Assembly: GCF_001865575.2 (NCBI RefSeq)
Contig: NZ_CP017561.2
Location: 3,581,993 to 3,645,992, forward strand
Length of the DNA: 64,000 nucleotides
Direction: 5' to 3'
Source: Paraburkholderia sprentiae WSM5005
Lineage (GTDB): Bacteria > Pseudomonadota > Gammaproteobacteria > Burkholderiales > Burkholderiaceae
How positions within the stretch are numbered: position 1 is the stretch's first letter; the number at the start of each line of letters is the position of its first letter. Shown here piece by piece: positions 1 through 64,000 of the stretch. Below the pieces are notes generated by a model. That model was not told where the DNA came from, searched no databases, and saw nothing but the letters and a program-made list of their open reading frames with translations. Both the position numbers and the translations under genes were made by a program.

Positions 1-447
1 GTAGTGGATCGTGTACGGCGTGCATTGCTCGTTGGTCAACGTATCGGCGCCGGCGCCGACGCTGATATAGATCTTGTGCTTCTCGCCCGCGACGGTGTTC
101 GTCGACAGCGCGGTCGCCGAGTTCGTGCCGCCGACCACCATGTCGACGCCGTCGCGGTCGAACCATTCGCGAGCCCGCGACGCCGCGATGTCCGCCTTGT
201 TCTGGTGATCCGCGTACAGCACCGTGATCGGCTTACCGTTGACCTTGCCGCCGAAGTCGGCGACCGCCATCCGAATCGCTTCGAGACCGCCCTGCCCGTC
301 GATATCCGCGTACAGCCCCGACATATCAGTAATGAAGCCGATCTTCACGGCATCGTCGGCCGCTTGCGCGCTGCCCAGCGTGAGCGCGGTGCCGGCGGCG
401 ACCGCGAAACAGAGTGAGGCAAGCCGCGCGAGTGGGTTCTTTTTCAT
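1..447 (-). CDS. ABC transporter substrate-binding protein (LivK/urea-type, family 6), 3' end outside window
   Basis: The first 149 codons were read on the complement. A Sec signal peptide (KKNPLAR, hydrophobic core, SAQA cleavage site) is followed by a family 6 periplasmic-binding fold with VKIGFITDMSGLYADIDGQGG near residues 32-52 and MVVGGTNSATA near 103-113. Such proteins bind amino acids, urea or related compounds in the periplasm and deliver them to an ABC permease. A GGAG ribosome site lies about 7 bases before the ATG. It follows livG and livF in the same direction with a 60-base gap, so it is probably the third gene of one operon whose permease genes lie outside the window. The substrate cannot be told. 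Confidence 0.9.
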   Translation of the reverse strand, partial: MKKNPLARLASLCFAVAAGTALTLGSAQAADDAVKIGFITDMSGLYADIDGQGGLEAIRMAVADFGGKVNGKPITVLYADHQNKADIAASRAREWFDRDGVDMVVGGTNSATALSTNTVAGEKHKIYISVGAGADTLTNEQCTPYTIHY

Positions 448-507
448 GCGTGTCTCCTGGTTCTTCGTTTGTGGTTATCAGAGGCAGTCGGGCGTGTGTG
501 TCCGCAT

Positions 508-1266
508 CTACACGCCCAGTAAATCGTGTAGCACCGGCATCTTGCCTTCGAGCTCGCTCGCCCCGAAACGCTCGACGATCATGCCGTGCTCCATCACATA
601 GAAACGATCCGCGAGCGGCGCGGCGAAACGGAAGTTCTGCTCGACCATCACGATCGTATAGCCGCGCGCCCTCAGCGTGACGATCATGCGCGCGAGCGCC
701 TGAACGATCACGGGCGCGAGCCCTTCCGAGATTTCGTCGAGCAGCAGCAGATTCGCGCCGGTACGCAGAATCCGCGCGACCGCGAGCATCTGCTGTTCGC
801 CGCCTGAGAGGCGCGTGCCCTGACTCATGCGCCGCTCACGCAGATTCGGGAACATCGCGTAGATTTCCTCGAGCGACATCATGTGCGCCTTGTCGCCGAC
901 GGGCGGCGGCAGCAGCAGATTTTCCTCGCACGACAGGCTCGAAAAAATGCCGCGCTCTTCCGGGCAATAGCCGATACCGCAATGCGCGATGCGATGCGTG
1001 GGCAGGCCGATCGTTTCGCGTCCGTCGATACGGATCGAGCCGGTACGGCGGCCCGTGAGGCCCATGATCGCGCGCAGCGTCGTGGTGCGGCCCGCGCCAT
1101 TGCGGCCGAGCAGCGTCACGACTTCGCCGCGGCCGACCGACAGATCGACGCCGTGCAGAATGTGGGATTCCCCGTACCAGGCTTGCAGTCCCGCGATTTC
1201 CAGCGCGGGTGCGCCGCTTTTCGTTTCGTTCGCTTCGAGGCCTTCGCGCTCGACCGTCGTATTCAT
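508..1266 (-). CDS. branched-chain amino acid-type ABC transporter ATP-binding protein (LivF family)
   Basis: A 252-residue ATPase of the LivF family that would energise uptake of the ligand bound by the downstream substrate-binding protein. The signature LSGGEQQML, Walker B LLLLDEISEGLAP and the H-loop region MVEQN are present. The Walker A reads GRNGAGRTTT, so the usual lysine is Arg60. The ATG overlaps the livG stop by four bases (ATGA), which implies translational coupling. I recall this arginine from other LivF-like proteins, so it may be a subgroup trait and not damage. The exact substrate is unknown. Confidence 0.9.
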   Translation of the reverse strand: MNTTVEREGLEANETKSGAPALEIAGLQAWYGESHILHGVDLSVGRGEVVTLLGRNGAGRTTTLRAIMGLTGRRTGSIRIDGRETIGLPTHRIAHCGIGYCPEERGIFSSLSCEENLLLPPPVGDKAHMMSLEEIYAMFPNLRERRMSQGTRLSGGEQQMLAVARILRTGANLLLLDEISEGLAPVIVQALARMIVTLRARGYTIVMVEQNFRFAAPLADRFYVMEHGMIVERFGASELEGKMPVLHDLLGV

Positions 1267-2042
1267 GCGTGGGCTCCGGCGAGCGCCGCGTCGGCGCTGC
1301 CCATGTAGGCTTGCATCACGAGCGGATTCTTCGACACTTCCGCGTAGCTGCCCTCGGCGAGCACTTCACCCCGTTGCAGCACGGTGATGGTGTCGGAGAT
1401 ACCGGCGATCACATTCATGTTGTGCTCGACCATCAGGATCGTGCGGCCCGCCGATACTTTTTTGATCAGCGCGGTCACGCGGTCGACGTCCTCATGACCC
1501 ATGCCTTGCGTCGGCTCGTCGAGCAGCATCAGCTCCGGTTCCATTGCGAGCGTGGTCGCGATTTCGAGCGCGCGCTTGCGGCCGTATGCAAGCTCGACCG
1601 TCAATACATCGGCGAAATCGGTCAGGCCGACCTGGGTCAGCAGATCCATTGCGCGATCGTTCAGACGCCGCAAAGTACGTTCGCTCTTCCAGAAGTGAAA
1701 CGCGGTGCCGAGCGAGCGCTGCAACCCGATTCGCACATTCTGCAATGCTGTCAGATGCGGAAACACCGCGGAAATCTGGAACGAACGAATGATGCCGCGC
1801 CGCGCGATCTGCGCGGGACGTTCGCCGGTGATATCGACGCCGTTGAAAACGATCTGGCCCGCGGTGGGCTCGAGAAATTTGGTGAGCAGGTTGAAGCAGG
1901 TGGTCTTGCCCGCTCCGTTGGGGCCGATCAGCGCATGGATCGAGCCACGGCGCACGCGCAGGTTCACCCCGTTCACGGCGACAAAGCCTTTGAACTCACG
2001 GGTGAGGCCCCGCGTTTCGAGAATCGTATCGCCGAGAATCAT
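1263..2042 (-). CDS. branched-chain amino acid-type ABC transporter ATP-binding protein (LivG family)
   Basis: A LivG-type ATPase with a normal Walker A (GPNGAGKTT), Walker B (LMLLDEPTQGMGHEDVDRV) and the LivG-typical insertion region (FQISAVFPHLTALQNVRIGLQ). Two starts are possible. I prefer the ATG at 2042 because GGAAGGGAAC, a good ribosome site, lies just before it; an ATG four codons upstream (2054) has no such site. It is the first gene of the livG-livF-binding-protein operon. The 286 bases between it and the GMC oxidoreductase gene must hold the promoter, but no clear -35/-10 pair was identified there. Confidence 0.9.
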   Translation of the reverse strand: MILGDTILETRGLTREFKGFVAVNGVNLRVRRGSIHALIGPNGAGKTTCFNLLTKFLEPTAGQIVFNGVDITGERPAQIARRGIIRSFQISAVFPHLTALQNVRIGLQRSLGTAFHFWKSERTLRRLNDRAMDLLTQVGLTDFADVLTVELAYGRKRALEIATTLAMEPELMLLDEPTQGMGHEDVDRVTALIKKVSAGRTILMVEHNMNVIAGISDTITVLQRGEVLAEGSYAEVSKNPLVMQAYMGSADAALAGAHA

Positions 2043-2328
2043 GTTCCCTTCCATACGGAGTAAGGCGAAGCATTACGATCTTTCCGCGCGAAGCTCTGCG
2101 CGACTTGTTATTTTGGCGGCACCCCTTGGCGCTCCTTGGCGTGCTGCACCATTCCGGACCGTAGTCCACGGCGTGGCACGCAGCATGGCTGCCATTGTCG
2201 CGCCAATGATGCAGCGCAATCATTGGGATTTGCACTTAGTGAAGGAGGCCCGCGCCGTGCGCGTCTAACGCGCGTTGACACGCGTCGCGTGCGCGGCGCA
2301 AAACATGAGCAATGTGGTCACGCAGATG

Positions 2329-4044
2329 TCACACAGCCGACATCGACGCGGCAACTCCCGTTTGCGCGGCCATGCTGCCGCCCACGCGCGCGCGACGATC
2401 CTCGCGGATCATGTCGCTCGCGCGCTCGGCGATCATCAACGTCGGCGAATTGGTGTTGCCCGAGGTGATGTTGGGCATCACCGATGCATCGACGACGCGC
2501 AAGCCCTCGACTCCGATTACGCGTAGCCGGTTGTCGACGACCGCGGCGGGATCGTCGGTCGTGCCCATGCGGCATGTGCCGACCGGATGGAAGATCGTCG
2601 TGCCGACCGCGCCCGCGGCCTGCTGCAATTCTTCTTCGCTCTGGTACTGCGGACCGGGCAGGATCTCCCGCGGCTGATAGCGCGCGAGCGCGGGTGCCGC
2701 GACGATGCGACGCGTGAGACGCAGCGCGTTCGCGGCAACGTGCCGGTCGTACTCAGTCGACAGATAATTCGGCGCGATCAACGGTGGCGCAGCAGCATCG
2801 GCCGACGCGATATGAATGCTGCCGCGCGACGTGGGGCGCAACTGACACACGGAAGCCGTGAACGCATTGAAGCGATGCAGCGGTTCGCCGAAGCGATCGA
2901 GCGACAAAGGCTGCACGTGATACTCGAGATCGGGTCGCGTCAACGAGCGATCGTCGGCGTCGGACTTCGCGAACGCGCCGAGTTGCGACGGCGACATCGA
3001 CATCGGTCCGCTCTGAAACAACGCGTACCGCATGCCGATCATCAGCTTGCCCCACCAGTGTGCAGACATCGTATTGAGCGTGCGCACGCCTTGCACCTGA
3101 TAGGCCATGCGCAACTGCAGATGGTCCTGCAGGTTTTCGCCGACGCCGCGCAGGTCCTGAACGATCTCGATGCCGAGATCACGCAGACGCGCACCATTGC
3201 CGACACCGGACAACTCGAGCAGTTGCGGCGAGTTGACCGCGCCTGCACAAACGATCACTTCGCAACGCGCTTTGGCGAGATAGTCAACGTCGCCGCCGCG
3301 ATATTCGACACCGGTGCAGCGGCGGCCGTCGAACACGACGCGCTGCGTGTGGGCACCGGTGATCACCGTGAGATTGCCGCGCTTCAACGCGGGCCGCAAA
3401 AAAGCCTTCGACGCGTTCCAGCGAATGCCGCGCTTCTGATTGACATCGAAGTAGCCGACACCCGTGTTGTCGCCGCGATTGAAATCGTCGGTGGAAGGAA
3501 TGCCGATTTGCTGCGCGGCTTGCGCGAACTCTTCGAGAATCTTCCATTTGAGGCGCTGCTTTTCGACCCGCCACGGTCCGCCCGCGCCGTGTGCTTCATT
3601 GGCGCCGCCGTGGTGATCTTCGCTGCGCCTGAAGACGGGCAGCACCGCGTTCCAGGACCACGTGCTGTCGTTCGTCACGCGCGCCCACTCGTCGTAGTCT
3701 TCGCGCTGCCCGCGCATATAGATCATGCCGTTGATCGACGAACTGCCGCCGAGCACGCGCCCACGCGGATACGACAGCGCGCGGCCGTTCAGACCGGGCT
3801 CGGCTTGGGTCTTGTACAGCCAGTCCGTGCGCGGATTGCCAATGCAGTAGAGGTAGCCGACCGGCACGTGAATCCAGTGATAGTCGTCCTTGCCGCCGGC
3901 TTCGAGCAGCAGCACCTGGATGTCGGGATCTTCGGTGAGCCGGTTGGCCAGCACGCAGCCCGCGGTGCCCGCGCCGACAATGATGTAGTCGAACTCGCCT
4001 TCGAGCCGCCGTGCGGCGCGAGGCGTACTGTCGGTATGGCTCAT
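2329..4044 (-). CDS. GMC family FAD-dependent oxidoreductase (choline dehydrogenase-like)
   Basis: A 571-residue flavoprotein of the glucose-methanol-choline family. The N-terminal FAD-binding motif is FDYIIVGAGTAGCVLANRLTEDP, followed by the GMC signature PRGRVLGGSSSINGMIYMRG. The C-terminal catalytic part has FHPVGTCRMG and GNTNSPTLMIAERASDMI, which carry the active-site His and Asn of the family. Members oxidise alcohols to aldehydes. The substrate is unknown. It lies 83 bases downstream of mmsA in the same direction, so an alcohol dehydrogenase/semialdehyde dehydrogenase pair is plausible, but choline is not specifically supported because no betaine aldehyde dehydrogenase or betI is adjacent. 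Confidence 0.88.
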   Translation of the reverse strand: MSHTDSTPRAARRLEGEFDYIIVGAGTAGCVLANRLTEDPDIQVLLLEAGGKDDYHWIHVPVGYLYCIGNPRTDWLYKTQAEPGLNGRALSYPRGRVLGGSSSINGMIYMRGQREDYDEWARVTNDSTWSWNAVLPVFRRSEDHHGGANEAHGAGGPWRVEKQRLKWKILEEFAQAAQQIGIPSTDDFNRGDNTGVGYFDVNQKRGIRWNASKAFLRPALKRGNLTVITGAHTQRVVFDGRRCTGVEYRGGDVDYLAKARCEVIVCAGAVNSPQLLELSGVGNGARLRDLGIEIVQDLRGVGENLQDHLQLRMAYQVQGVRTLNTMSAHWWGKLMIGMRYALFQSGPMSMSPSQLGAFAKSDADDRSLTRPDLEYHVQPLSLDRFGEPLHRFNAFTASVCQLRPTSRGSIHIASADAAAPPLIAPNYLSTEYDRHVAANALRLTRRIVAAPALARYQPREILPGPQYQSEEELQQAAGAVGTTIFHPVGTCRMGTTDDPAAVVDNRLRVIGVEGLRVVDASVMPNITSGNTNSPTLMIAERASDMIREDRRARVGGSMAAQTGVAASMSAV

Positions 4045-4127
4045 CGTTCAGTCTCCTAATCGTTCTCGCGGCGCGCTTTTATTTTTTGCTGGCGCGCGCG
4101 CCGACTTGATGTCGCAAAGCCCTCCGC

Positions 4128-5681
<1,554 letters not shown>

Positions 5682-5783
5682 CTCGTTCCTCTTTCTGTGA
5701 AGTTCTTCCGCTTTGCGCCTCGATGCCGCGCGCACCAGCGTGCTGAACGCCAAGCGTACGGCGCGGAGGGGCGACAAATCCAA

Positions 5784-5796
5784 TGAGTAATGCTCA
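5784..5796. promoter_or_regulatory. candidate LysR-type operator (T-N11-A)
   Basis: TGAGTAATGCTCA is a 4-base inverted repeat (TGAG/CTCA) with exactly the T-N11-A form of a LysR-family recognition site. It lies in the 146-base space between divergent mmsA and the LysR gene, about 30 bases before the regulator's start. Binding is inferred from form and position only. Confidence 0.5.
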
Positions 5797-5827
5797 ATTG
5801 CGCTATAAGCCGCGTTAATATCAGGAT

Positions 5828-6727
5828 ATGGATCTGACTCTGCTCAGGGCGTTCGTCACCGTCGCGCGCGAGGGCAACCTCACGCGTGCCGCGGCGCAAC
5901 TGCATCTGACCCAGCCTGCCGTCAGCCTGCAAATCAAACACTTGCAGGAGACGCTCGGCGTGATGCTGTTCACGCGGACTTCGCACGGGCTCGCGCTGAC
6001 GCGCGACGGCCAGGCGTTGCTGCCGCACGCCGAACGCGCGCTCGGCGCGGCAGCCGACGTACAACGGGCAGCGCAATCGCTGCGCCAGGAAGTGCGCGGG
6101 CGCTTGCGCATCGGCACGATTCTCGACCCGGAATTTTTGCGCCTTGGCGGTTTCCTGAAGCAGCTCGTCGAAACCTGGCCGCACATCGAAACCGCGCTTC
6201 GCCATGGCATGTCAGGATGGGTGCGCGAACAGATTCGCGCGGGCGAACTCGACGTCGGCTATTACATTGGCCTGCCGTCCGACGACGACACGCGCGACGG
6301 AGCCGCGTTCCACGCGGTCACGCTCACGCATTTCCAGTATCGCGTGCTCGCCCCGGCAGGCTGGAAAGATCGTGTGAAGGGTGCGCGCGACTGGCGCTCA
6401 CTCGCGGCATTCCCGTGGATCTGGACGCCGCCGGCGTCCGCGCACAACCGCCTGCTGTCGCGTTGTTTCGGCGAGGCGGGTGTGAAGCCGGTCAAGGTGG
6501 CGGAGGTGGATCAGGAGCCGTCGATGCTCGATCTCGTCAAGTCGGGTGTCGGTCTCACGCTTGCGCGCGACGCGACCGCGATCGCCGAGGCGCACGCGCA
6601 CGCGCTGACGATCGTCGATGGCATCACGGTGCCGACGCAGCTGAGCTTCATCACGCTCGACGAGCGTAAGGACGAGCCGGCGATCGCGGCGGCGTTGAAG
6701 CTGATCGAACAACAGTGGGCGATCTGA
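5828..6727 (+). CDS. LysR family transcriptional regulator, divergent from mmsA
   Basis: A 299-residue LysR-type regulator. The N-terminal winged helix reads [50 protein letters not shown], the canonical helix-turn-helix of the family. The remainder is the two-lobed effector-binding domain. Divergent orientation from mmsA with a T-N11-A box in between suggests that it controls mmsA and its own gene. The effector is unknown and may be a valine or beta-alanine breakdown intermediate (inference). Confidence 0.92.
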
Positions 6728-6896
6728 GCCGGGACGGTCCGACTCGGGCGGCGATATGAGCCGCGCTAATGCCGTTTCACTTAGCCGCCGCGCCGAAAAG
6801 GTGCGGTCACGGAGAGTTTGTTAGATTGTTGGTTTGCGCCCGCGCAGCGGCCTCGCACCGCTTTCGGTTTACTCCGCCCCAAAACAGGAGCCTGAC

Positions 6897-7433
6897 ATGG
6901 CACGCAACATCGAAATCAAAGCACGCGCCAAGCATTTCGAACAACTGCGCGAACGCGCCGCGCAACTCGCGACGGACGCGCCGCTGATCTTTCGCCAGCA
7001 GGACTTTTTCTACGACGTGCCGCGCGGCCGCCTGAAGCTGCGCCAGTTCGACGACGGCACGCCGGCCGAACTGATCTTCTACCAGCGCGACGACCGCGAC
7101 GGCCCGAAGGCGTCGTACTACACGCGCAGCCCGGTCACGAATCCCGAAGCGATGCATGCGCTGCTCGCGACCGCGCTGACGACGCGCGGCATCGTCTCGA
7201 AGGAGCGGCAGGTGTATCTGAGCGGGCGCACGCGGATTCATCTGGATCGCGTCGACGGTCTCGGCGATTTCGTCGAACTTGAAGTGGTGCTCGCGCAGGA
7301 CGACGACGAAGAAGGCGGCCACGCCGAAGCACACGCGATGTTCGAAAGCCTCGGCGTCTGCGAAGCGGATCTCGTGCCGGTCGCCTATGTCGACCTGCTG
7401 AATGCCATATACGAGCCGAAGCAGGTGGCCTAA
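6897..7433 (+). CDS. CYTH domain protein (class IV adenylate cyclase / triphosphatase-like)
   Basis: A 178-residue CYTH-superfamily protein that folds as a triphosphate tunnel. The N-terminal NIEIKA corresponds to the ExExK motif, with the first Glu replaced by Asn. Basic strands RGRLKLRQF, ELIFYQR and GRTRIHLDRVDGLGDFVELEVVL follow. Superfamily members act on ATP (cAMP synthesis), thiamine triphosphate or inorganic triphosphate; which applies here cannot be read from sequence. The start at 6897 is preceded by ACAGGAG. An in-frame ATG 63 bases upstream would add a non-homologous leader and was rejected. It appears to be a single-gene unit. Confidence 0.85.
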   Translation: MARNIEIKARAKHFEQLRERAAQLATDAPLIFRQQDFFYDVPRGRLKLRQFDDGTPAELIFYQRDDRDGPKASYYTRSPVTNPEAMHALLATALTTRGIVSKERQVYLSGRTRIHLDRVDGLGDFVELEVVLAQDDDEEGGHAEAHAMFESLGVCEADLVPVAYVDLLNAIYEPKQVA

Positions 7434-7526
7434 AAATCGCGTGCCAATCGGGCCGCGGCACGCCATGCGCGGCTTCGTTTTTCCGTCAGGCGGCAGCGCC
7501 GGCGTCAGTCTCGAACTCTCGAACCG

Positions 7527-8033
7527 TCAACCCGCCGCCGCCCCGGGCGCCAGATGCCCCAGCGGCAATGGTCCATTGCGCTTGAATGTGGTCAGCACGA
7601 TGTTCGAGCGCACGCTATCGACGCCCGGCACGCGCATCAACTTCTTCATCACGAAGGTCGACAGGTAATTCAGATCCGGCGCGACGATGCGCAGCAGATA
7701 GTCGGCATCGCCGACGACCGCATGACATTCGAGCACTTCGGGCAGCATGTCGAGCTGCTGCTGAAACTGCTCGATGATCGAATCGCCGTGATGTTTCAGC
7801 TTCAGGCTCGTGAAAGCAGTGACGCCGAGCCCAAGCTTCTCGGGCCGCAGCACGACGCGATAGCCATCCACCACCCCGACTTGTTCCAGCCGCTGCAAGC
7901 GCCGCCCGATCTGCGACGGCGACAGCGGCACCTGCTCGGCCAACTGTTGATGCGTGGCACGGCCAAAGCGCTGCAGCACGTCGAGCAGCGCGAGATCGAA
8001 GTGATCGAGTTCGAGCATGTATAGGTCACGCAT
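7527..8033 (-). CDS. Lrp/AsnC family transcriptional regulator
   Basis: A 168-residue Lrp-type regulator. The helix-turn-helix is LDVLQRFGRATHQQLAEQVPLSPSQIGRRLQRLEQVGVVDGYRVVL. The C-terminal RAM ligand-binding domain contains VLECHAVVGDADYLLRIVAPDLNYLSTFVMKKLMRVPGVDSVRSNIVL. An alternative start five codons inside (MLELDHFD, 8018) is possible. It diverges from phhB. In related genomes an Lrp regulator sits beside phenylalanine hydroxylase genes, so a role in aromatic amino acid catabolism is plausible but inferred. Confidence 0.9.
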   Translation of the reverse strand: MRDLYMLELDHFDLALLDVLQRFGRATHQQLAEQVPLSPSQIGRRLQRLEQVGVVDGYRVVLRPEKLGLGVTAFTSLKLKHHGDSIIEQFQQQLDMLPEVLECHAVVGDADYLLRIVAPDLNYLSTFVMKKLMRVPGVDSVRSNIVLTTFKRNGPLPLGHLAPGAAAG

Positions 8034-8170
8034 TAATTGGCGGATTAATGCACGATTGTTGCATATTCAGCGTTGACGTCGTTGGCGCGGACAACGAGCG
8101 GTGCGCAACCGTGAAAAAATAACGATGCGTCCGCCAGCCGGCGAACGTGTTCGACGAGCGAGGTAACACC

Positions 8171-8461
8171 ATGATTCAGAAACTGACTTCCGACGAACGC
8201 CTGCAGCAATTGGCGAAGCTGAATCGCTGGGAAAGCGTGGCGGAGCGTGACGCGATTCGCCGCACCTTCGAATTCGCCGACTTCAACGAGGCGTTCGGCT
8301 TCATGACGCGCGTCGCGATCAAGGCGCAGCAGATGGACCACCATCCGGAGTGGTTCAACGCGTATAACAAGGTCGACATCACATTGTCGACGCATGAGGC
8401 GAACGGCGTGACCGAGCGCGATATCGCGCTTGCCGCATTCATCGACAGTATTACTGTGTAA
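8171..8461 (+). CDS. phhB: pterin-4a-carbinolamine dehydratase
   Basis: A 96-residue PhhB/DCoH protein. The conserved [38 protein letters not shown] contains the His-His and distal His that dehydrate 4a-hydroxytetrahydrobiopterin, recycling the pterin cofactor of phenylalanine hydroxylase. The start at 8171 has GAGGT just upstream. The phenylalanine hydroxylase gene (phhA) usually placed directly upstream is absent: only 137 non-coding bases separate phhB from the Lrp gene, and no remnant is recognisable. PhhB may therefore serve a hydroxylase encoded elsewhere or have another role. Confidence 0.93.
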
Positions 8462-8559
8462 TACAAAACATTATTGGGCTTTTGCGCGTGTTTATACCGA
8501 ACTTGCGGCGCAATTTGGCCGCAATGAAAGGCGAATGCAGGCTATCCCTGGGTAAACCT

Positions 8560-8790
8560 TCAGTTCGACAGGCTATTATTAAGTTGAACGTAAGCTTCCC
8601 ACGCCTGCTTTGCAATCGGGTCGAAACGATCCAGTGATAGCGACTGCTGACGCTGTACAATCAGCAGCGCATACGGCTTGGAGAGCGCGCTTGCCTCCTT
8701 GCACAGAACGAGTTCGTCGCCGCTCGAAGGTGAGCGGGCGCGCCAGAAGTTGATCGCGGCTTCCAGTTCGTGAATGCTGATCTCGGACAT
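8560..8790 (-). CDS. DUF3717 family small protein
   Basis: A 76-residue protein beginning MSEISIHELEAAINFWRARSP and continuing ELVLCKEASALSKPYALLIVQRQQSLSLDRFDP. I recognise this as a small Burkholderiales family of unknown function (DUF3717). The start at 8790 gives the family length; an upstream start (8979) would add 63 unrelated residues overlapping the response-regulator gene. No signal peptide or membrane segment is visible. It diverges from the response regulator. Confidence 0.75.
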   Translation of the reverse strand: MSEISIHELEAAINFWRARSPSSGDELVLCKEASALSKPYALLIVQRQQSLSLDRFDPIAKQAWEAYVQLNNSLSN

Positions 8791-8939
8791 GACTTCGTGA
8801 TGGCTAGCAGGGCGCTTCGAATCGGCTCGACAGCTGCTTCGCGGGGCGTTAGCCGCCGCTTCACACGCGGCCTGTGCAGCAGGCGCCCCGGCGAACCGCT
8901 TGCCCAAACGCCTAAACCCATTGTACTTGAGCGAAATCC

Positions 8940-9626
8940 ATGCGACTCCTTCTGATCGAAGATGACCGCCCCATCGCACGCGGCATCCAAAGCAGTCTCG
9001 AACAAGCCGGCTTCACCGTCGACATGGTCCATGACGGCATTTTTGCCGAGCAGGCCCTCACGCAAAACCGCCACGAACTCGTGATCCTCGATCTCGGTCT
9101 GCCGGGCATCGACGGCATGACGCTGCTGTCGCGTTTCCGCCAGAGCAATCGCCACACGCCGGTGATCATCTTGACCGCGCGCGACGAACTGAACGACCGC
9201 GTACAAGGCCTGAACTCGGGCGCCGACGACTACATGCTGAAGCCGTTCGAACCGGCCGAGCTCGAAGCGCGCATTCGCGCGGTGATGCGCCGCAGCGGCC
9301 CGCATGGCGACATGCCGCGCCCTGAAGTGTCGCTGGGTGGCGTACGGTTGTCGGGCGTCGACCGCCGCATCTTCAACGACGACAAACCGCTCGAACTGTC
9401 GCCGCGTGAATTCGCGGTGCTCGAAATGCTGCTGCTGCGTCACGGCCGCGTCGTCAGCAAGGCGCAACTGCAGGATCACCTGACGCACTTCGGCGGCGAT
9501 CTCGGCGATACCGCGATCGAAGTCTACGTGCACCGCGTGCGCAAGAAACTCGAGAATTGCCGTGTCGAAATCGTCACCGTGCGTGGCTTTGGCTATCTGT
9601 TGCAGGAAATCCGCCAGGCCGCATAA
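8940..9626 (+). CDS. OmpR-family response regulator (QseB/TctD-like)
   Basis: A 228-residue two-component response regulator. The receiver domain has the acidic pair EDD at residues 7-9, phospho-acceptor Asp51 (VILDLGLPG) and Lys101 (DDYMLKPF). The C-terminal winged helix of OmpR type (LSPREFAVLEMLLLRHGRVVSKAQLQDHL, then AIEVYVHRVRKKL) follows from about residue 130. It is paired with the histidine kinase 167 bases downstream. The signal is unknown: similarity in form to QseB, PmrA and TctD does not decide among them. Confidence 0.93.
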   Translation: MRLLLIEDDRPIARGIQSSLEQAGFTVDMVHDGIFAEQALTQNRHELVILDLGLPGIDGMTLLSRFRQSNRHTPVIILTARDELNDRVQGLNSGADDYMLKPFEPAELEARIRAVMRRSGPHGDMPRPEVSLGGVRLSGVDRRIFNDDKPLELSPREFAVLEMLLLRHGRVVSKAQLQDHLTHFGGDLGDTAIEVYVHRVRKKLENCRVEIVTVRGFGYLLQEIRQAA

Positions 9627-9793
9627 TCGTCGTGAAGGCCGCGTGTCGGGTCGCGGTCTGACGGCGCCGGACCGGCGCCGCGCAGCCGCTGCGCCCGCTG
9701 CGCGTTGTGCCGGCATCCGGACTGTCTCCAGGCGCTTCGCGCCGTTGCCGCCGCCGTTGCCACCTCAGTTGCCACCTTCCCGCGCGTACGATC

Positions 9794-11302
9794 ATGCACC
9801 AGCCGGCCGCCAATAGTCTGCGCCGCACGCTGCTGCGGCGCCTCGCTGCTCCGCTGTCGCTGCTCGCGCTGATGAGCGGCCTGATCGCTTACTGGCTCGC
9901 CTGGCAGTACACGCAGCACGTGGTCGACCGTTCGCTCGCTGACCTCGCGACCGCAATCTCCAAACAGATCCAGATTGCCGGACCGGAAGCGCCGATCACG
10001 GTGCCGCCGCTCGCGCAGGCGATGTTCTCCGACCCGGTCGAACATCTGGTCTACCGGATCAGCACCGGCGATGCCGAAATCGCCGGCGACAGCAATCTGC
10101 CGCTGCAAGGCGTCAACGTGCGCCGCATGCACTATGCGTACGTGTTCGAGACGCAGCACGAAGGCGTGACCGTGCGGGTCGCGCAGGTGCGGGTCGACCA
10201 ACCGAGCGGCAATCCGATCGTCGTCGAAGTCGGCCAGCCCGTGCATCACCGCTTTCGCATCGCCGCCGAGTTCCTGGTCGCGATCATGATGCCGCTATTG
10301 CTGTTGCTGCTGGCCGGCTGGGTGATCGTGTGGCGGGTCGTCAATCAGCAGCTCAATCCGCTGACCGCACTCGCCGATTCGCTGAACCGGCAGACGCATA
10401 CGTCGCTCGAACCCGTCGACGAAACCTATGTGCCGGTCGAAATCCGTCCCCTGACGGGCGCGCTGAACGCGCTGCTCGATCGTCTGAAAGCCGCCCTCGA
10501 TGCGCAACGCAAATTCATCGCCGATGCCGCGCATCAGCTGCGCACGCCGCTCACCGCCGTCAAGCTGCATGCGGAGCAAGCGGTCGTCTCGCGCGATCCG
10601 CAGCAGACGCTCGCCGCCGTGCGCGAACTGCGCGCCGCGGCCGATCGCGCCGTGCGGCTGTCCAATCAGTTGCTGTCGCTCGCACGCGCCGAGCCCGGTG
10701 AACAGGTGGCCCGATTCGTCAATGTGGACATGGCCGCACTGGCATTCGATACCGGCGCCGAATGGGTGCCGCGCGCACTTCGCGTACACGTGGATCTCGG
10801 CTTCCAGCGCCTCGACGATCCGTCGAACGATGATCCGTTGATGGCGCGCGGCAACCCGGTGCTGCTGCACGAAGTACTCGCAAATCTGCTCGATAACGCA
10901 TTGAAGTATGTGCCGCCCTCGCGCGCGGACGGCGGGCGTATCACGGTGACGGTTTCGCAGACGCTGGTCGACGATCTGCGCATGGCCGAGATCGTCGTCG
11001 AAGACAACGGGCCAGGCGTGCCGCGTTCGCAGCAGGCGGATCTGTTCAAGCGATTTTTTCGCGGCGACGGGCAGACCGAGGCGGGCGTCGACAGCGGCGC
11101 GGGTCTGGGCCTCGCGATCGTCCACGACATCATGGTGCTGCATCACGGCAGCGTGCATTACGAGGATGCGCCGGAGGGCGGCGCACGCTTTATCGTGAGA
11201 ATTCCGTTGCTGCCCCCGGGTGCGACCGCTGGCGCCGCCAGCGATACCGACGCGCGGCGCACCACCAGTAAACCGGCACACTCGGCACCGGTGGATCTGT
11301 AG
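9794..11302 (+). CDS. two-component sensor histidine kinase (TctE/QseC-like)
   Basis: A 502-residue membrane kinase. A first transmembrane segment lies near residues 15-35 (LLRRLAAPLSLLALMSGLIAYWLAW), then a periplasmic sensor domain, and a second segment near 160-180 (FLVAIMMPLLLLLLAGWVIVWRVV) followed by a HAMP-like linker. The dimerisation motif FIADAAHQLRTPLTAVKLHAE places the phospho-accepting His at 247. The ATPase domain has an N box (LANLLDNALKYVPP), G1 (VEDNGPGVP) and G2 (GAGLGLAIVHDI). The start at 9794 (MHQPAANSLRR) was chosen over 9707 because the longer form adds a low-quality arginine-rich leader. It forms a pair with the upstream regulator. Confidence 0.92.
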   Translation: MHQPAANSLRRTLLRRLAAPLSLLALMSGLIAYWLAWQYTQHVVDRSLADLATAISKQIQIAGPEAPITVPPLAQAMFSDPVEHLVYRISTGDAEIAGDSNLPLQGVNVRRMHYAYVFETQHEGVTVRVAQVRVDQPSGNPIVVEVGQPVHHRFRIAAEFLVAIMMPLLLLLLAGWVIVWRVVNQQLNPLTALADSLNRQTHTSLEPVDETYVPVEIRPLTGALNALLDRLKAALDAQRKFIADAAHQLRTPLTAVKLHAEQAVVSRDPQQTLAAVRELRAAADRAVRLSNQLLSLARAEPGEQVARFVNVDMAALAFDTGAEWVPRALRVHVDLGFQRLDDPSNDDPLMARGNPVLLHEVLANLLDNALKYVPPSRADGGRITVTVSQTLVDDLRMAEIVVEDNGPGVPRSQQADLFKRFFRGDGQTEAGVDSGAGLGLAIVHDIMVLHHGSVHYEDAPEGGARFIVRIPLLPPGATAGAASDTDARRTTSKPAHSAPVDL

Positions 11303-11392
11303 CGATGTGAAGGTTTGCCGGGTTGCCGCGACCGCGCTCGGCTGCGCGCTTCGGTCAGCGCAGACCGCTAACGCAGCGCGCCGGGCCGCGAC

Positions 11393-11926
11393 TCATTTCT
11401 TCTTCGATTTCTTCGTCGGCTTGCTCGACTTCTCCGCCTTGCCGGCGTCTTTGCCCGACTTGCCGCCGCCTTTGCCCTTCTGCGGCGGCGCCAGCATCGT
11501 CCCGCGGCACTTTCGCGCGCCGCAGCGGCATTCGTATTCTTTTTTCAGCTTTTTCGTCTGACGCGCGTCGATCACGAGGCCGTAGTCATAAAAGACTTCC
11601 TCGCCCTCCGCGATATCGCGCAGCGCATGCACATACACGTGCCCGTCGATTTCCTCGGCTTCGCAGTTCGGCGCGCATGAATGGTTGATCCAGCGCGCGC
11701 TGTTGCCGTTCACCTTGCCGTCGATGACCTTGCCGTTATCCAGCGCGAAATAAAAAGTGTGATTCGGTTCCGCCGGATTGTGCGGATGACGGCGCAACGC
11801 TTCTTTCCAGGTAATCCGCTCGCCCTTGTATTCGACTAGCCGCTCGCCTGCCGCGATCGGTTCGAGAGCAAACACGCCTTTGCCGTGCACACCCGAACGG
11901 CGCACGGCGATCCTGCGTGAATTCAT
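11393..11926 (-). CDS. SET domain protein lysine methyltransferase with post-SET motif and lysine-rich tail
   Basis: A 177-residue SET protein. Visible motifs are GKGVFA (16-20), the AdoMet/catalytic NHSCAPNCEAEE (81-92), EEVFYDYGL (109-117) with the catalytic Tyr region, and a CxC-x4-C post-SET zinc motif at Cys133, Cys135 and Cys140. Residues from about 148 to the end are almost all Lys, Gly, Ser, Pro and Ala, like eukaryotic H1 or bacterial histone-like tails. SET enzymes methylate protein lysines. The target is unknown; a nucleoid protein is a reasonable guess only. The start at 11926 has AAGGA upstream and is preferred to 11968. Confidence 0.88.
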   Translation of the reverse strand: MNSRRIAVRRSGVHGKGVFALEPIAAGERLVEYKGERITWKEALRRHPHNPAEPNHTFYFALDNGKVIDGKVNGNSARWINHSCAPNCEAEEIDGHVYVHALRDIAEGEEVFYDYGLVIDARQTKKLKKEYECRCGARKCRGTMLAPPQKGKGGGKSGKDAGKAEKSSKPTKKSKKK

Positions 11927-12138
11927 TGAATGAATCCTTGTGAAGAACTGGGGAATGAAGTCTGGCAATCGTCAGGCGCGTCCTGAGCGCCGCTTTTTCT
12001 GACGCGAATAGCAAACGCGGCGCCCTGCGAGCGCCGCGTCGACTTGCGACGCGCATCGCGCCACAACCGGCATCCTACACGGTGTGGACGGCTTCGTTCA
12101 ACCGTCGGCCGATGCGTTTGTTCAGCGTGCGACGCGCG

Positions 12139-13251
12139 TCACCGTTGACCGAACGTGATGTCGCCGAACAGCGCTTTCTGCTCACGCGGTTGCGAACGCC
12201 AGTACTGCGGCGGCGCTTCGACGGTCGCCCCGAGTTGAGCGGCGGCATGCCACGGCCAGCGCGGGTTATAGAGCAGCGCGCGAGCCAGCGCGATCAGATC
12301 GGCATCGCCCGCCTCGATCAACTGCTCCGCGTGCAGCGGATCGGTGATGAGCCCGACGCCGATCGTCGTAAGGCCAGTCGCATGCTTGACTGCCTTCGCG
12401 AACGGAATCTGATAGCCCGGCTCGAGCGGGATTTTCTGCAACGGCGACACCCCGCCCGACGACACGTCGATCCAGTCGCAGCCGCGCTTTTCCAGTTCGT
12501 GCGCAAATGCGATCGTGTCGTCGAGCGTCCAGCCGCCTTCGACCCAGTCCGTCGCCGAGACGCGCACGCCGACCGGTTTATCAGCGGGGAACGCAGCCCG
12601 CACGATGTCGAAGATTTCGAGTGGAAAACGCATGCGATTTTCGAGCGAGCCGCCGTAGTCGTCGGTCCGCTGATTCGCGATCGGCGACAGGAACTGATGC
12701 AGCAGATAGCCATGCGCGGCATGCACTTCGAGCGCATCGATGCCAAGACGCGCGGCGCGACGCGCGGATGCGGCGAACGCCTCGCGAATCCGGTTCAGGC
12801 CGGCGACATCGAGCGCGAGCGGCGGCTCCTCCCCCGCCTTGTGCGGCAGCGCCGACGGCGCATGCGGCAGCCACCCGCGTTGCGACACCGGAATGAGCTG
12901 GCCGCCTTGCCACGGTACGTCGCTCGATGCCTTGCGGCCCGCGTGCGCCAGTTGCATCGTCACGTTGATATGCGAATGCTTGCGGATCGCGGCCAGCACC
13001 GGCAAGAGCGCCTCTTCTGTCGCGTCGTCCCACAAACCGAGATCGCCAGGCGTGATGCGCCCGTCCGGCTCGACGGCGGTCGCTTCGATGCACAGCATGC
13101 CCGCACCGGACAGCGCGAGACTGCCAAGATGGATTACGTGCCACGCTGTCGCTTCGCCGCGTTCGGCGGAGTACTGGCACATCGGGGAGACGACGATACG
13201 ATTGGGAAGCGTCACGCTACGCAGCGTGAGCGGAGAGAAAAGCGCGCTCAT
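12139..13251 (-). CDS. NADH:flavin oxidoreductase, old yellow enzyme (YqjM/NamA class)
   Basis: A 370-residue TIM-barrel flavoenzyme. The class-specific PMCQYSA (Cys and Tyr of the YqjM type) lies near residue 25, QLAHAGRKAS near 100, HAAHGYLLHQFLSPIANQRTDDYGGSLENR near 180-210, and YWRSQPR at the C-terminus, where YqjM-like enzymes place an arginine finger. These enzymes reduce activated C=C bonds with NADPH via FMN. The physiological substrate is not known. It appears to stand alone. Confidence 0.92.
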   Translation of the reverse strand: MSALFSPLTLRSVTLPNRIVVSPMCQYSAERGEATAWHVIHLGSLALSGAGMLCIEATAVEPDGRITPGDLGLWDDATEEALLPVLAAIRKHSHINVTMQLAHAGRKASSDVPWQGGQLIPVSQRGWLPHAPSALPHKAGEEPPLALDVAGLNRIREAFAASARRAARLGIDALEVHAAHGYLLHQFLSPIANQRTDDYGGSLENRMRFPLEIFDIVRAAFPADKPVGVRVSATDWVEGGWTLDDTIAFAHELEKRGCDWIDVSSGGVSPLQKIPLEPGYQIPFAKAVKHATGLTTIGVGLITDPLHAEQLIEAGDADLIALARALLYNPRWPWHAAAQLGATVEAPPQYWRSQPREQKALFGDITFGQR

Positions 13252-13360
13252 GGATTATGCCCAGTCAAAGCCCGAGAGCGATCGAGCATAGCACTGCACG
13301 CGGTTTACTGCATGAAGGTGGCAGCCGGTTGGCCGCCTGCGTCGCGACTCGGCTAGCGAT

Positions 13361-14074
13361 TCAAAATTTCGCGTCGACCTGATCGAGCCATTCGCCGAAC
13401 ATGCGGCACGCGGCGGCTTCGAGCGCAGCACCGTATCGAGCACTGTCGGCGCGCAACTGACGCGCGTCGATGCCGTGGCCGGCCAGTTCGTTCGCATTCC
13501 CGATCAGCCAGGGCTCGAACCGATCGCTGCGGACTTCGGGATGACACTGCAATCCCAGCACGTGGTCGCCCCATGCGAAGGCCTGATTCTCGCAAGCCGG
13601 AGTCGATGCAAGACGGGTCGCGCTGGCGGGCAAATCGAAGGTATCGCCATGCCAATGCAGCATCGACGTGTGAGCGCCATCGAGATGACGCAGCGGCGAG
13701 ACGCGGCCGGCATCGGTCAGCGTGAGCGGCGCCCAGCCAAGTTCGGCCCGAGCCGCAGGATAGACGCGCGCACCGAGCGCTCGCGCAATCAGCTGTGCGC
13801 CGAGGCAGATGCCGAGCGTCGGCAGGCCGGCCGCGATGCGCTTTTCGATCAACGACAACAGCGGTGCGAGCGTCGGATACAGCGCGTCGTCGGTGGCGCT
13901 GATCGGGCCGCCGAGGACCACCATCAGCGACGCGCCTACCGGATCGGGCGCCTCGATACGGGCGACGCCCACATCCAGATAACGAACCGGACGCCCGCGC
14001 TCGCCGAGCACGAGCTCGAGACTGCCCAGATCCTCGAAGTGCACATGGCGGATGGCGAGTACTTCGCGATTCAT
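13361..14074 (-). CDS. class I glutamine amidotransferase
   Basis: A 237-residue class I glutamine amidotransferase-like protein. The nucleophile elbow GICLGAQLIA provides the catalytic Cys (near residue 91), and LQCHPEV provides the His/Glu pair (near residue 178), completing the triad. The oxyanion region VVLGGPISATDD is present. Stand-alone members are often annotated as GMP synthase-like or gamma-glutamyl hydrolases. No synthetase partner is adjacent, so the substrate cannot be assigned. Confidence 0.87.
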   Translation of the reverse strand: MNREVLAIRHVHFEDLGSLELVLGERGRPVRYLDVGVARIEAPDPVGASLMVVLGGPISATDDALYPTLAPLLSLIEKRIAAGLPTLGICLGAQLIARALGARVYPAARAELGWAPLTLTDAGRVSPLRHLDGAHTSMLHWHGDTFDLPASATRLASTPACENQAFAWGDHVLGLQCHPEVRSDRFEPWLIGNANELAGHGIDARQLRADSARYGAALEAAACRMFGEWLDQVDAKF

Positions 14075-14217
14075 CGGCCTGCCCTATCTTCAGGTTAACT
14101 AACAACTTGCCGCCAACGACACTATCCTTGCACGGCGCCAGCCGGCAAGCACGCGGCGCATCCCGCCGGCCGCGGCCGGCCAAGCCATGTTAGCGGATTG
14201 TCCCGGACGCCGCCGCG

Positions 14218-14856
14218 TTATTGGACGAAGATCTTCCAGGTCTTCTTCTGGGTCGCCACGTCCGCGGTTTCGTGCACGGAGCAGTCGAGACGCAGATCGG
14301 TGTCCGACATGTTCAGGTCGAGCAGCGCGCAGTGATGCGGGGCCTTCTTCGGATTTTTGCTCGGCTGGAAATGCGTGCAGCTCAGGCACATACGATGCGA
14401 CGGAATCGTGTTGTGCGCTTCAAGCTGATAGATGGTCTTGAGCAGCGTGCGATACAACACCGACTGCTCGTCGTCGCGCAGCGCGCCGACCGCCTTGGAC
14501 AGGAAGTCCGGCCATTGCGCGGCGCGTTTCGCAGCGGTGCGCCCACGCGAGGTCAAGCGTACTGCGAGCGCACGACCGTCGTCGAGCGCGCGACGCTTTT
14601 CGACGAGGCCTTTGGTCTCGAGCGTGCTGACCGCATCGCTGGTGGTCGCGGCGGTGAGCGCCGTTTCACGCGCGATTTCGCCGAGCCGCATCGGCCCCTT
14701 ACGTTGCATCAGCAGCACGAGGATTTCGCCCTGGGTCGGCGTGAGGCCCGCGCCTTCCGCCCATTCCCAAGCCTGGCTTCGCATCGCCGTGCTCAATCGC
14801 AAGAGGCTGTGGGTCACTCGCCCGGTCGCCTGTTCTCCGTATACGCCTTCGCTCAT
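14218..14856 (-). CDS. MarR family regulator with C-terminal cysteine/histidine cluster
   Basis: A 212-residue protein. Residues roughly 35-110 form a MarR winged helix ([68 protein letters not shown]). The added C-terminal part carries RMCLSCTHFQP, then PHHCALLDL, then LRLDCSVHE: four cysteines and several histidines in a spacing that suggests a metal or Fe-S site. I recall similar extensions on other proteobacterial MarR proteins. The role (redox or metal sensing) is inference. It faces 566 bases of non-coding DNA upstream. Confidence 0.85.
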   Translation of the reverse strand: MSEGVYGEQATGRVTHSLLRLSTAMRSQAWEWAEGAGLTPTQGEILVLLMQRKGPMRLGEIARETALTAATTSDAVSTLETKGLVEKRRALDDGRALAVRLTSRGRTAAKRAAQWPDFLSKAVGALRDDEQSVLYRTLLKTIYQLEAHNTIPSHRMCLSCTHFQPSKNPKKAPHHCALLDLNMSDTDLRLDCSVHETADVATQKKTWKIFVQ

Positions 14857-15340
14857 AATCGATTCGTGTATTTACTGCTTTGGTGCGATGCCGGCGGCTG
14901 CCTGCCGGAATACGCCCGTTGCGTGTGTGGGGTCGCTTCGTCCAACTGCGGATGAAGCCGTTTGGACTATCTCAAAAATATACCGCCTTGGGAGCCGAAG
15001 GCGGCGAAAACGACATTCTATGCGAGAGCGGCAAATCGTACAGCTAACTTGTCCGACGAGAGCTGTGGATAAGCAGGGGAAAACGTTTGGACAGCCTGTG
15101 CACCGTTTTGCAACAAGCACTTGCAGCGCGTTGAACGTTTCCTCGGTTATGGTTGCCGGGCGTGACTGGGCCCGTTTGACGGGCCCAGTTATGGTTTCCG
15201 CAGCGCGTTGACTTTGCTGGAAAATATTCAGTTGTCCACAGCCATTGGCGCTACCTGCTTTCGGCTCCTACGCAGGTATACGTAACCTTCTGGGAAACCT
15301 GAAGGGTTGCGCGCGCGGAAAATCATAAAAATTTTCTTAC
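14857..15340. other. non-coding region with two DnaA-box-like sites
   Basis: No credible gene was seen between the MarR gene and the ybdK terminator. A perfect DnaA box TGTGGATAA lies at 15064-15072, and a one-mismatch box on the other strand (TTGTCCACA) at 15232-15240. The stretch GACTGGGCCCGTTTGACGGGCCCAGT around 15164-15189 forms a GGGCCC-based hairpin without a T-run. The region is less GC-rich than the flanking genes. It could belong to an extended origin region centred near 18.5 kb. Confidence 0.4.
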
Positions 15341-15367
15341 GAAAAAAAACCCGCACGCGGCGGGTTT
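15341..15367 (-). terminator. rho-independent terminator of ybdK
   Basis: On the complement, the stem AAACCCGC/GCGGGTTT with a 5-base loop is followed by a run of eight T. It lies 55 bases beyond the ybdK stop. Confidence 0.8.
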
Positions 15368-15422
15368 CAACGGAACGGCGCGCAGGCACTGCACGCAAAC
15401 GGCTTTTATGGCGTCTTTGCGA

Positions 15423-16538
15423 CTAGGCACGCCACTGCAGACACTGCTGGCGTACCACTTCATGCAAGGATTTTTCCTGGGCAAACACGCTGCGCAGCCA
15501 TGTCGCGTCGTTGACCTGACCGCGCGCGATCGCGCCGACTTCAGCCAGCGCGTTGACCGAACCGAGCGCTTGCGCATGCGGTTTGATCTGCTCGAGCGTT
15601 TCGAGAATATCTTCGGAAATCGTCTTGCGTTCACCGGTTTGCGGATTGATGCAGGTGCCGCCGAGGCCGAAGCGGCAGGCTTCGAAACGGTTGAACGTGT
15701 AGACCAGATAGTCGTCTTCGTGCGGCATGATCGGCTTATCGAGCAGCAGATGACGCGCGAGCGTCTGGATGTAGCAGGCGATCGCCGCGGCGCGATCCAC
15801 CGAAAACGGCGTATCCATCACCCGGACCTCGATCGTGCCGAAACCCGGCTTCGGGCGGATATCCCAATAGAAATCCTTCATGCTGTTGACGACGCCCGTG
15901 TGGACCATCTTCGAAAAATACTCCTCGAAGCTGTCCCACGTGAGCACGAACGGCGCGCGGCCCGACAGCGGAAACGCGAACACCGAATTCAGTCGTGCCG
16001 AATGGAATCCGGTGTCGACGCCCTGTACGAAAGGCGACGACGCGGACAGCGCGATGAAATGCGGAATGAAGCGCGACATCGAATGAAGCAGATAGAGCGC
16101 GCTGTTCGGATTCGGACAACCGATGTGTACGTGCTGGCCGAACACGGTGAACTGCTTCGCGAGATAGCCGTACAGTTCGGAAAGATACTGAAAGCGTGGC
16201 GTATCGACGATCTGCCGCTCGCTCCATTGCTGAAAAGCATGGGTGCCGCCGCCACACAGACCGACGTTCAGATGATCGGCGGCGGAAACCAGCGTGTCGC
16301 GAATCTTGCGCAGATCGGCGACCGCCTGTTCGTGCGACGTGCAGATGCCGGTCGACAGCTCGATCATGCTTTCGGTGATTTCCGGCGTGATATTGCCGGG
16401 GATTTTTTCGTCCTTGATTAGGCGCAGCAGATCCGTGCCGGCTTTGGTCAGATCATAGTCGTGCGTATTGACGATCTGCATTTCGAGCTCGATACCGAAC
16501 GTGAACGGTTTCGAATCGATGAAGGGTTCGAGTGACAT
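15423..16538 (-). CDS. ybdK: YbdK family carboxylate-amine ligase (GCS2-type glutamate-cysteine ligase-like)
   Basis: A 371-residue GCS2 family protein. Diagnostic parts are [21 protein letters not shown] near the start, [49 protein letters not shown], and [15 protein letters not shown]. YbdK proteins have weak gamma-glutamylcysteine ligase activity; their main role is uncertain. A full GshA is encoded at 41.3 kb, so this is unlikely to be the main glutathione enzyme. The start at 16538 has AGGGGA upstream; the longer frame to 16619 was rejected. It lies 88 bases downstream of the antiporter gene in the same direction. Confidence 0.9.
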
Positions 16539-16626
16539 GGCGTCCCCTGGGTCAGGTCGTTTGAGGCGATGGTATTGAAAAGACGGGTTCGCGAAACGCG
16601 CGTCGCAGCCGACGCGCATTTCGCGC

Positions 16627-17832
16627 TTACTGCTCGCGCCGCTCGGCGACGACCGCGAGGCTGCGATAAACGAGCCATGGCCCGAGAATCTGCAGCACGA
16701 AAATGGAACACATGACGATCGCGCGCAATTGCGGATCGAAATTCGGGTACAGGTTATACGTGTCGTCGACGAGCAGGTACGCGAGCGCCGACATCGGTGA
16801 CAACGACAGGCCGAGCGCGACGCCCTGCTTCCAGTTCAGGCCGCTCGGCTTCGCGAACGCAAGCACGCCGACCAGCTTCGCGACGAGGCGAGCAACGATC
16901 AGACCCAGCGCCGCGACGCCGCCCAACGCGATGTGCTTCCATTCGAACGACGTCAGCGTCAGCACGAACAGGATCACCGTCAGCAGCCAGCCCGCGGTGC
17001 CGAAATGCTGTGGCCACAATTGCGGACGCGCTTCATGGTTCTTCACGATGATGCCCGCGGCGAGCAGCGCGAGAATCGTCGACAGCTTGAACAGATGCGC
17101 GATCGCGATCGCAAGCAGCACGAGACCGAACAGTGCCACGAACGAATGCTCGTCCTGCATGTTCAGGCGCCGATAGAAGAATGTGCAGGTGCGCGCCAGC
17201 AGATACGCGAGCACGAGCGAGCCGACCAGCAGGTACAACGGCTGCAGGATCGTCGCGAACACGTTGCCGTAAACCTCCTGATGCAGCCAGCTCGACACGA
17301 GCTTTTCGATCACGACCGCGTACATGCTGTTCAGCGCGGTTAAGGTCAGAAGACGTTGCGTGACCTGGCCTTCGGCGCGCAGTTCGGTCTTGAGCTGGAT
17401 CACCATCGCCGGCGATGTCGCCATCGCGATCGCGGCGAGTACGGTCGCGACCATCAGCGGCACGTGCAGAAACAACAGCACGGGCAGGACCATCACGAAA
17501 GTCAGCGTCGCTTCGGCGACGCTCGACAGGATCAGCCACGGATTACGGCGGATCCAGCGCAGATCCAGCCGGCTGCCCAGTTCGAACAGCAACAGACCCA
17601 GCGCGACGTCGAGCAGCGGCCGCGCGGCGCTCGCTGAATCAGCGTCGATCACGCCAAAGCCGGCCGCGCCGGCCACGAGACCGATCACGGCGTAGCCGGA
17701 AATGCGCGGCAAACGCCACGCGCGATAGCAAAGCTCGCCGCATAGACCGGCGGCAAGCAATGCGAGACCCGCCCAGAAAATGGCGTCGGGTGAAAGCGGC
17801 CACGCTGGCAGGAACGAAAACGCCGAATTCAT
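16627..17832 (-). CDS. cation:proton antiporter (CPA2 family)
   Basis: A 401-residue polytopic membrane protein with about 11-12 hydrophobic segments from residue 15 onward, including [32 protein letters not shown] and [23 protein letters not shown], the discontinuous-helix region typical of CPA2 Na+/K+:H+ antiporters. No C-terminal TrkA/RCK domain is visible. It would exchange monovalent cations for protons across the inner membrane. The start at 17832 has AAGGAGAA upstream and yields the usual N-terminus. Confidence 0.88.
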
Positions 17833-18404
17833 CGTAATGGGTTCTCCTTGGCGGCAACGGCAGACGACACGAACCGGCGCACACGCACGCCGTGGCACGA
17901 GCGAAACGCGAGCGCTCGATGTCGCAAGCGCTTCGCGAAGTCCGCGTTGCGAGGTTTCAATGATCGGATGATCGGAATGCGCCGCGGCCGCGAAGAACCG
18001 CACGGAGTCCGGCACATTCGCGGGATGCGGCTAGCAACAGGCACGGTGAAGGAACGTCGTCGACTTTGAATCAGATTCTGTTTGACCGGCACCGTTCCAT
18101 TGCGGCGCGTGCCGCCGGATGCGTGGCACGACGCGGAAAAGAACGGGGATTGTGCCATAGCTTTTTCCGCGTCGACCGAAAAGACGTTAACTCACCGGCA
18201 AAACGGTAAAAACGTACGTTATTTTCGTAACGAGCGGAAAAAGCGACCTTTTTTCGATGCATCGCCCGGATTTCGACTACGTCGCGAACAGCGAATCGGA
18301 CCGTCAGCGTTCCCATTCGCACAGCGCGTGCAGGGATCCGTTTACGCACCTTCGAACCGGATTTCAGCGAGCCGGAGCTGCGAGCGGTAGCCTTTGGCTT
18401 TGTT
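17833..18404. other. non-coding region between antiporter and origin-like cluster
   Basis: No credible gene was seen. It holds a long inverted repeat (listed separately) and a patch of A/T-rich sequence around 18190-18260 (ACGTTATTTTCGTAACG and poly-A/poly-T tracts) that contrasts with the high GC of the coding DNA. It directly precedes the DnaA-box cluster. Confidence 0.4.
18129..18174. repeat. long inverted repeat with competing inner repeat
   Basis: CGACGCGGAAAA at 18129-18140 pairs with TTTTCCGCGTCG at 18163-18174, a perfect 12-base stem around a 22-base loop. A second repeat, TGGCAC (18124-18129) with GTGCCA (18152-18157), overlaps it, so the two foldings exclude each other. No T-run follows on either strand, so it is not an ordinary terminator. 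Confidence 0.55.
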
Positions 18405-18664
18405 GTTTACTGGTTTACTGTATGTGTACGTAGTAACAGTTAACAAGCTGCCTCGGTTTCTGTGGATAACTCAGGTTTGCCAAGGTAAATCAGCGAGTTG
18501 TCGACCGCATAACCCAATGCACAGCATGTGCGGCGACTGCCGGTATACGCGAACAACTTTTCGCACTTTTTTGCGACGCCCAAGTTACCCCGTTTACGTC
18601 CACAACGGTTCCACACGACTTGCGCATGTTAACTACGCGGTTATCCACAGGATGCGGTGGATAA
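18405..18664. other. candidate replication origin: clustered DnaA boxes
   Basis: Between the antiporter and mnmC, perfect DnaA boxes lie at 18461-18469 (TGTGGATAA) and 18641-18649 (TTATCCACA, other strand), with a one-mismatch box at 18656-18664 (GGTGGATAA). A tandem 8-mer GTTTACTG GTTTACTG (18405-18420) and a TACGTA palindrome precede the first box, in a comparatively A/T-rich stretch. Genes to the left run mainly leftward, and HU and most gsp genes to the right run rightward, as expected around an origin; mnmC is an exception. Only one perfect box lies between rpmH and dnaA. The function is inferred. Confidence 0.5.
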
Positions 18665-18677
18665 GCCGACGTGCCGG

Positions 18678-20645
18678 TTAACCGATCGTCGCCTGTCGCA
18701 ACGAACGCAGCAGAAATCGCGCGGGGTCGATGTCTTCGGCGAGGCCGCGCTCGAGCGGCCACGGCTCGCCTTCGATCTGCGAGGCGATCAATTCAGCGCC
18801 TAGCGCGGCCCACACCAGCCCGCGAGAACCGTAGGCGAATGCGCCGTAAAGACCGTCGACGCGCGGTAGATCCAGCGGCCATGCGCCGCGCAGGCGTGCG
18901 GCATCGCCCGCGGCGGCGGCTTCGTCGGCGAGCTGGCCAATCATCGGCATGCGGTCGGAAGTGACGCAGCGAAACGCGACACGGCCGGCGAGCGAGGTCA
19001 GCGGCGCCGCATCGATTGCGCTTGCGAACGGCGGCAGCATCCGCGCGACGCGCTCGATGTTCTCGCGATGACCGTCCGCGCGCAGCGATGTGTCAGAGTC
19101 GTCGAGTTCATAGGTCGCGCCTGCCAGCGTGACACCGTTCGCGAGCGGCACAGCGTAGCCCTCGCCGATCACCGGCAACGCGAGCGGCGCGACGATGCCC
19201 GCCGGCAGCAAGCTCAACTGACCGCGAATGCTGCGTGTCGGCGCATGACGCAAGCCAGCGATGCGCGCCGCGTCATGCGCGCCGGCGACGATCACGACCG
19301 GCGCTCGCGCGACTACCTGCCCGGCGATATCGAAGACGGTCCACTGATCGCTGGAACGTTCGAGCCGCGCGACCTCGACGCCGAAGCGTCGTTCCAGCAA
19401 GCCGCCTGCCGACGCGAGTTGCGCCGCGCACAGCGAGGCCGGATCGATCCAGCCGCCGCGCGGAAAGAACCAGCCGCCACGCGCGAGCGGCATGCCGGCG
19501 AGCTGCGCGGCATCGCCCGCGCCAACCGGCGTCACATAGTCGGACGGATAGCGAAACGCAGCGATGGCCTCGCCGATTGCGCGTGCCTCGTCGTCGTCCG
19601 CGGCGATCTGCAGCAGGCCCCGATCGCCGCGCGCGAGTCGATGCCCTGCGCGTTCGAGCGCGGCCCAACGATTGAGCGCGTACAGAAAGCCCGCCCGCGT
19701 GACGCGCGAGGCGACGCTGTCGTCGCGCGAAATCATCGGGTGGAATACGCCGGCTGGATTGCCCGACGCATCGTGTGCAACCGATGCATGCCGTTCGAGC
19801 GAAGTCACGCGCCAGCCGCGCGCCGCAAGCCGCTCGATCACCGCGCAGCCGGCCAGTCCCGCACCAATCACGACCGCATGCCGCTCGTCGTGCGCGAACG
19901 GCGCGGGCGGCTCATGACGCCGCACACGCCAACGCGGCGCGAAGCGGCCGACCAGCATCGCGCGCTTCCAGCCGAATCCGTCGACCTTGCGATACTCGAA
20001 CCCGCATTGCGTCAACGCGCGTTTGACATCGCCTGCGCTGCTATAGGTCGAGAAGGTCGCGTCGTCGCCGGCGACACGCGCGAGCGCCTTGAAGATCGCC
20101 AGGCTCCACAGCTCGGGATTTTTCGCGGGCGCAAAACCATCCAGATAGAACGCGTCGGCACGCAGCCGCAATGCGGGCAGGCTGTCGAGCGCATCGGCGA
20201 AAATCAGCGTCAGCACGACGCGGCCGCCTTCGAATTCCAACCGATGCGTACCGGGCACGAGCATCGGCCATGCGTTCGCGAGCGTTTGCGCGAGCTCGGC
20301 GATCACCGTATCGGAGATCGTCGCAGCGTGGACGCGGCGCAGATCGGCGACGCTGAACGGATGCTTCTCGGTCGACACGAAATGCAGCCGCTCGCAGCGT
20401 GTGGGATCGGCGCGCCACGCGGCCCATGTAACGAGAAAATTGATGCCGATGCCAAAGCCGGTTTCGAGCACGGTGAACGTGCGACGACTCTGCCATCGTT
20501 CGGGCAATCCGTTGCCGCTCAGAAAGACGTAGTGAGCCTGCTCGAGCGCGCCGACGGCGCTGTGATAGATGTCGTCGTAGAGCGGCGAAAAGGGGCTGCC
20601 GTTGTCGCGGAAAGCGAGGACGGCCGGGATCAGCGGATCGGTCAT
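18678..20645 (-). CDS. mnmC: bifunctional tRNA U34 methyltransferase / FAD-dependent oxidoreductase MnmC
   Basis: A 655-residue two-domain enzyme that completes the 5-methylaminomethyl-2-thiouridine modification at the tRNA wobble base. The N-terminal methyltransferase domain (about 1-240) includes PFSPLYDDIYHSAVGALEQAHYVFLSGNGLP, FTVLETGFGIGINFLVTW and FYLDGFAPAKNPELWS. The C-terminal oxidase domain starts with the Rossmann motif HAVVIGAGLAGCAVIERLAARGW and contains GNPAGVFHPMIS. The length matches full MnmC. It works with MnmE, encoded at 58-59.5 kb, and with MnmG. Confidence 0.95.
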   Translation of the reverse strand: MTDPLIPAVLAFRDNGSPFSPLYDDIYHSAVGALEQAHYVFLSGNGLPERWQSRRTFTVLETGFGIGINFLVTWAAWRADPTRCERLHFVSTEKHPFSVADLRRVHAATISDTVIAELAQTLANAWPMLVPGTHRLEFEGGRVVLTLIFADALDSLPALRLRADAFYLDGFAPAKNPELWSLAIFKALARVAGDDATFSTYSSAGDVKRALTQCGFEYRKVDGFGWKRAMLVGRFAPRWRVRRHEPPAPFAHDERHAVVIGAGLAGCAVIERLAARGWRVTSLERHASVAHDASGNPAGVFHPMISRDDSVASRVTRAGFLYALNRWAALERAGHRLARGDRGLLQIAADDDEARAIGEAIAAFRYPSDYVTPVGAGDAAQLAGMPLARGGWFFPRGGWIDPASLCAAQLASAGGLLERRFGVEVARLERSSDQWTVFDIAGQVVARAPVVIVAGAHDAARIAGLRHAPTRSIRGQLSLLPAGIVAPLALPVIGEGYAVPLANGVTLAGATYELDDSDTSLRADGHRENIERVARMLPPFASAIDAAPLTSLAGRVAFRCVTSDRMPMIGQLADEAAAAGDAARLRGAWPLDLPRVDGLYGAFAYGSRGLVWAALGAELIASQIEGEPWPLERGLAEDIDPARFLLRSLRQATIG

Positions 20646-21089
20646 GCGCGACGGAAAACTCGCTCAAAAGGTCGCTCGAAAGAGCGGGTTCGATGGTCCG
20701 AGTCGGCGCGCGCGGCGCGCGAGTCGCCGTAAAAAACCCTTCAGGACGCTTTTAGGCGCCTTGCTGCGTTGGCAAAAACCAACGCTAATCCCCGCCAGGA
20801 CTGGGTTTCAGCCCACGTTTAGGGAATGCTGAGGGGCAAAATCCGATTTCCTTGCAAGAACGGCCCGAAAACCGTGCAATTCCTCGAAACCCTTATCCTG
20901 CTTGGGTTTGCGCTGCGCTATCATAGCAAGCGCCGCGATGGGAGCGGCAGCACGGCCACCGAACGGGGTTTTGTCCGGCGAGAGAGATCTTCAGGATCAG
21001 GGCCGCAGCTGCTCGACGGCGCGGTGCGCGCACGTATAATCGGCGCGGTCGCGCTGTTCGTATCAACCTAAACTCAGAAAGGAACCTTA
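20646..21089. promoter_or_regulatory. non-coding region and promoter of the HU gene
   Basis: No gene was seen here. A perfect -10 hexamer TATAAT at 21035-21040 lies about 50 bases before the HU start. No good -35 hexamer precedes it, which suggests an activator or other dependence. An inverted repeat GCGTTGG/CCAACGC (20766-20772 and 20779-20785, 6-base A-rich loop) sits further upstream. AGAAAGGAACC just before the ATG is the ribosome site. Confidence 0.5.
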
Positions 21090-21368
21090 ATGAACAAACA
21101 GGAACTGATCGACGCTGTCGCAGGACAGACGGGCGCCAGCAAGGCTCAAACCGGTGAAACGCTGGACACGTTGCTTGAAGTGATCAAGAAGTCTGTGTCG
21201 AAGGGTGAGGCGGTCCAGTTGATCGGCTTCGGCAGCTTTGGTTCGGGCAAGCGCGCAGCGCGTACGGGTCGCAATCCGAAGACCGGCGAAACTATCAAGA
21301 TTCCGGCCGCCAAGACCGTCAAGTTCACGGCAGGCAAGGCGTTCAAGGACTCGGTCAACAAGCGCTAA
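21090..21368 (+). CDS. hupB: HU family nucleoid DNA-binding protein
   Basis: A 92-residue HU protein: [32 protein letters not shown] (helical base), then [45 protein letters not shown], which includes the beta-arm with the DNA-intercalating proline (GRNPKTGE). It bends and compacts DNA as a dimer and assists initiation of replication. It is a single-gene unit with its own promoter and a strong terminator. It is one possible substrate for the SET enzyme at 11.4 kb, but that is speculation. Confidence 0.96.
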
Positions 21369-21401
21369 GCAGATGACTGCCGGGCAGTTGACACCCGCGA
21401 G

Positions 21402-21428
21402 AAACCCGCCAGCGGCGGGTTTTTTTTC
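21402..21428 (+). terminator. rho-independent terminator of the HU gene
   Basis: AAACCCGCC/GGCGGGTTT stem with a 3-base loop, followed by an uninterrupted T-run, 33 bases after the HU stop. Confidence 0.9.
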
Positions 21429-21465
21429 GTCCGCGCATGTGGTTCACACCCGGCGCGTGCTTCGT

Positions 21466-22815
21466 TCAGTCGTGACGATGCGCGTTTTCGCCGTTGCCGT
21501 GACCGCACTGCTCACAGTCCTCGCCGTGGTCGTGGCCGTGATGATGATGATCGTGATCGTGTTCATCGAACTCCCACGCCGGAAACGGATCGGGGAAGTG
21601 CTGCCAGGCTTGCGGCCCGAGCGCGAATTCGTCGTCGGTGAGCAGGCAGGCGTCGAACTTCGCGCGCCAGGTGGCGGGATCGATGTCGAAGCCGATCAGC
21701 ACGAACTCCTGACGACGATCGCCGATGCTCATATCGTCCGGCGCGCCGTACCAGTCCGCGGCGATTTCGGCGGTCAAGTCGTCGTCGCCTTGGGGCCATT
21801 CGCTGCGGTCTTGCGCGGCCCACCACATGCCCGCCGGACCGTGCCGGCAAGCACCGCCGGCCTGCGATAGCGAGCCGCCGATATCGTTGCGTGTCGCGAG
21901 CCAGAAGAACCCCTTGCTACGCAGTACGCCCTTCCACTCCTGATGCAGCAGCGCCCAGAGCCGCTGCGGATGAAACGGCCGGCGTGCGCGATAGACGAAA
22001 TGGCCGACGCCGTATTCGTCGGCTTCGCTGTGATGCATGTGGCCGTGCTGAGCGCCGTGCTGGTCCTGATGCGTGTGCTCGAGCGCTGCGAGCCAGCCCG
22101 GCGCGTTCGACGCTTCGTCGAAATCGAAGCGCCCGGTGTTCAGCACCTGGGCGAGCGGCACGTCGGCGCAGCGGCTCACGAGCTGCACCGCGCGCGGGTT
22201 CAGGCGCGCGAGGATGCGCTGCAATCGCGCGAGCTCGTCGGCGCTGACGAGATCGATCTTGTTCACGACCAACACGTCACAAAACTCAACCTGCTCGATC
22301 AGTATTTCGACGATCGTGCGGTCGTCGTCTTCGTCCACCGCGATGCCGCGTTCGGCAAGAGCGTCGGCCGACGCGTAGTCGCGCAGGAAGTTGAACGCGT
22401 CGACGACCGTGACCATCGTATCGAGCCGCGCGACGCCCGCGAGCGGCGCGCCTTCTTCGTCGTCGAAGAACGTGAGGGTTTCGGCGATCGATACCGGCTC
22501 GGCGACGCCCGTCGATTCGATCACGAGCGCGTCGAAGCGCTTTGCGCCGGCGAGACGACGGATGTCGTTTTGCAGATCGTCGCGCAGCGTGCAACAGATG
22601 CAGCCGTTCGTGAGTTCGACGACCTGCTCGTCGCCACGCGATAGCTCGGCCGAATTGTGCACGAGCGTCGGGTCGATACTGACGGCGGAAAGATCGTTGA
22701 CGATCACCGCGACGCGCAGACCGGCGCGATTCGCGACGATGTGATTCAGGAATGTGCTCTTGCCGGCGCCCAGAAAACCGGAAAGCACGGTGATGGGCAA
22801 TAGCGGCTGGTTCAT
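21466..22815 (-). CDS. COG0523 (CobW/P47K/ZigA-type) GTP-dependent metallochaperone
   Basis: A 449-residue G3E GTPase. Walker A GFLGAGKS (near residues 13-20), the metal-binding CxCC motif (ELTNGCICCTLRDD), ESTGVAEP and the base-recognition NKID are visible. The C-terminal CobW domain contains two His-rich stretches: HTHQDQHGAQHGHMHH in the middle and a tail rich in His, Asp and Cys (HDHDHHHHGHDHGEDC, then CGHG). Proteins of this type deliver zinc or another metal. No Zur-like operator was recognised upstream. The start at 22815 begins directly before the GTPase fold; the longer frame to 22911 is unlikely. Confidence 0.9.
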   Translation of the reverse strand: MNQPLLPITVLSGFLGAGKSTFLNHIVANRAGLRVAVIVNDLSAVSIDPTLVHNSAELSRGDEQVVELTNGCICCTLRDDLQNDIRRLAGAKRFDALVIESTGVAEPVSIAETLTFFDDEEGAPLAGVARLDTMVTVVDAFNFLRDYASADALAERGIAVDEDDDRTIVEILIEQVEFCDVLVVNKIDLVSADELARLQRILARLNPRAVQLVSRCADVPLAQVLNTGRFDFDEASNAPGWLAALEHTHQDQHGAQHGHMHHSEADEYGVGHFVYRARRPFHPQRLWALLHQEWKGVLRSKGFFWLATRNDIGGSLSQAGGACRHGPAGMWWAAQDRSEWPQGDDDLTAEIAADWYGAPDDMSIGDRRQEFVLIGFDIDPATWRAKFDACLLTDDEFALGPQAWQHFPDPFPAWEFDEHDHDHHHHGHDHGEDCEQCGHGNGENAHRHD

Positions 22816-22971
22816 CGCGGTAGGGGATACGGGAAGATTGGAAGGCGTGCCGGGCGCGGGGCATACCGTCGACGGCGCTGCGACAGCGCTTCGACGATGC
22901 GGCAGCAACACGAAGCCGCATTGTGCATCAAAACGGGCGTGGCCCGCGCGAGCGACAGCGCTGCAAAAAGC

Positions 22972-23415
22972 CTAATGCGCGGGCATCAACTTCCAGCTGC
23001 GTAGAATCGCGGCGATCTGTTGCGCGTATTTGTCCCGCAGTCCCGGCGTCTCCGAGTGGTAGGCTCCGACCGCCTGCCAGGTGTTGCCGTACTTGTTCAT
23101 CTGGCGGCGCAGGTGCCACGCCGCGATGTAAACGTTTTTGCACGGCTCCATCAGCGTGCCTTGCGAGATCCCATACTGCGCGAGCACCGGCAGATGCACC
23201 GAATTGATCTGCATCACGCCGTAGTCGGTCGAGCCGTTCGCGTTCCTGTGCTGCGCATCCGGCCGGTTGTGCGACTCCTGCCAGGCGATTGCCCGTAAGA
23301 TCAGCGGATTGACCTTCTGGTACTTTGCCGCCTCGTCGAAGCAGTCGGCGCGCGCCGAGCCGGCTGCGGCGAGCAGCGCGAGCGTGGCGGCGACAGTGAC
23401 GAGCGGACGTTTCAT
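22972..23415 (-). CDS. exported lytic transglycosylase (SLT domain)
   Basis: A 147-residue protein with a Sec signal peptide (MKRPLVTVAATLALLAAAGSARA) and a compact SLT domain: CFDEAAKYQKVNPLILRAIAWQESHNRPDAQHRNANGSTDYGVMQINSVHLP, where the Glu of WQESHN is the catalytic residue, then NVYIAAWHLRRQMNKYGNTWQAVGAYHS. It resembles the small transglycosylases (IpgF, BfpH) that open peptidoglycan for secretion machines and pili. Its position next to the type II secretion operon fits such a role, but this is inference. Two cysteines may form a disulfide. Confidence 0.9.
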   Translation of the reverse strand: MKRPLVTVAATLALLAAAGSARADCFDEAAKYQKVNPLILRAIAWQESHNRPDAQHRNANGSTDYGVMQINSVHLPVLAQYGISQGTLMEPCKNVYIAAWHLRRQMNKYGNTWQAVGAYHSETPGLRDKYAQQIAAILRSWKLMPAH

Positions 23416-23913
23416 CGGTGAAGACGACTAAATAAACCCACGTAAGGATCGGTAAGGCAGTTTGCCGGCCGCGCTCCGGCCGCAACGACAAGCTGGCCGG
23501 GCGTTTGTCGAGCATCGGGGAAAACCCGCGTCAGCAAACAGATAACAGCGAGTCGAACGGCTCGTATCATACCGGCAGTCCGACCTTCGTCAAGTTGGCT
23601 AACCGACATAAGACCGTACAAAGCCGGCTAATGGCGTGTGCGTACGGTTTCGGCTAGCTTTCAATCGAATGACAACTCCGCGATTCTTAAATGGATTCGC
23701 ATGAGGCCCCTTTGTTTTGCTTCAAATCCGACATGAAAAGCTGTTACTGTTCGTTTTTTTCGGACGTCGGGACGCAGGAGTCCGGAGCGAAGCTCGCTTT
23801 TGGATCCGGCACACAGACCGACCGGGCGGTAGTTTGCCGCCAGGTCCGCATCGCATGACCGTCGGTGGCAGCGGCCGCCGGCATCGATATCACATTCCAT
23901 GAGAAGAAATTGT
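23416..23913. other. non-coding divergent region upstream of gspD
   Basis: 498 bases between the transglycosylase gene and gspD. No gene was seen. It is more A/T-rich than its surroundings around 23650-23770 and presumably carries promoters for both flanking units. A possible -35 TTGCTT at 23717-23722 lacks a convincing -10 at normal spacing, so no promoter is claimed. Confidence 0.35.
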
Positions 23914-26310
23914 ATGGCTTTGCGTCGCGTGGCAACGGCGCTGCTGGTGGCTGGCCTGATCACCGCGCAGACAGCACAGGCAGAGGTGACACTCAACTTC
24001 GTCAACGCCGACATCGATCAGGTCGCCAAGGCGATCGGCGCTGCAACTGGCAAGACGATCATCGTCGATCCGCGGGTGAAGGGGCAACTGAACCTCGTGT
24101 CCGAAAACGCGGTGCCCGAGGAGCAGGCGCTCAAGACCCTGCAGTCCGCGCTGCGCATGCAGGGCTTCGCGCTCGTACAGGATCATGGCGTGCTGAAAGT
24201 GGTGCCCGAGGCCGATGCCAAGCTGCAAGGCGTGCCGACCTACGTCGGCAACGCGCCGACGGCGCGCGGCGACCAGGTGGTCACACAGGTCTTCACGCTG
24301 AGGAACGAATCGGCCAACAACCTGCTGCCGGTACTGCGTCCGCTGATCTCGCCGAACAACACGGTCGCCGCGTACCCCGCCAACAATACGATCGTCGTCA
24401 CCGATTACGCCGACAACGTGCGGCGCATCGCCCAGATCATCGCGGGCGTCGATAGCGCGGCCGGCCAGTCGGTCGCAGTCGTGCCGCTGAAGAACGCCAA
24501 TGCGATCGACATCGCCCAGCAGATGAACAAGATGCTGGACCCGGGCTCGATCGGCAGCACGGACGCGACGCTCAAGGTGTCGATCTCGTCGGATCCGCGC
24601 ACCAACTCGCTTCTCATGCGCGCGTCGAACACCGCACGCCTCGCGGCGGCAAAAGAGCTCGCGAAACAGCTCGACATGCCGACCACGATGCCGGGCAACA
24701 TTCACGTCGTGCCGCTGCGCAACGCGGACGCGACCAAGCTCGCACGCACGCTGCGCAGCATGCTCGGCAAGGGCGGCGGCGAAGGTACGTCGGGCGGCTC
24801 GAACGAGGCGAACTCGTTCAACCAGAACAGCAGCGGCGGCGGTGGTGGTCTGTCGAACGCCAGCAATTCGACGGGCACGTCGGGCACGCCGCCGTTGCCG
24901 TCCGGCGGCTTCGGCGGCGGCTCGATGAACTCGCCGATGGGCGGCGGCGCCTCGGGCTCGAACGCTAGTAATGGCGGCTTTCTCGGCAGCGACAAGGAAA
25001 AGAGCGAGGACCAGGGCGGCGGCATGATCACCGCCGATCCGGCAACCAACTCGCTGATCATTACCGCGCCTGACGCGGTGTACCGCAATTTGCGCGCGGT
25101 GATCGACCAGCTCGATGCGCGTCGCGCGCAGGTGTATATCGAGGCACTGATCGTCGAGCTGAACTCGAATACGAGCGGCAACCTCGGCATTCAGTGGCAG
25201 GTCGCGAACAACTCGCTGTTTGCCGGCACCAACCTCCAGACGGGCGCGAGCAACAGCATCATCAACCTGACCGCGGCAGCCGCGGCGGCTGGCGCCACGG
25301 GTGCGACCGGCGGCGCCGCCCTCGCGTCCGGGCTCGGCGGCCTGCAACAGGGCCTGAACGTCGGCTGGATTCACAACATTTTCGGCGTGCAGGGTCTCGG
25401 CGCGCTGCTGCAGGCGCTGTCGCAGACCGCCGACGCGAACGTGCTGTCCACGCCGAACCTGATCACGCTCGACAACGAAGAAGCGAAGATCATCGTCGGT
25501 ACCAACGTGCCGATCCAGACGGGGTCGTATTCGAATCTGACGAGCGGCACGACGAGCGCGGCGTTCAACACGTTCGACCGCGTCGACATCGGTTTGACGC
25601 TGCACGTGAAGCCGCAGATCACTGACGGCGGCATCCTGAAGCTGCAGCTCTACACTGAAGATTCGGCGATCGTGAACGGCACGAACAACGCGTCGACGAA
25701 CCCGGCGGGGCCGGAATTCACGAAGCGTTCGATCCAGTCGACCGTGCTGTGCGATAACGGCGAGATCATCGTGCTCGGCGGCCTGATGCAGGACAACTAC
25801 CAGGTCAGCAACAGCAAGGTGCCGCTGCTCGGCGACATTCCGTGGCTGGGCCAGCTGTTCCGTTCCGAGCAGAAGACGCGCGACAAGACTAACCTGATGG
25901 TATTCCTGCGCCCGGTCATCCTGAGCGACCGTGACACCACGCAGGCCGTCACGGCGAACCGCTACGACTACATCCAGGGTGTGCAGGGTGCGTACCGCTC
26001 GGACAACAACATCATGAAGGATCGCGACGATCCGGTCGTGCCGCCGATGCCGCTCGGCCCGAGCCAGGGCGGCGCGCCGGCGCTGAACCTGTTCGACCTG
26101 AACCAGATGCGCCGCCAGCAGATGATGCCGCAGCAGGCACCCCAACAGGTTCCTCAGCAGGTACCGCCGCAGGCCGTGCCGCAAGCCGCCGCGCAGCCCA
26201 TGACGCAACCGGTGCCGCAGACGATGCCGCAAACCGTGCCGCAACCGGCGCTCGTCAATCCGGCAAGCGGCGCGGTGCCGAGCACGGTGTCGCCGGGAGC
26301 GCATCCGTGA
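23914..26310 (+). CDS. gspD: type II secretion system secretin GspD
   Basis: A 798-residue secretin forming the outer-membrane channel of the type II system. The signal peptide ends at TAQA. N0 (EVTLNFVNADIDQVAKAIGAATGKTIIVDPRVKG) and N1-N3 repeats follow. A Gly/Ser/Asn-rich insert occupies about residues 285-370. The secretin core has NVLSTPNLITLDNEEAKIIVGTNVPIQTG and VPLLGDIPWLGQLFRSEQKTRDKTNLMVFLRPVI. The last 70 or so residues are Gln/Pro/Val-rich low-complexity sequence. The start at 23914 has GAGAAG upstream; an ATG five codons earlier has none. First gene of gspDEF. Confidence 0.95.
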   Translation: MALRRVATALLVAGLITAQTAQAEVTLNFVNADIDQVAKAIGAATGKTIIVDPRVKGQLNLVSENAVPEEQALKTLQSALRMQGFALVQDHGVLKVVPEADAKLQGVPTYVGNAPTARGDQVVTQVFTLRNESANNLLPVLRPLISPNNTVAAYPANNTIVVTDYADNVRRIAQIIAGVDSAAGQSVAVVPLKNANAIDIAQQMNKMLDPGSIGSTDATLKVSISSDPRTNSLLMRASNTARLAAAKELAKQLDMPTTMPGNIHVVPLRNADATKLARTLRSMLGKGGGEGTSGGSNEANSFNQNSSGGGGGLSNASNSTGTSGTPPLPSGGFGGGSMNSPMGGGASGSNASNGGFLGSDKEKSEDQGGGMITADPATNSLIITAPDAVYRNLRAVIDQLDARRAQVYIEALIVELNSNTSGNLGIQWQVANNSLFAGTNLQTGASNSIINLTAAAAAAGATGATGGAALASGLGGLQQGLNVGWIHNIFGVQGLGALLQALSQTADANVLSTPNLITLDNEEAKIIVGTNVPIQTGSYSNLTSGTTSAAFNTFDRVDIGLTLHVKPQITDGGILKLQLYTEDSAIVNGTNNASTNPAGPEFTKRSIQSTVLCDNGEIIVLGGLMQDNYQVSNSKVPLLGDIPWLGQLFRSEQKTRDKTNLMVFLRPVILSDRDTTQAVTANRYDYIQGVQGAYRSDNNIMKDRDDPVVPPMPLGPSQGGAPALNLFDLNQMRRQQMMPQQAPQQVPQQVPPQAVPQAAAQPMTQPVPQTMPQTVPQPALVNPASGAVPSTVSPGAHP

Positions 26311-27830
26311 CACAGATGCCCGCGCAAGCCGCGCCATCGCAACGTGCGCTGAACGGTGACGCCGCCGCGGGCGAGCGCGCGGCGCCCTCGCCGCTCGCCG
26401 CCCGGCTCGTGCCATACGGCTTTGCGCGCAGCGGCCAGATCCTGGTCGCGCATCAGCATGCCGATAGCCTCGAAGTCTGGATCAGCGAGCGCACGAGCGA
26501 GGCCGCGCTTGCCGAAGTCGCGCGCAATTACGGCGCGGTATCGGTCGTGCGCGTGCCCGCCGACGAGCTCGCGCAGGCGATCAACCACGCGTATGCTCGC
26601 CAGGACGGCAGCGCCGCGCAGGTGGTCGGCGAAGTCGAAGGTGAAGTCGATCTGTCGCGTCTGATGCAGGACATCCCCGAGGTCGAGGATCTGCTCGAAT
26701 CGGAAGACGACGCGCCGATCATCCGCATGATCAACGCGCTGCTCACGCAAGCGGCGCGCGAGCAGGCATCGGATATCCACATCGAGCCGTTCGAGAATGC
26801 GTCCGTGGTGCGCTTTCGCGTCGACGGCACGCTGCGCGACGTCGTGCGGCCGAAAAAAGCGCTGCACGGCGCGCTGATCTCGCGGATCAAGATCATGGCG
26901 CAGCTCGACATCGCGGAGAAACGTTTGCCGCAGGACGGCCGCATCACGCTGCGCGTCGGCGGTCGTCCGGTCGACGTGCGCGTGTCGACGCTGCCCACCG
27001 GCCACGGCGAGCGCGCGGTGCTGCGTCTGCTGGAAAAAGACGCGGCGCGACTGAATCTCGAAGCCCTCGGCATGGCGGCCGATACGCTCGGCCAGTTCGA
27101 CAAGCTGATCGGCAAGCCGCACGGCATCGTGCTCGTGACGGGCCCGACCGGCTCCGGCAAGACCACGACGCTGTATGCGTCGATGTCGCGGCTGGAGACG
27201 GCGACCACCAACATCATGACGGTGGAAGACCCGATCGAATACGACCTGTCCGGCATCGGCCAGACGCAGGTAAACGAGCGGATCGGCATGAGCTTCGCGC
27301 GCGCGTTGCGCTCGATTCTGCGTCAGGACCCGGACATCATCATGATCGGTGAAATCCGCGACCTCGAAACTGCGCAGATCGCGGTGCAGGCGTCGCTGAC
27401 CGGCCACCTGGTGCTCGCGACGCTGCACACGAACGACGCGGCATCCGCGGTCACGCGTCTGACCGACATGGGCGTCGAACCGTATCTGCTCGCTTCGTCG
27501 CTGCTCGGCGTGCTCGCGCAGCGCCTCGTGCGGCGGCTGTGCCCGGTGTGCCGCGAAGAGCGCACCGAACAGGACGGCAGCAAGCGCTGGCATCCGGTCG
27601 GCTGCGACCGTTGTGGCCAATCCGGTTATGCGGGACGCCGCGGCGTCTACGAGCTGCTGCTGATCGATGACACGATCCGTTCGCTGATCCACCGTAACGC
27701 GGCGGACGCAGAAATTCTCCAAGCGGGCCGCGCTCAGGGCATGCGCACGCTGCGCGACGATTCGGAGCGCTGGCTCGCATCGGGACTGACGTCGCTCGAA
27801 GAAGTGATTCGCGTGACGGGCGGAGCATAA
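26307..27830 (+). CDS. gspE: type II secretion system ATPase GspE
   Basis: A 507-residue secretion ATPase. Walker A is GPTGSGKTTTLYASM, with an Asp box, Walker B (DPDIIMIGEIRDLETAQIAVQASLTGHLVLATLHTNDA) and a tetra-cysteine zinc motif (CPVC ... CDRCG) near residues 414-435. It powers pseudopilus assembly from the cytoplasm, docked on GspL and GspF. It begins at a GTG that overlaps the gspD stop by four bases (GTGA), which indicates coupling. Confidence 0.96.
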   Translation: MTQMPAQAAPSQRALNGDAAAGERAAPSPLAARLVPYGFARSGQILVAHQHADSLEVWISERTSEAALAEVARNYGAVSVVRVPADELAQAINHAYARQDGSAAQVVGEVEGEVDLSRLMQDIPEVEDLLESEDDAPIIRMINALLTQAAREQASDIHIEPFENASVVRFRVDGTLRDVVRPKKALHGALISRIKIMAQLDIAEKRLPQDGRITLRVGGRPVDVRVSTLPTGHGERAVLRLLEKDAARLNLEALGMAADTLGQFDKLIGKPHGIVLVTGPTGSGKTTTLYASMSRLETATTNIMTVEDPIEYDLSGIGQTQVNERIGMSFARALRSILRQDPDIIMIGEIRDLETAQIAVQASLTGHLVLATLHTNDAASAVTRLTDMGVEPYLLASSLLGVLAQRLVRRLCPVCREERTEQDGSKRWHPVGCDRCGQSGYAGRRGVYELLLIDDTIRSLIHRNAADAEILQAGRAQGMRTLRDDSERWLASGLTSLEEVIRVTGGA

Positions 27831-27834
27831 GCGC

Positions 27835-29052
27835 ATGCCGGCATTCCGTTTCGAAGCGATCGACGCGGCGGGGAAGGCACAAAAAGGCGTGCTCGACGCC
27901 GATAGTGCGCGCGGCGCGCGCACGAACCTGCGCTCGCAGGGACTCACCCCGCTCGTCGTCGAACCGGCGGCGTCGCGTACGCGCGGCGAGCGCAATCAGC
28001 GGCTCGCGCTCGGGCGTCGTCTGTCGCAGCGCGAGCAGGCCATTCTGACGCGGCAGCTCGCGAGTCTGCTGATCGCGGGCCTGCCGCTCGACGAAGCGCT
28101 CGCGGTGCTCACCGAGCAGTCGGAGCGCGACTACATCCGCGAGCTGATGGCGGCGATTCGCGCCGAGGTGCTCGGCGGTCATTCGCTCGCGAATGCGCTG
28201 CAGCAGCATCCGAAGGATTTCCCGGAGATCTACCGGGCGCTCGTCGCGGCCGGCGAACACACGGGCAAGCTCGGTCTGGTGCTGTCGCGACTCGCCGACT
28301 ACATCGAGCAGCGCAATGCACTGAAGCAGAAGATCGTGCTTGCGTTCACATATCCGACGATCGTCACGATCATCGCGTTCGGCATCGTCACGTTCCTGCT
28401 CAGCTATGTGGTGCCGCAGGTCGTCAACGTGTTCGCGAGCACCAAGCAGCAACTGCCGTTTCTGACGATCGTGATGATGGCGCTGTCCGGCTTCGTGCGG
28501 CATTGGTGGTGGGCGATGCTGATCGGCGTGGTGGTGATCGTCTATCTGGTTCGTGCGACGCTCAGGCAAGCGGCGCCGCGTCTCGCCTTCGACCGCTGGG
28601 TGCTGACCGCGCCGCTGATCGGCAAGCTCGTGCGCGGCTATAACACCGTGCGCTTTGCGAGCACGCTCGGCATCCTGACCGCGGCGGGCGTGCCGATTCT
28701 GCGCGCGTTGCAGGCCGCGGCCGAAACGCTCAGCAACAACGCGATGCGTGAAAACATCGACGACGCGATCGTGCGGGTGCGAGAAGGCACGTCGCTGTCG
28801 CGCGCGCTCGGCAACACGAAGACGTTTCCGCCGGTGCTCGTGCACCTGATCCGCTCGGGCGAAGCGACCGGCGACGTGACGACGATGCTCGACCGCGCGG
28901 CCGACGGCGAAGCGCGCGAACTGGAGCGTCGCACGATGTTCCTGACGAGCCTGCTCGAGCCGCTGCTGATTCTGGCGATGGGGGGCGTGGTGCTCGTGAT
29001 CGTGCTGGCGGTGATGCTGCCGATCATCGAGCTGAACAACCTCGTGCAGTAG
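27835..29052 (+). CDS. gspF: type II secretion system inner-membrane protein GspF
   Basis: A 405-residue polytopic protein with two T2SF cytoplasmic domains. The hallmark N-terminal MPAFRFEAIDAAGKAQKGVLDADSARGAR, LTRQLASLLIAGLPLDEALAVLTEQ, and three membrane spans (near 170-195, 220-240 and 375-400) are present. It is the platform protein contacting GspE. It starts four bases after the gspE stop and ends the rightward gspDEF unit. The following gene, gspC, faces it from the other strand. Confidence 0.96.
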   Translation: MPAFRFEAIDAAGKAQKGVLDADSARGARTNLRSQGLTPLVVEPAASRTRGERNQRLALGRRLSQREQAILTRQLASLLIAGLPLDEALAVLTEQSERDYIRELMAAIRAEVLGGHSLANALQQHPKDFPEIYRALVAAGEHTGKLGLVLSRLADYIEQRNALKQKIVLAFTYPTIVTIIAFGIVTFLLSYVVPQVVNVFASTKQQLPFLTIVMMALSGFVRHWWWAMLIGVVVIVYLVRATLRQAAPRLAFDRWVLTAPLIGKLVRGYNTVRFASTLGILTAAGVPILRALQAAAETLSNNAMRENIDDAIVRVREGTSLSRALGNTKTFPPVLVHLIRSGEATGDVTTMLDRAADGEARELERRTMFLTSLLEPLLILAMGGVVLVIVLAVMLPIIELNNLVQ

Positions 29053-29060
29053 TCAGATTT

Positions 29061-29474
29061 TCAGCGCACGTAAATGGTGGGGCCACTCGAGTTGGCGGGC
29101 AGGAAGATTTCCGAGCGGGCGCCGTTGCGGTCGATGATGATCGAGCGCGCGCGAACTTCGGAGAGCCTGGTGCCTTGCATCAGCGTGCTGCCGAGCGACA
29201 CCGCGCGCGGCGGCTCGCCACCGACGCTGACGATCGCCGCGGCGCCTTCGCTCAATGCGAGGATGCCAAAGAGATGGATGTCCTGATTGACGTTGCGCGT
29301 GAGTTGCCCGCCGAACAGCGTCGCGGCCTGGTCGGTCGAAATCTGCGCATGCGCGGCGGCAGCCGGCAACGGCGCGCCAGACAGCGCGGTGAGCGTGATG
29401 ACCCAGTAGGTCAGCGTCGCACAGAAAGCGGCGAAGAGCGCGAGCGACAGCAGGCGGATTTGGATGGCGTTCAT
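29061..29474 (-). CDS. gspC: type II secretion system protein GspC, short form without PDZ domain
   Basis: A 137-residue GspC: an N-terminal transmembrane segment (LLSLALFAAFCATLTYWVITL), then a homology region (AATLFGGQLTRNVNQDIHLFGILALSEGAAAIVSVGGEPPRAVSLGSTLMQGTRLSEVRARSIIIDRNGARSEIFLP). GspC links the inner-membrane platform to GspD. The C-terminal PDZ or coiled-coil domain of the classical 270-300-residue GspC is absent. The gene is inverted relative to all other gsp genes and lies between gspF and gspG, an arrangement I recall from other Burkholderia. A GTG two codons upstream (29480) is an alternative start. Confidence 0.88.
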   Translation of the reverse strand: MNAIQIRLLSLALFAAFCATLTYWVITLTALSGAPLPAAAAHAQISTDQAATLFGGQLTRNVNQDIHLFGILALSEGAAAIVSVGGEPPRAVSLGSTLMQGTRLSEVRARSIIIDRNGARSEIFLPANSSGPTIYVR

Positions 29475-29512
29475 ACGCACATTGTACGGACTATTGTGAA
29501 AATTGCGGTGGG

Positions 29513-29543
29513 TTGAAACCCTTCAACTGCATGACATTAAAAT
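29513..29543 (+). promoter_or_regulatory. possible gspG promoter
   Basis: TTGAAA (29513-29518) and TAAAAT (29538-29543) are separated by 19 bases, slightly longer than ideal. It lies 68 bases before gspG, in the space between divergent gspC and gspG, where a promoter is needed. Confidence 0.35.
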
Positions 29544-29610
29544 GACCGGCCCGGCGTGTTCAATCTGACCGCCCGAGCCAGAAATTTCACCTGAAAAGAG
29601 GTAGCAAGCT

Positions 29611-30075
29611 ATGCAACTGTCGACCATTCGCCGCGCTGACAACGCGGGTTCGCGCGGCCGCCGTCAACGCGGTTTCACGCTGATCGAAATCATGGTCGTG
29701 ATCGCGATTCTCGGCATTCTCGCCGCACTGATCGTGCCGAAAATCATGAGCCGTCCGGACGAAGCACGGCGCGTCGCGGCGAAGCAGGATATCGGCACCG
29801 TGATGCAAGCGTTGAAGCTGTATCGCCTCGACAACGGCCGCTATCCGACTCAGGAGCAAGGCCTGCGCGCGCTGATCGAAAAGCCGACCACCGACCCGGT
29901 GCCGGCCAACTGGAAGGAGGGCGGCTATCTCGAGCGCCTGCCGAACGATCCGTGGGGCAACGCGTACCAGTACCTGAATCCGGGCGTGCACGGCGAGATC
30001 GATGTGTTCAGCTACGGCGCCGATGGCAAACCGGGCGGCGAAGGCAACGACTCCGACGTCGGGTCCTGGCAATAA
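29611..30075 (+). CDS. gspG: type II secretion system major pseudopilin GspG
   Basis: A 154-residue major pseudopilin. The leader ends RGRRQRG and is followed by the type IV prepilin motif [24 protein letters not shown] with Glu at mature position 5. The C-terminal part carries the GspG calcium-site region ([31 protein letters not shown]). It polymerises into the pseudopilus that pushes substrates through GspD. A GAGGTAGC ribosome site precedes the ATG. First gene of gspGHIJKLMN. No prepilin peptidase (gspO) gene is in the window, so it must be elsewhere. Confidence 0.96.
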
Positions 30076-30217
30076 GCCCGTCGAACCCAGCAATCCGCGA
30101 GGCGATGACGTTCATGCACGCGCCCTCTTTGCCGCCGGTTCGGCCGCTGGTTTCGCCGAGCGGCGAAGCGTACGCGCTTCACCGATGCATTGCTGTTTGA
30201 TTTTTCGTTGATCGTCG

Positions 30218-30757
30218 ATGGCCGGCACTATGCGCACGTCCGCTTGCAAGTCCCGAGTGAACACTCCGGGTACGGCTTCGCAGCCGCGCTCCCGGCAACG
30301 CCGTGGCCGCGCGGCCGGCTTCACGCTGCTCGAAATGATGGTGGTGCTCGTGATCGCGGGCCTGCTCGTGTCGCTGACCGCGGTCACGATGACCCGCAAT
30401 CCGCGCACCGATCTGAACGAGGAAGCGCAGCGTCTCGCGCTGCTGTTCGAATCGGCTGGCGACGAAGCGCAAGTGCGCGCGCGGCCGATCGCGTGGCAGC
30501 CGTTCGAGGGCGGCTTCCGGTTCGATCAGCGCACCCAGGATGGCTGGCGCCCGCTGCGCGACGATCTGCTCGGACCGCGTCAGTGGGAAGGCGGCGTGAC
30601 CGGTGTCGCGATCCGTTACCCGGGCGCGGATTCGCAAGCGGATCGCATTGTGTTCGGTACCGAGGCGATCGACGTGCCGGTACAGGTCACGCTGTTTTCG
30701 GCGGCCGGACAGGCGACGATCGTCGGTACCGGCAACGGCCGCTACGAGGTGCGCTGA
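30218..30757 (+). CDS. gspH: type II secretion system minor pseudopilin GspH
   Basis: A 179-residue minor pseudopilin with the cleavage motif AAGFTLLEMMVVLVIAGLLVSLTAV after an unusually long leader of about 33 residues. The globular part includes RLALLFESAGDEAQVRARPIAW and GFRFDQRTQDGWRPL, typical of GspH. Because the leader is long, the true start may be the internal ATG at 30230 or another codon; none has a convincing ribosome site. A 142-base gap separates it from gspG. Confidence 0.9.
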   Translation: MAGTMRTSACKSRVNTPGTASQPRSRQRRGRAAGFTLLEMMVVLVIAGLLVSLTAVTMTRNPRTDLNEEAQRLALLFESAGDEAQVRARPIAWQPFEGGFRFDQRTQDGWRPLRDDLLGPRQWEGGVTGVAIRYPGADSQADRIVFGTEAIDVPVQVTLFSAAGQATIVGTGNGRYEVR

Positions 30758-30758
30758 G

Positions 30759-31166
30759 ATGCCGATACGTCGTAGTGGCGATGCGGCCTGCCGCAAGGAG
30801 CGCGGCTTCACGATGATCGAGGTGCTGGTCGCGCTTGCCATCATCGCGGTCGCGCTTGCCGCGTCGCTGCGTGCGGTCGGCAGTCTCGCAAGCGGCGAAA
30901 CCGATCTGCACCGGCGACTGCTGGCCGGCTGGAGCGCGGACAACGCGCTCGCGCAACTGCATCTGAAGCATGCATGGCCGAACATCGGCTCGACGAGCTT
31001 CGACTGCTCGCAAGGCAATTTGCAGCTGCGGTGTACTCAGCATGTGACGGCGACACCGAATCCGGTGTTTCGCCGCGTCGAAGTGATGGTGACGATGCCC
31101 GGGCAGTCCGGCAATCTCGCCCAGATGGTCACGGTGGTCGCGAATGAAAACAACCGCTCGCTGTAG
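30759..31166 (+). CDS. gspI: type II secretion system minor pseudopilin GspI
   Basis: A 135-residue minor pseudopilin. The short leader CRKERG is followed by FTMIEVLVALAIIAVALAASLRAVGSL. The globular region (LLAGWSADNALAQLHLKHAWPNIGSTSFDCSQGNLQLRCTQHVTATPNPVFRRVEVMV) matches GspI. It starts one base after the gspH stop and overlaps gspJ by 23 bases. GspI forms the tip complex with GspJ and GspK. Confidence 0.94.
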   Translation: MPIRRSGDAACRKERGFTMIEVLVALAIIAVALAASLRAVGSLASGETDLHRRLLAGWSADNALAQLHLKHAWPNIGSTSFDCSQGNLQLRCTQHVTATPNPVFRRVEVMVTMPGQSGNLAQMVTVVANENNRSL

Positions 31167-31818
31167 GCGCCGCCGCCGTGACGGCGCGCGCGGCTTTACG
31201 CTGATCGAACTGCTTGTCGCGATCGCGATCCTCGCGGTGATCGCCGTGCTGTCGTGGCGCGGGCTCGATCAGATCATCCGCGGCCGTACGACGATCACGA
31301 ACGCGATGGAAGACGAGCGCGTGTTCGCGCAACTATTCGACCAGATGCGGATCGACGCGCGTCAGGCCGCCAGCGACGACGAATCCAGCCAGGCCGCGGT
31401 GTCGATCACCGGCAACACGCTGCAGATCGTGCGTCACATGGTGCTGCCGGGCAGCGCGCCGCGTCTGCAGGTGGTGCGCTATCAGATCTCGAACGGCCGG
31501 GTGGTGCGCTATGCGTCGCCGCCGCTTGGCAACGTCGGCGAGTTGCGGCGCGCATTGCACGGCAGTGACGAAGGCTGGAGCGCGGTGCCGCTGATGGGCG
31601 GCGTCGGCTCGATCTCGGCGCGGATGTACGTGCCGAAACTCGGTTGGACCATACAGATGAACGACGTGCAGACCGCGATGACCGAGGCCGTCAACAACCT
31701 GAAGGTGCCGCAGCTCGGTAATGCGCCGATGCCGCGCTCGGTGACGGGGCTCGAAGTCAGCATCGGCGCGACGTCGCTCGCGCGTCCGGTCACGCGCGTG
31801 TTTCTGGTCGGAGAATGA
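31144..31818 (+). CDS. gspJ: type II secretion system minor pseudopilin GspJ
   Basis: A 224-residue minor pseudopilin. A very basic leader (TTARCRRRRRDGARG) precedes FTLIELLVAIAILAVIAVLSWRGLDQI. The remainder (VFAQLFDQMRIDARQA, VVRYQISNGRVVRYASPPLG, VTGLEVSIGATSLARPVTRVFLVGE) follows the GspJ pattern. It starts inside gspI and ends one base before gspK. Confidence 0.94.
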   Translation: MKTTARCRRRRRDGARGFTLIELLVAIAILAVIAVLSWRGLDQIIRGRTTITNAMEDERVFAQLFDQMRIDARQAASDDESSQAAVSITGNTLQIVRHMVLPGSAPRLQVVRYQISNGRVVRYASPPLGNVGELRRALHGSDEGWSAVPLMGGVGSISARMYVPKLGWTIQMNDVQTAMTEAVNNLKVPQLGNAPMPRSVTGLEVSIGATSLARPVTRVFLVGE

Positions 31819-31819
31819 C

Positions 31820-32923
31820 ATGACGTTCTCTTCGTCGTCGCCGAAAAGGTCCGCATCGGGTTCGCGAGTACGCGAGCGCGGCGTGGCCATCATCAGCGCG
31901 CTGCTGGTCGTCGCGCTGTCGGCGATCCTCGTGTCCGGCATGCTGTGGCGCCAGCAGGTACAGATCCGGCGCATCGAGAATCAGCGGCTGCTTTCACAGG
32001 CGCTATGGGTCGCGCGCGGCGCGCTCGACTGGACGCGGCTGATTCTGCGCTCCGAAGGCGATACGTCGGCGGGCATCACGTATCTGGGCGGCTTGTGGGG
32101 CGTGCCGATCGCGAAAACGCGGCTGTCGGATTTTCTCGGCCAGATCGGCGAAGTACGCGCTGAGCAAGGCGCGGCGACGTACCTATCGGGCTCGATCGAG
32201 GACGCGCAGTCCAGATTCAACCTGCGCAATCTGGTCGCGAGTCCCGCGCCCGGCGTGACGCAGATAAGCGCCGAGCAGATGGCCGCGTATCAGCGCCTGC
32301 TGGTGTCGCTCGGCGTGAGCGGGCAGCTCGCCAAAGCGACCGCGCTGCACATGCGCGCGGGGCTGTCGCAATCGGCGACGCGCTTTCAGACCGGCACGTC
32401 GATCAGCAGCACCCCGCAGGTCGGCGGCGGCGGTATGACGGGCGGCAACTTCACGAACCAGCCCGGCATCGAGGACGGCGACGACAACGTGGCGGTCGCG
32501 CCGCTGCTGATGACGGGCGTCGATTCGCTGCTCGACATTCCGGGCTACACGCCCGAGATCGTCGCGAAACTGCGGCCGTTCGTCACCGTGCTGCCTACGA
32601 CCACCGCGATCAACATGAACACCGCGTCGGCAGAAGTGATCGCGGCGGTGGTGCCCGGCATGACGGTGTCGCAGGCGCAGGCGTTGGTCGCGCGGCGCCA
32701 GACCGTGTTTTTCCGCAACGTCGGCGACGTGCAGCTCGCGCTGACGGCCGCCGGCGTGCAATCGGTGTCGATCGATCCGAATCAGTTCGACGTCAACTCG
32801 AGCTACTTTTTAGTCCACGGCAGTGTGCAGCACGAGCGCGCCGAAGTGGATCGCACGACGCTCGTTTATCGCGATCCGCTGACTCACACCACGCGTATCG
32901 TGCGGGTACAAGACCAACTATGA
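31820..32923 (+). CDS. gspK: type II secretion system minor pseudopilin GspK
   Basis: A 367-residue minor pseudopilin. Its N-terminal RERG-VAIISALLVVALSAILVSGMLWRQQVQIRRIENQ lacks the Glu at mature position 5, which is characteristic of GspK at the pseudopilus tip. The helix-rich insert domain (LLDIPGYTPEIVAKLRPFVTVLPTTTAINMNTASAEVIAAVVPGMTVSQAQALVARR) is the T2SK signature. Confidence 0.95.
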   Translation: MTFSSSSPKRSASGSRVRERGVAIISALLVVALSAILVSGMLWRQQVQIRRIENQRLLSQALWVARGALDWTRLILRSEGDTSAGITYLGGLWGVPIAKTRLSDFLGQIGEVRAEQGAATYLSGSIEDAQSRFNLRNLVASPAPGVTQISAEQMAAYQRLLVSLGVSGQLAKATALHMRAGLSQSATRFQTGTSISSTPQVGGGGMTGGNFTNQPGIEDGDDNVAVAPLLMTGVDSLLDIPGYTPEIVAKLRPFVTVLPTTTAINMNTASAEVIAAVVPGMTVSQAQALVARRQTVFFRNVGDVQLALTAAGVQSVSIDPNQFDVNSSYFLVHGSVQHERAEVDRTTLVYRDPLTHTTRIVRVQDQL

Positions 32924-32951
32924 ATAACGCAATTCACAGAGAGAGTGGCCT

Positions 32952-34361
32952 TTGAGCACGCTGATCGTCCTATTGCCGCCGCGTGATCCGGCGGTGCCCT
33001 CGCAGGAATGGCAACTGCCCGACCTGCCGTTCGTGCTGCTCGACAAGACCGGGCGCACGCAGCGCGCCGGCCGCTCGGCGCTCGCGCTGCTGCCGCGCGC
33101 TGGCACGACGGTGCTGATGCTCGCCGCGCGCGACCTGCTGCTGATGCCCGCGACGCTGCCGCCGCTACGTGGCCCGAAGCTGCGCCAGGCGCTGCCCAAT
33201 ATCGTCGAGGATCAACTGATCCAGGATCCGCAGACCTGCCATATCGCGGTCGATCCGCAGGGGCTTGGCGAAGGCCGGCACTTGCTTGCGATCGTCGATC
33301 GCGGCTGGTTCCGATTCATTTACGAGGCGTTCACCGCGGCCGGTCATCGCAGCTTGCGCGCGGTGCCGGTCACGCGGTGCCTGCCGCAGGCGCCGGTGGC
33401 CGAAGTTGCCGCAGGCGTCGATCAAACAGCCGAAGTGCGCGAGCCGGTGATGGCCGGCGCGGCGAGCGTCGCCACGTCGCTGCCGGGCGTCGCGCCGGTG
33501 CTCGGGGCGCAAGTGCCGTCTGTCGTGCCGATGGTGGCCGCCGTGCTCGGTGCGGTCGTGCAGACCGCGCCCGCGCTGCTGGTCGAAGGCGAGATCGACA
33601 GCGGCGTGCCCCGCGTCGAGCTCGCGATTGCGCGCGGCATGCAGGGCGAAGGCTTCGCGGCGCCAGCCGATGCGGTGAATGCGACGCTTGCCGCGCTGGC
33701 AGGTGCGGCGCCGGTGTCGCTGTACATGCTGACGGAAGTGCCTGGCAACGAATCGAACCACGCCACGACGAATCCCGCGCGGCTTGCCGCGCATATCCAT
33801 GGCGCGAGCCCGCTGCCGTTCGAACAGCTCGCGCGGCGCGCGCTCGAATGCCGCTTCGACCTGTGCCAGTTCGAGTTCGCATCGCAGCCGTGGCGCCTCG
33901 ATCGGGCGACGCTGCGGCGTCTGCGTTTGCCGATCCTGCTCGCGCTCGCCGCGCTCGTCGTCGCGATCATCGGCGCGAACGTGCAGTGGCTGATGCTCGC
34001 GCGGAAGCGTGACGCGATCAATACGCAGATGACGGATCTGCTGCTCAACACGTTCCCGAAGACGACCGTCGTGCTCGACGCGCCCGGTCAGATGGCGCGT
34101 CAGGTGCAACAGTTGCGCGTCGCGGCGGGCGAGCTGTCGCCGGAAGATTTCCTGGCGCTCGCCGACGGCCTCGCGCGCTCGCTGTCGCCGCTGCCGGTCA
34201 ACGGCATCGCCGCGCTCGACTATCACGACCATCGCCTCGACGTGACCTTCAAACCCACGATCAAGGTCGACCCCGACTTCGCCAAGCGCCTCGCGCGCAA
34301 CGGCCTGACCGGTGCGATCGACAGCAGTACCGGCAAGTGGACCATCAGGAACGGACAATGA
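32952..34361 (+). CDS. gspL: type II secretion system protein GspL
   Basis: A 469-residue GspL beginning at TTG with GAGAGTGG upstream. The cytoplasmic actin-like domain (STLIVLLPPRDP to roughly residue 300, including LRQALPNIVEDQLIQDPQTCHIAVDP) recruits GspE. One transmembrane helix lies near 315-340 (LPILLALAALVVAIIGANVQWLML), followed by a periplasmic ferredoxin-like domain. An Ala/Val-rich spacer of about 60 residues (AEVAAGVDQTAEVREPVMAGAASV onward) splits the cytoplasmic domain. Confidence 0.93.
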   Translation: MSTLIVLLPPRDPAVPSQEWQLPDLPFVLLDKTGRTQRAGRSALALLPRAGTTVLMLAARDLLLMPATLPPLRGPKLRQALPNIVEDQLIQDPQTCHIAVDPQGLGEGRHLLAIVDRGWFRFIYEAFTAAGHRSLRAVPVTRCLPQAPVAEVAAGVDQTAEVREPVMAGAASVATSLPGVAPVLGAQVPSVVPMVAAVLGAVVQTAPALLVEGEIDSGVPRVELAIARGMQGEGFAAPADAVNATLAALAGAAPVSLYMLTEVPGNESNHATTNPARLAAHIHGASPLPFEQLARRALECRFDLCQFEFASQPWRLDRATLRRLRLPILLALAALVVAIIGANVQWLMLARKRDAINTQMTDLLLNTFPKTTVVLDAPGQMARQVQQLRVAAGELSPEDFLALADGLARSLSPLPVNGIAALDYHDHRLDVTFKPTIKVDPDFAKRLARNGLTGAIDSSTGKWTIRNGQ

Positions 34362-34861
34362 AAGCTGAACTCGCTCAAACATGGGCTGGCTTCTGGGACC
34401 AGCGCACCGATCGCGAAAAGGCGCTGCTGACGTGGGGCGGCGCCGCGCTCGCCGTGGCGATTGCGTGGTCGGTATTGTGGGCGCCCGCGCAGGAAGGCCG
34501 CACGCATCTGCGCGAATCGCTGCCGAGCCTGCAGCGGCAGTTCGCGCAGATGACCGCGCAGGCGAATGAGGCGCGTTCGCTGACGGCAGCCGCGCAAGGC
34601 GTCGCACCGACCGGCGCGGCGCTGAAGGACGCGCTCGCCGCATCGCTCGGCGAGCATGGTCTTGCCGCGACGCAGGTGCAGTTCGTCGGCAACGCGGTGC
34701 AGGTGCAGATGAAAAACGTGGCGTTTCCGGCTTGGACCGCGTGGGTCGATGACGTGCGCAAGCAGTTGAAGGTGCAGGTCTCCGAGGCGCACATCACCGC
34801 GCTGAAAGACGACGGCCAGGTGGACCTGACGGTCGCGCTGCAACCGTCTAGCGCGAAATAA
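34358..34861 (+). CDS. gspM: type II secretion system protein GspM
   Basis: A 167-residue GspM. A short cytoplasmic N-terminus is followed by one transmembrane helix (LLTWGGAALAVAIAWSVLWAP) and a periplasmic domain. GspM binds GspL in the inner-membrane platform. The ATG overlaps the gspL stop (ATGA). An in-frame ATG at 34337 inside gspL was rejected. Confidence 0.93.
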   Translation: MKAELAQTWAGFWDQRTDREKALLTWGGAALAVAIAWSVLWAPAQEGRTHLRESLPSLQRQFAQMTAQANEARSLTAAAQGVAPTGAALKDALAASLGEHGLAATQVQFVGNAVQVQMKNVAFPAWTAWVDDVRKQLKVQVSEAHITALKDDGQVDLTVALQPSSAK

Positions 34862-34889
34862 CGACGCGCCGCTCGCTACAGGATCTCGC

Positions 34890-35669
34890 ATGAATTACTG
34901 GATGTGGCGGCTGCGTGCGGCGCTGCCGTGGCTGGTGGTCGCCGTTTTCTCGGTCGCGGCCGTGACGCTCGCGTTGCTGCCGGCCGCCTGGATTACGCCG
35001 CAGTTCGCGCGGCAAACGCATGGGCACGTCAATCTCGTCGACGCCGACGGTTCGCTGTGGCATGGCTCCGCGACGCTGATGCTGGCCGCCGGCGCCGATA
35101 TGAGTGCGGCGACGCTGCTGCCTGGGCGGATCGAATGGCGCACCGCGTTCTGGCCGCTTTTCACTGGACGCGTGCGCATGGTCATGCGCCATAGCGAGGC
35201 GATGCCCGACCCGATCACGGTCGATGCGACGCCGCGCGGCGCAACCGTTACGCCGGGCGTGCTCGCGGTGCCGGCGTCGCTGCTCTCGGGGCTTGGCGCG
35301 CCATTCAACACGCTCGATCTGCAGGGCAACGTGCAGCTCTCGTGGTCCGACTGGCGCAGCTTCAACGGCGAGGCGTTCGGACAACTGACCGTGATACTCG
35401 ACGACGTCAGCTCGCGCGTGTCGCTCGTGAAGCCGCTCGGCTCGTATCGGGTCAGGTTTCAGGCGCAGGGCGCGTCGTCGACACTCGATCTGAGCACGGT
35501 CAAGGGGCCGTTGATGCTGAGCGGCAGCGGCACCGTGTCGGCCGCATCGACATCGTTTCATGGCACGGCGAGCGCCGCGCCGCAGCAGCACGATAACCTC
35601 GCGGGCCTGCTGAATCTGCTTGGCCGCCCGAGCGGACCTGACACGGTGGCGCTCACGTTCGTGCACTGA
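34890..35669 (+). CDS. gspN: type II secretion system protein GspN
   Basis: A 259-residue protein with an N-terminal membrane anchor (WMWRLRAALPWLVVAVFSVAAVTLALLPAAWI) and a periplasmic beta-rich domain (HVNLVDADGSLWHGSATLMLAAG, LSWSDWRSFNGEAFGQLTVILDDVSSRVSL). It is the last gene of the gsp operon, as GspN usually is. Its role is accessory and not well defined. The gene is followed by a strong hairpin shared with the convergent efflux gene. Confidence 0.9.
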   Translation: MNYWMWRLRAALPWLVVAVFSVAAVTLALLPAAWITPQFARQTHGHVNLVDADGSLWHGSATLMLAAGADMSAATLLPGRIEWRTAFWPLFTGRVRMVMRHSEAMPDPITVDATPRGATVTPGVLAVPASLLSGLGAPFNTLDLQGNVQLSWSDWRSFNGEAFGQLTVILDDVSSRVSLVKPLGSYRVRFQAQGASSTLDLSTVKGPLMLSGSGTVSAASTSFHGTASAAPQQHDNLAGLLNLLGRPSGPDTVALTFVH

Positions 35670-35674
35670 GGTGC

Positions 35675-35704
35675 GCTTCGCGGCCAGCGCGATGGCCGCG
35701 AAGC
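35675..35704. terminator. hairpin between convergent gspN and efflux gene
   Basis: GCTTCGCGGCC/GGCCGCGAAGC forms a perfect 11-base stem with an 8-base loop. It lacks a T-run on either strand, so termination efficiency is uncertain, but its position between two converging stops fits a shared terminator. Confidence 0.5.
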
Positions 35705-35712
35705 AGTGGCCG

Positions 35713-37314
35713 TTATTTGCTCTGCACCTGTGCCTGCGGCGCGTCAGCGCGTCGCGCGGTGCTCTGTGCGATGGACGTCGCGCCGAGTGACGCGGCCGCC
35801 GCAGCCGATGCCGGCAGCGGCGCGGGCGCCGCGACCTCGCCGGTCTCGCGATTCATCTGCGTCACATCCCAACCGCCGCCGAGCGCCTTCACGAGACCCA
35901 CCGACGATACCATCCGCTGCCCGCTGATACTCTCGAGCTTCAGTTCGGCCGTGAACGCCGTGGTCTGTGCGGTCAACACATTGACGAAGCCGACCGTACC
36001 CGCTTTGTATTCGTTCGTCACGATGGCAAGCGCCTGGCGCGCCGAGGCGACCGCCTGCCGCTGCACGACGATTTCCTGCTCGAGGATGCGAAGCGCCGCG
36101 AGATTGTCCTCGACGTCTTGGAACGCGGTCAACACGGTCTGCCGATAGGTCGCGACATCCGCGTCATAGGTGGCGCGCGCGGCGTCGGTTTGCGCCTTGC
36201 GCAGGCCGGCGTCGAAGATCGTCCCGGCCAGTTGCGGGCCGAGTGTCCAGAAGCGCGACGGCAAGGTCAGCAATTGCGAGAACACCGAGTTCTCGAAGCC
36301 CCCGCTCGCCGACAGCGTGAGCGACGGGAAGAACGCGGCGATCGCCACGCCGATCTGTTCGTTCGCCGCCGCGGCCTTACGCTCCGCCGACGCAATATCC
36401 GGCCTGCGTTCCAGCAACGCGGAGGGCATCTGCGCCGGCACGGCGGGCGGCGTCGCAGTGAGCGGCATTGGCGGTAGCGAGAACATCGATGCGGGCACGC
36501 CGACCAGCACCGCGATCGCGTGCTCGTCCTGCGCGCGCTGGATGCCGTTGTCGATCGCGGCGGCCTGCGCCGATTGCAACTGCGTTTGCGCCTGGATCAC
36601 GTCCGAGCGCGCGGCGACACCGGCCGCGTACTGATTCTGCGTGAGTTGCAGTGAACGCTGATAGGCGATGACGGTGTCATCGAGCAGCTTCTGCGTGGAG
36701 TCGAGCGCACGCAACAGGAAGTACGTCTGCGCGAGCGTGGCCTGGGCGGACAGGCGCGCGTTCGCGAGGTCGGCGGCCGCGCCCTGCTGACCGGCTTTCT
36801 GCGCGTTGACCGAGCGCGTGACCGAACCCCACAGATCCGGCTCCCAACTCGCCTGCATCTGGACGTTGAAGCTGTTGCTGATGCCTTCGCGGCTCGTCGT
36901 CGTCGTAATGCTGCCGGTTTGCGTGCCGTTGCCCGAGCGCGCCGCGCCCGCCGACGCGCCGATCGTCGGAAAGTACGCGGCCCGCGCTTCGCCGACGAGC
37001 GCACGGGCCTGCCGGTAGTTCGCGGCGAATTGCGCGATGGTCTGGTTCGCGGCGTTGAGCTTGTCTTCGAGTTCGTTGAGCTTCGGGTCTTCATAGATCG
37101 CCCACCAGTCGCCGCGGTCGTGCTGATCGGCGGGTTCGGCGACTTTCCAGCCTGGCGCGGCTTCCTTGAACGAGGCGGGAATCTCGGTGGCCGGCCGCTG
37201 ATAGTTCGGGCCGACCGCGCAAGCAGCGACGAATGTCGCGCAGGCCGCGCATACGGCGAGGGTCAGGACGCGCGGCGCAAACGCACGCGCGCGCGTGATT
37301 CGGTCAGACTGCAT
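35713..37314 (-). CDS. efflux transporter outer-membrane factor (NodT/OprM family lipoprotein)
   Basis: A 533-residue outer-membrane channel of the RND/MFS tripartite type. The lipoprotein signal has CAACATFVAACAVGPNYQRPATEIP, with Cys as the acylation site. Two OEP repeats follow (ANQTIAQFAANYRQARALVGEARAAYFPTIGASAGA; PALLERRPDIASAERK is the recurrent family motif, here PSALLERRPDIASAERKAAAANEQIG). It probably works with the DHA2 pump encoded at 39 kb. The start at 37314 gives a proper signal peptide; the longer frame was rejected. Confidence 0.93.
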   Translation of the reverse strand: MQSDRITRARAFAPRVLTLAVCAACATFVAACAVGPNYQRPATEIPASFKEAAPGWKVAEPADQHDRGDWWAIYEDPKLNELEDKLNAANQTIAQFAANYRQARALVGEARAAYFPTIGASAGAARSGNGTQTGSITTTTSREGISNSFNVQMQASWEPDLWGSVTRSVNAQKAGQQGAAADLANARLSAQATLAQTYFLLRALDSTQKLLDDTVIAYQRSLQLTQNQYAAGVAARSDVIQAQTQLQSAQAAAIDNGIQRAQDEHAIAVLVGVPASMFSLPPMPLTATPPAVPAQMPSALLERRPDIASAERKAAAANEQIGVAIAAFFPSLTLSASGGFENSVFSQLLTLPSRFWTLGPQLAGTIFDAGLRKAQTDAARATYDADVATYRQTVLTAFQDVEDNLAALRILEQEIVVQRQAVASARQALAIVTNEYKAGTVGFVNVLTAQTTAFTAELKLESISGQRMVSSVGLVKALGGGWDVTQMNRETGEVAAPAPLPASAAAAASLGATSIAQSTARRADAPQAQVQSK

Positions 37315-37581
37315 GCAATGAATTCCTTCTGGACGCCGCGGTGCGGCCGGCAGCGCCGCCACCGGCCGGGCGAAATCGTTATGTGCCGGAATGTTAGCGT
37401 ATGAGCCCGCGCGAGCGCGGGAAACTGAAGGCTGAAAGGTTAATGCGAGGCGGTGCGCCGGTGTGTTACTCGCGCTGACGCGATGGTTACGCGTTGTTAC
37501 CGGCAGGCGGAGAGTCTGCGGGTTCGCGGTGATGCAGGTGGCGGCATGAAGGTGACGGGTGCGCCGTGAACCGGCGCGCCG

Positions 37582-37986
37582 TCAGGGCCGCGATTCGGTG
37601 GATTGGAACTGCTGGCGTTGACGCTGACGCCTGCACGCGAGCTTGCCAGCCGACGCGCGGCACGAAGCGCCGCCGGTCGCGAGGCAAGCGGTGCCGCCGT
37701 TTGGCGTCGCAGCGACGGCGTTTCCCGTCTCCATCGCGAAGCTTCCCTCTGGCAACACACTCAGGCTGGTCTCCGCGAGCGCGGCGTTATCGTTCCTCGC
37801 TCGCTTCGCCATCCGTCGATGCTCGGCCCATGCGAGCAGCGCGACGCCCAGCGATCCTCCCGGCAGCACGAACAGTCCCGCCAACAGCGCGAGCTTCCAC
37901 CAGCGGTGCCGGCCTTGGAAGCTATGGAGTGCGGAATCGGTCAGTGAGCGGCTCAGGCCGCCGAGCGTGTTTTTGAGGTACTGCAT
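37582..37986 (-). CDS. hypothetical small membrane protein
   Basis: 134 residues beginning MQYLKNTLGGLSRSLTDSALHSFQGRHRWWKLALLAGLFVLPGGSLGVALLAWAEHRRMAKRARND. One transmembrane helix lies near residues 30-52. The remainder is Ala/Thr/Gly-rich with a basic, Gln-rich C-terminus and no known domain. An AAGGA ribosome site precedes the ATG, supporting expression. It lies upstream of the efflux gene in the same direction, 267 bases away. Function not recognised. Confidence 0.55.
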   Translation of the reverse strand: MQYLKNTLGGLSRSLTDSALHSFQGRHRWWKLALLAGLFVLPGGSLGVALLAWAEHRRMAKRARNDNAALAETSLSVLPEGSFAMETGNAVAATPNGGTACLATGGASCRASAGKLACRRQRQRQQFQSTESRP

Positions 37987-38075
37987 CGGAGAAATCCTTT
38001 GGCGCGCCTCGCGAACAGCAGACGTGCGGTCGATCGGTCAGAACATGATCTTGAACAGCGCAGGACGCGCGAAAC

Positions 38076-38210
38076 TGATTGCTTATCATAATATTGACTA
38101 TGCAATCAAATTTCAAGATACTGTGCCGCGCGAATCGGTCGATTGTTGTTTTCATGATGGTGGGTTGCGCGGTGCAAAATACAATTTGACTCGTCTGCTT
38201 AGGCAGCTAA
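38076..38210. promoter_or_regulatory. operator-like inverted repeats upstream of marR
   Basis: Three inverted repeats lie in an A/T-rich stretch directly before the MarR gene: TGATTGCTT/ATGCAATCA (38076-38084 and 38100-38108, one mismatch), TTGC-N5-GCAA (38165-38177) and TTAG-N4-CTAA (38199-38210). MarR proteins bind 16-20-base palindromes in their own promoters, so these are candidate autoregulatory sites. Which one is used cannot be told. Confidence 0.45.
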
Positions 38211-38244
38211 ACTTCGTTTTGCTTGTCGATGTCGCGGATACCTC

Positions 38245-38751
38245 ATGACTGATGGCCCCTACAAAGCGGACGAAGTCGAACTCACGAGCAGTCTCGGCTA
38301 TTACCTGACGAAAGCGCGCAACGTGCTGGTCGAGCGGACCGACCGTGCGGTGAAGCCGCTCGGGCTCACCGCGCAGCAAATCGGCGTGATCCTGATGCTG
38401 TCGTCGCGGCGCGCGAGCACGCCGTTCGAGCTGTCGCGCGCGATGTCGTACGACAGCGGCTCGATGACGCGTCTGCTCGATCGCCTGGAAAAGAAGGGCT
38501 TCGTCGTGCGCATGCGCAGCAGCGACGACCGGCGCATGGTGAAGCTGGAACTGACGTCGCAGGGCCGAGAGGCCGCGCGGCAATTGCCGAACCTGGGCGC
38601 GAGCGTCCTGAACGACCAGTTGCGCGGCTTTACCGCCGAAGAGCACGCGACGCTAATTCACCTGCTCGCCCGTTTCATCGCGAACGGTCCCGAGGGAGGA
38701 GTCGACGTGGGTTGCGGACCGGCGCCACTGCAGGGCCAGCCACGGCGTTGA
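38245..38751 (+). CDS. MarR family regulator of the efflux locus
   Basis: A 168-residue MarR protein (SLGYYLTKARNVLVERTDRAVKPLGLTAQQIGVILMLSSRRASTPFELSRAMSYDSGSMTRLLDRLEKKGFVVRMRSSDDRRMVKLELTSQG) with the complete winged helix and the DDRR wing. It is likely the ligand-responsive repressor of the downstream DHA2 pump and perhaps of the divergent outer-membrane gene. It starts within an A/T-rich promoter region holding several palindromes. Confidence 0.92.
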   Translation: MTDGPYKADEVELTSSLGYYLTKARNVLVERTDRAVKPLGLTAQQIGVILMLSSRRASTPFELSRAMSYDSGSMTRLLDRLEKKGFVVRMRSSDDRRMVKLELTSQGREAARQLPNLGASVLNDQLRGFTAEEHATLIHLLARFIANGPEGGVDVGCGPAPLQGQPRR

Positions 38752-38961
38752 GCCGAAGCATCGACCGAAGCACGGTCCTCGTCGGATCGCGGCTGCGCTC
38801 GATTACGAAGAACTAGCAACACATTCGCGAGGCGCTTTTCAAGGGTGCCATTGTCAGCAGATATCTGTCTGGGCAGAGGGTGTTGCGGCACGTAAGCGTC
38901 GTCGTGGAGACGCGCGATAAAGCTGCCGCGACAAGTTTCCGCCTCCGAAGGAGAACCACCT

Positions 38962-40524
38962 ATGGACGCCACGGCATCCAACGCCATGCTGCCCGCAACC
39001 GAACCCGCCCCGCTCCGGGGCGGCACGCTCGCGCTGCTTACCGTCGGCCTTGCGCTCGGCACCTTTATGGAGGTGCTCGACACCTCGATTGCGAACGTCG
39101 CGGTTCCGACCATTTCCGGCAGCCTCGGCGTCGCGGCAAGTCAGGGCACCTGGGTGATCTCATCGTACTCGGTAGCCTCGGCGATCGCCGTGCCGCTGAC
39201 CGGCTGGCTCGCGCGACGCGTCGGCGAGGTGCGGCTCTTTACGCTGTCGGTGCTGCTGTTCACGATTGCGTCGGCGGCCTGCGGTTTCGCGCACAACTTT
39301 GAATCGCTGATCGGGTTCCGGCTCGCGCAAGGGCTCGTGTCCGGGCCGATGGTGCCGCTGTCGCAGACGATCCTGATGCGCTCCTACCCGCCCGCGAAAC
39401 GTGGCCTCGCGCTCGGCTTATGGGCGATGACCGTGATTTGCGCGCCGATCTTCGGTCCGGTGATGGGCGGCTATATCACCGACAACTTCACGTGGCCGTG
39501 GATCTTCTACATCAACGTGCCGATCGGCCTGTTCTCGGCGTTCTGCGCGTATCTGCTGCTGCGCGGCCGCGAGACCCGGACGACACGCCAGCGCATCGAC
39601 GCGGTGGGCCTCGTGCTGCTCGTGGCCGGCGTGTCGTGTCTGCAGATGATGCTCGACCTCGGCAAGGACCGCGACTGGTTCAACTCGACGTTCATTGTGA
39701 CGCTCGCGGTGATCGCGCTGGTGTCGATCGCGTTCCTGCTCGTCTGGGAGTTGACGGAGAAGGAGCCGATCGTCGACCTGTCGCTGTTCAAGGATCGCAA
39801 CTTTGCGCTTGGCGTCGTGATCATCTCGTTCGGCTTCATGGCGTTCTTCGGCTCGGTGGTGATCTTCCCGCTCTGGCTGCAAACGGTGATGGGCTACACG
39901 GCCGGCCTCGCGGGTCTCGCCACGGCACCGGTCGGACTGCTCGCGCTGTTTCTGTCGCCGCTGATCGGCCAGAACATGCACCGGCTGAACCTGCGCATGG
40001 TCGCGAGCTTCGCGTTCATCGTGTTCGCGATCGTGTCGTTCTGGAATTCGACGTTCACGCTCGACGTGCCGTTCGGCGATGTGATCCTGCCGCGACTCGT
40101 GCAGGGCATCGGTGTCGCGTGCTTCTTCGTGCCGATGACGACGATCACGCTGTCCAGCGTGTCCGACGAGCGTCTTGCGAGCGCGTCGGGTCTGTCGAAC
40201 TTTTTCCGCACGTTGTCGGGCGCGATCGGCACCGCGATCAGCACGACCTTCTGGGAAAACGACACGATCTATCACCACGCGATGCTCGCCGATACGGTCA
40301 ACCCGTATTCGGCGAACACCAATGCTTATACGAATGCGCTCGCTGGCGTCGGGCTGTCTGGTGACAGCCTGACCGCGCAGCTGAACCAGGTGGTGACGAG
40401 CCAGGCGTACATGATCGCCACCAACGACTTCTTTCGCATCTCGTGCGCGGCGTTCATCGTGCTGGCGCTGCTCGTCTGGATCACGAAGCCGCGCAAGGGC
40501 ACCGGGCCTTCGTTAGGACACTGA
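38962..40524 (+). CDS. DHA2 family multidrug efflux MFS transporter (EmrB/QacA type)
   Basis: A 520-residue, 14-segment major facilitator drug:H+ antiporter. Motif C-like and DHA2 motifs are visible: LGTFMEVLDTSIANVAVPTISGSLGVAASQGTWVISSYSVASAIAVPLTGWLARRVGE, FRLAQGLVSGPMVPLSQTILMRSYPP, and GLWAMTVICAPIFGPVMGGYITDNFTWPWIFYINVPIG. An AAGGAGAA ribosome site precedes the ATG. EmrB-type pumps normally act with a membrane-fusion protein (EmrA/HlyD), but none is encoded in the 210 bases between this gene and marR or elsewhere in the locus. Confidence 0.93.
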   Translation: MDATASNAMLPATEPAPLRGGTLALLTVGLALGTFMEVLDTSIANVAVPTISGSLGVAASQGTWVISSYSVASAIAVPLTGWLARRVGEVRLFTLSVLLFTIASAACGFAHNFESLIGFRLAQGLVSGPMVPLSQTILMRSYPPAKRGLALGLWAMTVICAPIFGPVMGGYITDNFTWPWIFYINVPIGLFSAFCAYLLLRGRETRTTRQRIDAVGLVLLVAGVSCLQMMLDLGKDRDWFNSTFIVTLAVIALVSIAFLLVWELTEKEPIVDLSLFKDRNFALGVVIISFGFMAFFGSVVIFPLWLQTVMGYTAGLAGLATAPVGLLALFLSPLIGQNMHRLNLRMVASFAFIVFAIVSFWNSTFTLDVPFGDVILPRLVQGIGVACFFVPMTTITLSSVSDERLASASGLSNFFRTLSGAIGTAISTTFWENDTIYHHAMLADTVNPYSANTNAYTNALAGVGLSGDSLTAQLNQVVTSQAYMIATNDFFRISCAAFIVLALLVWITKPRKGTGPSLGH

Positions 40525-40533
40525 AGCAAAAGC

Positions 40534-40564
40534 GCGGCAGCGGCAAACGCATCGCCGCTGCCGC
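40534..40564. terminator. hairpin between convergent pump and lipoprotein genes
   Basis: GCGGCAGCGGC/GCCGCTGCCGC forms a perfect 11-base stem with a 9-base loop, between converging stops. There is no T-run on the rightward strand. It is a probable shared transcription barrier. Confidence 0.5.
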
Positions 40565-40575
40565 CACTGATCGAG

Positions 40576-41091
40576 CTATTTCGACATCGCCTCGCCATTG
40601 GGCAGCGTAGTCGTCCTTCCGGGCATCGTCTCCGGATGCGTCGCATCCGGCGCGTTCTGCGGTGGTGTCGCGCTGCCTTGCGGCGCTCCCGCGGCTGTGC
40701 CCGTCGCGCCTCTCACGTACTGCTTGAAATCGGCGCCCGCTTCCCACGGATTCGGCTTGCAGCCGAGCGAACTGTCGCAATGCGCGGAAAAACCGATCGT
40801 CATGGTGCCATCGGGACTTGCAGCGCGCGTAATCTGAAACGCGAGCGCGCGCTTGCCGCCGTCCGGGCCGGCGGTCTGGATCAGCGAGTCGTTAGCCGTC
40901 TCGATCTTGTATTTCGAATGACTGGCGACCCACGTTTGCGCCCGTTGCCACCAGAGCTCGCATTCCGCCTTGTTGGAACACGTCAACGGTGTGGTCGCAA
41001 TCTGCATCACGTCCGGATCGACCTGGCCTTGCGTCGAGCATGCCGCCGTCGCCACGAGACAGAGCCCGGCCAACAGAGTTTTGTTCTTCAC
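40576..41091 (-). CDS. putative lipoprotein of unknown function
   Basis: 171 residues with a lipoprotein signal peptide (MKNKTLLAGLCLVATAAC, acylated Cys18). The mature part contains CSNKAECELWWQRAQTWVASHSKYKIETANDSLIQT and FSAHCDSSLGCKPNPWEAG, with four further cysteines, and a Pro/Ala/Thr-rich C-terminus. I do not recognise a named domain. It is likely anchored in the cell envelope. It is convergent with the pump gene and has its own promoter region upstream. Confidence 0.75.
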   Translation of the reverse strand: MKNKTLLAGLCLVATAACSTQGQVDPDVMQIATTPLTCSNKAECELWWQRAQTWVASHSKYKIETANDSLIQTAGPDGGKRALAFQITRAASPDGTMTIGFSAHCDSSLGCKPNPWEAGADFKQYVRGATGTAAGAPQGSATPPQNAPDATHPETMPGRTTTLPNGEAMSK

Positions 41092-41250
41092 GTCGATACC
41101 TCCTCTGTGCAGCGTGTCATAAGCTTTTGGACCAGCACACTGTGACGGTGTTTCATCCGATCCGAGAATCGCGACGACGCACGGAGAATTTGCCGATTCG
41201 GCACCCTCGCAGCGCGCAATCCGTAGAGCTTACTTGCGCGTTACCGCACG

Positions 41251-41280
41251 CAAAAGAAAAAGCGGCCACGTGGGCCGCCT
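41251..41280 (-). terminator. rho-independent terminator of gshA
   Basis: On the complement, the GCGGCC/GGCCGC stem with a CACGTG-containing loop is followed by TTTTTCTTTT. It lies 33 bases after the gshA stop. Confidence 0.8.
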
Positions 41281-41312
41281 GGACAACTCTGGAGATGCTG
41301 CGGTCAAAACGC

Positions 41313-42929
41313 TCAGACGCTGAAGCGATTGAGCGTATAGGCCCGATACGCGGCGACGAAAGCGTCGAACGAACCGACCTCTTCGCGTTCGAGCTTCGTC
41401 TGTTCGTCGAGCGATTGCAGCGCGAGGTCCGCGAACGCCTTGGACTGCGCGGCGTCGAGCGGACGCGCACGGAAGTAGGCCGCGTGCGCTTCGCTTTGCG
41501 CGAGGCCAAATGCGAGGAAGCTCTGTTGCTGCTCGCGCATCGTTTGCAGCACGCGCGCCGATGGCGTCAGCGACACGTCCGCGAGCTTCGCGCGTTGCGC
41601 GGCGACCGCGCGCGCGTGTTCGTCGCCGCCCTTCAGGCTGTCGAGCACGGCGGCCGCGGCGTCGATTTTCACGAGCAGTTCGTTGGCCCAGTCGATCATC
41701 GCGACCGGCTTGCCGTCGCGAACCAGTTCCAGGCCTGGCTTGCGGCCTTCCATCGTCACGCGGCCGAAGTTCTCGTTCGCTTCGCTGTACGCGGGCGGGG
41801 GCAATGGCGCGCTGTCGTCGAGCGCGCACACGAGCAGGTAGGCGTCGAGAAAGCGCGATGTTTCGAGCGAAATGCCCGTCGGCTCGAACGGATCGATGTC
41901 CATGCAACGCACTTCGACGTATTGCACGCCGCGCGCGGCGAGCGCATGCAGCGGCCGCTCGCCCGGATAGGTGATGCGCTTCGGACGAATCGTCGAGTAG
42001 AACTCGTTTTCGATTTGCAGCACGTTGGTGTTGATCTGCACCCACTCGCCGTCGCGTTGCGTGCCGATCTGCTCGTAGGCCGGATACGGCTGGCTCACGG
42101 CTTTCGCGAGCGCGTCGAGATAGCCGGGCAGCGTGTCGTAGTCGGCATGCAAACCGGCTTGCGCGGTCGTGTTCGAATAGCCGAGGTCGCTCATGCGCAG
42201 GCTGGTCGCGTACGGGCGATACAGCGTGGCGGCGTCCAGCGTGTCGAGCGCGTGTTTGCGATCGCGGAGGAATCGGCGATCGAGCGCCGGCGATGCGCCG
42301 AACAGATACATCAGCAGCCAGTTCGTGCGACGGAAATTGCGGATCAGCGCGAGGTAGCGCTCGGACTGGAAGTCGACGGCGTTCGCGGTGGATCGCTGAT
42401 CGGCGTGCAGCAGCCGCCACACTTCTTCGTTCAGCGAATAGTTGTAGTGGACGCCCGCGATGCACTGCATCGTGCGGCCATAGCGCAGCGCGAGACCGAT
42501 GCGGTACACGTACTTCAGCTTGCCGATGTTCGACGTGCCGTAGTGCGCGATCGGAATGTCGTCGTCGGAAGCGGGCAACAGGGCCGGCATCGAGTTGTTC
42601 CACAGGATCTCGTCACCGAGCTCCGCGTAGACGAAACGATGCAGCAGGTCGAGCTGCGCGAGGGTTTCGGCGGCGTCGCGCTCGGCCGGCGTAATCAGCT
42701 CGAGCAGCGCCTCGGAGTAGTCGGTCGTCAGCGACGGATGCGTGAGCGCCGAGCCGAGCGCCCGCGGATGCGGCGTCATCGCGAGGTGGCCGTCGCGCGT
42801 CACCCGCAGGCTTTCCTTTTCGATGCCGCGCAGGCCTCGTATCAGCGCGTCGCGCTGCGGGCTCGAGTCGAGCACGGACAGGCGGTGCGAAAACGCGTCG
42901 GTCGTGCAGGAAGGTGTCGTGTTGGGCAT
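41313..42929 (-). CDS. gshA: glutamate-cysteine ligase (GshA, proteobacterial type)
   Basis: A 538-residue enzyme that joins glutamate and cysteine, the first step of glutathione synthesis. The E. coli-type motifs are clear: RGLRGIEKESLRVTRDGHLAMTPHPRALGSALTHPSLTTDYSEALLELITP near the N-terminus, then GEWVQINTNVLQIENEFYSTIRPKR and GVQYVEVRCMDIDPFEPTGIS in the middle. The start at 42929 gives the normal length; the frame extends to 43028 without homology. It stands alone with its own terminator. Confidence 0.95.
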   Translation of the reverse strand: MPNTTPSCTTDAFSHRLSVLDSSPQRDALIRGLRGIEKESLRVTRDGHLAMTPHPRALGSALTHPSLTTDYSEALLELITPAERDAAETLAQLDLLHRFVYAELGDEILWNNSMPALLPASDDDIPIAHYGTSNIGKLKYVYRIGLALRYGRTMQCIAGVHYNYSLNEEVWRLLHADQRSTANAVDFQSERYLALIRNFRRTNWLLMYLFGASPALDRRFLRDRKHALDTLDAATLYRPYATSLRMSDLGYSNTTAQAGLHADYDTLPGYLDALAKAVSQPYPAYEQIGTQRDGEWVQINTNVLQIENEFYSTIRPKRITYPGERPLHALAARGVQYVEVRCMDIDPFEPTGISLETSRFLDAYLLVCALDDSAPLPPPAYSEANENFGRVTMEGRKPGLELVRDGKPVAMIDWANELLVKIDAAAAVLDSLKGGDEHARAVAAQRAKLADVSLTPSARVLQTMREQQQSFLAFGLAQSEAHAAYFRARPLDAAQSKAFADLALQSLDEQTKLEREEVGSFDAFVAAYRAYTLNRFSV

Positions 42930-43137
42930 TGATGCAAGTCGCGCGTTGCCGGTCGCCGTGTATCGCCAGATGATTCGCAGACGGTACAGCGGCTGACAAC
43001 TTTCGGCGGAATTTTCGGTAGCGGGCACTTTAACATCTCACCAGAACGGCTGCTTGCGGCCGCTTGGGCGGGGTTCGGCGCCCGGCTATGAGCGTCGCGC
43101 AGAACCGCGCGATCACGATCGCGACGTCACGAAGACG

Positions 43138-44058
43138 CTACCCTCCGCGCGCCGCGCCTGCCCGATCCGCCACCTCGTTCCACAGATGCATCGCGGCATA
43201 CGCGCGATACGGCCGCCAGGCGTCCGTGCGGCTGCGCTGCTGCGCGGGCCGTACGAGCGAAGGATCGCGCGCGCAGATCGATTGCATGAGCACGAGATCC
43301 GACGCGGGCCATGCATCCGCATCGCGCCATGCGCGCATGGCGACGTATTCGACGGTCCATGGGCCGATGCCGGCGAGCGCGAGCAACGCGGCGCGCAGGC
43401 TCGCGGCGTCGACGGTATCGCTGCTGTCGAGCGGCACGTCGCCGCTCGCGACCGCGCGCGCGAAGCCCTGCAACGCGGCGACGCGTTTGCCCGGCATGCC
43501 GATCTTCGCGAGATCGACTTCGGCGAGCGCGGCCGGCGTCGGAAAACGCCATGCGGTGTTTTGATGAGGATGCCCGTCGATGGGTTCGCCCGCGCGTTGC
43601 ACGAGACGTCCGATGATCGTCGTCGCGGCCTTCACGCTGATCTGCTGGCCGACTATCGCGCGCACCACCAGTTCGAAGCCGGACCACGCGCCCGGCACGC
43701 GCAGGCCCGGCACCGCGGCGACGAGCGGCGCGAGCCAGGGATCGGCGGCGAGCCCGGCGGCGATCTTGTTTGGATCGGCCCGCAGATCGAACATCCTCGC
43801 GACTGGCGCGGCGAGCGCATCGGCGTGACGGCTCGCAGGCCCTTCGATGCTCGCGACGATGCAGCGCTTGCGCGGATGCAACCGCACGCTGAGCGTGCCG
43901 CTGTCGCCGTTCCAGTCGATCCCGCGGCGATACGCGCCGTCCTCGACGGCCTCGACGCCCGGCGTCGCGCGACCGCTGAAAAAGCGCAGCAGCCGCGGCC
44001 AGTCGAACGGTGCGTTGAACGGCAAGTCGAGCGTTGCGACGTCGTTAAGCGTGCTCAA
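43138..44058 (-). CDS. alkA: DNA-3-methyladenine glycosylase II (AlkA)
   Basis: A 306-residue base-excision enzyme. An N-terminal AlkA_N-like domain (LPFNAPFDWPRLLRFFSGRATPGVEAVEDGAYRR) is followed by the HhH-GPD domain: GAWSGFELVVRAIVGQQISVKAATTIIGRLVQ, hairpin-helix-hairpin IGMPGKRVAALQGFARAV, LAGIGPWTVEYVAMRAW and the catalytic Asp in WPASDLVLMQSI. It removes alkylated purines. Its start overlaps the end of ada by four bases, so the two are co-translated as one adaptive-response operon. Confidence 0.94.
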   Translation of the reverse strand: MSTLNDVATLDLPFNAPFDWPRLLRFFSGRATPGVEAVEDGAYRRGIDWNGDSGTLSVRLHPRKRCIVASIEGPASRHADALAAPVARMFDLRADPNKIAAGLAADPWLAPLVAAVPGLRVPGAWSGFELVVRAIVGQQISVKAATTIIGRLVQRAGEPIDGHPHQNTAWRFPTPAALAEVDLAKIGMPGKRVAALQGFARAVASGDVPLDSSDTVDAASLRAALLALAGIGPWTVEYVAMRAWRDADAWPASDLVLMQSICARDPSLVRPAQQRSRTDAWRPYRAYAAMHLWNEVADRAGAARGG

Positions 44059-45245
44059 GCGGCGTGATCCAGGTGGGAGTCGTGGGCGTCGGCATCGGTG
44101 CAGCTGGCGTCGCGGCGCGGCGCGTCGCCGGCTGAAGCGCCGCCAGTGTGCTGCGCCTCATTGTCGAGCAACGCGGCCTTGCGCGGCAGCCCCCAGCGAT
44201 AACCGGCGAGCGCCCCGCCTTTCTGCACGACGCGATGACATGGGATCGCAAGCGCGACCGGGTTGGTCGCGCACGCGCTCGCGACGGCGCGTACCGCTCG
44301 CGGCGAGCCGACCGCCTCGGCGATCTGCGAATAGCTGCGCGTCTCGCCGTACGGGATGCGTCGCAGAGCATCCCACACGCGCTGCTTGAACGCGGTCGAC
44401 GCGATGTCGAGCGGTAGGTCGAAGTGTTGGCGCGTGCCGTTCAGATACGCGTCGATCTGCGCGATGAACGGCGTGAGCCGCCCGGTGTCTTCGCGCAGCT
44501 CGGCATTCGCGAACTCGCCGCGTAATTCGTCGATCAGCAGCGCGGTGTCATCGCCGAAACCGATCTTGCAGATGCCTTTGTCGGTTGCGGCGACCAGCAC
44601 GAAGCCGAGCGAAGTGGGTGCGCTCGCATAGCGCACCGTCAGCCCAGCGCCCTTGCGACGATAAGCGGACGGCGCCATGCCGAGCTCGGCTGCCGCGCTG
44701 TCGTACATTCGCGACGGCGAGCCGAAACCGGCGTCGAGCGTCGCGCGCGTGACGTCGGCGCCGCCCTGCAGCGCATCACGCAACGCGGCGCCGCGCTGCG
44801 CGGCCTGATACTGACGCGGCGACACGCCGACCACGCGCTTGAACAGGCGTTGCAAATGAAACGGGCTCACGTGCACGGCATCGCCCAGTTGCGCGAGCGT
44901 GAGGCGCCGCTGGGGATCGGCGTCGAGCGCGGCGCACGCCTTGGCGACGATGCCGAGTTCGCGCGGCAAGCCGCCGGGCTGGCAGCGCTTGCAATCGCGA
45001 AAGCCCGCGGCGCGCGCGGCGGCGGCATCGGTGAAAAAGGCGACGTTTTCGCGGCGCGGCTGGCGCGACGCGCACGACGGCCGGCAGAACACGCCGGTCG
45101 TTCTGACTGCATAGAAGAATGCGCCGTCGGCGTCGCGCTCGCGATGGGTGACGGCGTCCCAGCGCTCGTCGTCGGTGCGCCACTGGGAGGCGTCGAAGTC
45201 GGCGTCGGTGCGAACGGTGGCGAAATGGCGGAGGGTGGCGTTCAT
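44055..45245 (-). CDS. ada: bifunctional Ada: methylphosphotriester/O6-methylguanine methyltransferase and regulator
   Basis: A 396-residue protein with all three Ada parts. The N-terminal zinc domain has four cysteines (GVFCRPSCASRQPRRENVAFF ... FRDCKRCQP), of which the first accepts methyl groups from phosphotriesters. The AraC-type helix-turn-helix is near residues 110-200 (LTLAQLGDAVHVSPFHLQRLFKRVVGVSPRQYQ). The C-terminal MGMT domain has the acceptor-Cys motif IPCHRVVQKGG. Methylated Ada activates ada and alkA. In-frame starts further upstream (45287 and 45446) are possible, but 45245 matches the family start. Confidence 0.94.
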   Translation of the reverse strand: MNATLRHFATVRTDADFDASQWRTDDERWDAVTHRERDADGAFFYAVRTTGVFCRPSCASRQPRRENVAFFTDAAAARAAGFRDCKRCQPGGLPRELGIVAKACAALDADPQRRLTLAQLGDAVHVSPFHLQRLFKRVVGVSPRQYQAAQRGAALRDALQGGADVTRATLDAGFGSPSRMYDSAAAELGMAPSAYRRKGAGLTVRYASAPTSLGFVLVAATDKGICKIGFGDDTALLIDELRGEFANAELREDTGRLTPFIAQIDAYLNGTRQHFDLPLDIASTAFKQRVWDALRRIPYGETRSYSQIAEAVGSPRAVRAVASACATNPVALAIPCHRVVQKGGALAGYRWGLPRKAALLDNEAQHTGGASAGDAPRRDASCTDADAHDSHLDHAA

Positions 45246-45481
45246 GATGTCTTGGGGCCCGGATGGGCAGGCAATGTCGATGCTCATCAATCTAGGCCCG
45301 ATCGTTACACAGTACGCGCCGGTTCTTGCTCTGTCATTCGGCCGCGCTGGGCTTGTCTTCGCGCTCATGGGGTCGTGACGGGTTAATCGCGTCCGAAGCG
45401 CTGCGGAACGTTCTGCCGCGGGGCGTTTTGCCTCAAGGCGCGTCAATTTCGCACGGTACCGGGTTTTCCCTTAAAAAGTTA
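45246..45481. other. non-coding region upstream of ada and of the small RNA
   Basis: No gene was seen. It must carry the ada promoter on the complement, but no clear -10/-35 pair or Ada box was identified. Confidence 0.35.
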
Positions 45482-45510
45482 TTGCGTCGCACCAACCCGA
45501 TGTGTATATT
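45482..45510 (+). promoter_or_regulatory. sigma70-type promoter of the small RNA
   Basis: TTGCGT (45482-45487) and TATATT (45505-45510) are separated by exactly 17 bases. It is followed at normal distance by a short transcript with its own terminator and no adjacent gene start. Confidence 0.7.
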
Positions 45511-45515
45511 AGTAC

Positions 45516-45579
45516 TTGTCTCCTCCATGTCTCCTCCTGATATGGATTCAGCCCGCTCCACTCGAGCGGGCTTTTTTTT
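45516..45579 (+). ncRNA. candidate small RNA with two anti-Shine-Dalgarno CUCCUCC motifs
   Basis: A predicted transcript of about 64 bases starts near 45516, six or so bases after the -10, and ends at a strong terminator at 45579. CTCCTCC occurs twice (45520-45526 and 45531-45537), both in the expected single-stranded 5' part. Such motifs complement ribosome-binding sites and mark the 'cuckoo'/CcsR-like anti-SD small RNAs known from alpha- and betaproteobacteria. No credible reading frame uses this segment. Relationship to that family is inferred from motif and architecture only. Confidence 0.7.
45551..45579 (+). terminator. rho-independent terminator of the small RNA
   Basis: GCCCGCTC/GAGCGGGC perfect 8-base stem, 5-base loop, followed by eight T. 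There is no rightward gene upstream that would need it: the gene to the left (ada) runs leftward. Confidence 0.9.
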
Positions 45580-45672
45580 GTCCGTTCCGCCGCGACTTCC
45601 CGCCGATCCGCCCCCGCCCGATCTCCTACACTTCGCTAATCGGCTCTCCGAACTAGCCAAAGGGCGTTCCAC

Positions 45673-46098
45673 ATGAAAATCCACATTCGCGAGATCGACC
45701 ACGTCGTGATCCGGGCGACGGACGTCGAAACCCTCACGCGCTTTTACTGCGACGTGCTCGGTTGCAGTGTCGAGAAAGAGCAGCGCGAACTCGGCCTCAC
45801 GCAACTGCGCGCGGGCCGGTCGCTGATCGATCTGTTGCAGGTCGGCGCGAAGCTCGATCGCGCGGAAAACGGCGCGGTGGGCACGGGACGCAACATGGAT
45901 CACCTGTGTCTGCGGGTCGAGTCGTTCGACGCCGACGCGCTGAAGGCGCATTTGAGCGCGCATGGCGCGCGGCTAGGCGAACAGGGAATGCGTTATGGCG
46001 CGGATGGTTTCGGGCCGTCGCTATATCTGTTCGACCCGGAGGGCAACATGATCGAATTGAAGGGGCCGCCGGAAGCGGCGCGGGTCACCTCGCTCTGA
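45673..46098 (+). CDS. VOC family (glyoxalase/bleomycin-resistance fold) protein
   Basis: A 141-residue two-module vicinal-oxygen-chelate protein: IREIDHVVIRATDVETLTRFYCDVLGCSVEKEQRELGLTQLRAG and NMDHLCLRVESFDADALKAHL, ending LYLFDPEGNMIELKGP. His in IDHVVI and MDHLCL and Glu in MIELKG are probable metal ligands. Family members include lyases, isomerases and dioxygenases, and the substrate cannot be told. It is convergent with yaeQ. Confidence 0.88.
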   Translation: MKIHIREIDHVVIRATDVETLTRFYCDVLGCSVEKEQRELGLTQLRAGRSLIDLLQVGAKLDRAENGAVGTGRNMDHLCLRVESFDADALKAHLSAHGARLGEQGMRYGADGFGPSLYLFDPEGNMIELKGPPEAARVTSL

Positions 46099-46141
46099 AG
46101 GCGGCGACGAAGCAACCCGAACCGCGATCAGATTTGAGCCA

Positions 46142-46696
46142 TCACGCGTCGGCGGGCGGTTTCAATACGGTCCAGTCGATCTTCACCGCATCGGCTTCGG
46201 CGCTGCCGAGCCACGCCTCGCCGTCCTGCACCGTGCATTGCAGCCGCATCGTGCGTTCGGCAAGCGAGCCGAGCGATGCCGCGACGTCCTCGCCGAGCGT
46301 CCACACCGTCACGTTGCGCAGGCGTTCGACCTTGTTGCGCACGCCCTGCCACCAGATCTCCGAGGTGCGCCCGCCATACGCGATGACGACCACGCGATTC
46401 GCGCGTCCGCTCGCCTTCGCGATGCGGCGCTCGTCGGGCTGTCCGACCTCGATCCACGTTTCGATCGCGCCGGTCAGGTCCTTCGCCCAAAGATCCGGTT
46501 CGTCGACATCCGATAAGCCTTTGCAAAACTCCAGCCGTTCCTGCGCGAACAGCGCGAACGCGGCGACGCGGACCATCATCCGTTCGTCGGTTTCCGAGGG
46601 GTGACGGGCGATCGTCAGCGAATGGTCGGCGTAATAGTGCCGGTCCATGTCCGCGATCTGCAGTTCCGCCTTGTATATCGTCGATTTGAGAGCCAT
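46142..46696 (-). CDS. yaeQ: YaeQ family protein
   Basis: A 184-residue YaeQ protein (PD-(D/E)XK nuclease-like fold): MALKSTIYKAELQIADMDRHYYADHSLTIARHPSETDERMMVRVAAFALFA, then DEPDLWAKDLTGAIETWIEVGQPDERRIAKASGRANRVVVIAYG, with the nuclease-like acidic and Lys residues, and a C-terminal tungsten-formylmethanofuran-like tail. In E. coli it was linked to suppression of rfaH loss; the biochemical role is unknown. The start at 46696 matches the family; the frame to 46786 is a spurious extension. Confidence 0.93.
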   Translation of the reverse strand: MALKSTIYKAELQIADMDRHYYADHSLTIARHPSETDERMMVRVAAFALFAQERLEFCKGLSDVDEPDLWAKDLTGAIETWIEVGQPDERRIAKASGRANRVVVIAYGGRTSEIWWQGVRNKVERLRNVTVWTLGEDVAASLGSLAERTMRLQCTVQDGEAWLGSAEADAVKIDWTVLKPPADA

Positions 46697-46838
46697 GCCG
46701 TTGCTAAACCAGGCGCTCGCTCCACCGGAGCGCAGCGAAAATGAATCGTCGACGGCGCGTTGCCGCTTCTTGTGTTTGCTGTACATCGCATGTTCCTCCC
46801 GCGCCGTCAGTCGGTGCCTACGACACAGGAGGAAGCAT

Positions 46839-47816
46839 TTACCGCGCCACGGCGGGTTCCATGGCCGCGCCGTACACCTCGCGAGCCGCCTCCCGCAACG
46901 CCTCGAGCACGACGGCGGCGGCCGGGGACAACAGATGCGACTGGCGCGTGATGATACCGAATGTATCCATCCTGCACGGTAAATCGATCGGTACCCGCTT
47001 CAGCACGCCGTACTGTTGGTATTGACGCGCCACTTCGTCAGGCAACACCGCCAACATGTCGCTTTGCAGCAGCAGGCTGGAAATCGCGAGGAAGTTGTTC
47101 GTATTGACGACGTTCTGCGGCGGGTTCAGTCCGATCTGCGAAAACATCAGATCGAAGCGATGGCGCAGCACGCTGCCCGGCGGATGCAGCACCCAGCTCG
47201 CGTTGACGATGCCGCGCAGCGTCAGCCCCGTTTCGCTTTCGAGCGGATGACCCGGACGCGCGACCACGCACAGGGGTTCGTCGGCGAGCGGTTCGTAGCG
47301 CACATCGGTTTTGAACTGATTCTGCCGTTCGAGCACGCGCCCGATCATGATGTCGAGATCGCCTTCGGCAAGCCGCGGCAGCATCACGTCGGAGGTCTCG
47401 ACCTCGGTCCAGATCTGCAGCTGCGGATAACGCTCCTTCACGCTCGCGATCGCGCGCGGCACCATCGTCGCGGCGGCCGCGGCGATCACGCCGATACGCA
47501 CCTGACCCGCGAGACCCGAGCGCAGCGCCGAGATTTCGTCGTGCGCCTGGCTCAAGTTCGACAGCACCATGCGCGCATGGCGGATCATCACCTCGCCGTA
47601 CAGCGTCGCGTGCATGCCGTGCGGCGTGCGGTCGAACAGGCTGACGCCGAGCATGTCCTCGAGTTCTTTCAGCAGCCGGGACGCCGCCGGCTGCGTCATG
47701 CCGAGCACGTCCGCTGCGCGGCGCACGTTGCCCTCCTCCTCCATCGCCGCAAGCAGCAGCAACTGGCGTGTCTTGAGCCGCGCGCGCACGAACCAGTTCG
47801 AATAGCTACGCGTCAT
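46839..47816 (-). CDS. LysR family regulator (GbpR-like, sugar-locus regulator)
   Basis: A 325-residue LysR protein: MTRSYSNWFVRARLKTRQLLLLAAMEEEGNVRRAADVLGMTQPAASRLLKELEDMLGVSLFDRTPHGMHATLYGEVMIRHAR. The N-terminal RSYSNWFVRARLKTRQLLLL closely follows GbpR, the regulator of galactose/arabinose-binding protein genes. It diverges from the aldehyde dehydrogenase-araFGH cluster, which fits control of sugar uptake. The effector is probably a sugar or sugar acid (inference). Confidence 0.9.
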   Translation of the reverse strand: MTRSYSNWFVRARLKTRQLLLLAAMEEEGNVRRAADVLGMTQPAASRLLKELEDMLGVSLFDRTPHGMHATLYGEVMIRHARMVLSNLSQAHDEISALRSGLAGQVRIGVIAAAAATMVPRAIASVKERYPQLQIWTEVETSDVMLPRLAEGDLDIMIGRVLERQNQFKTDVRYEPLADEPLCVVARPGHPLESETGLTLRGIVNASWVLHPPGSVLRHRFDLMFSQIGLNPPQNVVNTNNFLAISSLLLQSDMLAVLPDEVARQYQQYGVLKRVPIDLPCRMDTFGIITRQSHLLSPAAAVVLEALREAAREVYGAAMEPAVAR

Positions 47817-47881
47817 CGTGTGGTCTCCAGGTTTTTACGAGCGATGTTTGTACATTCTTCCGCTGAAGCTCCCATGATGCC

Positions 47882-47897
47882 ATATCGAAACTGATAT
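47882..47897. promoter_or_regulatory. possible GbpR-type operator
   Basis: ATATC-N6-GATAT inverted repeat in the 171-base space between the divergent LysR gene and the aldehyde dehydrogenase gene. It is a candidate regulator site by position and symmetry alone. Confidence 0.35.
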
Positions 47898-47987
47898 CGG
47901 AGAAGCTTAAAAAGGGATTGGAAAGTTATTGGCACGGCTCATACCATTCGTGGACTTTTCTGAACTTCCGGTGCGCCTTTTCCGCCG

Positions 47988-49436
47988 ATGAACCGCGATC
48001 CGCTCGTCCCGCTCGTTGCCAGCCCGTTTCGCCATTACATCAATGGCGGATGGGAGACCGGCGCGACCACGGGCGTGTCGCTCAATCCGTCGGATCTCGA
48101 CGAGCCGGTCGGCGAGTACGTGCGCGCCGACGTGCGGCAGACGGACAGCGCGATCGAGGCCGCGCACGCGGCGTTTCGCGAGTGGTCGCTCGCCTCCGCG
48201 CAGCGCCGCGCCGACGCGCTGGACGCGATCGGCAGCGAAATGCTCGCGCGCCGCGAGGAACTGGCTCGGCTGCTCGCGCGTGAAGTCGGCAAGGTGCTGC
48301 CCGAGGCGCTCGCCGAAGCGACGCGCGCAGGGCAGCTGTTCAAACTGTTCGCGGCCGAGGCGCTGCGCGCGTTCGTCGAGCCGCTCGCGTCGGCGCGTGC
48401 CGGCGTCGAAATCGACGTGACGCGCGAGCCGCTCGGGGTGGTCGGCATCATCGCGCCGTGGAGCGCGCCGCTTGCGACCGCCGCGGCGAAGATCGGCGCG
48501 GCGCTCGCGCACGGCAACTGCGTCGTCTATAAGCCTGCCGAATCAGTGCCCGCTTGCGCCGCGGCGCTCGCGTCGATCGTCAGTCGTGCTGGCTTGCCGG
48601 CCGGCGTGTTCAACCTCGTCATGGGCAGCGGGCGCAAGGTCGGCGCGCGCATCGTCGCGCATCCGCTCGTCGCCGCGATCAGCTTCACCGGTTCGTCCGA
48701 CACCGGCACGCGCGTGCTGCAGGCCGCCGCCATGCGCCAGGCGCGCGTGCAGCTGGAGATGGGCGGCAAGAATCCGTTTGTTGTGTTGGCCGACGCCGAT
48801 CTCGACGGCGCGGTCGACGCGGCGCTCACCGGTGCGTTCAGCGCGACCGGCCAGCGCAGCACGGCGGCCGCGCGGCTGATCGTCGAACGCGCGGTGTTCG
48901 CGCCGTTCATCGACGCGTTGCAGGCGAAGCTCGCAAAGCTAACCGTCGATCACGCGCTGAAGCACGGCACCGATATCGGCCCGGTGGCGAATGCCGCGCA
49001 GCTGGAACGCAATCTCGACTACGTGCGCGTCGGCGAGCAGGAAGGCGCGCAGTTGCTGCGCGGCGGGCGGCAACTCGAACGCGCGACGCGCGGATTTTTT
49101 TTCGAGCCGGCGCTGTTTATCGGCGAACCGGAGCATCGCATCGCGCGCGAAGAGATTTTCGGGCCGCTCGCGGTCGTGCTGCGCGCGGACGATTACGAAC
49201 ACGCGCTACATCTCGCGAACGACACCGCCTACGGACTGTGCGCCGGCATCTGCACGCGCTCGCTCGAACGCGCGCGGCATTTTCGCCGCCACGTACAGAG
49301 CGGTCTCGTCACGATCAATCTGCCGACCACGGCCGTCGAGCATCACGGACCCGGCGGTGGGCGCAAGGCGTCGGCCTACGGCGCGAGCGATGCCGCGTTC
49401 TGGACCGCCGTGAAAACGGCGTACCTGGCGGGCTAG
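47988..49436 (+). CDS. aldehyde dehydrogenase family protein lacking the catalytic cysteine
   Basis: A 482-residue intact frame of the NAD(P)-dependent aldehyde dehydrogenase superfamily (INGGWETG, KPAESVPACAAALASIVSRAGLPAGVFNLVMGSG, LEMGGKNPFVVLADADLDGAV, EEIFGPLAVVLRADDYEHALHLANDTAYGL). General-base Glu257 (LEMGGK) is present, but the usual GQRC motif reads GQRS (Ser291) and the usual PWN reads PWS (Ser159), so both the nucleophile and the oxyanion Asn are replaced. It may have no dehydrogenase activity. It precedes araFGH and diverges from the GbpR-like regulator. Confidence 0.85.
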   Translation: MNRDPLVPLVASPFRHYINGGWETGATTGVSLNPSDLDEPVGEYVRADVRQTDSAIEAAHAAFREWSLASAQRRADALDAIGSEMLARREELARLLAREVGKVLPEALAEATRAGQLFKLFAAEALRAFVEPLASARAGVEIDVTREPLGVVGIIAPWSAPLATAAAKIGAALAHGNCVVYKPAESVPACAAALASIVSRAGLPAGVFNLVMGSGRKVGARIVAHPLVAAISFTGSSDTGTRVLQAAAMRQARVQLEMGGKNPFVVLADADLDGAVDAALTGAFSATGQRSTAAARLIVERAVFAPFIDALQAKLAKLTVDHALKHGTDIGPVANAAQLERNLDYVRVGEQEGAQLLRGGRQLERATRGFFFEPALFIGEPEHRIAREEIFGPLAVVLRADDYEHALHLANDTAYGLCAGICTRSLERARHFRRHVQSGLVTINLPTTAVEHHGPGGGRKASAYGASDAAFWTAVKTAYLAG

Positions 49437-49593
49437 AAGCAATGAGCCGCGGCAGCCATTTCGCCGTGACAGGCGCGCAACGCTCGGTGTACTGCGCGCA
49501 GATCCGCCATTCGCGCGACGGCTGACGCCGCCCGCGTTACCCCGCTGCAACTAAACGACATCAATGCAGCTTTTCAACCTCAGGAGACAGTAG

Positions 49594-50598
49594 ATGACCA
49601 GCAAGCTTCGCCGTTTGACCCTGACCGCGATGGCCGCCGCCGCCCTCGCCGCCCCGTTCGCCGCGCAACTGTCCGCCCGCGCGGATGAGCCGCTCAAAGT
49701 CGGCTTCCTTGTAAAGATGCCGGAACAGGCGTGGTTCATCAACGAACAGAAAGCCGCGACCGCGCTCGGTAAGAAGGACGGATTCTCGGTGGTCAACATC
49801 GGCACGCCCGACGGCGAAAAAGTGCTCGCCGCGATCGACAACCTCGGCGCGCAAGGCGCGAAAGGCTTCGTGATTTGCGCGCCCGACGTCCGTCTCGGAC
49901 CGGCGATTCAGGCACGCGCGAAGCGCTACAACATGAAGTTCGTGACCGTCGACGACCAGCTGGTCGATTCGACCGGCAAGCCGCTGGCGAACGTGCCGCA
50001 CCTCGGCATGTCGGCGTTCAAGATCGGCAACCAGGTAGGCCAGGCGATCGCGGACGAAATGAAGCGCCGCGGCTGGAAGCCTGAGGAAGTCGGCGCGCTG
50101 CGGATCACGGACTACGAACTGCCCACCGCGAAGCTGCGCACCGACGGCGCGACGCAGTCGCTGCTCGCCGGCGGCTTCAAAAAGGAAAACGTCTTCGACG
50201 CGCCGCAAAAAACCACCGACGACGAAGGCGGCTTCAACGCGGTGTCGCCGGTGCTCGCGCAGCATCCGAACATCAAGAAGTGGGTGATCTTCGCGCTTAA
50301 TGAGGAAAGCGTGCTCGGCGGCGTGCGGGCGACCGAGCAGCTGCATATTCCGGCCGCGGACGTGATCGGCGTCGGCATCAACGGCGCGGGCGAGGCGTTC
50401 GCCGAGTTCCAGAAGAAGGAACCGACGGGCTTCTACGGCACGATCGCGGTCAGCTCGACGAACCACGGCAAGGAAAGCACTGAAAACCTTATTGAGTGGA
50501 TCAAGGACGGCAAGCAGCCGCCCGCCGACACGCAGACCACCGGCAAGCTGATGGTGCGCGGCAACTGGCAGGACGTGCGCAAGGAACTGGGTATTTAA
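49594..50598 (+). CDS. araF: arabinose-type ABC transporter substrate-binding protein
   Basis: A 334-residue periplasmic sugar-binding protein. Signal peptide [30 protein letters not shown]. The mature part ([89 protein letters not shown]) follows E. coli AraF closely from memory. It captures L-arabinose or a related sugar. A CAGGAGA ribosome site precedes the ATG. First gene of araFGH. Confidence 0.9.
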
Positions 50599-50690
50599 GC
50601 GAGGTTCTCGCAGCAGACGGCGGGCCGCCTCGTGCCTCGCGTTCAGCGCGAGCGCGGCCCGCTCAAGTTTCATCCGTTCGAGGTTTTTCG

Positions 50691-52250
50691 ATGACGTCCT
50701 TAATCACCGGGTCTCATGCCAGCGACGCGGCGCTCGCGCCCTCGCCTGCATCGACGCCCGCAGCCGACGCCTCTTATCTCCGGCTCGCCGGCATCACCGT
50801 GCGCTTTCCGGGCGTGCTTGCGCTCGACCAGGTCTCGCTCGAAGTGCGCCGCGGCGAGGTGCACGGCCTGATGGGCGAAAACGGCGCTGGCAAGTCCACG
50901 CTGCTGAAGGTGCTGTCCGGGGTCAATCATCCTGTGTCGGGCACGCTGTCGCTCGACGGCGTCGAGCAGCAGTTCGCGACGACCAAGGCGGCCATCGCCG
51001 CGGGCATCGCGATCATCTATCAGGAACTGCATCTGGTGCCGGAGCTGACCGTCGCCGAGAACCTGATGCTCGGCGCGCTGCCGAATCGCTTCGGGGTACT
51101 GGACGAAAAGGCGCTGGTCGCGCGTGCGATGCGCGAGCTCGAGCGGCTCGGTGAGAAGCTCGATCCGTCGCAGCAGGTCAAGCATCTGTCGATCGGACAG
51201 CGGCAGATGATCGAAATCGGCAAGGCGCTGATGCGCGACGCGCGCGTGATCGCATTCGACGAACCGACCAGCTCGCTGTCGTCGCGTGAAACGACGCAAC
51301 TGTTCCGCATCATCCGTGCACTGAAGGCCGAAGGCCGCGCGATCATCTACGTCACGCACCGGATGGATGAGGTCTACGAGCTGTGCGATCGCGTCACCGT
51401 GTTTCGCGATGGCCGCCGCATCGATACCTTCGAGGCCGGGGCGGGACTCGATCGCGATCGGCTGATCAGCTGTATGGTCGGCCGTTCGATCACCGACGTG
51501 TACGGCTATCGCACGCGCGAGCTCGGCGGCGTGCAGCTTCAGGTCAATGGCGTGATGGGACCGGGCCTGCGCGAACCGGCTAGCTTTTCGGCACGCAAGG
51601 GCGAGATCGTCGGCTTTTTCGGGCTCGTCGGCGCGGGCCGCTCCGAGCTGATGAAGCTGATCTACGGCGCAGTCAAGCCGAGCGCCGGCGAGGTCTTGCT
51701 AAGGGGCAAGCGCGTGCGGTTCGCGACGCCGCGCGACGCGGTGCGCGCCGGTGTCGCGCTATGTCCCGAGGATCGCAAGCAGGAAGGCATCGTGTCGATC
51801 GCGTCGGTGTCGGACAACCTGAACATCAGCTGCCGCCGCCACTTCAGCCGCTTCAACGTGCTCAACGGCCGCAAGGAAGCGCAGACCACGCGCGAGTTCA
51901 TCGGCAAGCTCGCGATCAAGACCCGCAATGGTGACACGCCGATCGGCACGCTGTCGGGCGGCAATCAGCAGAAGGTGATCCTGTCGCGCTGGCTCGCCGA
52001 AGAGATCGACGTATTCCTGATGGACGAGCCGACGCGCGGCATCGACGTCGGTGCGCGCAGCGAAATCTACGGGCTGCTGTATGGGCTCGCCGAGGCGGGC
52101 CGCACGGTCATCGTCGTCTCGAGCGATCTTGCTGAAGTGATCGGCGTAACCGATCGCGTGATCGTGATGAAGGAAGGCCGCATCGTCGGCGATCTGCCGA
52201 AGGCGCAGGCTACGCCGGATGCGCTGATCAAGCTGGCGTTGCCGCGCTGA
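50691..52250 (+). CDS. araG: sugar ABC transporter ATP-binding protein (AraG)
   Basis: A 519-residue double ATPase. The first domain has [24 protein letters not shown] and [11 protein letters not shown]. The second, as usual in this family, has a degenerate Walker A ([10 protein letters not shown]) but a good signature ([34 protein letters not shown]). It energises uptake through AraH. The start at 50691 was chosen because the frame upstream (to 50496) overlaps araF out of frame. Confidence 0.93.
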
Positions 52251-52324
52251 TCGCCGACCGGAACGCACCACTCGAGCTTTTACCGAATACCGCAGCGAAA
52301 GCGGCATTGAATGGAACAGACATC

Positions 52325-53329
52325 ATGAATACACCTTCAACCGACTCCTCGACCACGGCCGTCGCCTCCGCGGGTTTGACCGCGCGCGCCGCGCGCACCT
52401 GGGACCTGATCAACAAATCCGGCATCGTGATGGTGTTCGTCATCCTGTTCGCGGTGCTGTCGTTCACGGTCCCGGACTTTCTGAGCACCCGCAATATCCA
52501 GGGCCTGCTGCTGTCGGTCACGCTGATCGGCTCGATCTCCGTCACGATGATGTTCGTGCTCGCGCTCGGCGAGGTGGACTTGTCGGTGGCGTCGATCGTC
52601 GCGTTTTCGGGCGTGGTGGCTTCCGTGCTGATCACCGCGACGCACAGTGTGTTCGTCGGCGTCACGGCCGGCGTGCTCGCGGGCGGCGCGGTCGGCCTGG
52701 TCAACGGCACGCTGGTGGCGCGCTACAAGATCAACTCGCTGATCGTCACGCTCGCGATGATGGAGGTCGTCCGCGGCCTTGCGTACATCACGTCGAACGG
52801 CGACGCCGTGATGATTTCCGAGGAGCGCTTTTTCGATCTCGGCGGCGGCTCGTTCCTCGGCATTTCGTATCCGATCTGGAGCAACATCGTCGGCTTCGTG
52901 CTGTTCGGCTTCCTGCTGAAAAAGACCGTGTTCGGCAAGAACGTGCTGGCCGTCGGCGGCAATAGCGAAGCGGCTGTGCTCGCCGGGCTGCCCGTCACGC
53001 GCATCAAGATCACCGTGTTCGTACTGCAAGGCCTGGTAACCGGGTTCGCGGGCGTGATGCTCGCGTCGCGCATGAGCCTCGGCGATCCGAAGACATCGGT
53101 CGGGCTCGAACTCGGCGTGATTTCCGCATGCGTGCTCGGCGGCGTGTCACTGACGGGCGGTGTCGCGACCATCTCGGGCGTGCTGGTCGGCGTGCTGATC
53201 ATGGGCTCGGTGCAGGACGCCATGAGCCTGCTGAACGTGCCCACGTTCTATCAATACCTGATTCGCGGCGGCATCCTGCTGCTCGCGGTGCTGTTCGACC
53301 AGTTCCGCCGCAGCAAGCGCGTGCACTGA
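52325..53329 (+). CDS. araH: sugar ABC transporter permease (AraH)
   Basis: A 334-residue polytopic permease of the RbsC/AraH type with 8-10 membrane segments (GIVMVFVILFAVLSFTVPDFLSTRNIQGLLLSVTLIGSISVTMMFVLALGEVDLSVASIVAFSGVVASVLI) and the EAA-like loop region (NSEAAVLAGLPVTRIKITVFVLQG). The ATG at 52325 has GGAACAG upstream and is preferred to a TTG six codons earlier. It ends the operon and is followed by a strong terminator. Confidence 0.93.
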   Translation: MNTPSTDSSTTAVASAGLTARAARTWDLINKSGIVMVFVILFAVLSFTVPDFLSTRNIQGLLLSVTLIGSISVTMMFVLALGEVDLSVASIVAFSGVVASVLITATHSVFVGVTAGVLAGGAVGLVNGTLVARYKINSLIVTLAMMEVVRGLAYITSNGDAVMISEERFFDLGGGSFLGISYPIWSNIVGFVLFGFLLKKTVFGKNVLAVGGNSEAAVLAGLPVTRIKITVFVLQGLVTGFAGVMLASRMSLGDPKTSVGLELGVISACVLGGVSLTGGVATISGVLVGVLIMGSVQDAMSLLNVPTFYQYLIRGGILLLAVLFDQFRRSKRVH

Positions 53330-53379
53330 CGCGCCATTGCCCGTGGCCGGTTTCCTGCGCTTTGCGAGAAGGCGTACTG

Positions 53380-53415
53380 CCGATGCGGATCGACAAAATC
53401 CGCATCGGTTTTTTT
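53380..53415 (+). terminator. rho-independent terminator of araFGH
   Basis: CCGATGCGGAT/ATCCGCATCGG perfect 11-base stem with a 7-base loop, followed by seven T, 51 bases after the araH stop. Confidence 0.92.
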
Positions 53416-53576
53416 ATTGCACGCAAACAGGGCCGGCATGAATAGCAATAAGAAAACGGCCTGGCATTCGAATGCACAAGCCGCTTTTTAGCTCAAGCGT
53501 TCACCCTCGACTTTAAAGCCGCGGCGCATACGCATGCGACCGTATTCCGGCTTTTGTCGGAATACCGGTGTTGTGC

Positions 53577-53915
53577 TTATTGCTTGATAAATCGGTCGTT
53601 CGCCCACAGCCCCTCGGTGTCGCTATTGCCCGCATTCACGAACTCGACGTCGTGGCCGACCACGCGCACCACGCGGAAACTCGAGTCGGCCGGTGTCGAC
53701 ACGCATTGATATCCGGAGAAGAACTCTTGCATTTGCTGCTGTTCACCGGCTTGCGCGTGGTGATCGGCGGCATCGAGCTTGTCCTTCGATACGCAGCCAT
53801 ACGCATTGGCCTTGAATTGGATCGTTTGCTGCGGCTTAATCACGACGTCTTGCGCCTGAGCGCTAGCGGCAGCCAAACCCGCAATGGCGAAAACAACGGC
53901 AATTCGAGTCCTCAT
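53577..53915 (-). CDS. hypothetical exported protein
   Basis: 112 residues with a Sec signal peptide (MRTRIAVVFAIAGLAAASAQAQ) and a small mature domain (DVVIKPQQTIQFKANAYGCVSKDKLDAADHHAQAGEQQQMQEFFSGYQCVSTPADSSFRVVRVVGHDVEFVNAG) with two cysteines likely to form a disulfide. A perfect GGAGGAA ribosome site precedes the ATG. It is probably periplasmic. No known domain was recognised. Confidence 0.7.
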   Translation of the reverse strand: MRTRIAVVFAIAGLAAASAQAQDVVIKPQQTIQFKANAYGCVSKDKLDAADHHAQAGEQQQMQEFFSGYQCVSTPADSSFRVVRVVGHDVEFVNAGNSDTEGLWANDRFIKQ

Positions 53916-54080
53916 TTCTTCCTCCGGTGCGGGCCGAAAAAATACTCAGGTTAGCTATGTATTTAACTTTAACGTTGGACCCGCATCTCGCACTCTAGGA
54001 GAACCAAGGAGAACAACAAGCACATCTTGTGTGCGGTCGCAACAGTGGCGAATCGTCGCACTCTGTGCCGCAGGAGATTA
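53916..54080. other. non-coding stretch of lower GC
   Basis: No gene was seen. Sequence around 53940-54080 is less GC-rich than neighbouring genes and presumably holds the promoters of the flanking small genes. Confidence 0.3.
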
Positions 54081-54308
54081 ATGCCTGAGCAGACGCTGCA
54101 ACAAGTGGAAACGAAATGGATAACTAAAAAGCCGATTGCGCGCACGCCTTTAACAGGTGAGGCTTTGCGCAGACATTCGCGTAAACGCGTACGGTCAATT
54201 AAGCGATTTAGTACAAGGCGATCGACCATTTTGTGCGTCGCACACAAACTCGTTGAACAGGCGAACGCTGGCTCGCGCAATAACGCGGCAGGTGCAGAAA
54301 ACAAATGA
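54081..54308 (+). CDS. possible small basic protein
   Basis: A 75-codon frame starting at an ATG preceded by a strong CAGGAG site 6 bases away. The product (MPEQTLQQVETKWITKKPIARTPLTGEALRRHSRKRVRSIKRFSTRRSTILCVAHKL, then NNAAGAENK) is very basic and has no known domain. Base composition is lower in GC than core genes, so it may be acquired or spurious. The ribosome site is the main support. Confidence 0.35.
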   Translation: MPEQTLQQVETKWITKKPIARTPLTGEALRRHSRKRVRSIKRFSTRRSTILCVAHKLVEQANAGSRNNAAGAENK

Positions 54309-54419
54309 TGCCAGGCGTGTCGGGTGCGCCTGAATTCTGAGCGGATCCGCGTCGCGCCAGCATGCGGGTACAGGCGGTGCTCTACAATGAAAACAAATCT
54401 CCTGCACCTGGAGGCTATC

Positions 54420-54599
54420 GTGAACGAGCACGTGATACTCGGGATTTTCCTAGTCGTTCCGCTGCTGATCGTGATGTTTCTCTTTTCCGACGAATTATGG
54501 CAGGAGCACCGCGACCTGCACGACGGACGGCCGTTGCCAGCGCCTCGCCGACGCATCGACTGGCGGCATCCGCTGCGCCGTTCGCGCGAGCGGCTCTGA
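54420..54599 (+). CDS. small single-span membrane protein
   Basis: 59 residues starting at GTG with CTGGAGG 5 bases upstream: MNEHVILGIFLVVPLLIVMFLFSDELWQEHRDLHDGRPLP, then a very basic tail (RRRIDWRHPLRRSRERL). One transmembrane helix (about residues 5-23) is followed by a charged cytoplasmic tail. The in-frame ATG at 54324 or 54381 would give longer forms, but the GTG fits the ribosome site best. Function unknown. Confidence 0.5.
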   Translation: MNEHVILGIFLVVPLLIVMFLFSDELWQEHRDLHDGRPLPAPRRRIDWRHPLRRSRERL

Positions 54600-54621
54600 G
54601 ATTGGAAGCGGATCGCCAAAG

Positions 54622-54647
54622 AAAAAAGCCTGCCACGGGGGCAGGCT
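54622..54647 (-). terminator. rho-independent terminator of the HIT gene
   Basis: On the complement, AGCCTGCC/GGCAGGCT with a 5-base loop is followed by a run of T. It lies about 150 bases beyond the HIT stop. Confidence 0.7.
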
Positions 54648-54798
54648 GAAAAAGAGATCCACACTCAATGCCTTGAACACTAGGCAATGGCAGTCTAGTC
54701 GCGACGTGCCAATCGGTGGTTTCAGCGACTTTTACAGTTGTTACTGACCGTGACCGCGATGCACCGAGAGCCGCATCGGCGAGCGATGCGTCGCGCTC

Positions 54799-55224
54799 TC
54801 AATGGGCGCGCCAATGCGCGCGGATCCGCTTCGCGAGCGCTTCGAGCGTGTCCGTATCGGCGGGCTCGCGCGCATGGAGCTTGAGCGGTTGACCTTGCCA
54901 GCGCGGAATCACGTGGAAATGGACGTGCGGTACCGTCTGTCCGGCCGCTGCTCCGTTGAACTGGCCGATGAACACGCCGTCCGGGCGCAGTGCCGCGCGC
55001 ACTGCGATCGCGAGCTTTTGTGCCATGCGCGTCGATGCGACGAGCGCCGCATCGGACAGATCAAAAATTTCCGCCACCGCCTCCTTCGGCACGACGAGCA
55101 GATGGCCGTCGGCTTGCGGCATCAGGTCCATGAAAGCCAGCGCCTGGTCGTTTTCGGCCACCTTGATGCACGGTAGTTCGCCGCGCAAGATTTTGGCGAA
55201 CGGGTTGCTGTCGTTGTAGTTCAT
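54799..55224 (-). CDS. HIT family nucleotide-binding protein
   Basis: A 141-residue histidine-triad protein: NPFAKILRGELPCIKVAENDQALAFMDLMPQADGHLLVVPKEAVAEIFDLSD, then the triad HVHFHVIPRW. These are nucleotide hydrolases or transferases acting on AMP-linked or dinucleoside polyphosphate substrates. The start at 55224 has GAAAGGAAAC upstream; the frame to 55275 is a non-homologous extension. It lies directly beside a frameshifted AraC-type remnant. Confidence 0.92.
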   Translation of the reverse strand: MNYNDSNPFAKILRGELPCIKVAENDQALAFMDLMPQADGHLLVVPKEAVAEIFDLSDAALVASTRMAQKLAIAVRAALRPDGVFIGQFNGAAAGQTVPHVHFHVIPRWQGQPLKLHAREPADTDTLEALAKRIRAHWRAH

Positions 55225-55315
55225 CGCGTTTCCTTTCGTTTGGGCTGGGTTCGATTCACGGGTCGAGCGGGACACGGTTTTTTCGCGCAGGTTCGCGCTG
55301 CAGGTTTCTTATTCT

Positions 55316-55711
55316 CTACCCGAACGCATGACGGCATGCGGGCGTCGCGCCGGATCGCTTGCAGCGGCTGGCAGAACGCGCGCAAAAACGCGCGCCGCAT
55401 CCGCTCGGGGCCGATGAAGCCAGTGTCGGCCGCGACCGTTTCGATCGAATGACGGCCGGTTTCGAGCATCGTGCGAGCCGCTTCGACATGTTGCGCCTCG
55501 ATCCTGCGGGCCGGCGACTGGCGCTTCTCGTCGCGAAACGCGCGGCTGAACTGGCGTGGCTCAGATGCGCCACATCGGCGAGTTGCTCGACGGTGAGCGG
55601 CTCGCGCAGATGGCGCTTCGCATACGACAGCGCGTTCTGGATCCGATCCGAGTTCGGTTCGAGATCGAGCATCACGGAGTACTGCGTCGCGCTGGCGCCC
55701 GGGCTCGCGGC
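55316..55711 (-). pseudogene. frameshifted, 5'-truncated AraC/GlxA-type regulator remnant
   Basis: Two frames must be joined to give a normal AraC C-terminal domain. The first, from about 55711 down to 55570, encodes SVMLDLEPNSDRIQNALSYAKRHLREPLTVEQLADVAHLS. The second continues PRQFSRAFRDEKRQSPARRIEAQHVEAARTMLETGRHSIETVAADTGFIGPERMRRAFLRAFCQPLQAIRRDAR to about 55320. The join falls within the first helix-turn-helix. A stop (TGA) lies just upstream of the first piece, and the DJ-1/PfpI-like N-terminal domain expected of GlxA-type regulators is missing. It is not functional as it stands. Confidence 0.8.
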
Positions 55712-55854
55712 TCAATCGCTGACCGCCACCTGATTTTTCCGGTTGCCGACAGGCCCGAGCCTGTTACAGAGTTAATGTCCGGTTACCAACTGCAGCATCT
55801 ATTTCCGCGCGCGGCGGCGACAATGCATCCATGCCTGAACGGCGGGAGCTCAAT

Positions 55855-56184
55855 ATGAAAAAAATCGCAGTGGCGTTGGTAATGGCGGGCAGTTTGACGG
55901 TGGCGGGCCAGGCATCCGCGCACGGACACGGCGGTGACGTGGTGGGTGCGCTGATCGGCGGCGCGGTGCTGGGCGCGGTGATCAGCTCCGCGTTGACGCC
56001 GGCGCCGGTCGTCGCGTATCCGCAGCCAGTCTATGCGCAGCCCGCGTATCAGTCCGCGCCCGCATACGCGGCACCGCCGCCCGGCTATTGCTACGACCCG
56101 TATCAGCGCGCCGACGTCGGATGTGGCGCACCGCCGCCCGGACAGTACGGCTATGCACAGCCGCAACCCGAGCCGCAGTGGTGA
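55855..56184 (+). CDS. small exported Gly/Ala/Pro/Tyr-rich protein
   Basis: 109 residues: signal peptide MKKIAVALVMAGSLTVAGQASA, then HGHGGDVVGALIGGAVLGAVISSAL, a glycine-zipper-like hydrophobic segment, then a Pro/Tyr/Gln-rich tail (YPQPVYAQPAYQSAPAYAAPPPGYCYDPYQRADVGCGAPPPGQYGYAQPQPEPQW). It is likely in the envelope. A GGGAG site precedes the ATG. No enzymatic domain. Confidence 0.7.
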   Translation: MKKIAVALVMAGSLTVAGQASAHGHGGDVVGALIGGAVLGAVISSALTPAPVVAYPQPVYAQPAYQSAPAYAAPPPGYCYDPYQRADVGCGAPPPGQYGYAQPQPEPQW

Positions 56185-56235
56185 ATGCGTTAAGTCCTGA
56201 TGCGCGAATGAATCGGACGAACAGCGCAGACAAAA

Positions 56236-56262
56236 AGGCCGTCGCTCAATGCGACGGCCTTT
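56236..56262. terminator. bidirectional terminator
   Basis: AAGGCCGTCGC/GCGACGGCCTT perfect stem with a 5-base loop, A-run on one side and T-run on the other. It serves the exported-protein gene to the left and the leftward small membrane gene to the right. Confidence 0.85.
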
Positions 56263-56279
56263 TCGATGTGGGGCACCGC

Positions 56280-56441
56280 TCAGTGCTTGTGATGCAGCCA
56301 CTCCGCGTAATGCGTGTCTAGCCAGCGCTCGAGCTTGGGCGGCTCGGACGGATCGCGGTGACGCGACATCATCCAGATGGCAAAGCCGACCACCAGCATG
56401 ACGGCGGGCCCCATCAAGTAGGCGAGCATCGATTCAGACAT
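56280..56441 (-). CDS. small single-span membrane protein
   Basis: 53 residues read on the complement: MSESMLAYLMGPAVMLVVGFAIWMMSRHRDPSEPPKLERWLDTHYAEWLHHKH. A transmembrane helix (about residues 5-25) is followed by a charged, His-ending cytoplasmic tail. A perfect GGAGG lies 6 bases before the ATG and a terminator follows the stop, so expression is well supported. I do not recognise the family with certainty. Confidence 0.65.
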   Translation of the reverse strand: MSESMLAYLMGPAVMLVVGFAIWMMSRHRDPSEPPKLERWLDTHYAEWLHHKH

Positions 56442-56686
56442 CGGAACCTCCGTATCGGCTTGCGTCCATCCTCAGTGTAGGCGATGGAAGCGGGGAAAGA
56501 ACGACGACGTGAAACGGTCACGAAAAGCACAAAAAGGCGCTTTTGCGCCGGCTCTGGAAACCTGATGTTTCGATGATAAATCCTTCTCTTGCTTGGTTTT
56601 GCGAGGAGGTCGCATCGACCGGTGTACCATCCAGTTTCCGGCATGACAGCAGGCGTCACAGCGCGCCAAAAGCCATGACAATGCCG

Positions 56687-57877
56687 TCAAGTGATCCCGT
56701 TCGCCGTCTGTCGTGCGACTTCCATCTGGCTATCGACAAAGTCCGCCCAACTCTGAAGCAAGCGACGCTGCCTTGCCGTTTCGCCGGCTGCTTCGTGCTT
56801 CGTGATGTCGCCATCCGCGTCTGATTGCTGCTCGATGTCGCGCAGATGCGTCGACGCCGTGCGACGAAAGTCATGCAGCACGAAATGCTCCACGTCGAGC
56901 CCCAATGCCTTGACCGCCTGGTTAAGCGTGCTTTTCGCGATCGGCCGATCGCCGCCCCTGACGCTCGGGAATACGAACCGCTCGCTGGTGCGCGCGCGCT
57001 GCAGTTCGCGCACCAGCGCCACCGCCTGACGCGGCAGACAGACGATGCGGTCCTCGCGCGCGTTCAGGCGTGCGGCGGGGATCGTCCACAGTGCGTTATC
57101 GAGATCGAACTCGGCCCAGGTCGATTCGACGAGCTCCGATTTGCGCACCATCGTCAGCACCAGCAGATGCAGGGCGAGTTTCAGCGGGCGGCGGATGTTC
57201 GACGTATCGATCGTGCGCAACATCACGCCGATCTCGGCGCCGGACAGCACGCGGGTGCGACTGCCGAAGGTCGCGATCGAGCGCGCCGGCACGACTTCCG
57301 CGGGGTTGCCGGTCGCGAGCTGCCGCGCGATCAGATATGCGTACAGGCGCTTCACGACGTTGCGCGTGTGCAGCGCCATTTTCGGCGAGCCGCGGCTTTT
57401 GATTCGCTCGCAGACCGCGACGATGTCGTCGGCGCTCACCGCGCCGATCGGCTTGTTGCCGAGCGCGGGCAGCACGTCCTTGTCGAGCGCGCGCCGCGTG
57501 GTGCGGCGATATTCGTCCGACTTGCCGGCGAGCGCGGTCGCGAGATAAAGCTCGGCCGCTTCGCGCAACACGTCGGCCTTGCTCTCGGCGCCGCGATCGC
57601 GCCGCGCGGTCGCGATCGGCGAGATGCCCTGCGCGACGAGTGCCGCGTACTTTTGCGCCTTCGCGCGCGCGACGCGCAGCGAAATCATCCGGTAATCGCC
57701 GATCGTCGCGAGCGGCTGACGCTTGCCGTTCAACGTATAGCGAAAGCGCCAGACCTTGGTGCCGGTCGTCATGACTTCGATGACGAGGCCGTTGCCGTCG
57801 GCGACGCAATAGCGGGTCGCGCGCGGTTCGAGCGCGCGGACTTCGGATTCGGTGAGCGGGGTGGCGAGGCGGGGCAT
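56687..57877 (-). CDS. tyrosine-recombinase-family integrase, catalytic tyrosine lost
   Basis: A 396-residue P4-type integrase by its N-terminal arm-binding domain (DUF4102-like: FRYTLNGKRQPLATIGDYRMISLRVARAKAQKYAALVAQGISPIATAR) and SAM-like core. Catalytic Arg245 (MVRKSEL) and the HxxR pair His335/Arg338 (LHDFRRTAST) are present. After that the expected segment with the second His and nucleophile Tyr is replaced by HLRDIEQQSDADGDITKHEAAGETARQRR; no Tyr occurs after residue 181. The terminal RRLLQSWADFVDSQ is normal. It is almost certainly inactive. It lies just beyond the 3' end of mnmE. Confidence 0.85.
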   Translation of the reverse strand: MPRLATPLTESEVRALEPRATRYCVADGNGLVIEVMTTGTKVWRFRYTLNGKRQPLATIGDYRMISLRVARAKAQKYAALVAQGISPIATARRDRGAESKADVLREAAELYLATALAGKSDEYRRTTRRALDKDVLPALGNKPIGAVSADDIVAVCERIKSRGSPKMALHTRNVVKRLYAYLIARQLATGNPAEVVPARSIATFGSRTRVLSGAEIGVMLRTIDTSNIRRPLKLALHLLVLTMVRKSELVESTWAEFDLDNALWTIPAARLNAREDRIVCLPRQAVALVRELQRARTSERFVFPSVRGGDRPIAKSTLNQAVKALGLDVEHFVLHDFRRTASTHLRDIEQQSDADGDITKHEAAGETARQRRLLQSWADFVDSQMEVARQTANGIT

Positions 57878-57943
57878 GCTTTTGGGGACGCTGTGCGGTT
57901 AGGCTCGGACAGCGGAGATTTTAAACCCTTGCCCGCCTTGTGT

Positions 57944-57968
57944 ACCAAAAATCCTGTGCGTTTTTGGT
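57944..57968. repeat. inverted repeat upstream of the integrase gene
   Basis: ACCAAAAA/TTTTTGGT with a 9-base loop, in the 185 bases between mnmE and the integrase start. It may be an integrase arm site, promoter element or weak terminator. Its function is not known. Confidence 0.4.
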
Positions 57969-58062
57969 CGACGAAGGCGATTTCCGATGGCGCCGCAGCC
58001 GCGCCACATTGACGTTGACAGGTTGTGTGGCAGCGGCATGGTGCCGATTTGCCGGCTCGACC

Positions 58063-58080
58063 TTATTTCCCGATACAGAA
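58063..58080 (-). other. SGI1-type attachment-like sequence at the mnmE 3' end
   Basis: The last 18 bases of mnmE read TTCTGTATCGGGAAATAA on the coding strand. From memory, the SGI1 attachment site in Salmonella trmE/mnmE is TTCTGTATCGGGAAGTAA, a single difference. The conserved codons for CIGK explain the match, so it is an available site, not proof of use. An integrase gene begins 186 bases away. No second copy was seen to the left within the window. Confidence 0.5.
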
Positions 58081-59457
58081 TCGGCTGAAAATCACTCCGA
58101 GCAGATCGTCCGAACTGAACTCGCCGGTGATCGAGTTCAGCTGATCCTGCGCGAGCCGCAATTCCTCGGCGAACAGATCGAGCGCCTGCGCGTTCTGCTC
58201 CGCATGCGCGGCGGCCGTCGCCAGATGCTCGTCGGCCGCGCGCAACGCAATCAGGTGCCGCTCGCGCGCCAGATAGACGCTTTCCGCGCCCGCCTGCCAA
58301 CCGGCGATTCGTAGCAGTTCGTCGCGCAGCAATGCGACGCCGTCTCCCTTTTTCGCCGACAGTCGCACCTCGCTGAGCTCGAGGTCGGCGTCGAGTGCGC
58401 GCGTCGCCGGCGCGAGCCCGGTCAGGTCGGTTTTGTTCAGCACGCGCACGACCGGTACGCCGCGCGGAAAGCGTCCGGCGATTGTTGCGTCGCCGGCCGT
58501 CATGCCGGTACGCGCGTCGAGCAGATGCAGCACCACGTCCGCCCGCTCGATCTCGCCCCACGTGCGCTCGATGCCGATCTTCTCGACCTCGTCCTCGGTC
58601 TCGCGCAAGCCGGCCGTGTCGATCACGTGCAGCGGGATCCCTTCGATCTGGATCGTCTGCGCGACCTTGTCGCGCGTCGTGCCGGCGATCGGTGTGACGA
58701 TCGCAAGTTCGGCGCCGGCGAGTGCGTTCAGCAGCGAAGACTTGCCGACGTTCGGCTGTCCCGCCAGCACGACCGACAAACCTTCGCGCAGCAGCGCACC
58801 CTGGCGCGCCTCGCTCAACACGTGCGCGAGACGCTCGCGTATGCGCGCGAGTTTGCCGCGCGCGTCGGCGGCTTCGAGAAAGTCGATTTCCTCTTCCGGG
58901 AAGTCGAGCGTCGCCTCGACCAGCATCCGCAGCGTAATCACTTCTTCGACCAGTGCGTGGATGTCGCGCGAGAACGCGCCGTCGAGCGAGCGACCGGCCG
59001 AACGCGCGGCGGCCTCGGTGCTCGCCTCGATCAGATCGGCGACGGCTTCGGCCTGCGCGAGGTCGAGCTTGTCGTTCAGAAACGCGCGCCGTGTGAATTC
59101 GCCGGGCTCGGCGAGCCGCAGACCGAACGCGCGGCCGGCGTCGACGCAGCGTTGCAGGACCAGCTGCAGCACGACCGGCCCGCCGTGCCCCTGCAGTTCG
59201 AGCACGTGCTCGCCGGTGTACGAATGCGGCGCCGGAAAGTACAGCGCGATGCCGCGGTCGAGCGGATTGCCGCTCGCGTCGAGAAACGGCACGTAGCTCG
59301 CGTGACGCGCGGTGAGCGTCTGGGCCGTGAGCGCCTGCATCAACGGCTGGGCCGCCGCCGCGCCGGCGCGGCCGAACGAAATCCGCACGACACCAATACC
59401 TCCCCGGCCCGGCGCGGTAGCAATGGCAACGATGGGATCGGAGTCGGTTGTAAGCAT
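58063..59457 (-). CDS. mnmE: tRNA uridine-5-carboxymethylaminomethyl modification GTPase MnmE
   Basis: A 464-residue GTPase that, with MnmG, modifies U34 of certain tRNAs. N-terminal folate-binding domain ([23 protein letters not shown]), helical domain, G domain ([41 protein letters not shown]) and C-terminal CIGK are all present. The start at 59457 gives the family N-terminus; the longer frame was rejected. Usually adjacent to yidC, here it is separated from it by a regulator gene running the other way. Confidence 0.96.
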
Positions 59458-59614
59458 GGAAAGTCGGGCGAAAACGCGAGGGAGGGCAGGACCGCGTCGG
59501 TCAGGTCGGCGCGAGGCATTGTAACGCGCGCGACTCGGACGGAATGGCTCACGGCAAGACCGCAAAGCCGAAGGCGCGCTTTTTCGTCCTATTGGGGTGC
59601 GCCGTTCAGATTTA

Positions 59615-59661
59615 TCTTAAGCAAGCTAGGATAATGACTGCGCTAATTAAGAAAACTTAAG
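59615..59661. promoter_or_regulatory. paired CTTAAG palindromes upstream of phage-type regulator
   Basis: CTTAAG occurs at 59616-59621 and again at 59656-59661, with AATTAAG between, in an A/T-rich patch. A -10-like GATAAT (59630-59635) lies between them. The arrangement resembles operator-flanked promoters of phage repressors. No gene was seen from 59458 to 59838. Confidence 0.4.
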
Positions 59662-59838
59662 ACTCGGCAGGTCCGGCGGTTCTGGCAAAGGCAAGCCAGG
59701 CAACAGAAAGATGAAAAAAGTCGATTTCGCGGAACGCATTGCCGGGCGCCGGCTGCAAGCTAAATCTATCTCAAATAAGAGAAAACGAAGCTTGGTCGGT
59801 TGTCAACTGGTTGAAGGCTGAATTGCACAATCTGGCCC

Positions 59839-60246
59839 ATGCCGACCGACAAAGAAAAAGCCGCCTTCGCGAAGAGGCTGAAGGATCTGCTCGAGCCGCT
59901 GAAAATTCGCGGCGGGACTAAACTCGCCGAGCAGTTCAATCTTCGCTATCACGGCGAGCGCCCCGTGACACCGCAGACAGCGCACAAATGGCTGACGGGT
60001 ACGACGATTCCGAAGCCGGACAAGTTGCGCACGCTCGCCGAATGGTTGAACGTCAAGGAACACTGGCTCCACTACGGACCGCCGCCCGGCACTAGCGCAA
60101 GACCGATGGCGCGCGGCGAGAAATATCCGCCGACGCCCGAAACGATCGAGCTCGCCTCCAAGATTGCATCGTTGACGCCGAAGGACCGGAATCTGGTCGA
60201 GGAAATGATCGTGCGCTTCTACGGCGAAGACTCTGACGAAGAGTGA
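59839..60246 (+). CDS. phage-repressor-like DNA-binding protein
   Basis: 135 residues: MPTDKEKAAFAKRLKDLLEPLKIRGGTKLAEQFNLRYHGERPVTPQTAHKWLTGTTIPKPDKLRTLAEWLNVKEHWLHYGPPP. The N-terminal part is a lambda-repressor-type helix-turn-helix (TPQTAHKWLTGTTIPKPDKLRTLAEWLNV). The C-terminal part (PETIELASKIASLTPKDRNLVEEMIVRFYGEDSDEE) is helical and acidic and lacks the LexA-like autocleavage peptidase. It lies alone between mnmE and yidC on the opposite strand, behind an A/T-rich region with palindromes. Confidence 0.75.
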   Translation: MPTDKEKAAFAKRLKDLLEPLKIRGGTKLAEQFNLRYHGERPVTPQTAHKWLTGTTIPKPDKLRTLAEWLNVKEHWLHYGPPPGTSARPMARGEKYPPTPETIELASKIASLTPKDRNLVEEMIVRFYGEDSDEE

Positions 60247-60300
60247 GCGACGAAAAAAGGATACGGTCGCCCGCCGCATTTTCTTCAATCGCACTACAAA

Positions 60301-60332
60301 AAAAGCCGCCCGGTGCGAACCGGGCGGCTTTT
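60301..60332. terminator. bidirectional terminator between regulator gene and yidC
   Basis: GCCGCCCGG/CCGGGCGGC stem with flanking AAAA/TTTT and a GCGA tetraloop extended by a T-A pair. It lies between the converging stops of the regulator and yidC. Confidence 0.88.
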
Positions 60333-60382
60333 CGTATTCGGCTCCGTCGCGGCGGCCATGCGTGCCGCCACGGGACAGAACA

Positions 60383-62041
60383 TCAGGCCGGCTTCGCCTT
60401 CGCGCTGCCGATCATCCGCGTGATGTAGTACTGCTGTGCGATCGACAGCACGTTGTTGACGACGTAGTACAGCACCAGACCCGCCGGGAAGAAGAAGAAC
60501 ATGACCGAGAACGCGATCGGCATGAACATCATCATCTTTGCCTGAACCGGGTCCGGCGGCGTCGGGTTCAAGCGGGTCTGCAAGAACATCGACACGGCCA
60601 TCAGGATCGGCAGGATGAAGTACGGGTCCTGCTGCGACAGATCTTGAATCCACAGAATCCACGGCGCGCCGCGCATTTCCACCGACGACAGCAGCACCCA
60701 GTACAGCGAGATGAACACCGGAATCTGGATCACGACCGGCAGACAGCCGCCGAACGGATTGACCTTTTCAGTCTTGTACAGCTCCATCAGCGCCGCGTTC
60801 ATCTTCTGCGGATCGCCCTTGAAACGCTCGCGCAGCGCCTGCATGCGCGGCGTGATCGCCTTCATGCGAGCCATCGACTTGTAGCTCGCGGCCGATAGCG
60901 GAAAGAACACCGCCTTGATCAGCACGGTGAGCAGCACGATCGACCAGCCCCAGTTGCCGACATAGCTGTGGATCTTCGACAGCAACCAGAACAGCGGTTT
61001 CGCGATGATCGTGACCCAGCCATAGTCCTTCACCAGATCGAGGCCCGGCGCGATGCCTGCGAGCATCTTTTCTTCTTCCGGACCGGCGAACAGACGCGCA
61101 TTCACGCTGACGGTCTGGCCCGGCTGGATGGTCGGCATTGCCTCCTTGATCCCGACGCGATACAGCGACGGATCGATCTTCTCGGCGTAGAACTCGCGCT
61201 TTGCGCCCTGCTGGGGAATCCATGCTGACGCGAAGTAGTGCTGGACCATCGCGACCCAGCCGTTATCGGCCGATGTCGCAAAGTTCTGCTTGTTCTTGTC
61301 GAGATCGCTGAACGTCATCTTCTGGAAGTGGTGCTCGTTCGTGTAGACCGCCGGTCCGATGAACGTGTGCGAGAAGCGCGGCGTTTCGACCGGCTGGTCG
61401 TCGCGGACCAGCTCCATATAGACCTGCGGCGTCACCGGCGTGGCGCCCACGTTCTGGACCTTCGTCTCGACGCCGATCACGTAGCTGCCGCGCGTGAACG
61501 TGTACGTCTTGATGACCCTGAGCCCGCCCTTTTCCGGCGACTCGAAGCTCATCTGGAACGAGTTCTGACCATCAGCCAGATGGGTCGGCTGATTCGGCAT
61601 CAGCGTAAAGATGTCGTTGTGATTCGGGAAATCGCCACCGAGCAGACCGGTGCGCGCCAGATACGTGTGATTGTTCGTTTTGTCGAACAGCGTGATCACG
61701 AGATCCGGCTGCTTGCCGTCGCCCTGCTTGACGAGCGACAGGCGCGACAATGTGCCGCCGCGGGTGTCGATTTCGCCGCTATAGACGTCGGTGCCGAATT
61801 TCACCAGCTGCGATTGCTCGGCCGCCGGCGCATTGCCGGGTGCGGCCGCGGTGGTGGCAGGAAGATCGGCCGGCTGAGTGCCCGGCGTCGTCGTGCCCGG
61901 CGCAGAGGTGCCGGCGGTCTGGGTCGGCGTCGTGCTCGGGAAGAACATCGACGGGCGTCCGTGGTCGCGTTGCCAGTTGTCGAACAGCATGACCGCTGAC
62001 ATGAAAAAGATGACCCATAGGACGGTGCGTTTGATATCCAT
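60383..62041 (-). CDS. yidC: membrane protein insertase YidC
   Basis: A 552-residue insertase. N-terminal TM1 ([18 protein letters not shown]), a Pro/Thr-rich linker, a large periplasmic P1 domain, and the conserved five-helix core with [88 protein letters not shown], including the hydrophilic-groove Arg, and a basic C-terminus. It inserts and folds inner-membrane proteins with or without SecYEG. It lies nine bases downstream of yidD in the rpmH operon. Confidence 0.97.
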
Positions 62042-62049
62042 GCGTTGTC

Positions 62050-62301
62050 TCAGTGTCGATGGAACGGCGCGTCAGCGCTTTCAGAAGTGGGTGGCGGGAC
62101 GAGATCGATGCCGCCGGCGGAAAACGGATGGCAGCGGCAAACACGCCTCACGGCGAGATAAGTCCCGCGCGCGGCGCCATGATACTGGATTGCCTCGCGC
62201 GCGTAATCAGAGCAGGAAGGGTAAAAACGGCACCGGTTGCCGAGCATGGGGCTCACGGCAAGCTTGTAAAAACGCAATAAAGCGAGGAGTACCGTTTGCA
62301 T
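62050..62301 (-). CDS. yidD: membrane protein insertion efficiency factor YidD
   Basis: An 83-residue Yid[72 protein letters not shown]. The cysteine pattern ([11 protein letters not shown] ... CRCHPF) and N-terminal amphipathic helix are diagnostic. It acts with YidC on the inner membrane. The start at 62301 fits the family; the longer frame was rejected. Confidence 0.95.
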
Positions 62302-62413
62302 GGCAGGTGCGGCCGGACGGCGCCGCGCAACGTGGAGTATCGGGCGACGCCCGCGCCCTGAAGCTGCCGGCGCCAAGTCAGTGGCGGCGACCGTGGTGCG
62401 GGCGGTCACTGCG

Positions 62414-62902
62414 TCATTCCGTGCCGGGCGCCTCCGCGGGCGGCGCCTGACGACGGGTAATTTCGCGCGCTGCCTTATCGAGCAACGCCTCGATTTCGCT
62501 GCGGCACAACGCTTTCAATGGCGGCGACGACGCGCTCGGCAAGGCTTTTTTGTCGAAACGCGTATGTAGACGCAGCAGCACATCCCAACCGCCGAATTCC
62601 GCGCGACGCAGCCGGAAAGCTTCGCGCGCGATCCGGCGTACCAGATTCCGCGTGGCCGCACGCGGCGCATACTTCTTACCGATCACGAGACCAAGACGCG
62701 CCTCGTTGCCGGTGGGCCGCCCGTACACGACGAAGTGCGCGGTACGACGCCACGGCCGCAAACGAAAAACGGATGAAAATTCATCCGTTTTTAGCAGCCT
62801 TGCGGCTTTGGGGAAGGCGGCTTGCGCTCGCAACGGAACCGAGCCCGGTTGCTGCGCCCCGGCCGCTCCCGCTTCGCTGCGGGCTTCGGTCACAGCGAGC
62901 AA
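62414..62902 (-). CDS. rnpA: ribonuclease P protein component
   Basis: The protein subunit of RNase P, which processes tRNA 5' ends. [34 protein letters not shown] and the RNR box [33 protein letters not shown] are present. The listed 162-residue form starts at a TTG (62902). The homologous region begins at about residue 27, so the true start may be a later TTG (before RAQAAFPK) or the GTG at 62893. It follows rpmH by 10 bases. Confidence 0.93.
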
Positions 62903-62912
62903 TCCGCTAGCC

Positions 62913-63047
62913 TTAGATAGCGAGGCGCTTGCGGCCCTTCGCCCGACGTGCGTTGATGACCTTGCGGCCGCCAGCGGTCTTCATGCGAACGCGGAAGCCG
63001 TGGGTGCGCTTGCGACGGGTAACGGAAGGTTGGTAAGTACGTTTCAT
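62913..63047 (-). CDS. rpmH: 50S ribosomal protein L34
   Basis: 44 residues read on the complement: [44 protein letters not shown], the complete and typical bacterial L34. It is the first gene of rpmH-rnpA-yidD-yidC, diverging from dnaA, with a good promoter 93 bases upstream. Confidence 0.98.
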
Positions 63048-63139
63048 GTTGCTCTCACTTGATCGAAAAAAACCGCGCGATCATCGCTGAAAGCGCAATG
63101 GCCGGTGGTCTACTGAAATTGGTTTTCGCGGAACCCGCT

Positions 63140-63168
63140 ATTTAAACTGGTTTCCCGTTCGCCGTCAA
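63140..63168 (-). promoter_or_regulatory. rpmH promoter
   Basis: On the complement, TTGACG (63163-63168) and TTAAAT (63140-63145) are separated by exactly 17 bases, facing rpmH and predicting a leader of about 85 bases. Confidence 0.7.
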
Positions 63169-63223
63169 TAGTTTAGCCGTCTCCCAATGCAGCCGCTGCT
63201 TGCCGGACCCGCTGATCCGTCCC

Positions 63224-63263
63224 TGTGGATAACTCACTTCCGGGTCCGTTTTGGCGTTAGAAT
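63224..63263 (+). promoter_or_regulatory. DnaA box and dnaA -10 element
   Basis: One perfect DnaA box TGTGGATAA at 63224-63232 precedes a -10-like TAGAAT (63258-63263), as expected for DnaA autoregulation. No other perfect box was found between rpmH and dnaA (63048-63430); TTGTGGCACAA at 63322-63332 is a palindrome with two mismatches to the box. No -35 of quality was seen. Confidence 0.55.
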
Positions 63264-63430
63264 CTCGCCTTACTTCCCAAAAATGTTGCACGTCGCTCCG
63301 GCACGCATGTCCCGCAGACCCTTGTGGCACAAGCGCCTGGGGCCGTTACGCCTGGCTGCTCAGGGCCTTGTTGCGCGCGCGCGACAGGGGCAGCGGCGAT
63401 CGCCGTGCACACCATAACGATAGCAACTCG

Positions 63431-64000
63431 ATGAACGAATTCTGGCAACACTGTTCCGCATTGCTGGAGCGTGAGCTCACGCCCCAGCAGTACGTGACGT
63501 GGATCAAACCCTTGGCCCCAGTCGCCTTCGACGCCGATGCGAATACGTTGAGCATTGCCGCGCCGAACCGCTTCAAGCTCGACTGGGTCAAGAGCCAGTT
63601 CTCGGGCCGCATCGCCGATATGGCGCGCGATTTCTGGCACGCGCCGGTGGACGTGCAATTTGTACTAGATCCGAAGGCGGGCATGCGCGGCCCGTCTGCG
63701 GCGGTGCCGGCTTCGTCGTCCATCCGCCCCGCTTCGGCCGCGCCGCAGGGCGGCAATGCCGGCGGCGTCGCAGCTGTGGATGCGGCTGTAGGAGCCGTGC
63801 AGGCCGCGCATGCCGCGCGCGTGAATCCCGCAGCCGCGGCAGCGGCGCTCGCCGCGCAAAACGCGAATGCGCGCAGCGCTGCCGACGACGCAGCCGACCT
63901 CGATCTGCCGAGTCTCGACGCGAACGAAGCCGCCGCCGGGCGCCGCGCGTGGCGTCCGGGCCAAGGCGCGGGCGCGGCGGCGGGCAGCGAGAACGACTCG
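63431..64000 (+). CDS. dnaA: chromosomal replication initiator DnaA, 3' end outside window
   Basis: The first 190 codons. Domain I is clear ([69 protein letters not shown]). From about residue 95 an Ala/Gly/Ser/Asn-rich linker (domain II) runs to the window edge and is long for the protein, as in other Burkholderia. The AAA+ and DNA-binding domains lie outside. DnaA melts the origin and recruits the helicase. The gene diverges from rpmH. Confidence 0.97.

Follow-up and report, generated by a model that had tools for sequence, protein, structure and literature searches.

An RF02278 small RNA of Paraburkholderia sprentiae with a conserved PhaR-operator-like site at its putative promoter

In the window, by which we mean the whole 64,000-nucleotide stretch of Paraburkholderia sprentiae WSM5005 DNA that was analysed, a small RNA lies between an ada gene and a gene for a glyoxalase-fold (VOC) protein. 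The four neighbours examined encode Ada, AlkA, the VOC protein and YaeQ (Pfam), and the features of the locus are the following.

44055-45245, minus strand: ada, with Pfam Ada domains, divergent from the small RNA
45460..45477, plus strand: conserved upstream block CGGGTTTTCCCTTAAAAA; GGGTTTTCCC is found in 64 of 116 named loci, its position constant
45479..45495, plus strand: PhaR-operator-like palindrome TTATTGCGTCGCACCAA, agreeing with 16 of the 17 positions of YTKNTGCRNYGCANMAR and overlapping the -35 element
45482..45487, plus strand: putative -35 hexamer TTGCGT, read from the sequence, inside the palindrome, its position kept in orthologues
45505..45510, plus strand: putative -10 hexamer TATATT, read from the sequence, kept in orthologues
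45517..45579, plus strand: RF02278 small RNA of ~63 nt (cmscan 82.9 bits, gathering cut-off 50, full length, 1-64/64)
45520..45526, plus strand: first CUCCUCC; in the predicted fold its CUCC is single-stranded and its UCC lies in stem 1
45524..45546, plus strand: hairpin 1, 8 pairs in the predicted fold, the same stem as in the RF02278 consensus
45531..45537, plus strand: second CUCCUCC, nearly all of it (UCCUCCU) in loop 1, 45532-45538, of the predicted fold
45550..45579, plus strand: intrinsic terminator with a 9-pair stem at 45550-45572, 7 of the pairs being G-C, followed by a T run
45673-46098, plus strand: glyoxalase-fold (VOC) gene, starting just over 90 bases past the terminator

An earlier, sequence-only reading had described a stand-alone small RNA here, preceded by a TTGCGT-N17-TATATT promoter, furnished with two tandem CTCCTCC motifs and a perfect-stem terminator, devoid of a credible reading frame and divergent from ada. 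At the sequence level this observation is confirmed, coordinates and elements included: a 17-base spacer separates the two hexamers, both anti-Shine-Dalgarno motifs and the terminator stem with its T run are in place, the RNA appears to have a promoter of its own, and among the reading frames covering 45517-45579 none looked like a gene on inspection. The predicted fold comprises two hairpins (-28.0 kcal/mol; z -7.4 against 200 single-base shuffles). CTCCTCC by itself is not rare in the window (6 observed versus 4.55 expected), and the whole RNA lies far above chance (RF02278 E 2.5e-15 in a search over the window). Among 24 diverse members, no pair of hairpin 1 changed on both sides, because this hairpin is nearly invariant, and covariation was confined to the terminator stem, as for any terminator. 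When automatic single-sequence folds were judged by a crude rule (a C-rich free 5' end plus CCTC or CTCC in the first loop), 35 of 93 order-level RNAs conformed; the anti-Shine-Dalgarno display is therefore clear for the window RNA and may not extend to all of its relatives.

No promoter came out of a simple sigma-70 scan of 44500-46500, TTGCGT sharing just three of six places with TTGACA; that the promoter is real is supported by the conservation of its elements in orthologues. With respect to the upstream block, the GGGNNNNCCCTTAAAAA pattern had one match in the genome, that of the window, and a regulon for block GGGTTTTCCCTTAAAAA was rejected, the genome search having returned the window copy alone. 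GGG-N4-CCC was not enriched either (4 of 93 order-level promoters versus 3.1% of control windows). Some Paraburkholderia, e.g. P. tropica, have a copy with AGGGGAAAACCCTA between -35 and -10, the core of which is the reverse complement of the upstream block.

Betaproteobacteria_toxic_sRNA (RF02278), a family reportedly known since a toxicity screen of 2012, is the sole Rfam family above cut-off in the window and is matched end to end; that the RNA at 45517-45579 is a full-length member is virtually certain. It displays the structural traits of the family, i.e. two hairpins, a CU-rich 5' end and loop, and an intrinsic terminator. Each of the 58 genomes sampled from the genus has RF02278 (3 to 9 matches per genome at E <= 0.001), and a 38-base pattern occurred, among the matches listed, in Paraburkholderia, Caballeronia, Trinickia, Pararobbsia, Mycetohabitans and Burkholderia. 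The Rfam match and the genus-wide presence make the RNA another copy within an established family. The P. sprentiae genome holds four copies over the cut-off and a weak one, in keeping with the several copies expected of RF02278: three to five per genome were reported for Burkholderia (PMC5688073) and four relatives for Herbaspirillum (PMC7011215), Bordetella being a further genus in which relatives have already been described (PMC11722255). Relatives are expressed, and cloned copies inhibit the growth of E. coli (PMC4603805, PMC5688073). One of the over-cut-off copies (L004:1501-1559) sits on a 488-kb contig (C5), possibly a plasmid or small replicon, behind a promoter without a PhaR-like site, and the weak fifth copy (L005:1501-1572 on contig C2, 35.5 bits) lies just before a frame with a DnaJ-like start. 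Besides, some Gammaproteobacteria have tandem copies ~105-155 bases apart (L168 in G202, G341:C3, G320:C3 and G234:C27).

The sequence-only reading had also placed the RNA beside an alkylation-repair locus. While the adjacency to ada stands, the setting itself looks incidental, as an Ada relative lies upstream in 63 of the 109 copies flanked by 1 kb or more on either side, and a VOC relative lies downstream in 78 of them. These 109 come from 150 pattern matches, 120 of them at named loci; 41 were too near an edge, and some genomes are present twice. A similar split applies to the proposed kinship with the cuckoo/CcsR RNAs, which bear CUCCUCC-type motifs as the window RNA does. The covariance search against Rfam that had been suggested did confirm a small RNA family, but this family is RF02278, the only one over the cut-off, and the cuckoo identity fell. 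Cuckoo/CcsR RNAs are associated with DUF1127 proteins in alphaproteobacteria (PMC10253847), and no DUF1127 gene is among the four neighbours examined. Since promoter-like sequence directly precedes the window RNA, a joint RNase E precursor of the cuckoo type is unlikely as well. The anti-hemB RNA (RF02837) has, in the alignment, a similar two-hairpin plan with CUCCUCC; membership was rejected at 34.1 bits against a cut-off of 49.5.

The double-hairpin RNAs ncS03, ncS05, ncS27 and ncS62 of Burkholderia cenocepacia, likewise of RF02278, resemble the window RNA in their two hairpins, CU-rich 5' end and loop, terminator and several copies per genome. All four are expressed as separate transcripts of 57-92 nt (PMC5688073, PMC4603805). 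Going by what PMC4603805 gives, ncS05 alone among them fits the gene-arrow pattern of the window, a likeness confined to the arrows; the window copy differs from these relatives in lying in a Paraburkholderia-type genome, beside ada and the VOC gene. In glucose medium, ncS03, ncS05 and ncS27 went up 8.0-, 6.9- and 4.3-fold, respectively (PMC5688073); the three also rise on starvation, and ncS27 overexpression slows growth (PMC5688073, PMC4603805). What controls the levels of these RNAs, and of other sRNAs in B. cenocepacia, was stated to be unknown, and the words phaR and polyhydroxy are absent from the accessible text of that paper (PMC5688073). In Bordetella pertussis, S17 (S17S) has a 5' end closely similar to that of the window RNA. 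S17 is bound by Hfq and represses one target at the ribosome-binding region in a translational reporter test, and S17S is not similarly toxic (PMC11722255). Unlike the window RNA with its directly preceding promoter-like sequence, S17S is made by RNase E from a 190-nt precursor; the authors postulate an unnamed repressor of the S17 promoter, and neither phaR nor polyhydroxy occurs as a word in the accessible text of their report (PMC11722255).

Relatives extend beyond the genus. An RF02278 search of a Gammaproteobacteria sample gave matches at E <= 0.001 in 103 of 369 genomes, only 3 of them over the cut-off. Judged by their sequences, the best of the sub-threshold matches are more than noise; CTCCTCCATCCTCCTTTGGTGG, exact or slightly varied, recurs together with a terminator in most of the fetched ones, and at 20 such loci no Rfam family reached its cut-off at that place. 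A model built from 24 sequences of this 369-genome class sample (R1; 22 sub-threshold matches, L003 and L155) matched 161 of the 369 genomes of the class and 124 of 200 genomes of the order; in a phylum sample it matched 25 of 200 (10 outside the class, none better than E 4e-6). Of the 30 class loci fetched (L214-L243), 22 have rplM downstream on the same strand, as do 52 of 93 order loci; OsmC or coq7 stands on the other side of the rplM-linked sRNA in many, and the P. sprentiae copy L003 lies ~215 bases upstream of rplM-rpsI. As far as sequence comparison can tell, related RNAs below the Rfam cut-off are widespread in Gammaproteobacteria, often just upstream of rplM-rpsI. Since this neighbourhood recurs and P. 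sprentiae has its own L003 there, the window copy looks like a paralogue of an apparently ancestral rplM-linked RNA. Our narrow literature search found no rplM-linked sRNA of this kind in print. The coq7 neighbour of Bordetella S17 is also present at L155 and L156, i.e. the same neighbourhood without rplM. In L171 and L177, both from Gammaproteobacteria, a tandem glycine riboswitch follows a related sRNA, on its strand, at a distance of ~130 bases.

The palindrome over the putative -35 element resembles the operator of PhaR, the regulator that binds PHB and so senses this stored carbon polymer. For Ralstonia eutropha, the PhaR consensus YTKNTGCRNYGCANMAR was derived from sites already known and applied with a tolerance of up to three mismatches; gel shifts showed PhaR binding at sites that it predicted (PMC12849132). 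The P. sprentiae genome encodes PhaR (PF07879, 109 bits), and the window site departs from the consensus at a single position, an A for K that is itself kept in orthologues; the site of the paralogue L002, ATGTTGCAACGCACCAA, also agrees at 16 of 17 positions. Of 117 named loci (those of 120 with at least 70 bases upstream), 82 match YTKNTGCRNYGCANMAR with one mismatch at best, 7 with two and 28 with at least three, whereas shuffled promoters reached two mismatches in 0.56% and one mismatch never. TTGC-N3-GCA is kept in 90 of 116 loci, in all of which the central three bases fit R-N-Y; the loci without it include a second paralogue locus, whose promoter is of a different type, and certain Caballeronia in which the right arm is broken. 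Over 71 distinct orthologue promoters, the specified motif columns average 90% identity versus 75% in the nine bases after. As a positive control, the promoter of the best-scoring phasin gene of P. sprentiae (L286) is bracketed by two one-mismatch sites, the first ahead of -35 and the second past -10; the weaker phasin matches L287 and L288 have a two- and a one-mismatch site, respectively, within 260 bases, and the phaR gene stretch (L289) has no site with two or fewer mismatches. One-mismatch matches occur at four places in the 64-kb window, the sRNA site included, and TTGCNNCGCANCAA showed hardly any genome-wide enrichment (11 matches versus 8 for the reversed control pattern). The case for PhaR therefore rests on position and conservation, and the four one-mismatch places in the window slightly lower its odds. 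Among the other copies in this genome, L003 has three mismatches at best, L004 six and L005 five, so that PhaR cannot control all copies alike.

Whether the site tracks PhaR was addressed at 93 R1 loci of the Burkholderiales (L249 and 92 of the 97 matches at E <= 2.3e-8 in genomes other than that of P. sprentiae), PhaR being scored by PF07879 in the same 200-genome draw, of which 136 genomes have it; about a third of the loci had already been inspected for the site before the test, and most others were fetched later. A site with at most two mismatches within 150 bases was found in 50 of 63 loci with PhaR versus 2 of 30 without (Fisher p 1e-11), as opposed to 2.9% of windows elsewhere in the same loci (n=1431) and 1.0% of shuffles (n=1860). 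Counted by genome, the figures are 50 of 61 versus 2 of 22, and by family, with three mixed families set aside, 17 of 17 versus 0 of 7 (p 3e-6); these p values overstate independence, because the genomes are related. One of the two exceptions, G545, is an 85%-complete genome whose other sampled family members (G504, G460) have PhaR, and the other, G467, is a complete genome with the site and without PhaR. With 500 column-permuted motifs, 0.75 of the 63 loci were hit on average and never more than 6; with 500 palindromic half-site permutations the average was 1.5 and the maximum 42, never 50. In a further set of 54 loci, made up of the 5 remaining matches and weaker ones down to E 4e-6, the site was present in 19 of 47 with PhaR versus 1 of 7 without (p 0.24; control 3.3% of 604 windows), i.e. 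the enrichment of the site repeats and the PhaR contrast is not significant with only 7 loci lacking PhaR; the exception here, G522, is 87% complete, and the other sampled members of its family, G478 and G562, have PhaR. Outside the order, 4 of 10 loci with PhaR versus 3 of 30 without had the site, a borderline result (p 0.05).

A promoter-like pair facing the RNA could be read in 43 of the 50 positive loci, a count without a control and one in which the TTG at offset 3 may come from the motif. The -35 element starts 3 bases into the site in 15 of the 43, which is the window arrangement, and 21-25 bases after the start of the site in the other 28. The latter resembles R. eutropha phaP1, where the PhaR site lies directly upstream of -35 (PMC12849132). 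Several positive loci (e.g. L213, L306 and L322) yielded no OsmC gene; the site therefore does not merely belong to that gene.

The following proposal builds on what was observed: the family, structure and copy number of the RNA, the promoter site and how well it is conserved, and the association of this site with genomes that encode PhaR. The RF02278 sRNA would act in trans, its free 5' end and first loop presenting CUCC and UCCUCC; CUCCUCC is the reverse complement of the Shine-Dalgarno core. Judging from its relatives, it would base-pair with the Shine-Dalgarno sequences of many mRNAs and thereby keep their translation from starting. As long as no PHB is made, PhaR on the -35 element would keep the RNA low; in carbon surplus, when granules form, PhaR would be drawn to these, the RNA would be made, and uptake and catabolism would be damped through presumed targets in P. 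sprentiae. PhaR of R. eutropha is a repressor at phaP1, from which it departs once granules form, and an activator at phaP3 (PMC12849132). Given that PhaR can repress or activate, we infer the sign from position, a site on or just before -35 being expected to repress. By analogy, both the glucose induction of the B. cenocepacia relatives and the repressor postulated for S17 are consistent with PhaR control. Comparable wiring exists for MmgR of Sinorhizobium meliloti (RF00519), an sRNA repressed by AniA/PhaR via a TGC-N3-GCA site and tied to PHB, although MmgR is alphaproteobacterial and acts on phasin expression (PMC12542648, PMC9049629); as a candidate family for the window RNA, mmgR was rejected (24.3 bits against a cut-off of 41). 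That PhaR binds and controls the sRNA promoter we consider quite probable from position and conservation, and we also lean, a little less firmly, towards the entire chain from PHB granule formation to the release of a PhaR-repressed anti-Shine-Dalgarno sRNA. The literature search returned no PhaR link to an RF02278 RNA, the main functional study of ncS27 being outside its reach.

A different regulator of PHB-making lineages might instead bind TGC-N3-GCA in front of the same anti-Shine-Dalgarno RNA. Presence and absence of the site are clustered by family, and lineages with PhaR may share other regulators; yet the 17-base match is to a consensus taken from published PhaR sites, by which predicted sites were found to bind PhaR (PMC12849132), permuted motifs fail, and the phasin promoter of P. 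sprentiae itself has the same kind of site, which leaves another regulator an unlikely answer. We give somewhat less credence to an RF02278 promoter that is essentially unregulated or follows growth rate, the palindrome being a conserved -35 with its flanks. It is true that TTGC itself makes up the -35 of the window promoter and of the 15 loci sharing its arrangement, that over the 71 distinct orthologue promoters the GGGTTTT upstream block is as well conserved as the palindrome, and that the related S17 promoter works in vitro with sigma-A polymerase alone (PMC11722255). Against this, the site lies upstream of -35, and not on it, in 28 of 43 loci, and downstream of -35 GCA (88-100%) and CAA (80-92%) are better kept than the 75% average of the nine bases after the site.

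Finally, the RNA could be a cis-acting leader or attenuator of the VOC gene, or control its neighbours by read-through, rather than act in trans. The short distance to the VOC start, the VOC relatives downstream of most copies and the many relatives upstream of rplM on the same strand would suit such a role, but the terminator is strong, the paralogue L002 adjoins genes of the OmpW and LysE families, unrelated to those beside the window RNA, and the B. cenocepacia relatives accumulate as separate transcripts (PMC5688073, PMC4603805); we hold a cis-acting role to be very improbable. Repression by PhaR of a trans-acting RF02278 RNA hence stays the preferred reading. The family was known, and the PhaR-like promoter site and the wider, rplM-linked family are apparently new; a conserved putative PhaR operator that tracks PhaR across bacterial families suggests how the RNA may be switched on. 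If true, carbon storage would be joined to a broad brake on translation, and PhaR-over-small-RNA wiring would exist in both Alphaproteobacteria (MmgR) and Burkholderiales.

A wider reading, about which our opinion is nearly evenly divided, if tilted slightly towards doubt, would see RF02278 as the multiplied Burkholderiales branch of a class-wide sRNA born at rplM-rpsI that mimics the anti-Shine-Dalgarno tail of 16S rRNA. Placed under PhaR in the Burkholderiales, it would let the amount of stored PHB determine how far translation initiation is slowed at many genes for uptake and catabolism; PhaR would be the S17 repressor and also the signal so far missing for the induction of the double-hairpin RNAs of Burkholderia by carbon surplus. 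We also noted another sRNA subfamily, which starts TAGTTTCTCCTCTATTTCTCCTTTGTAGA and occurs in three or more families (L356, L362, L365, L370, L377 and similar), several members of which have a PhaR-like site at -28 or about -85.
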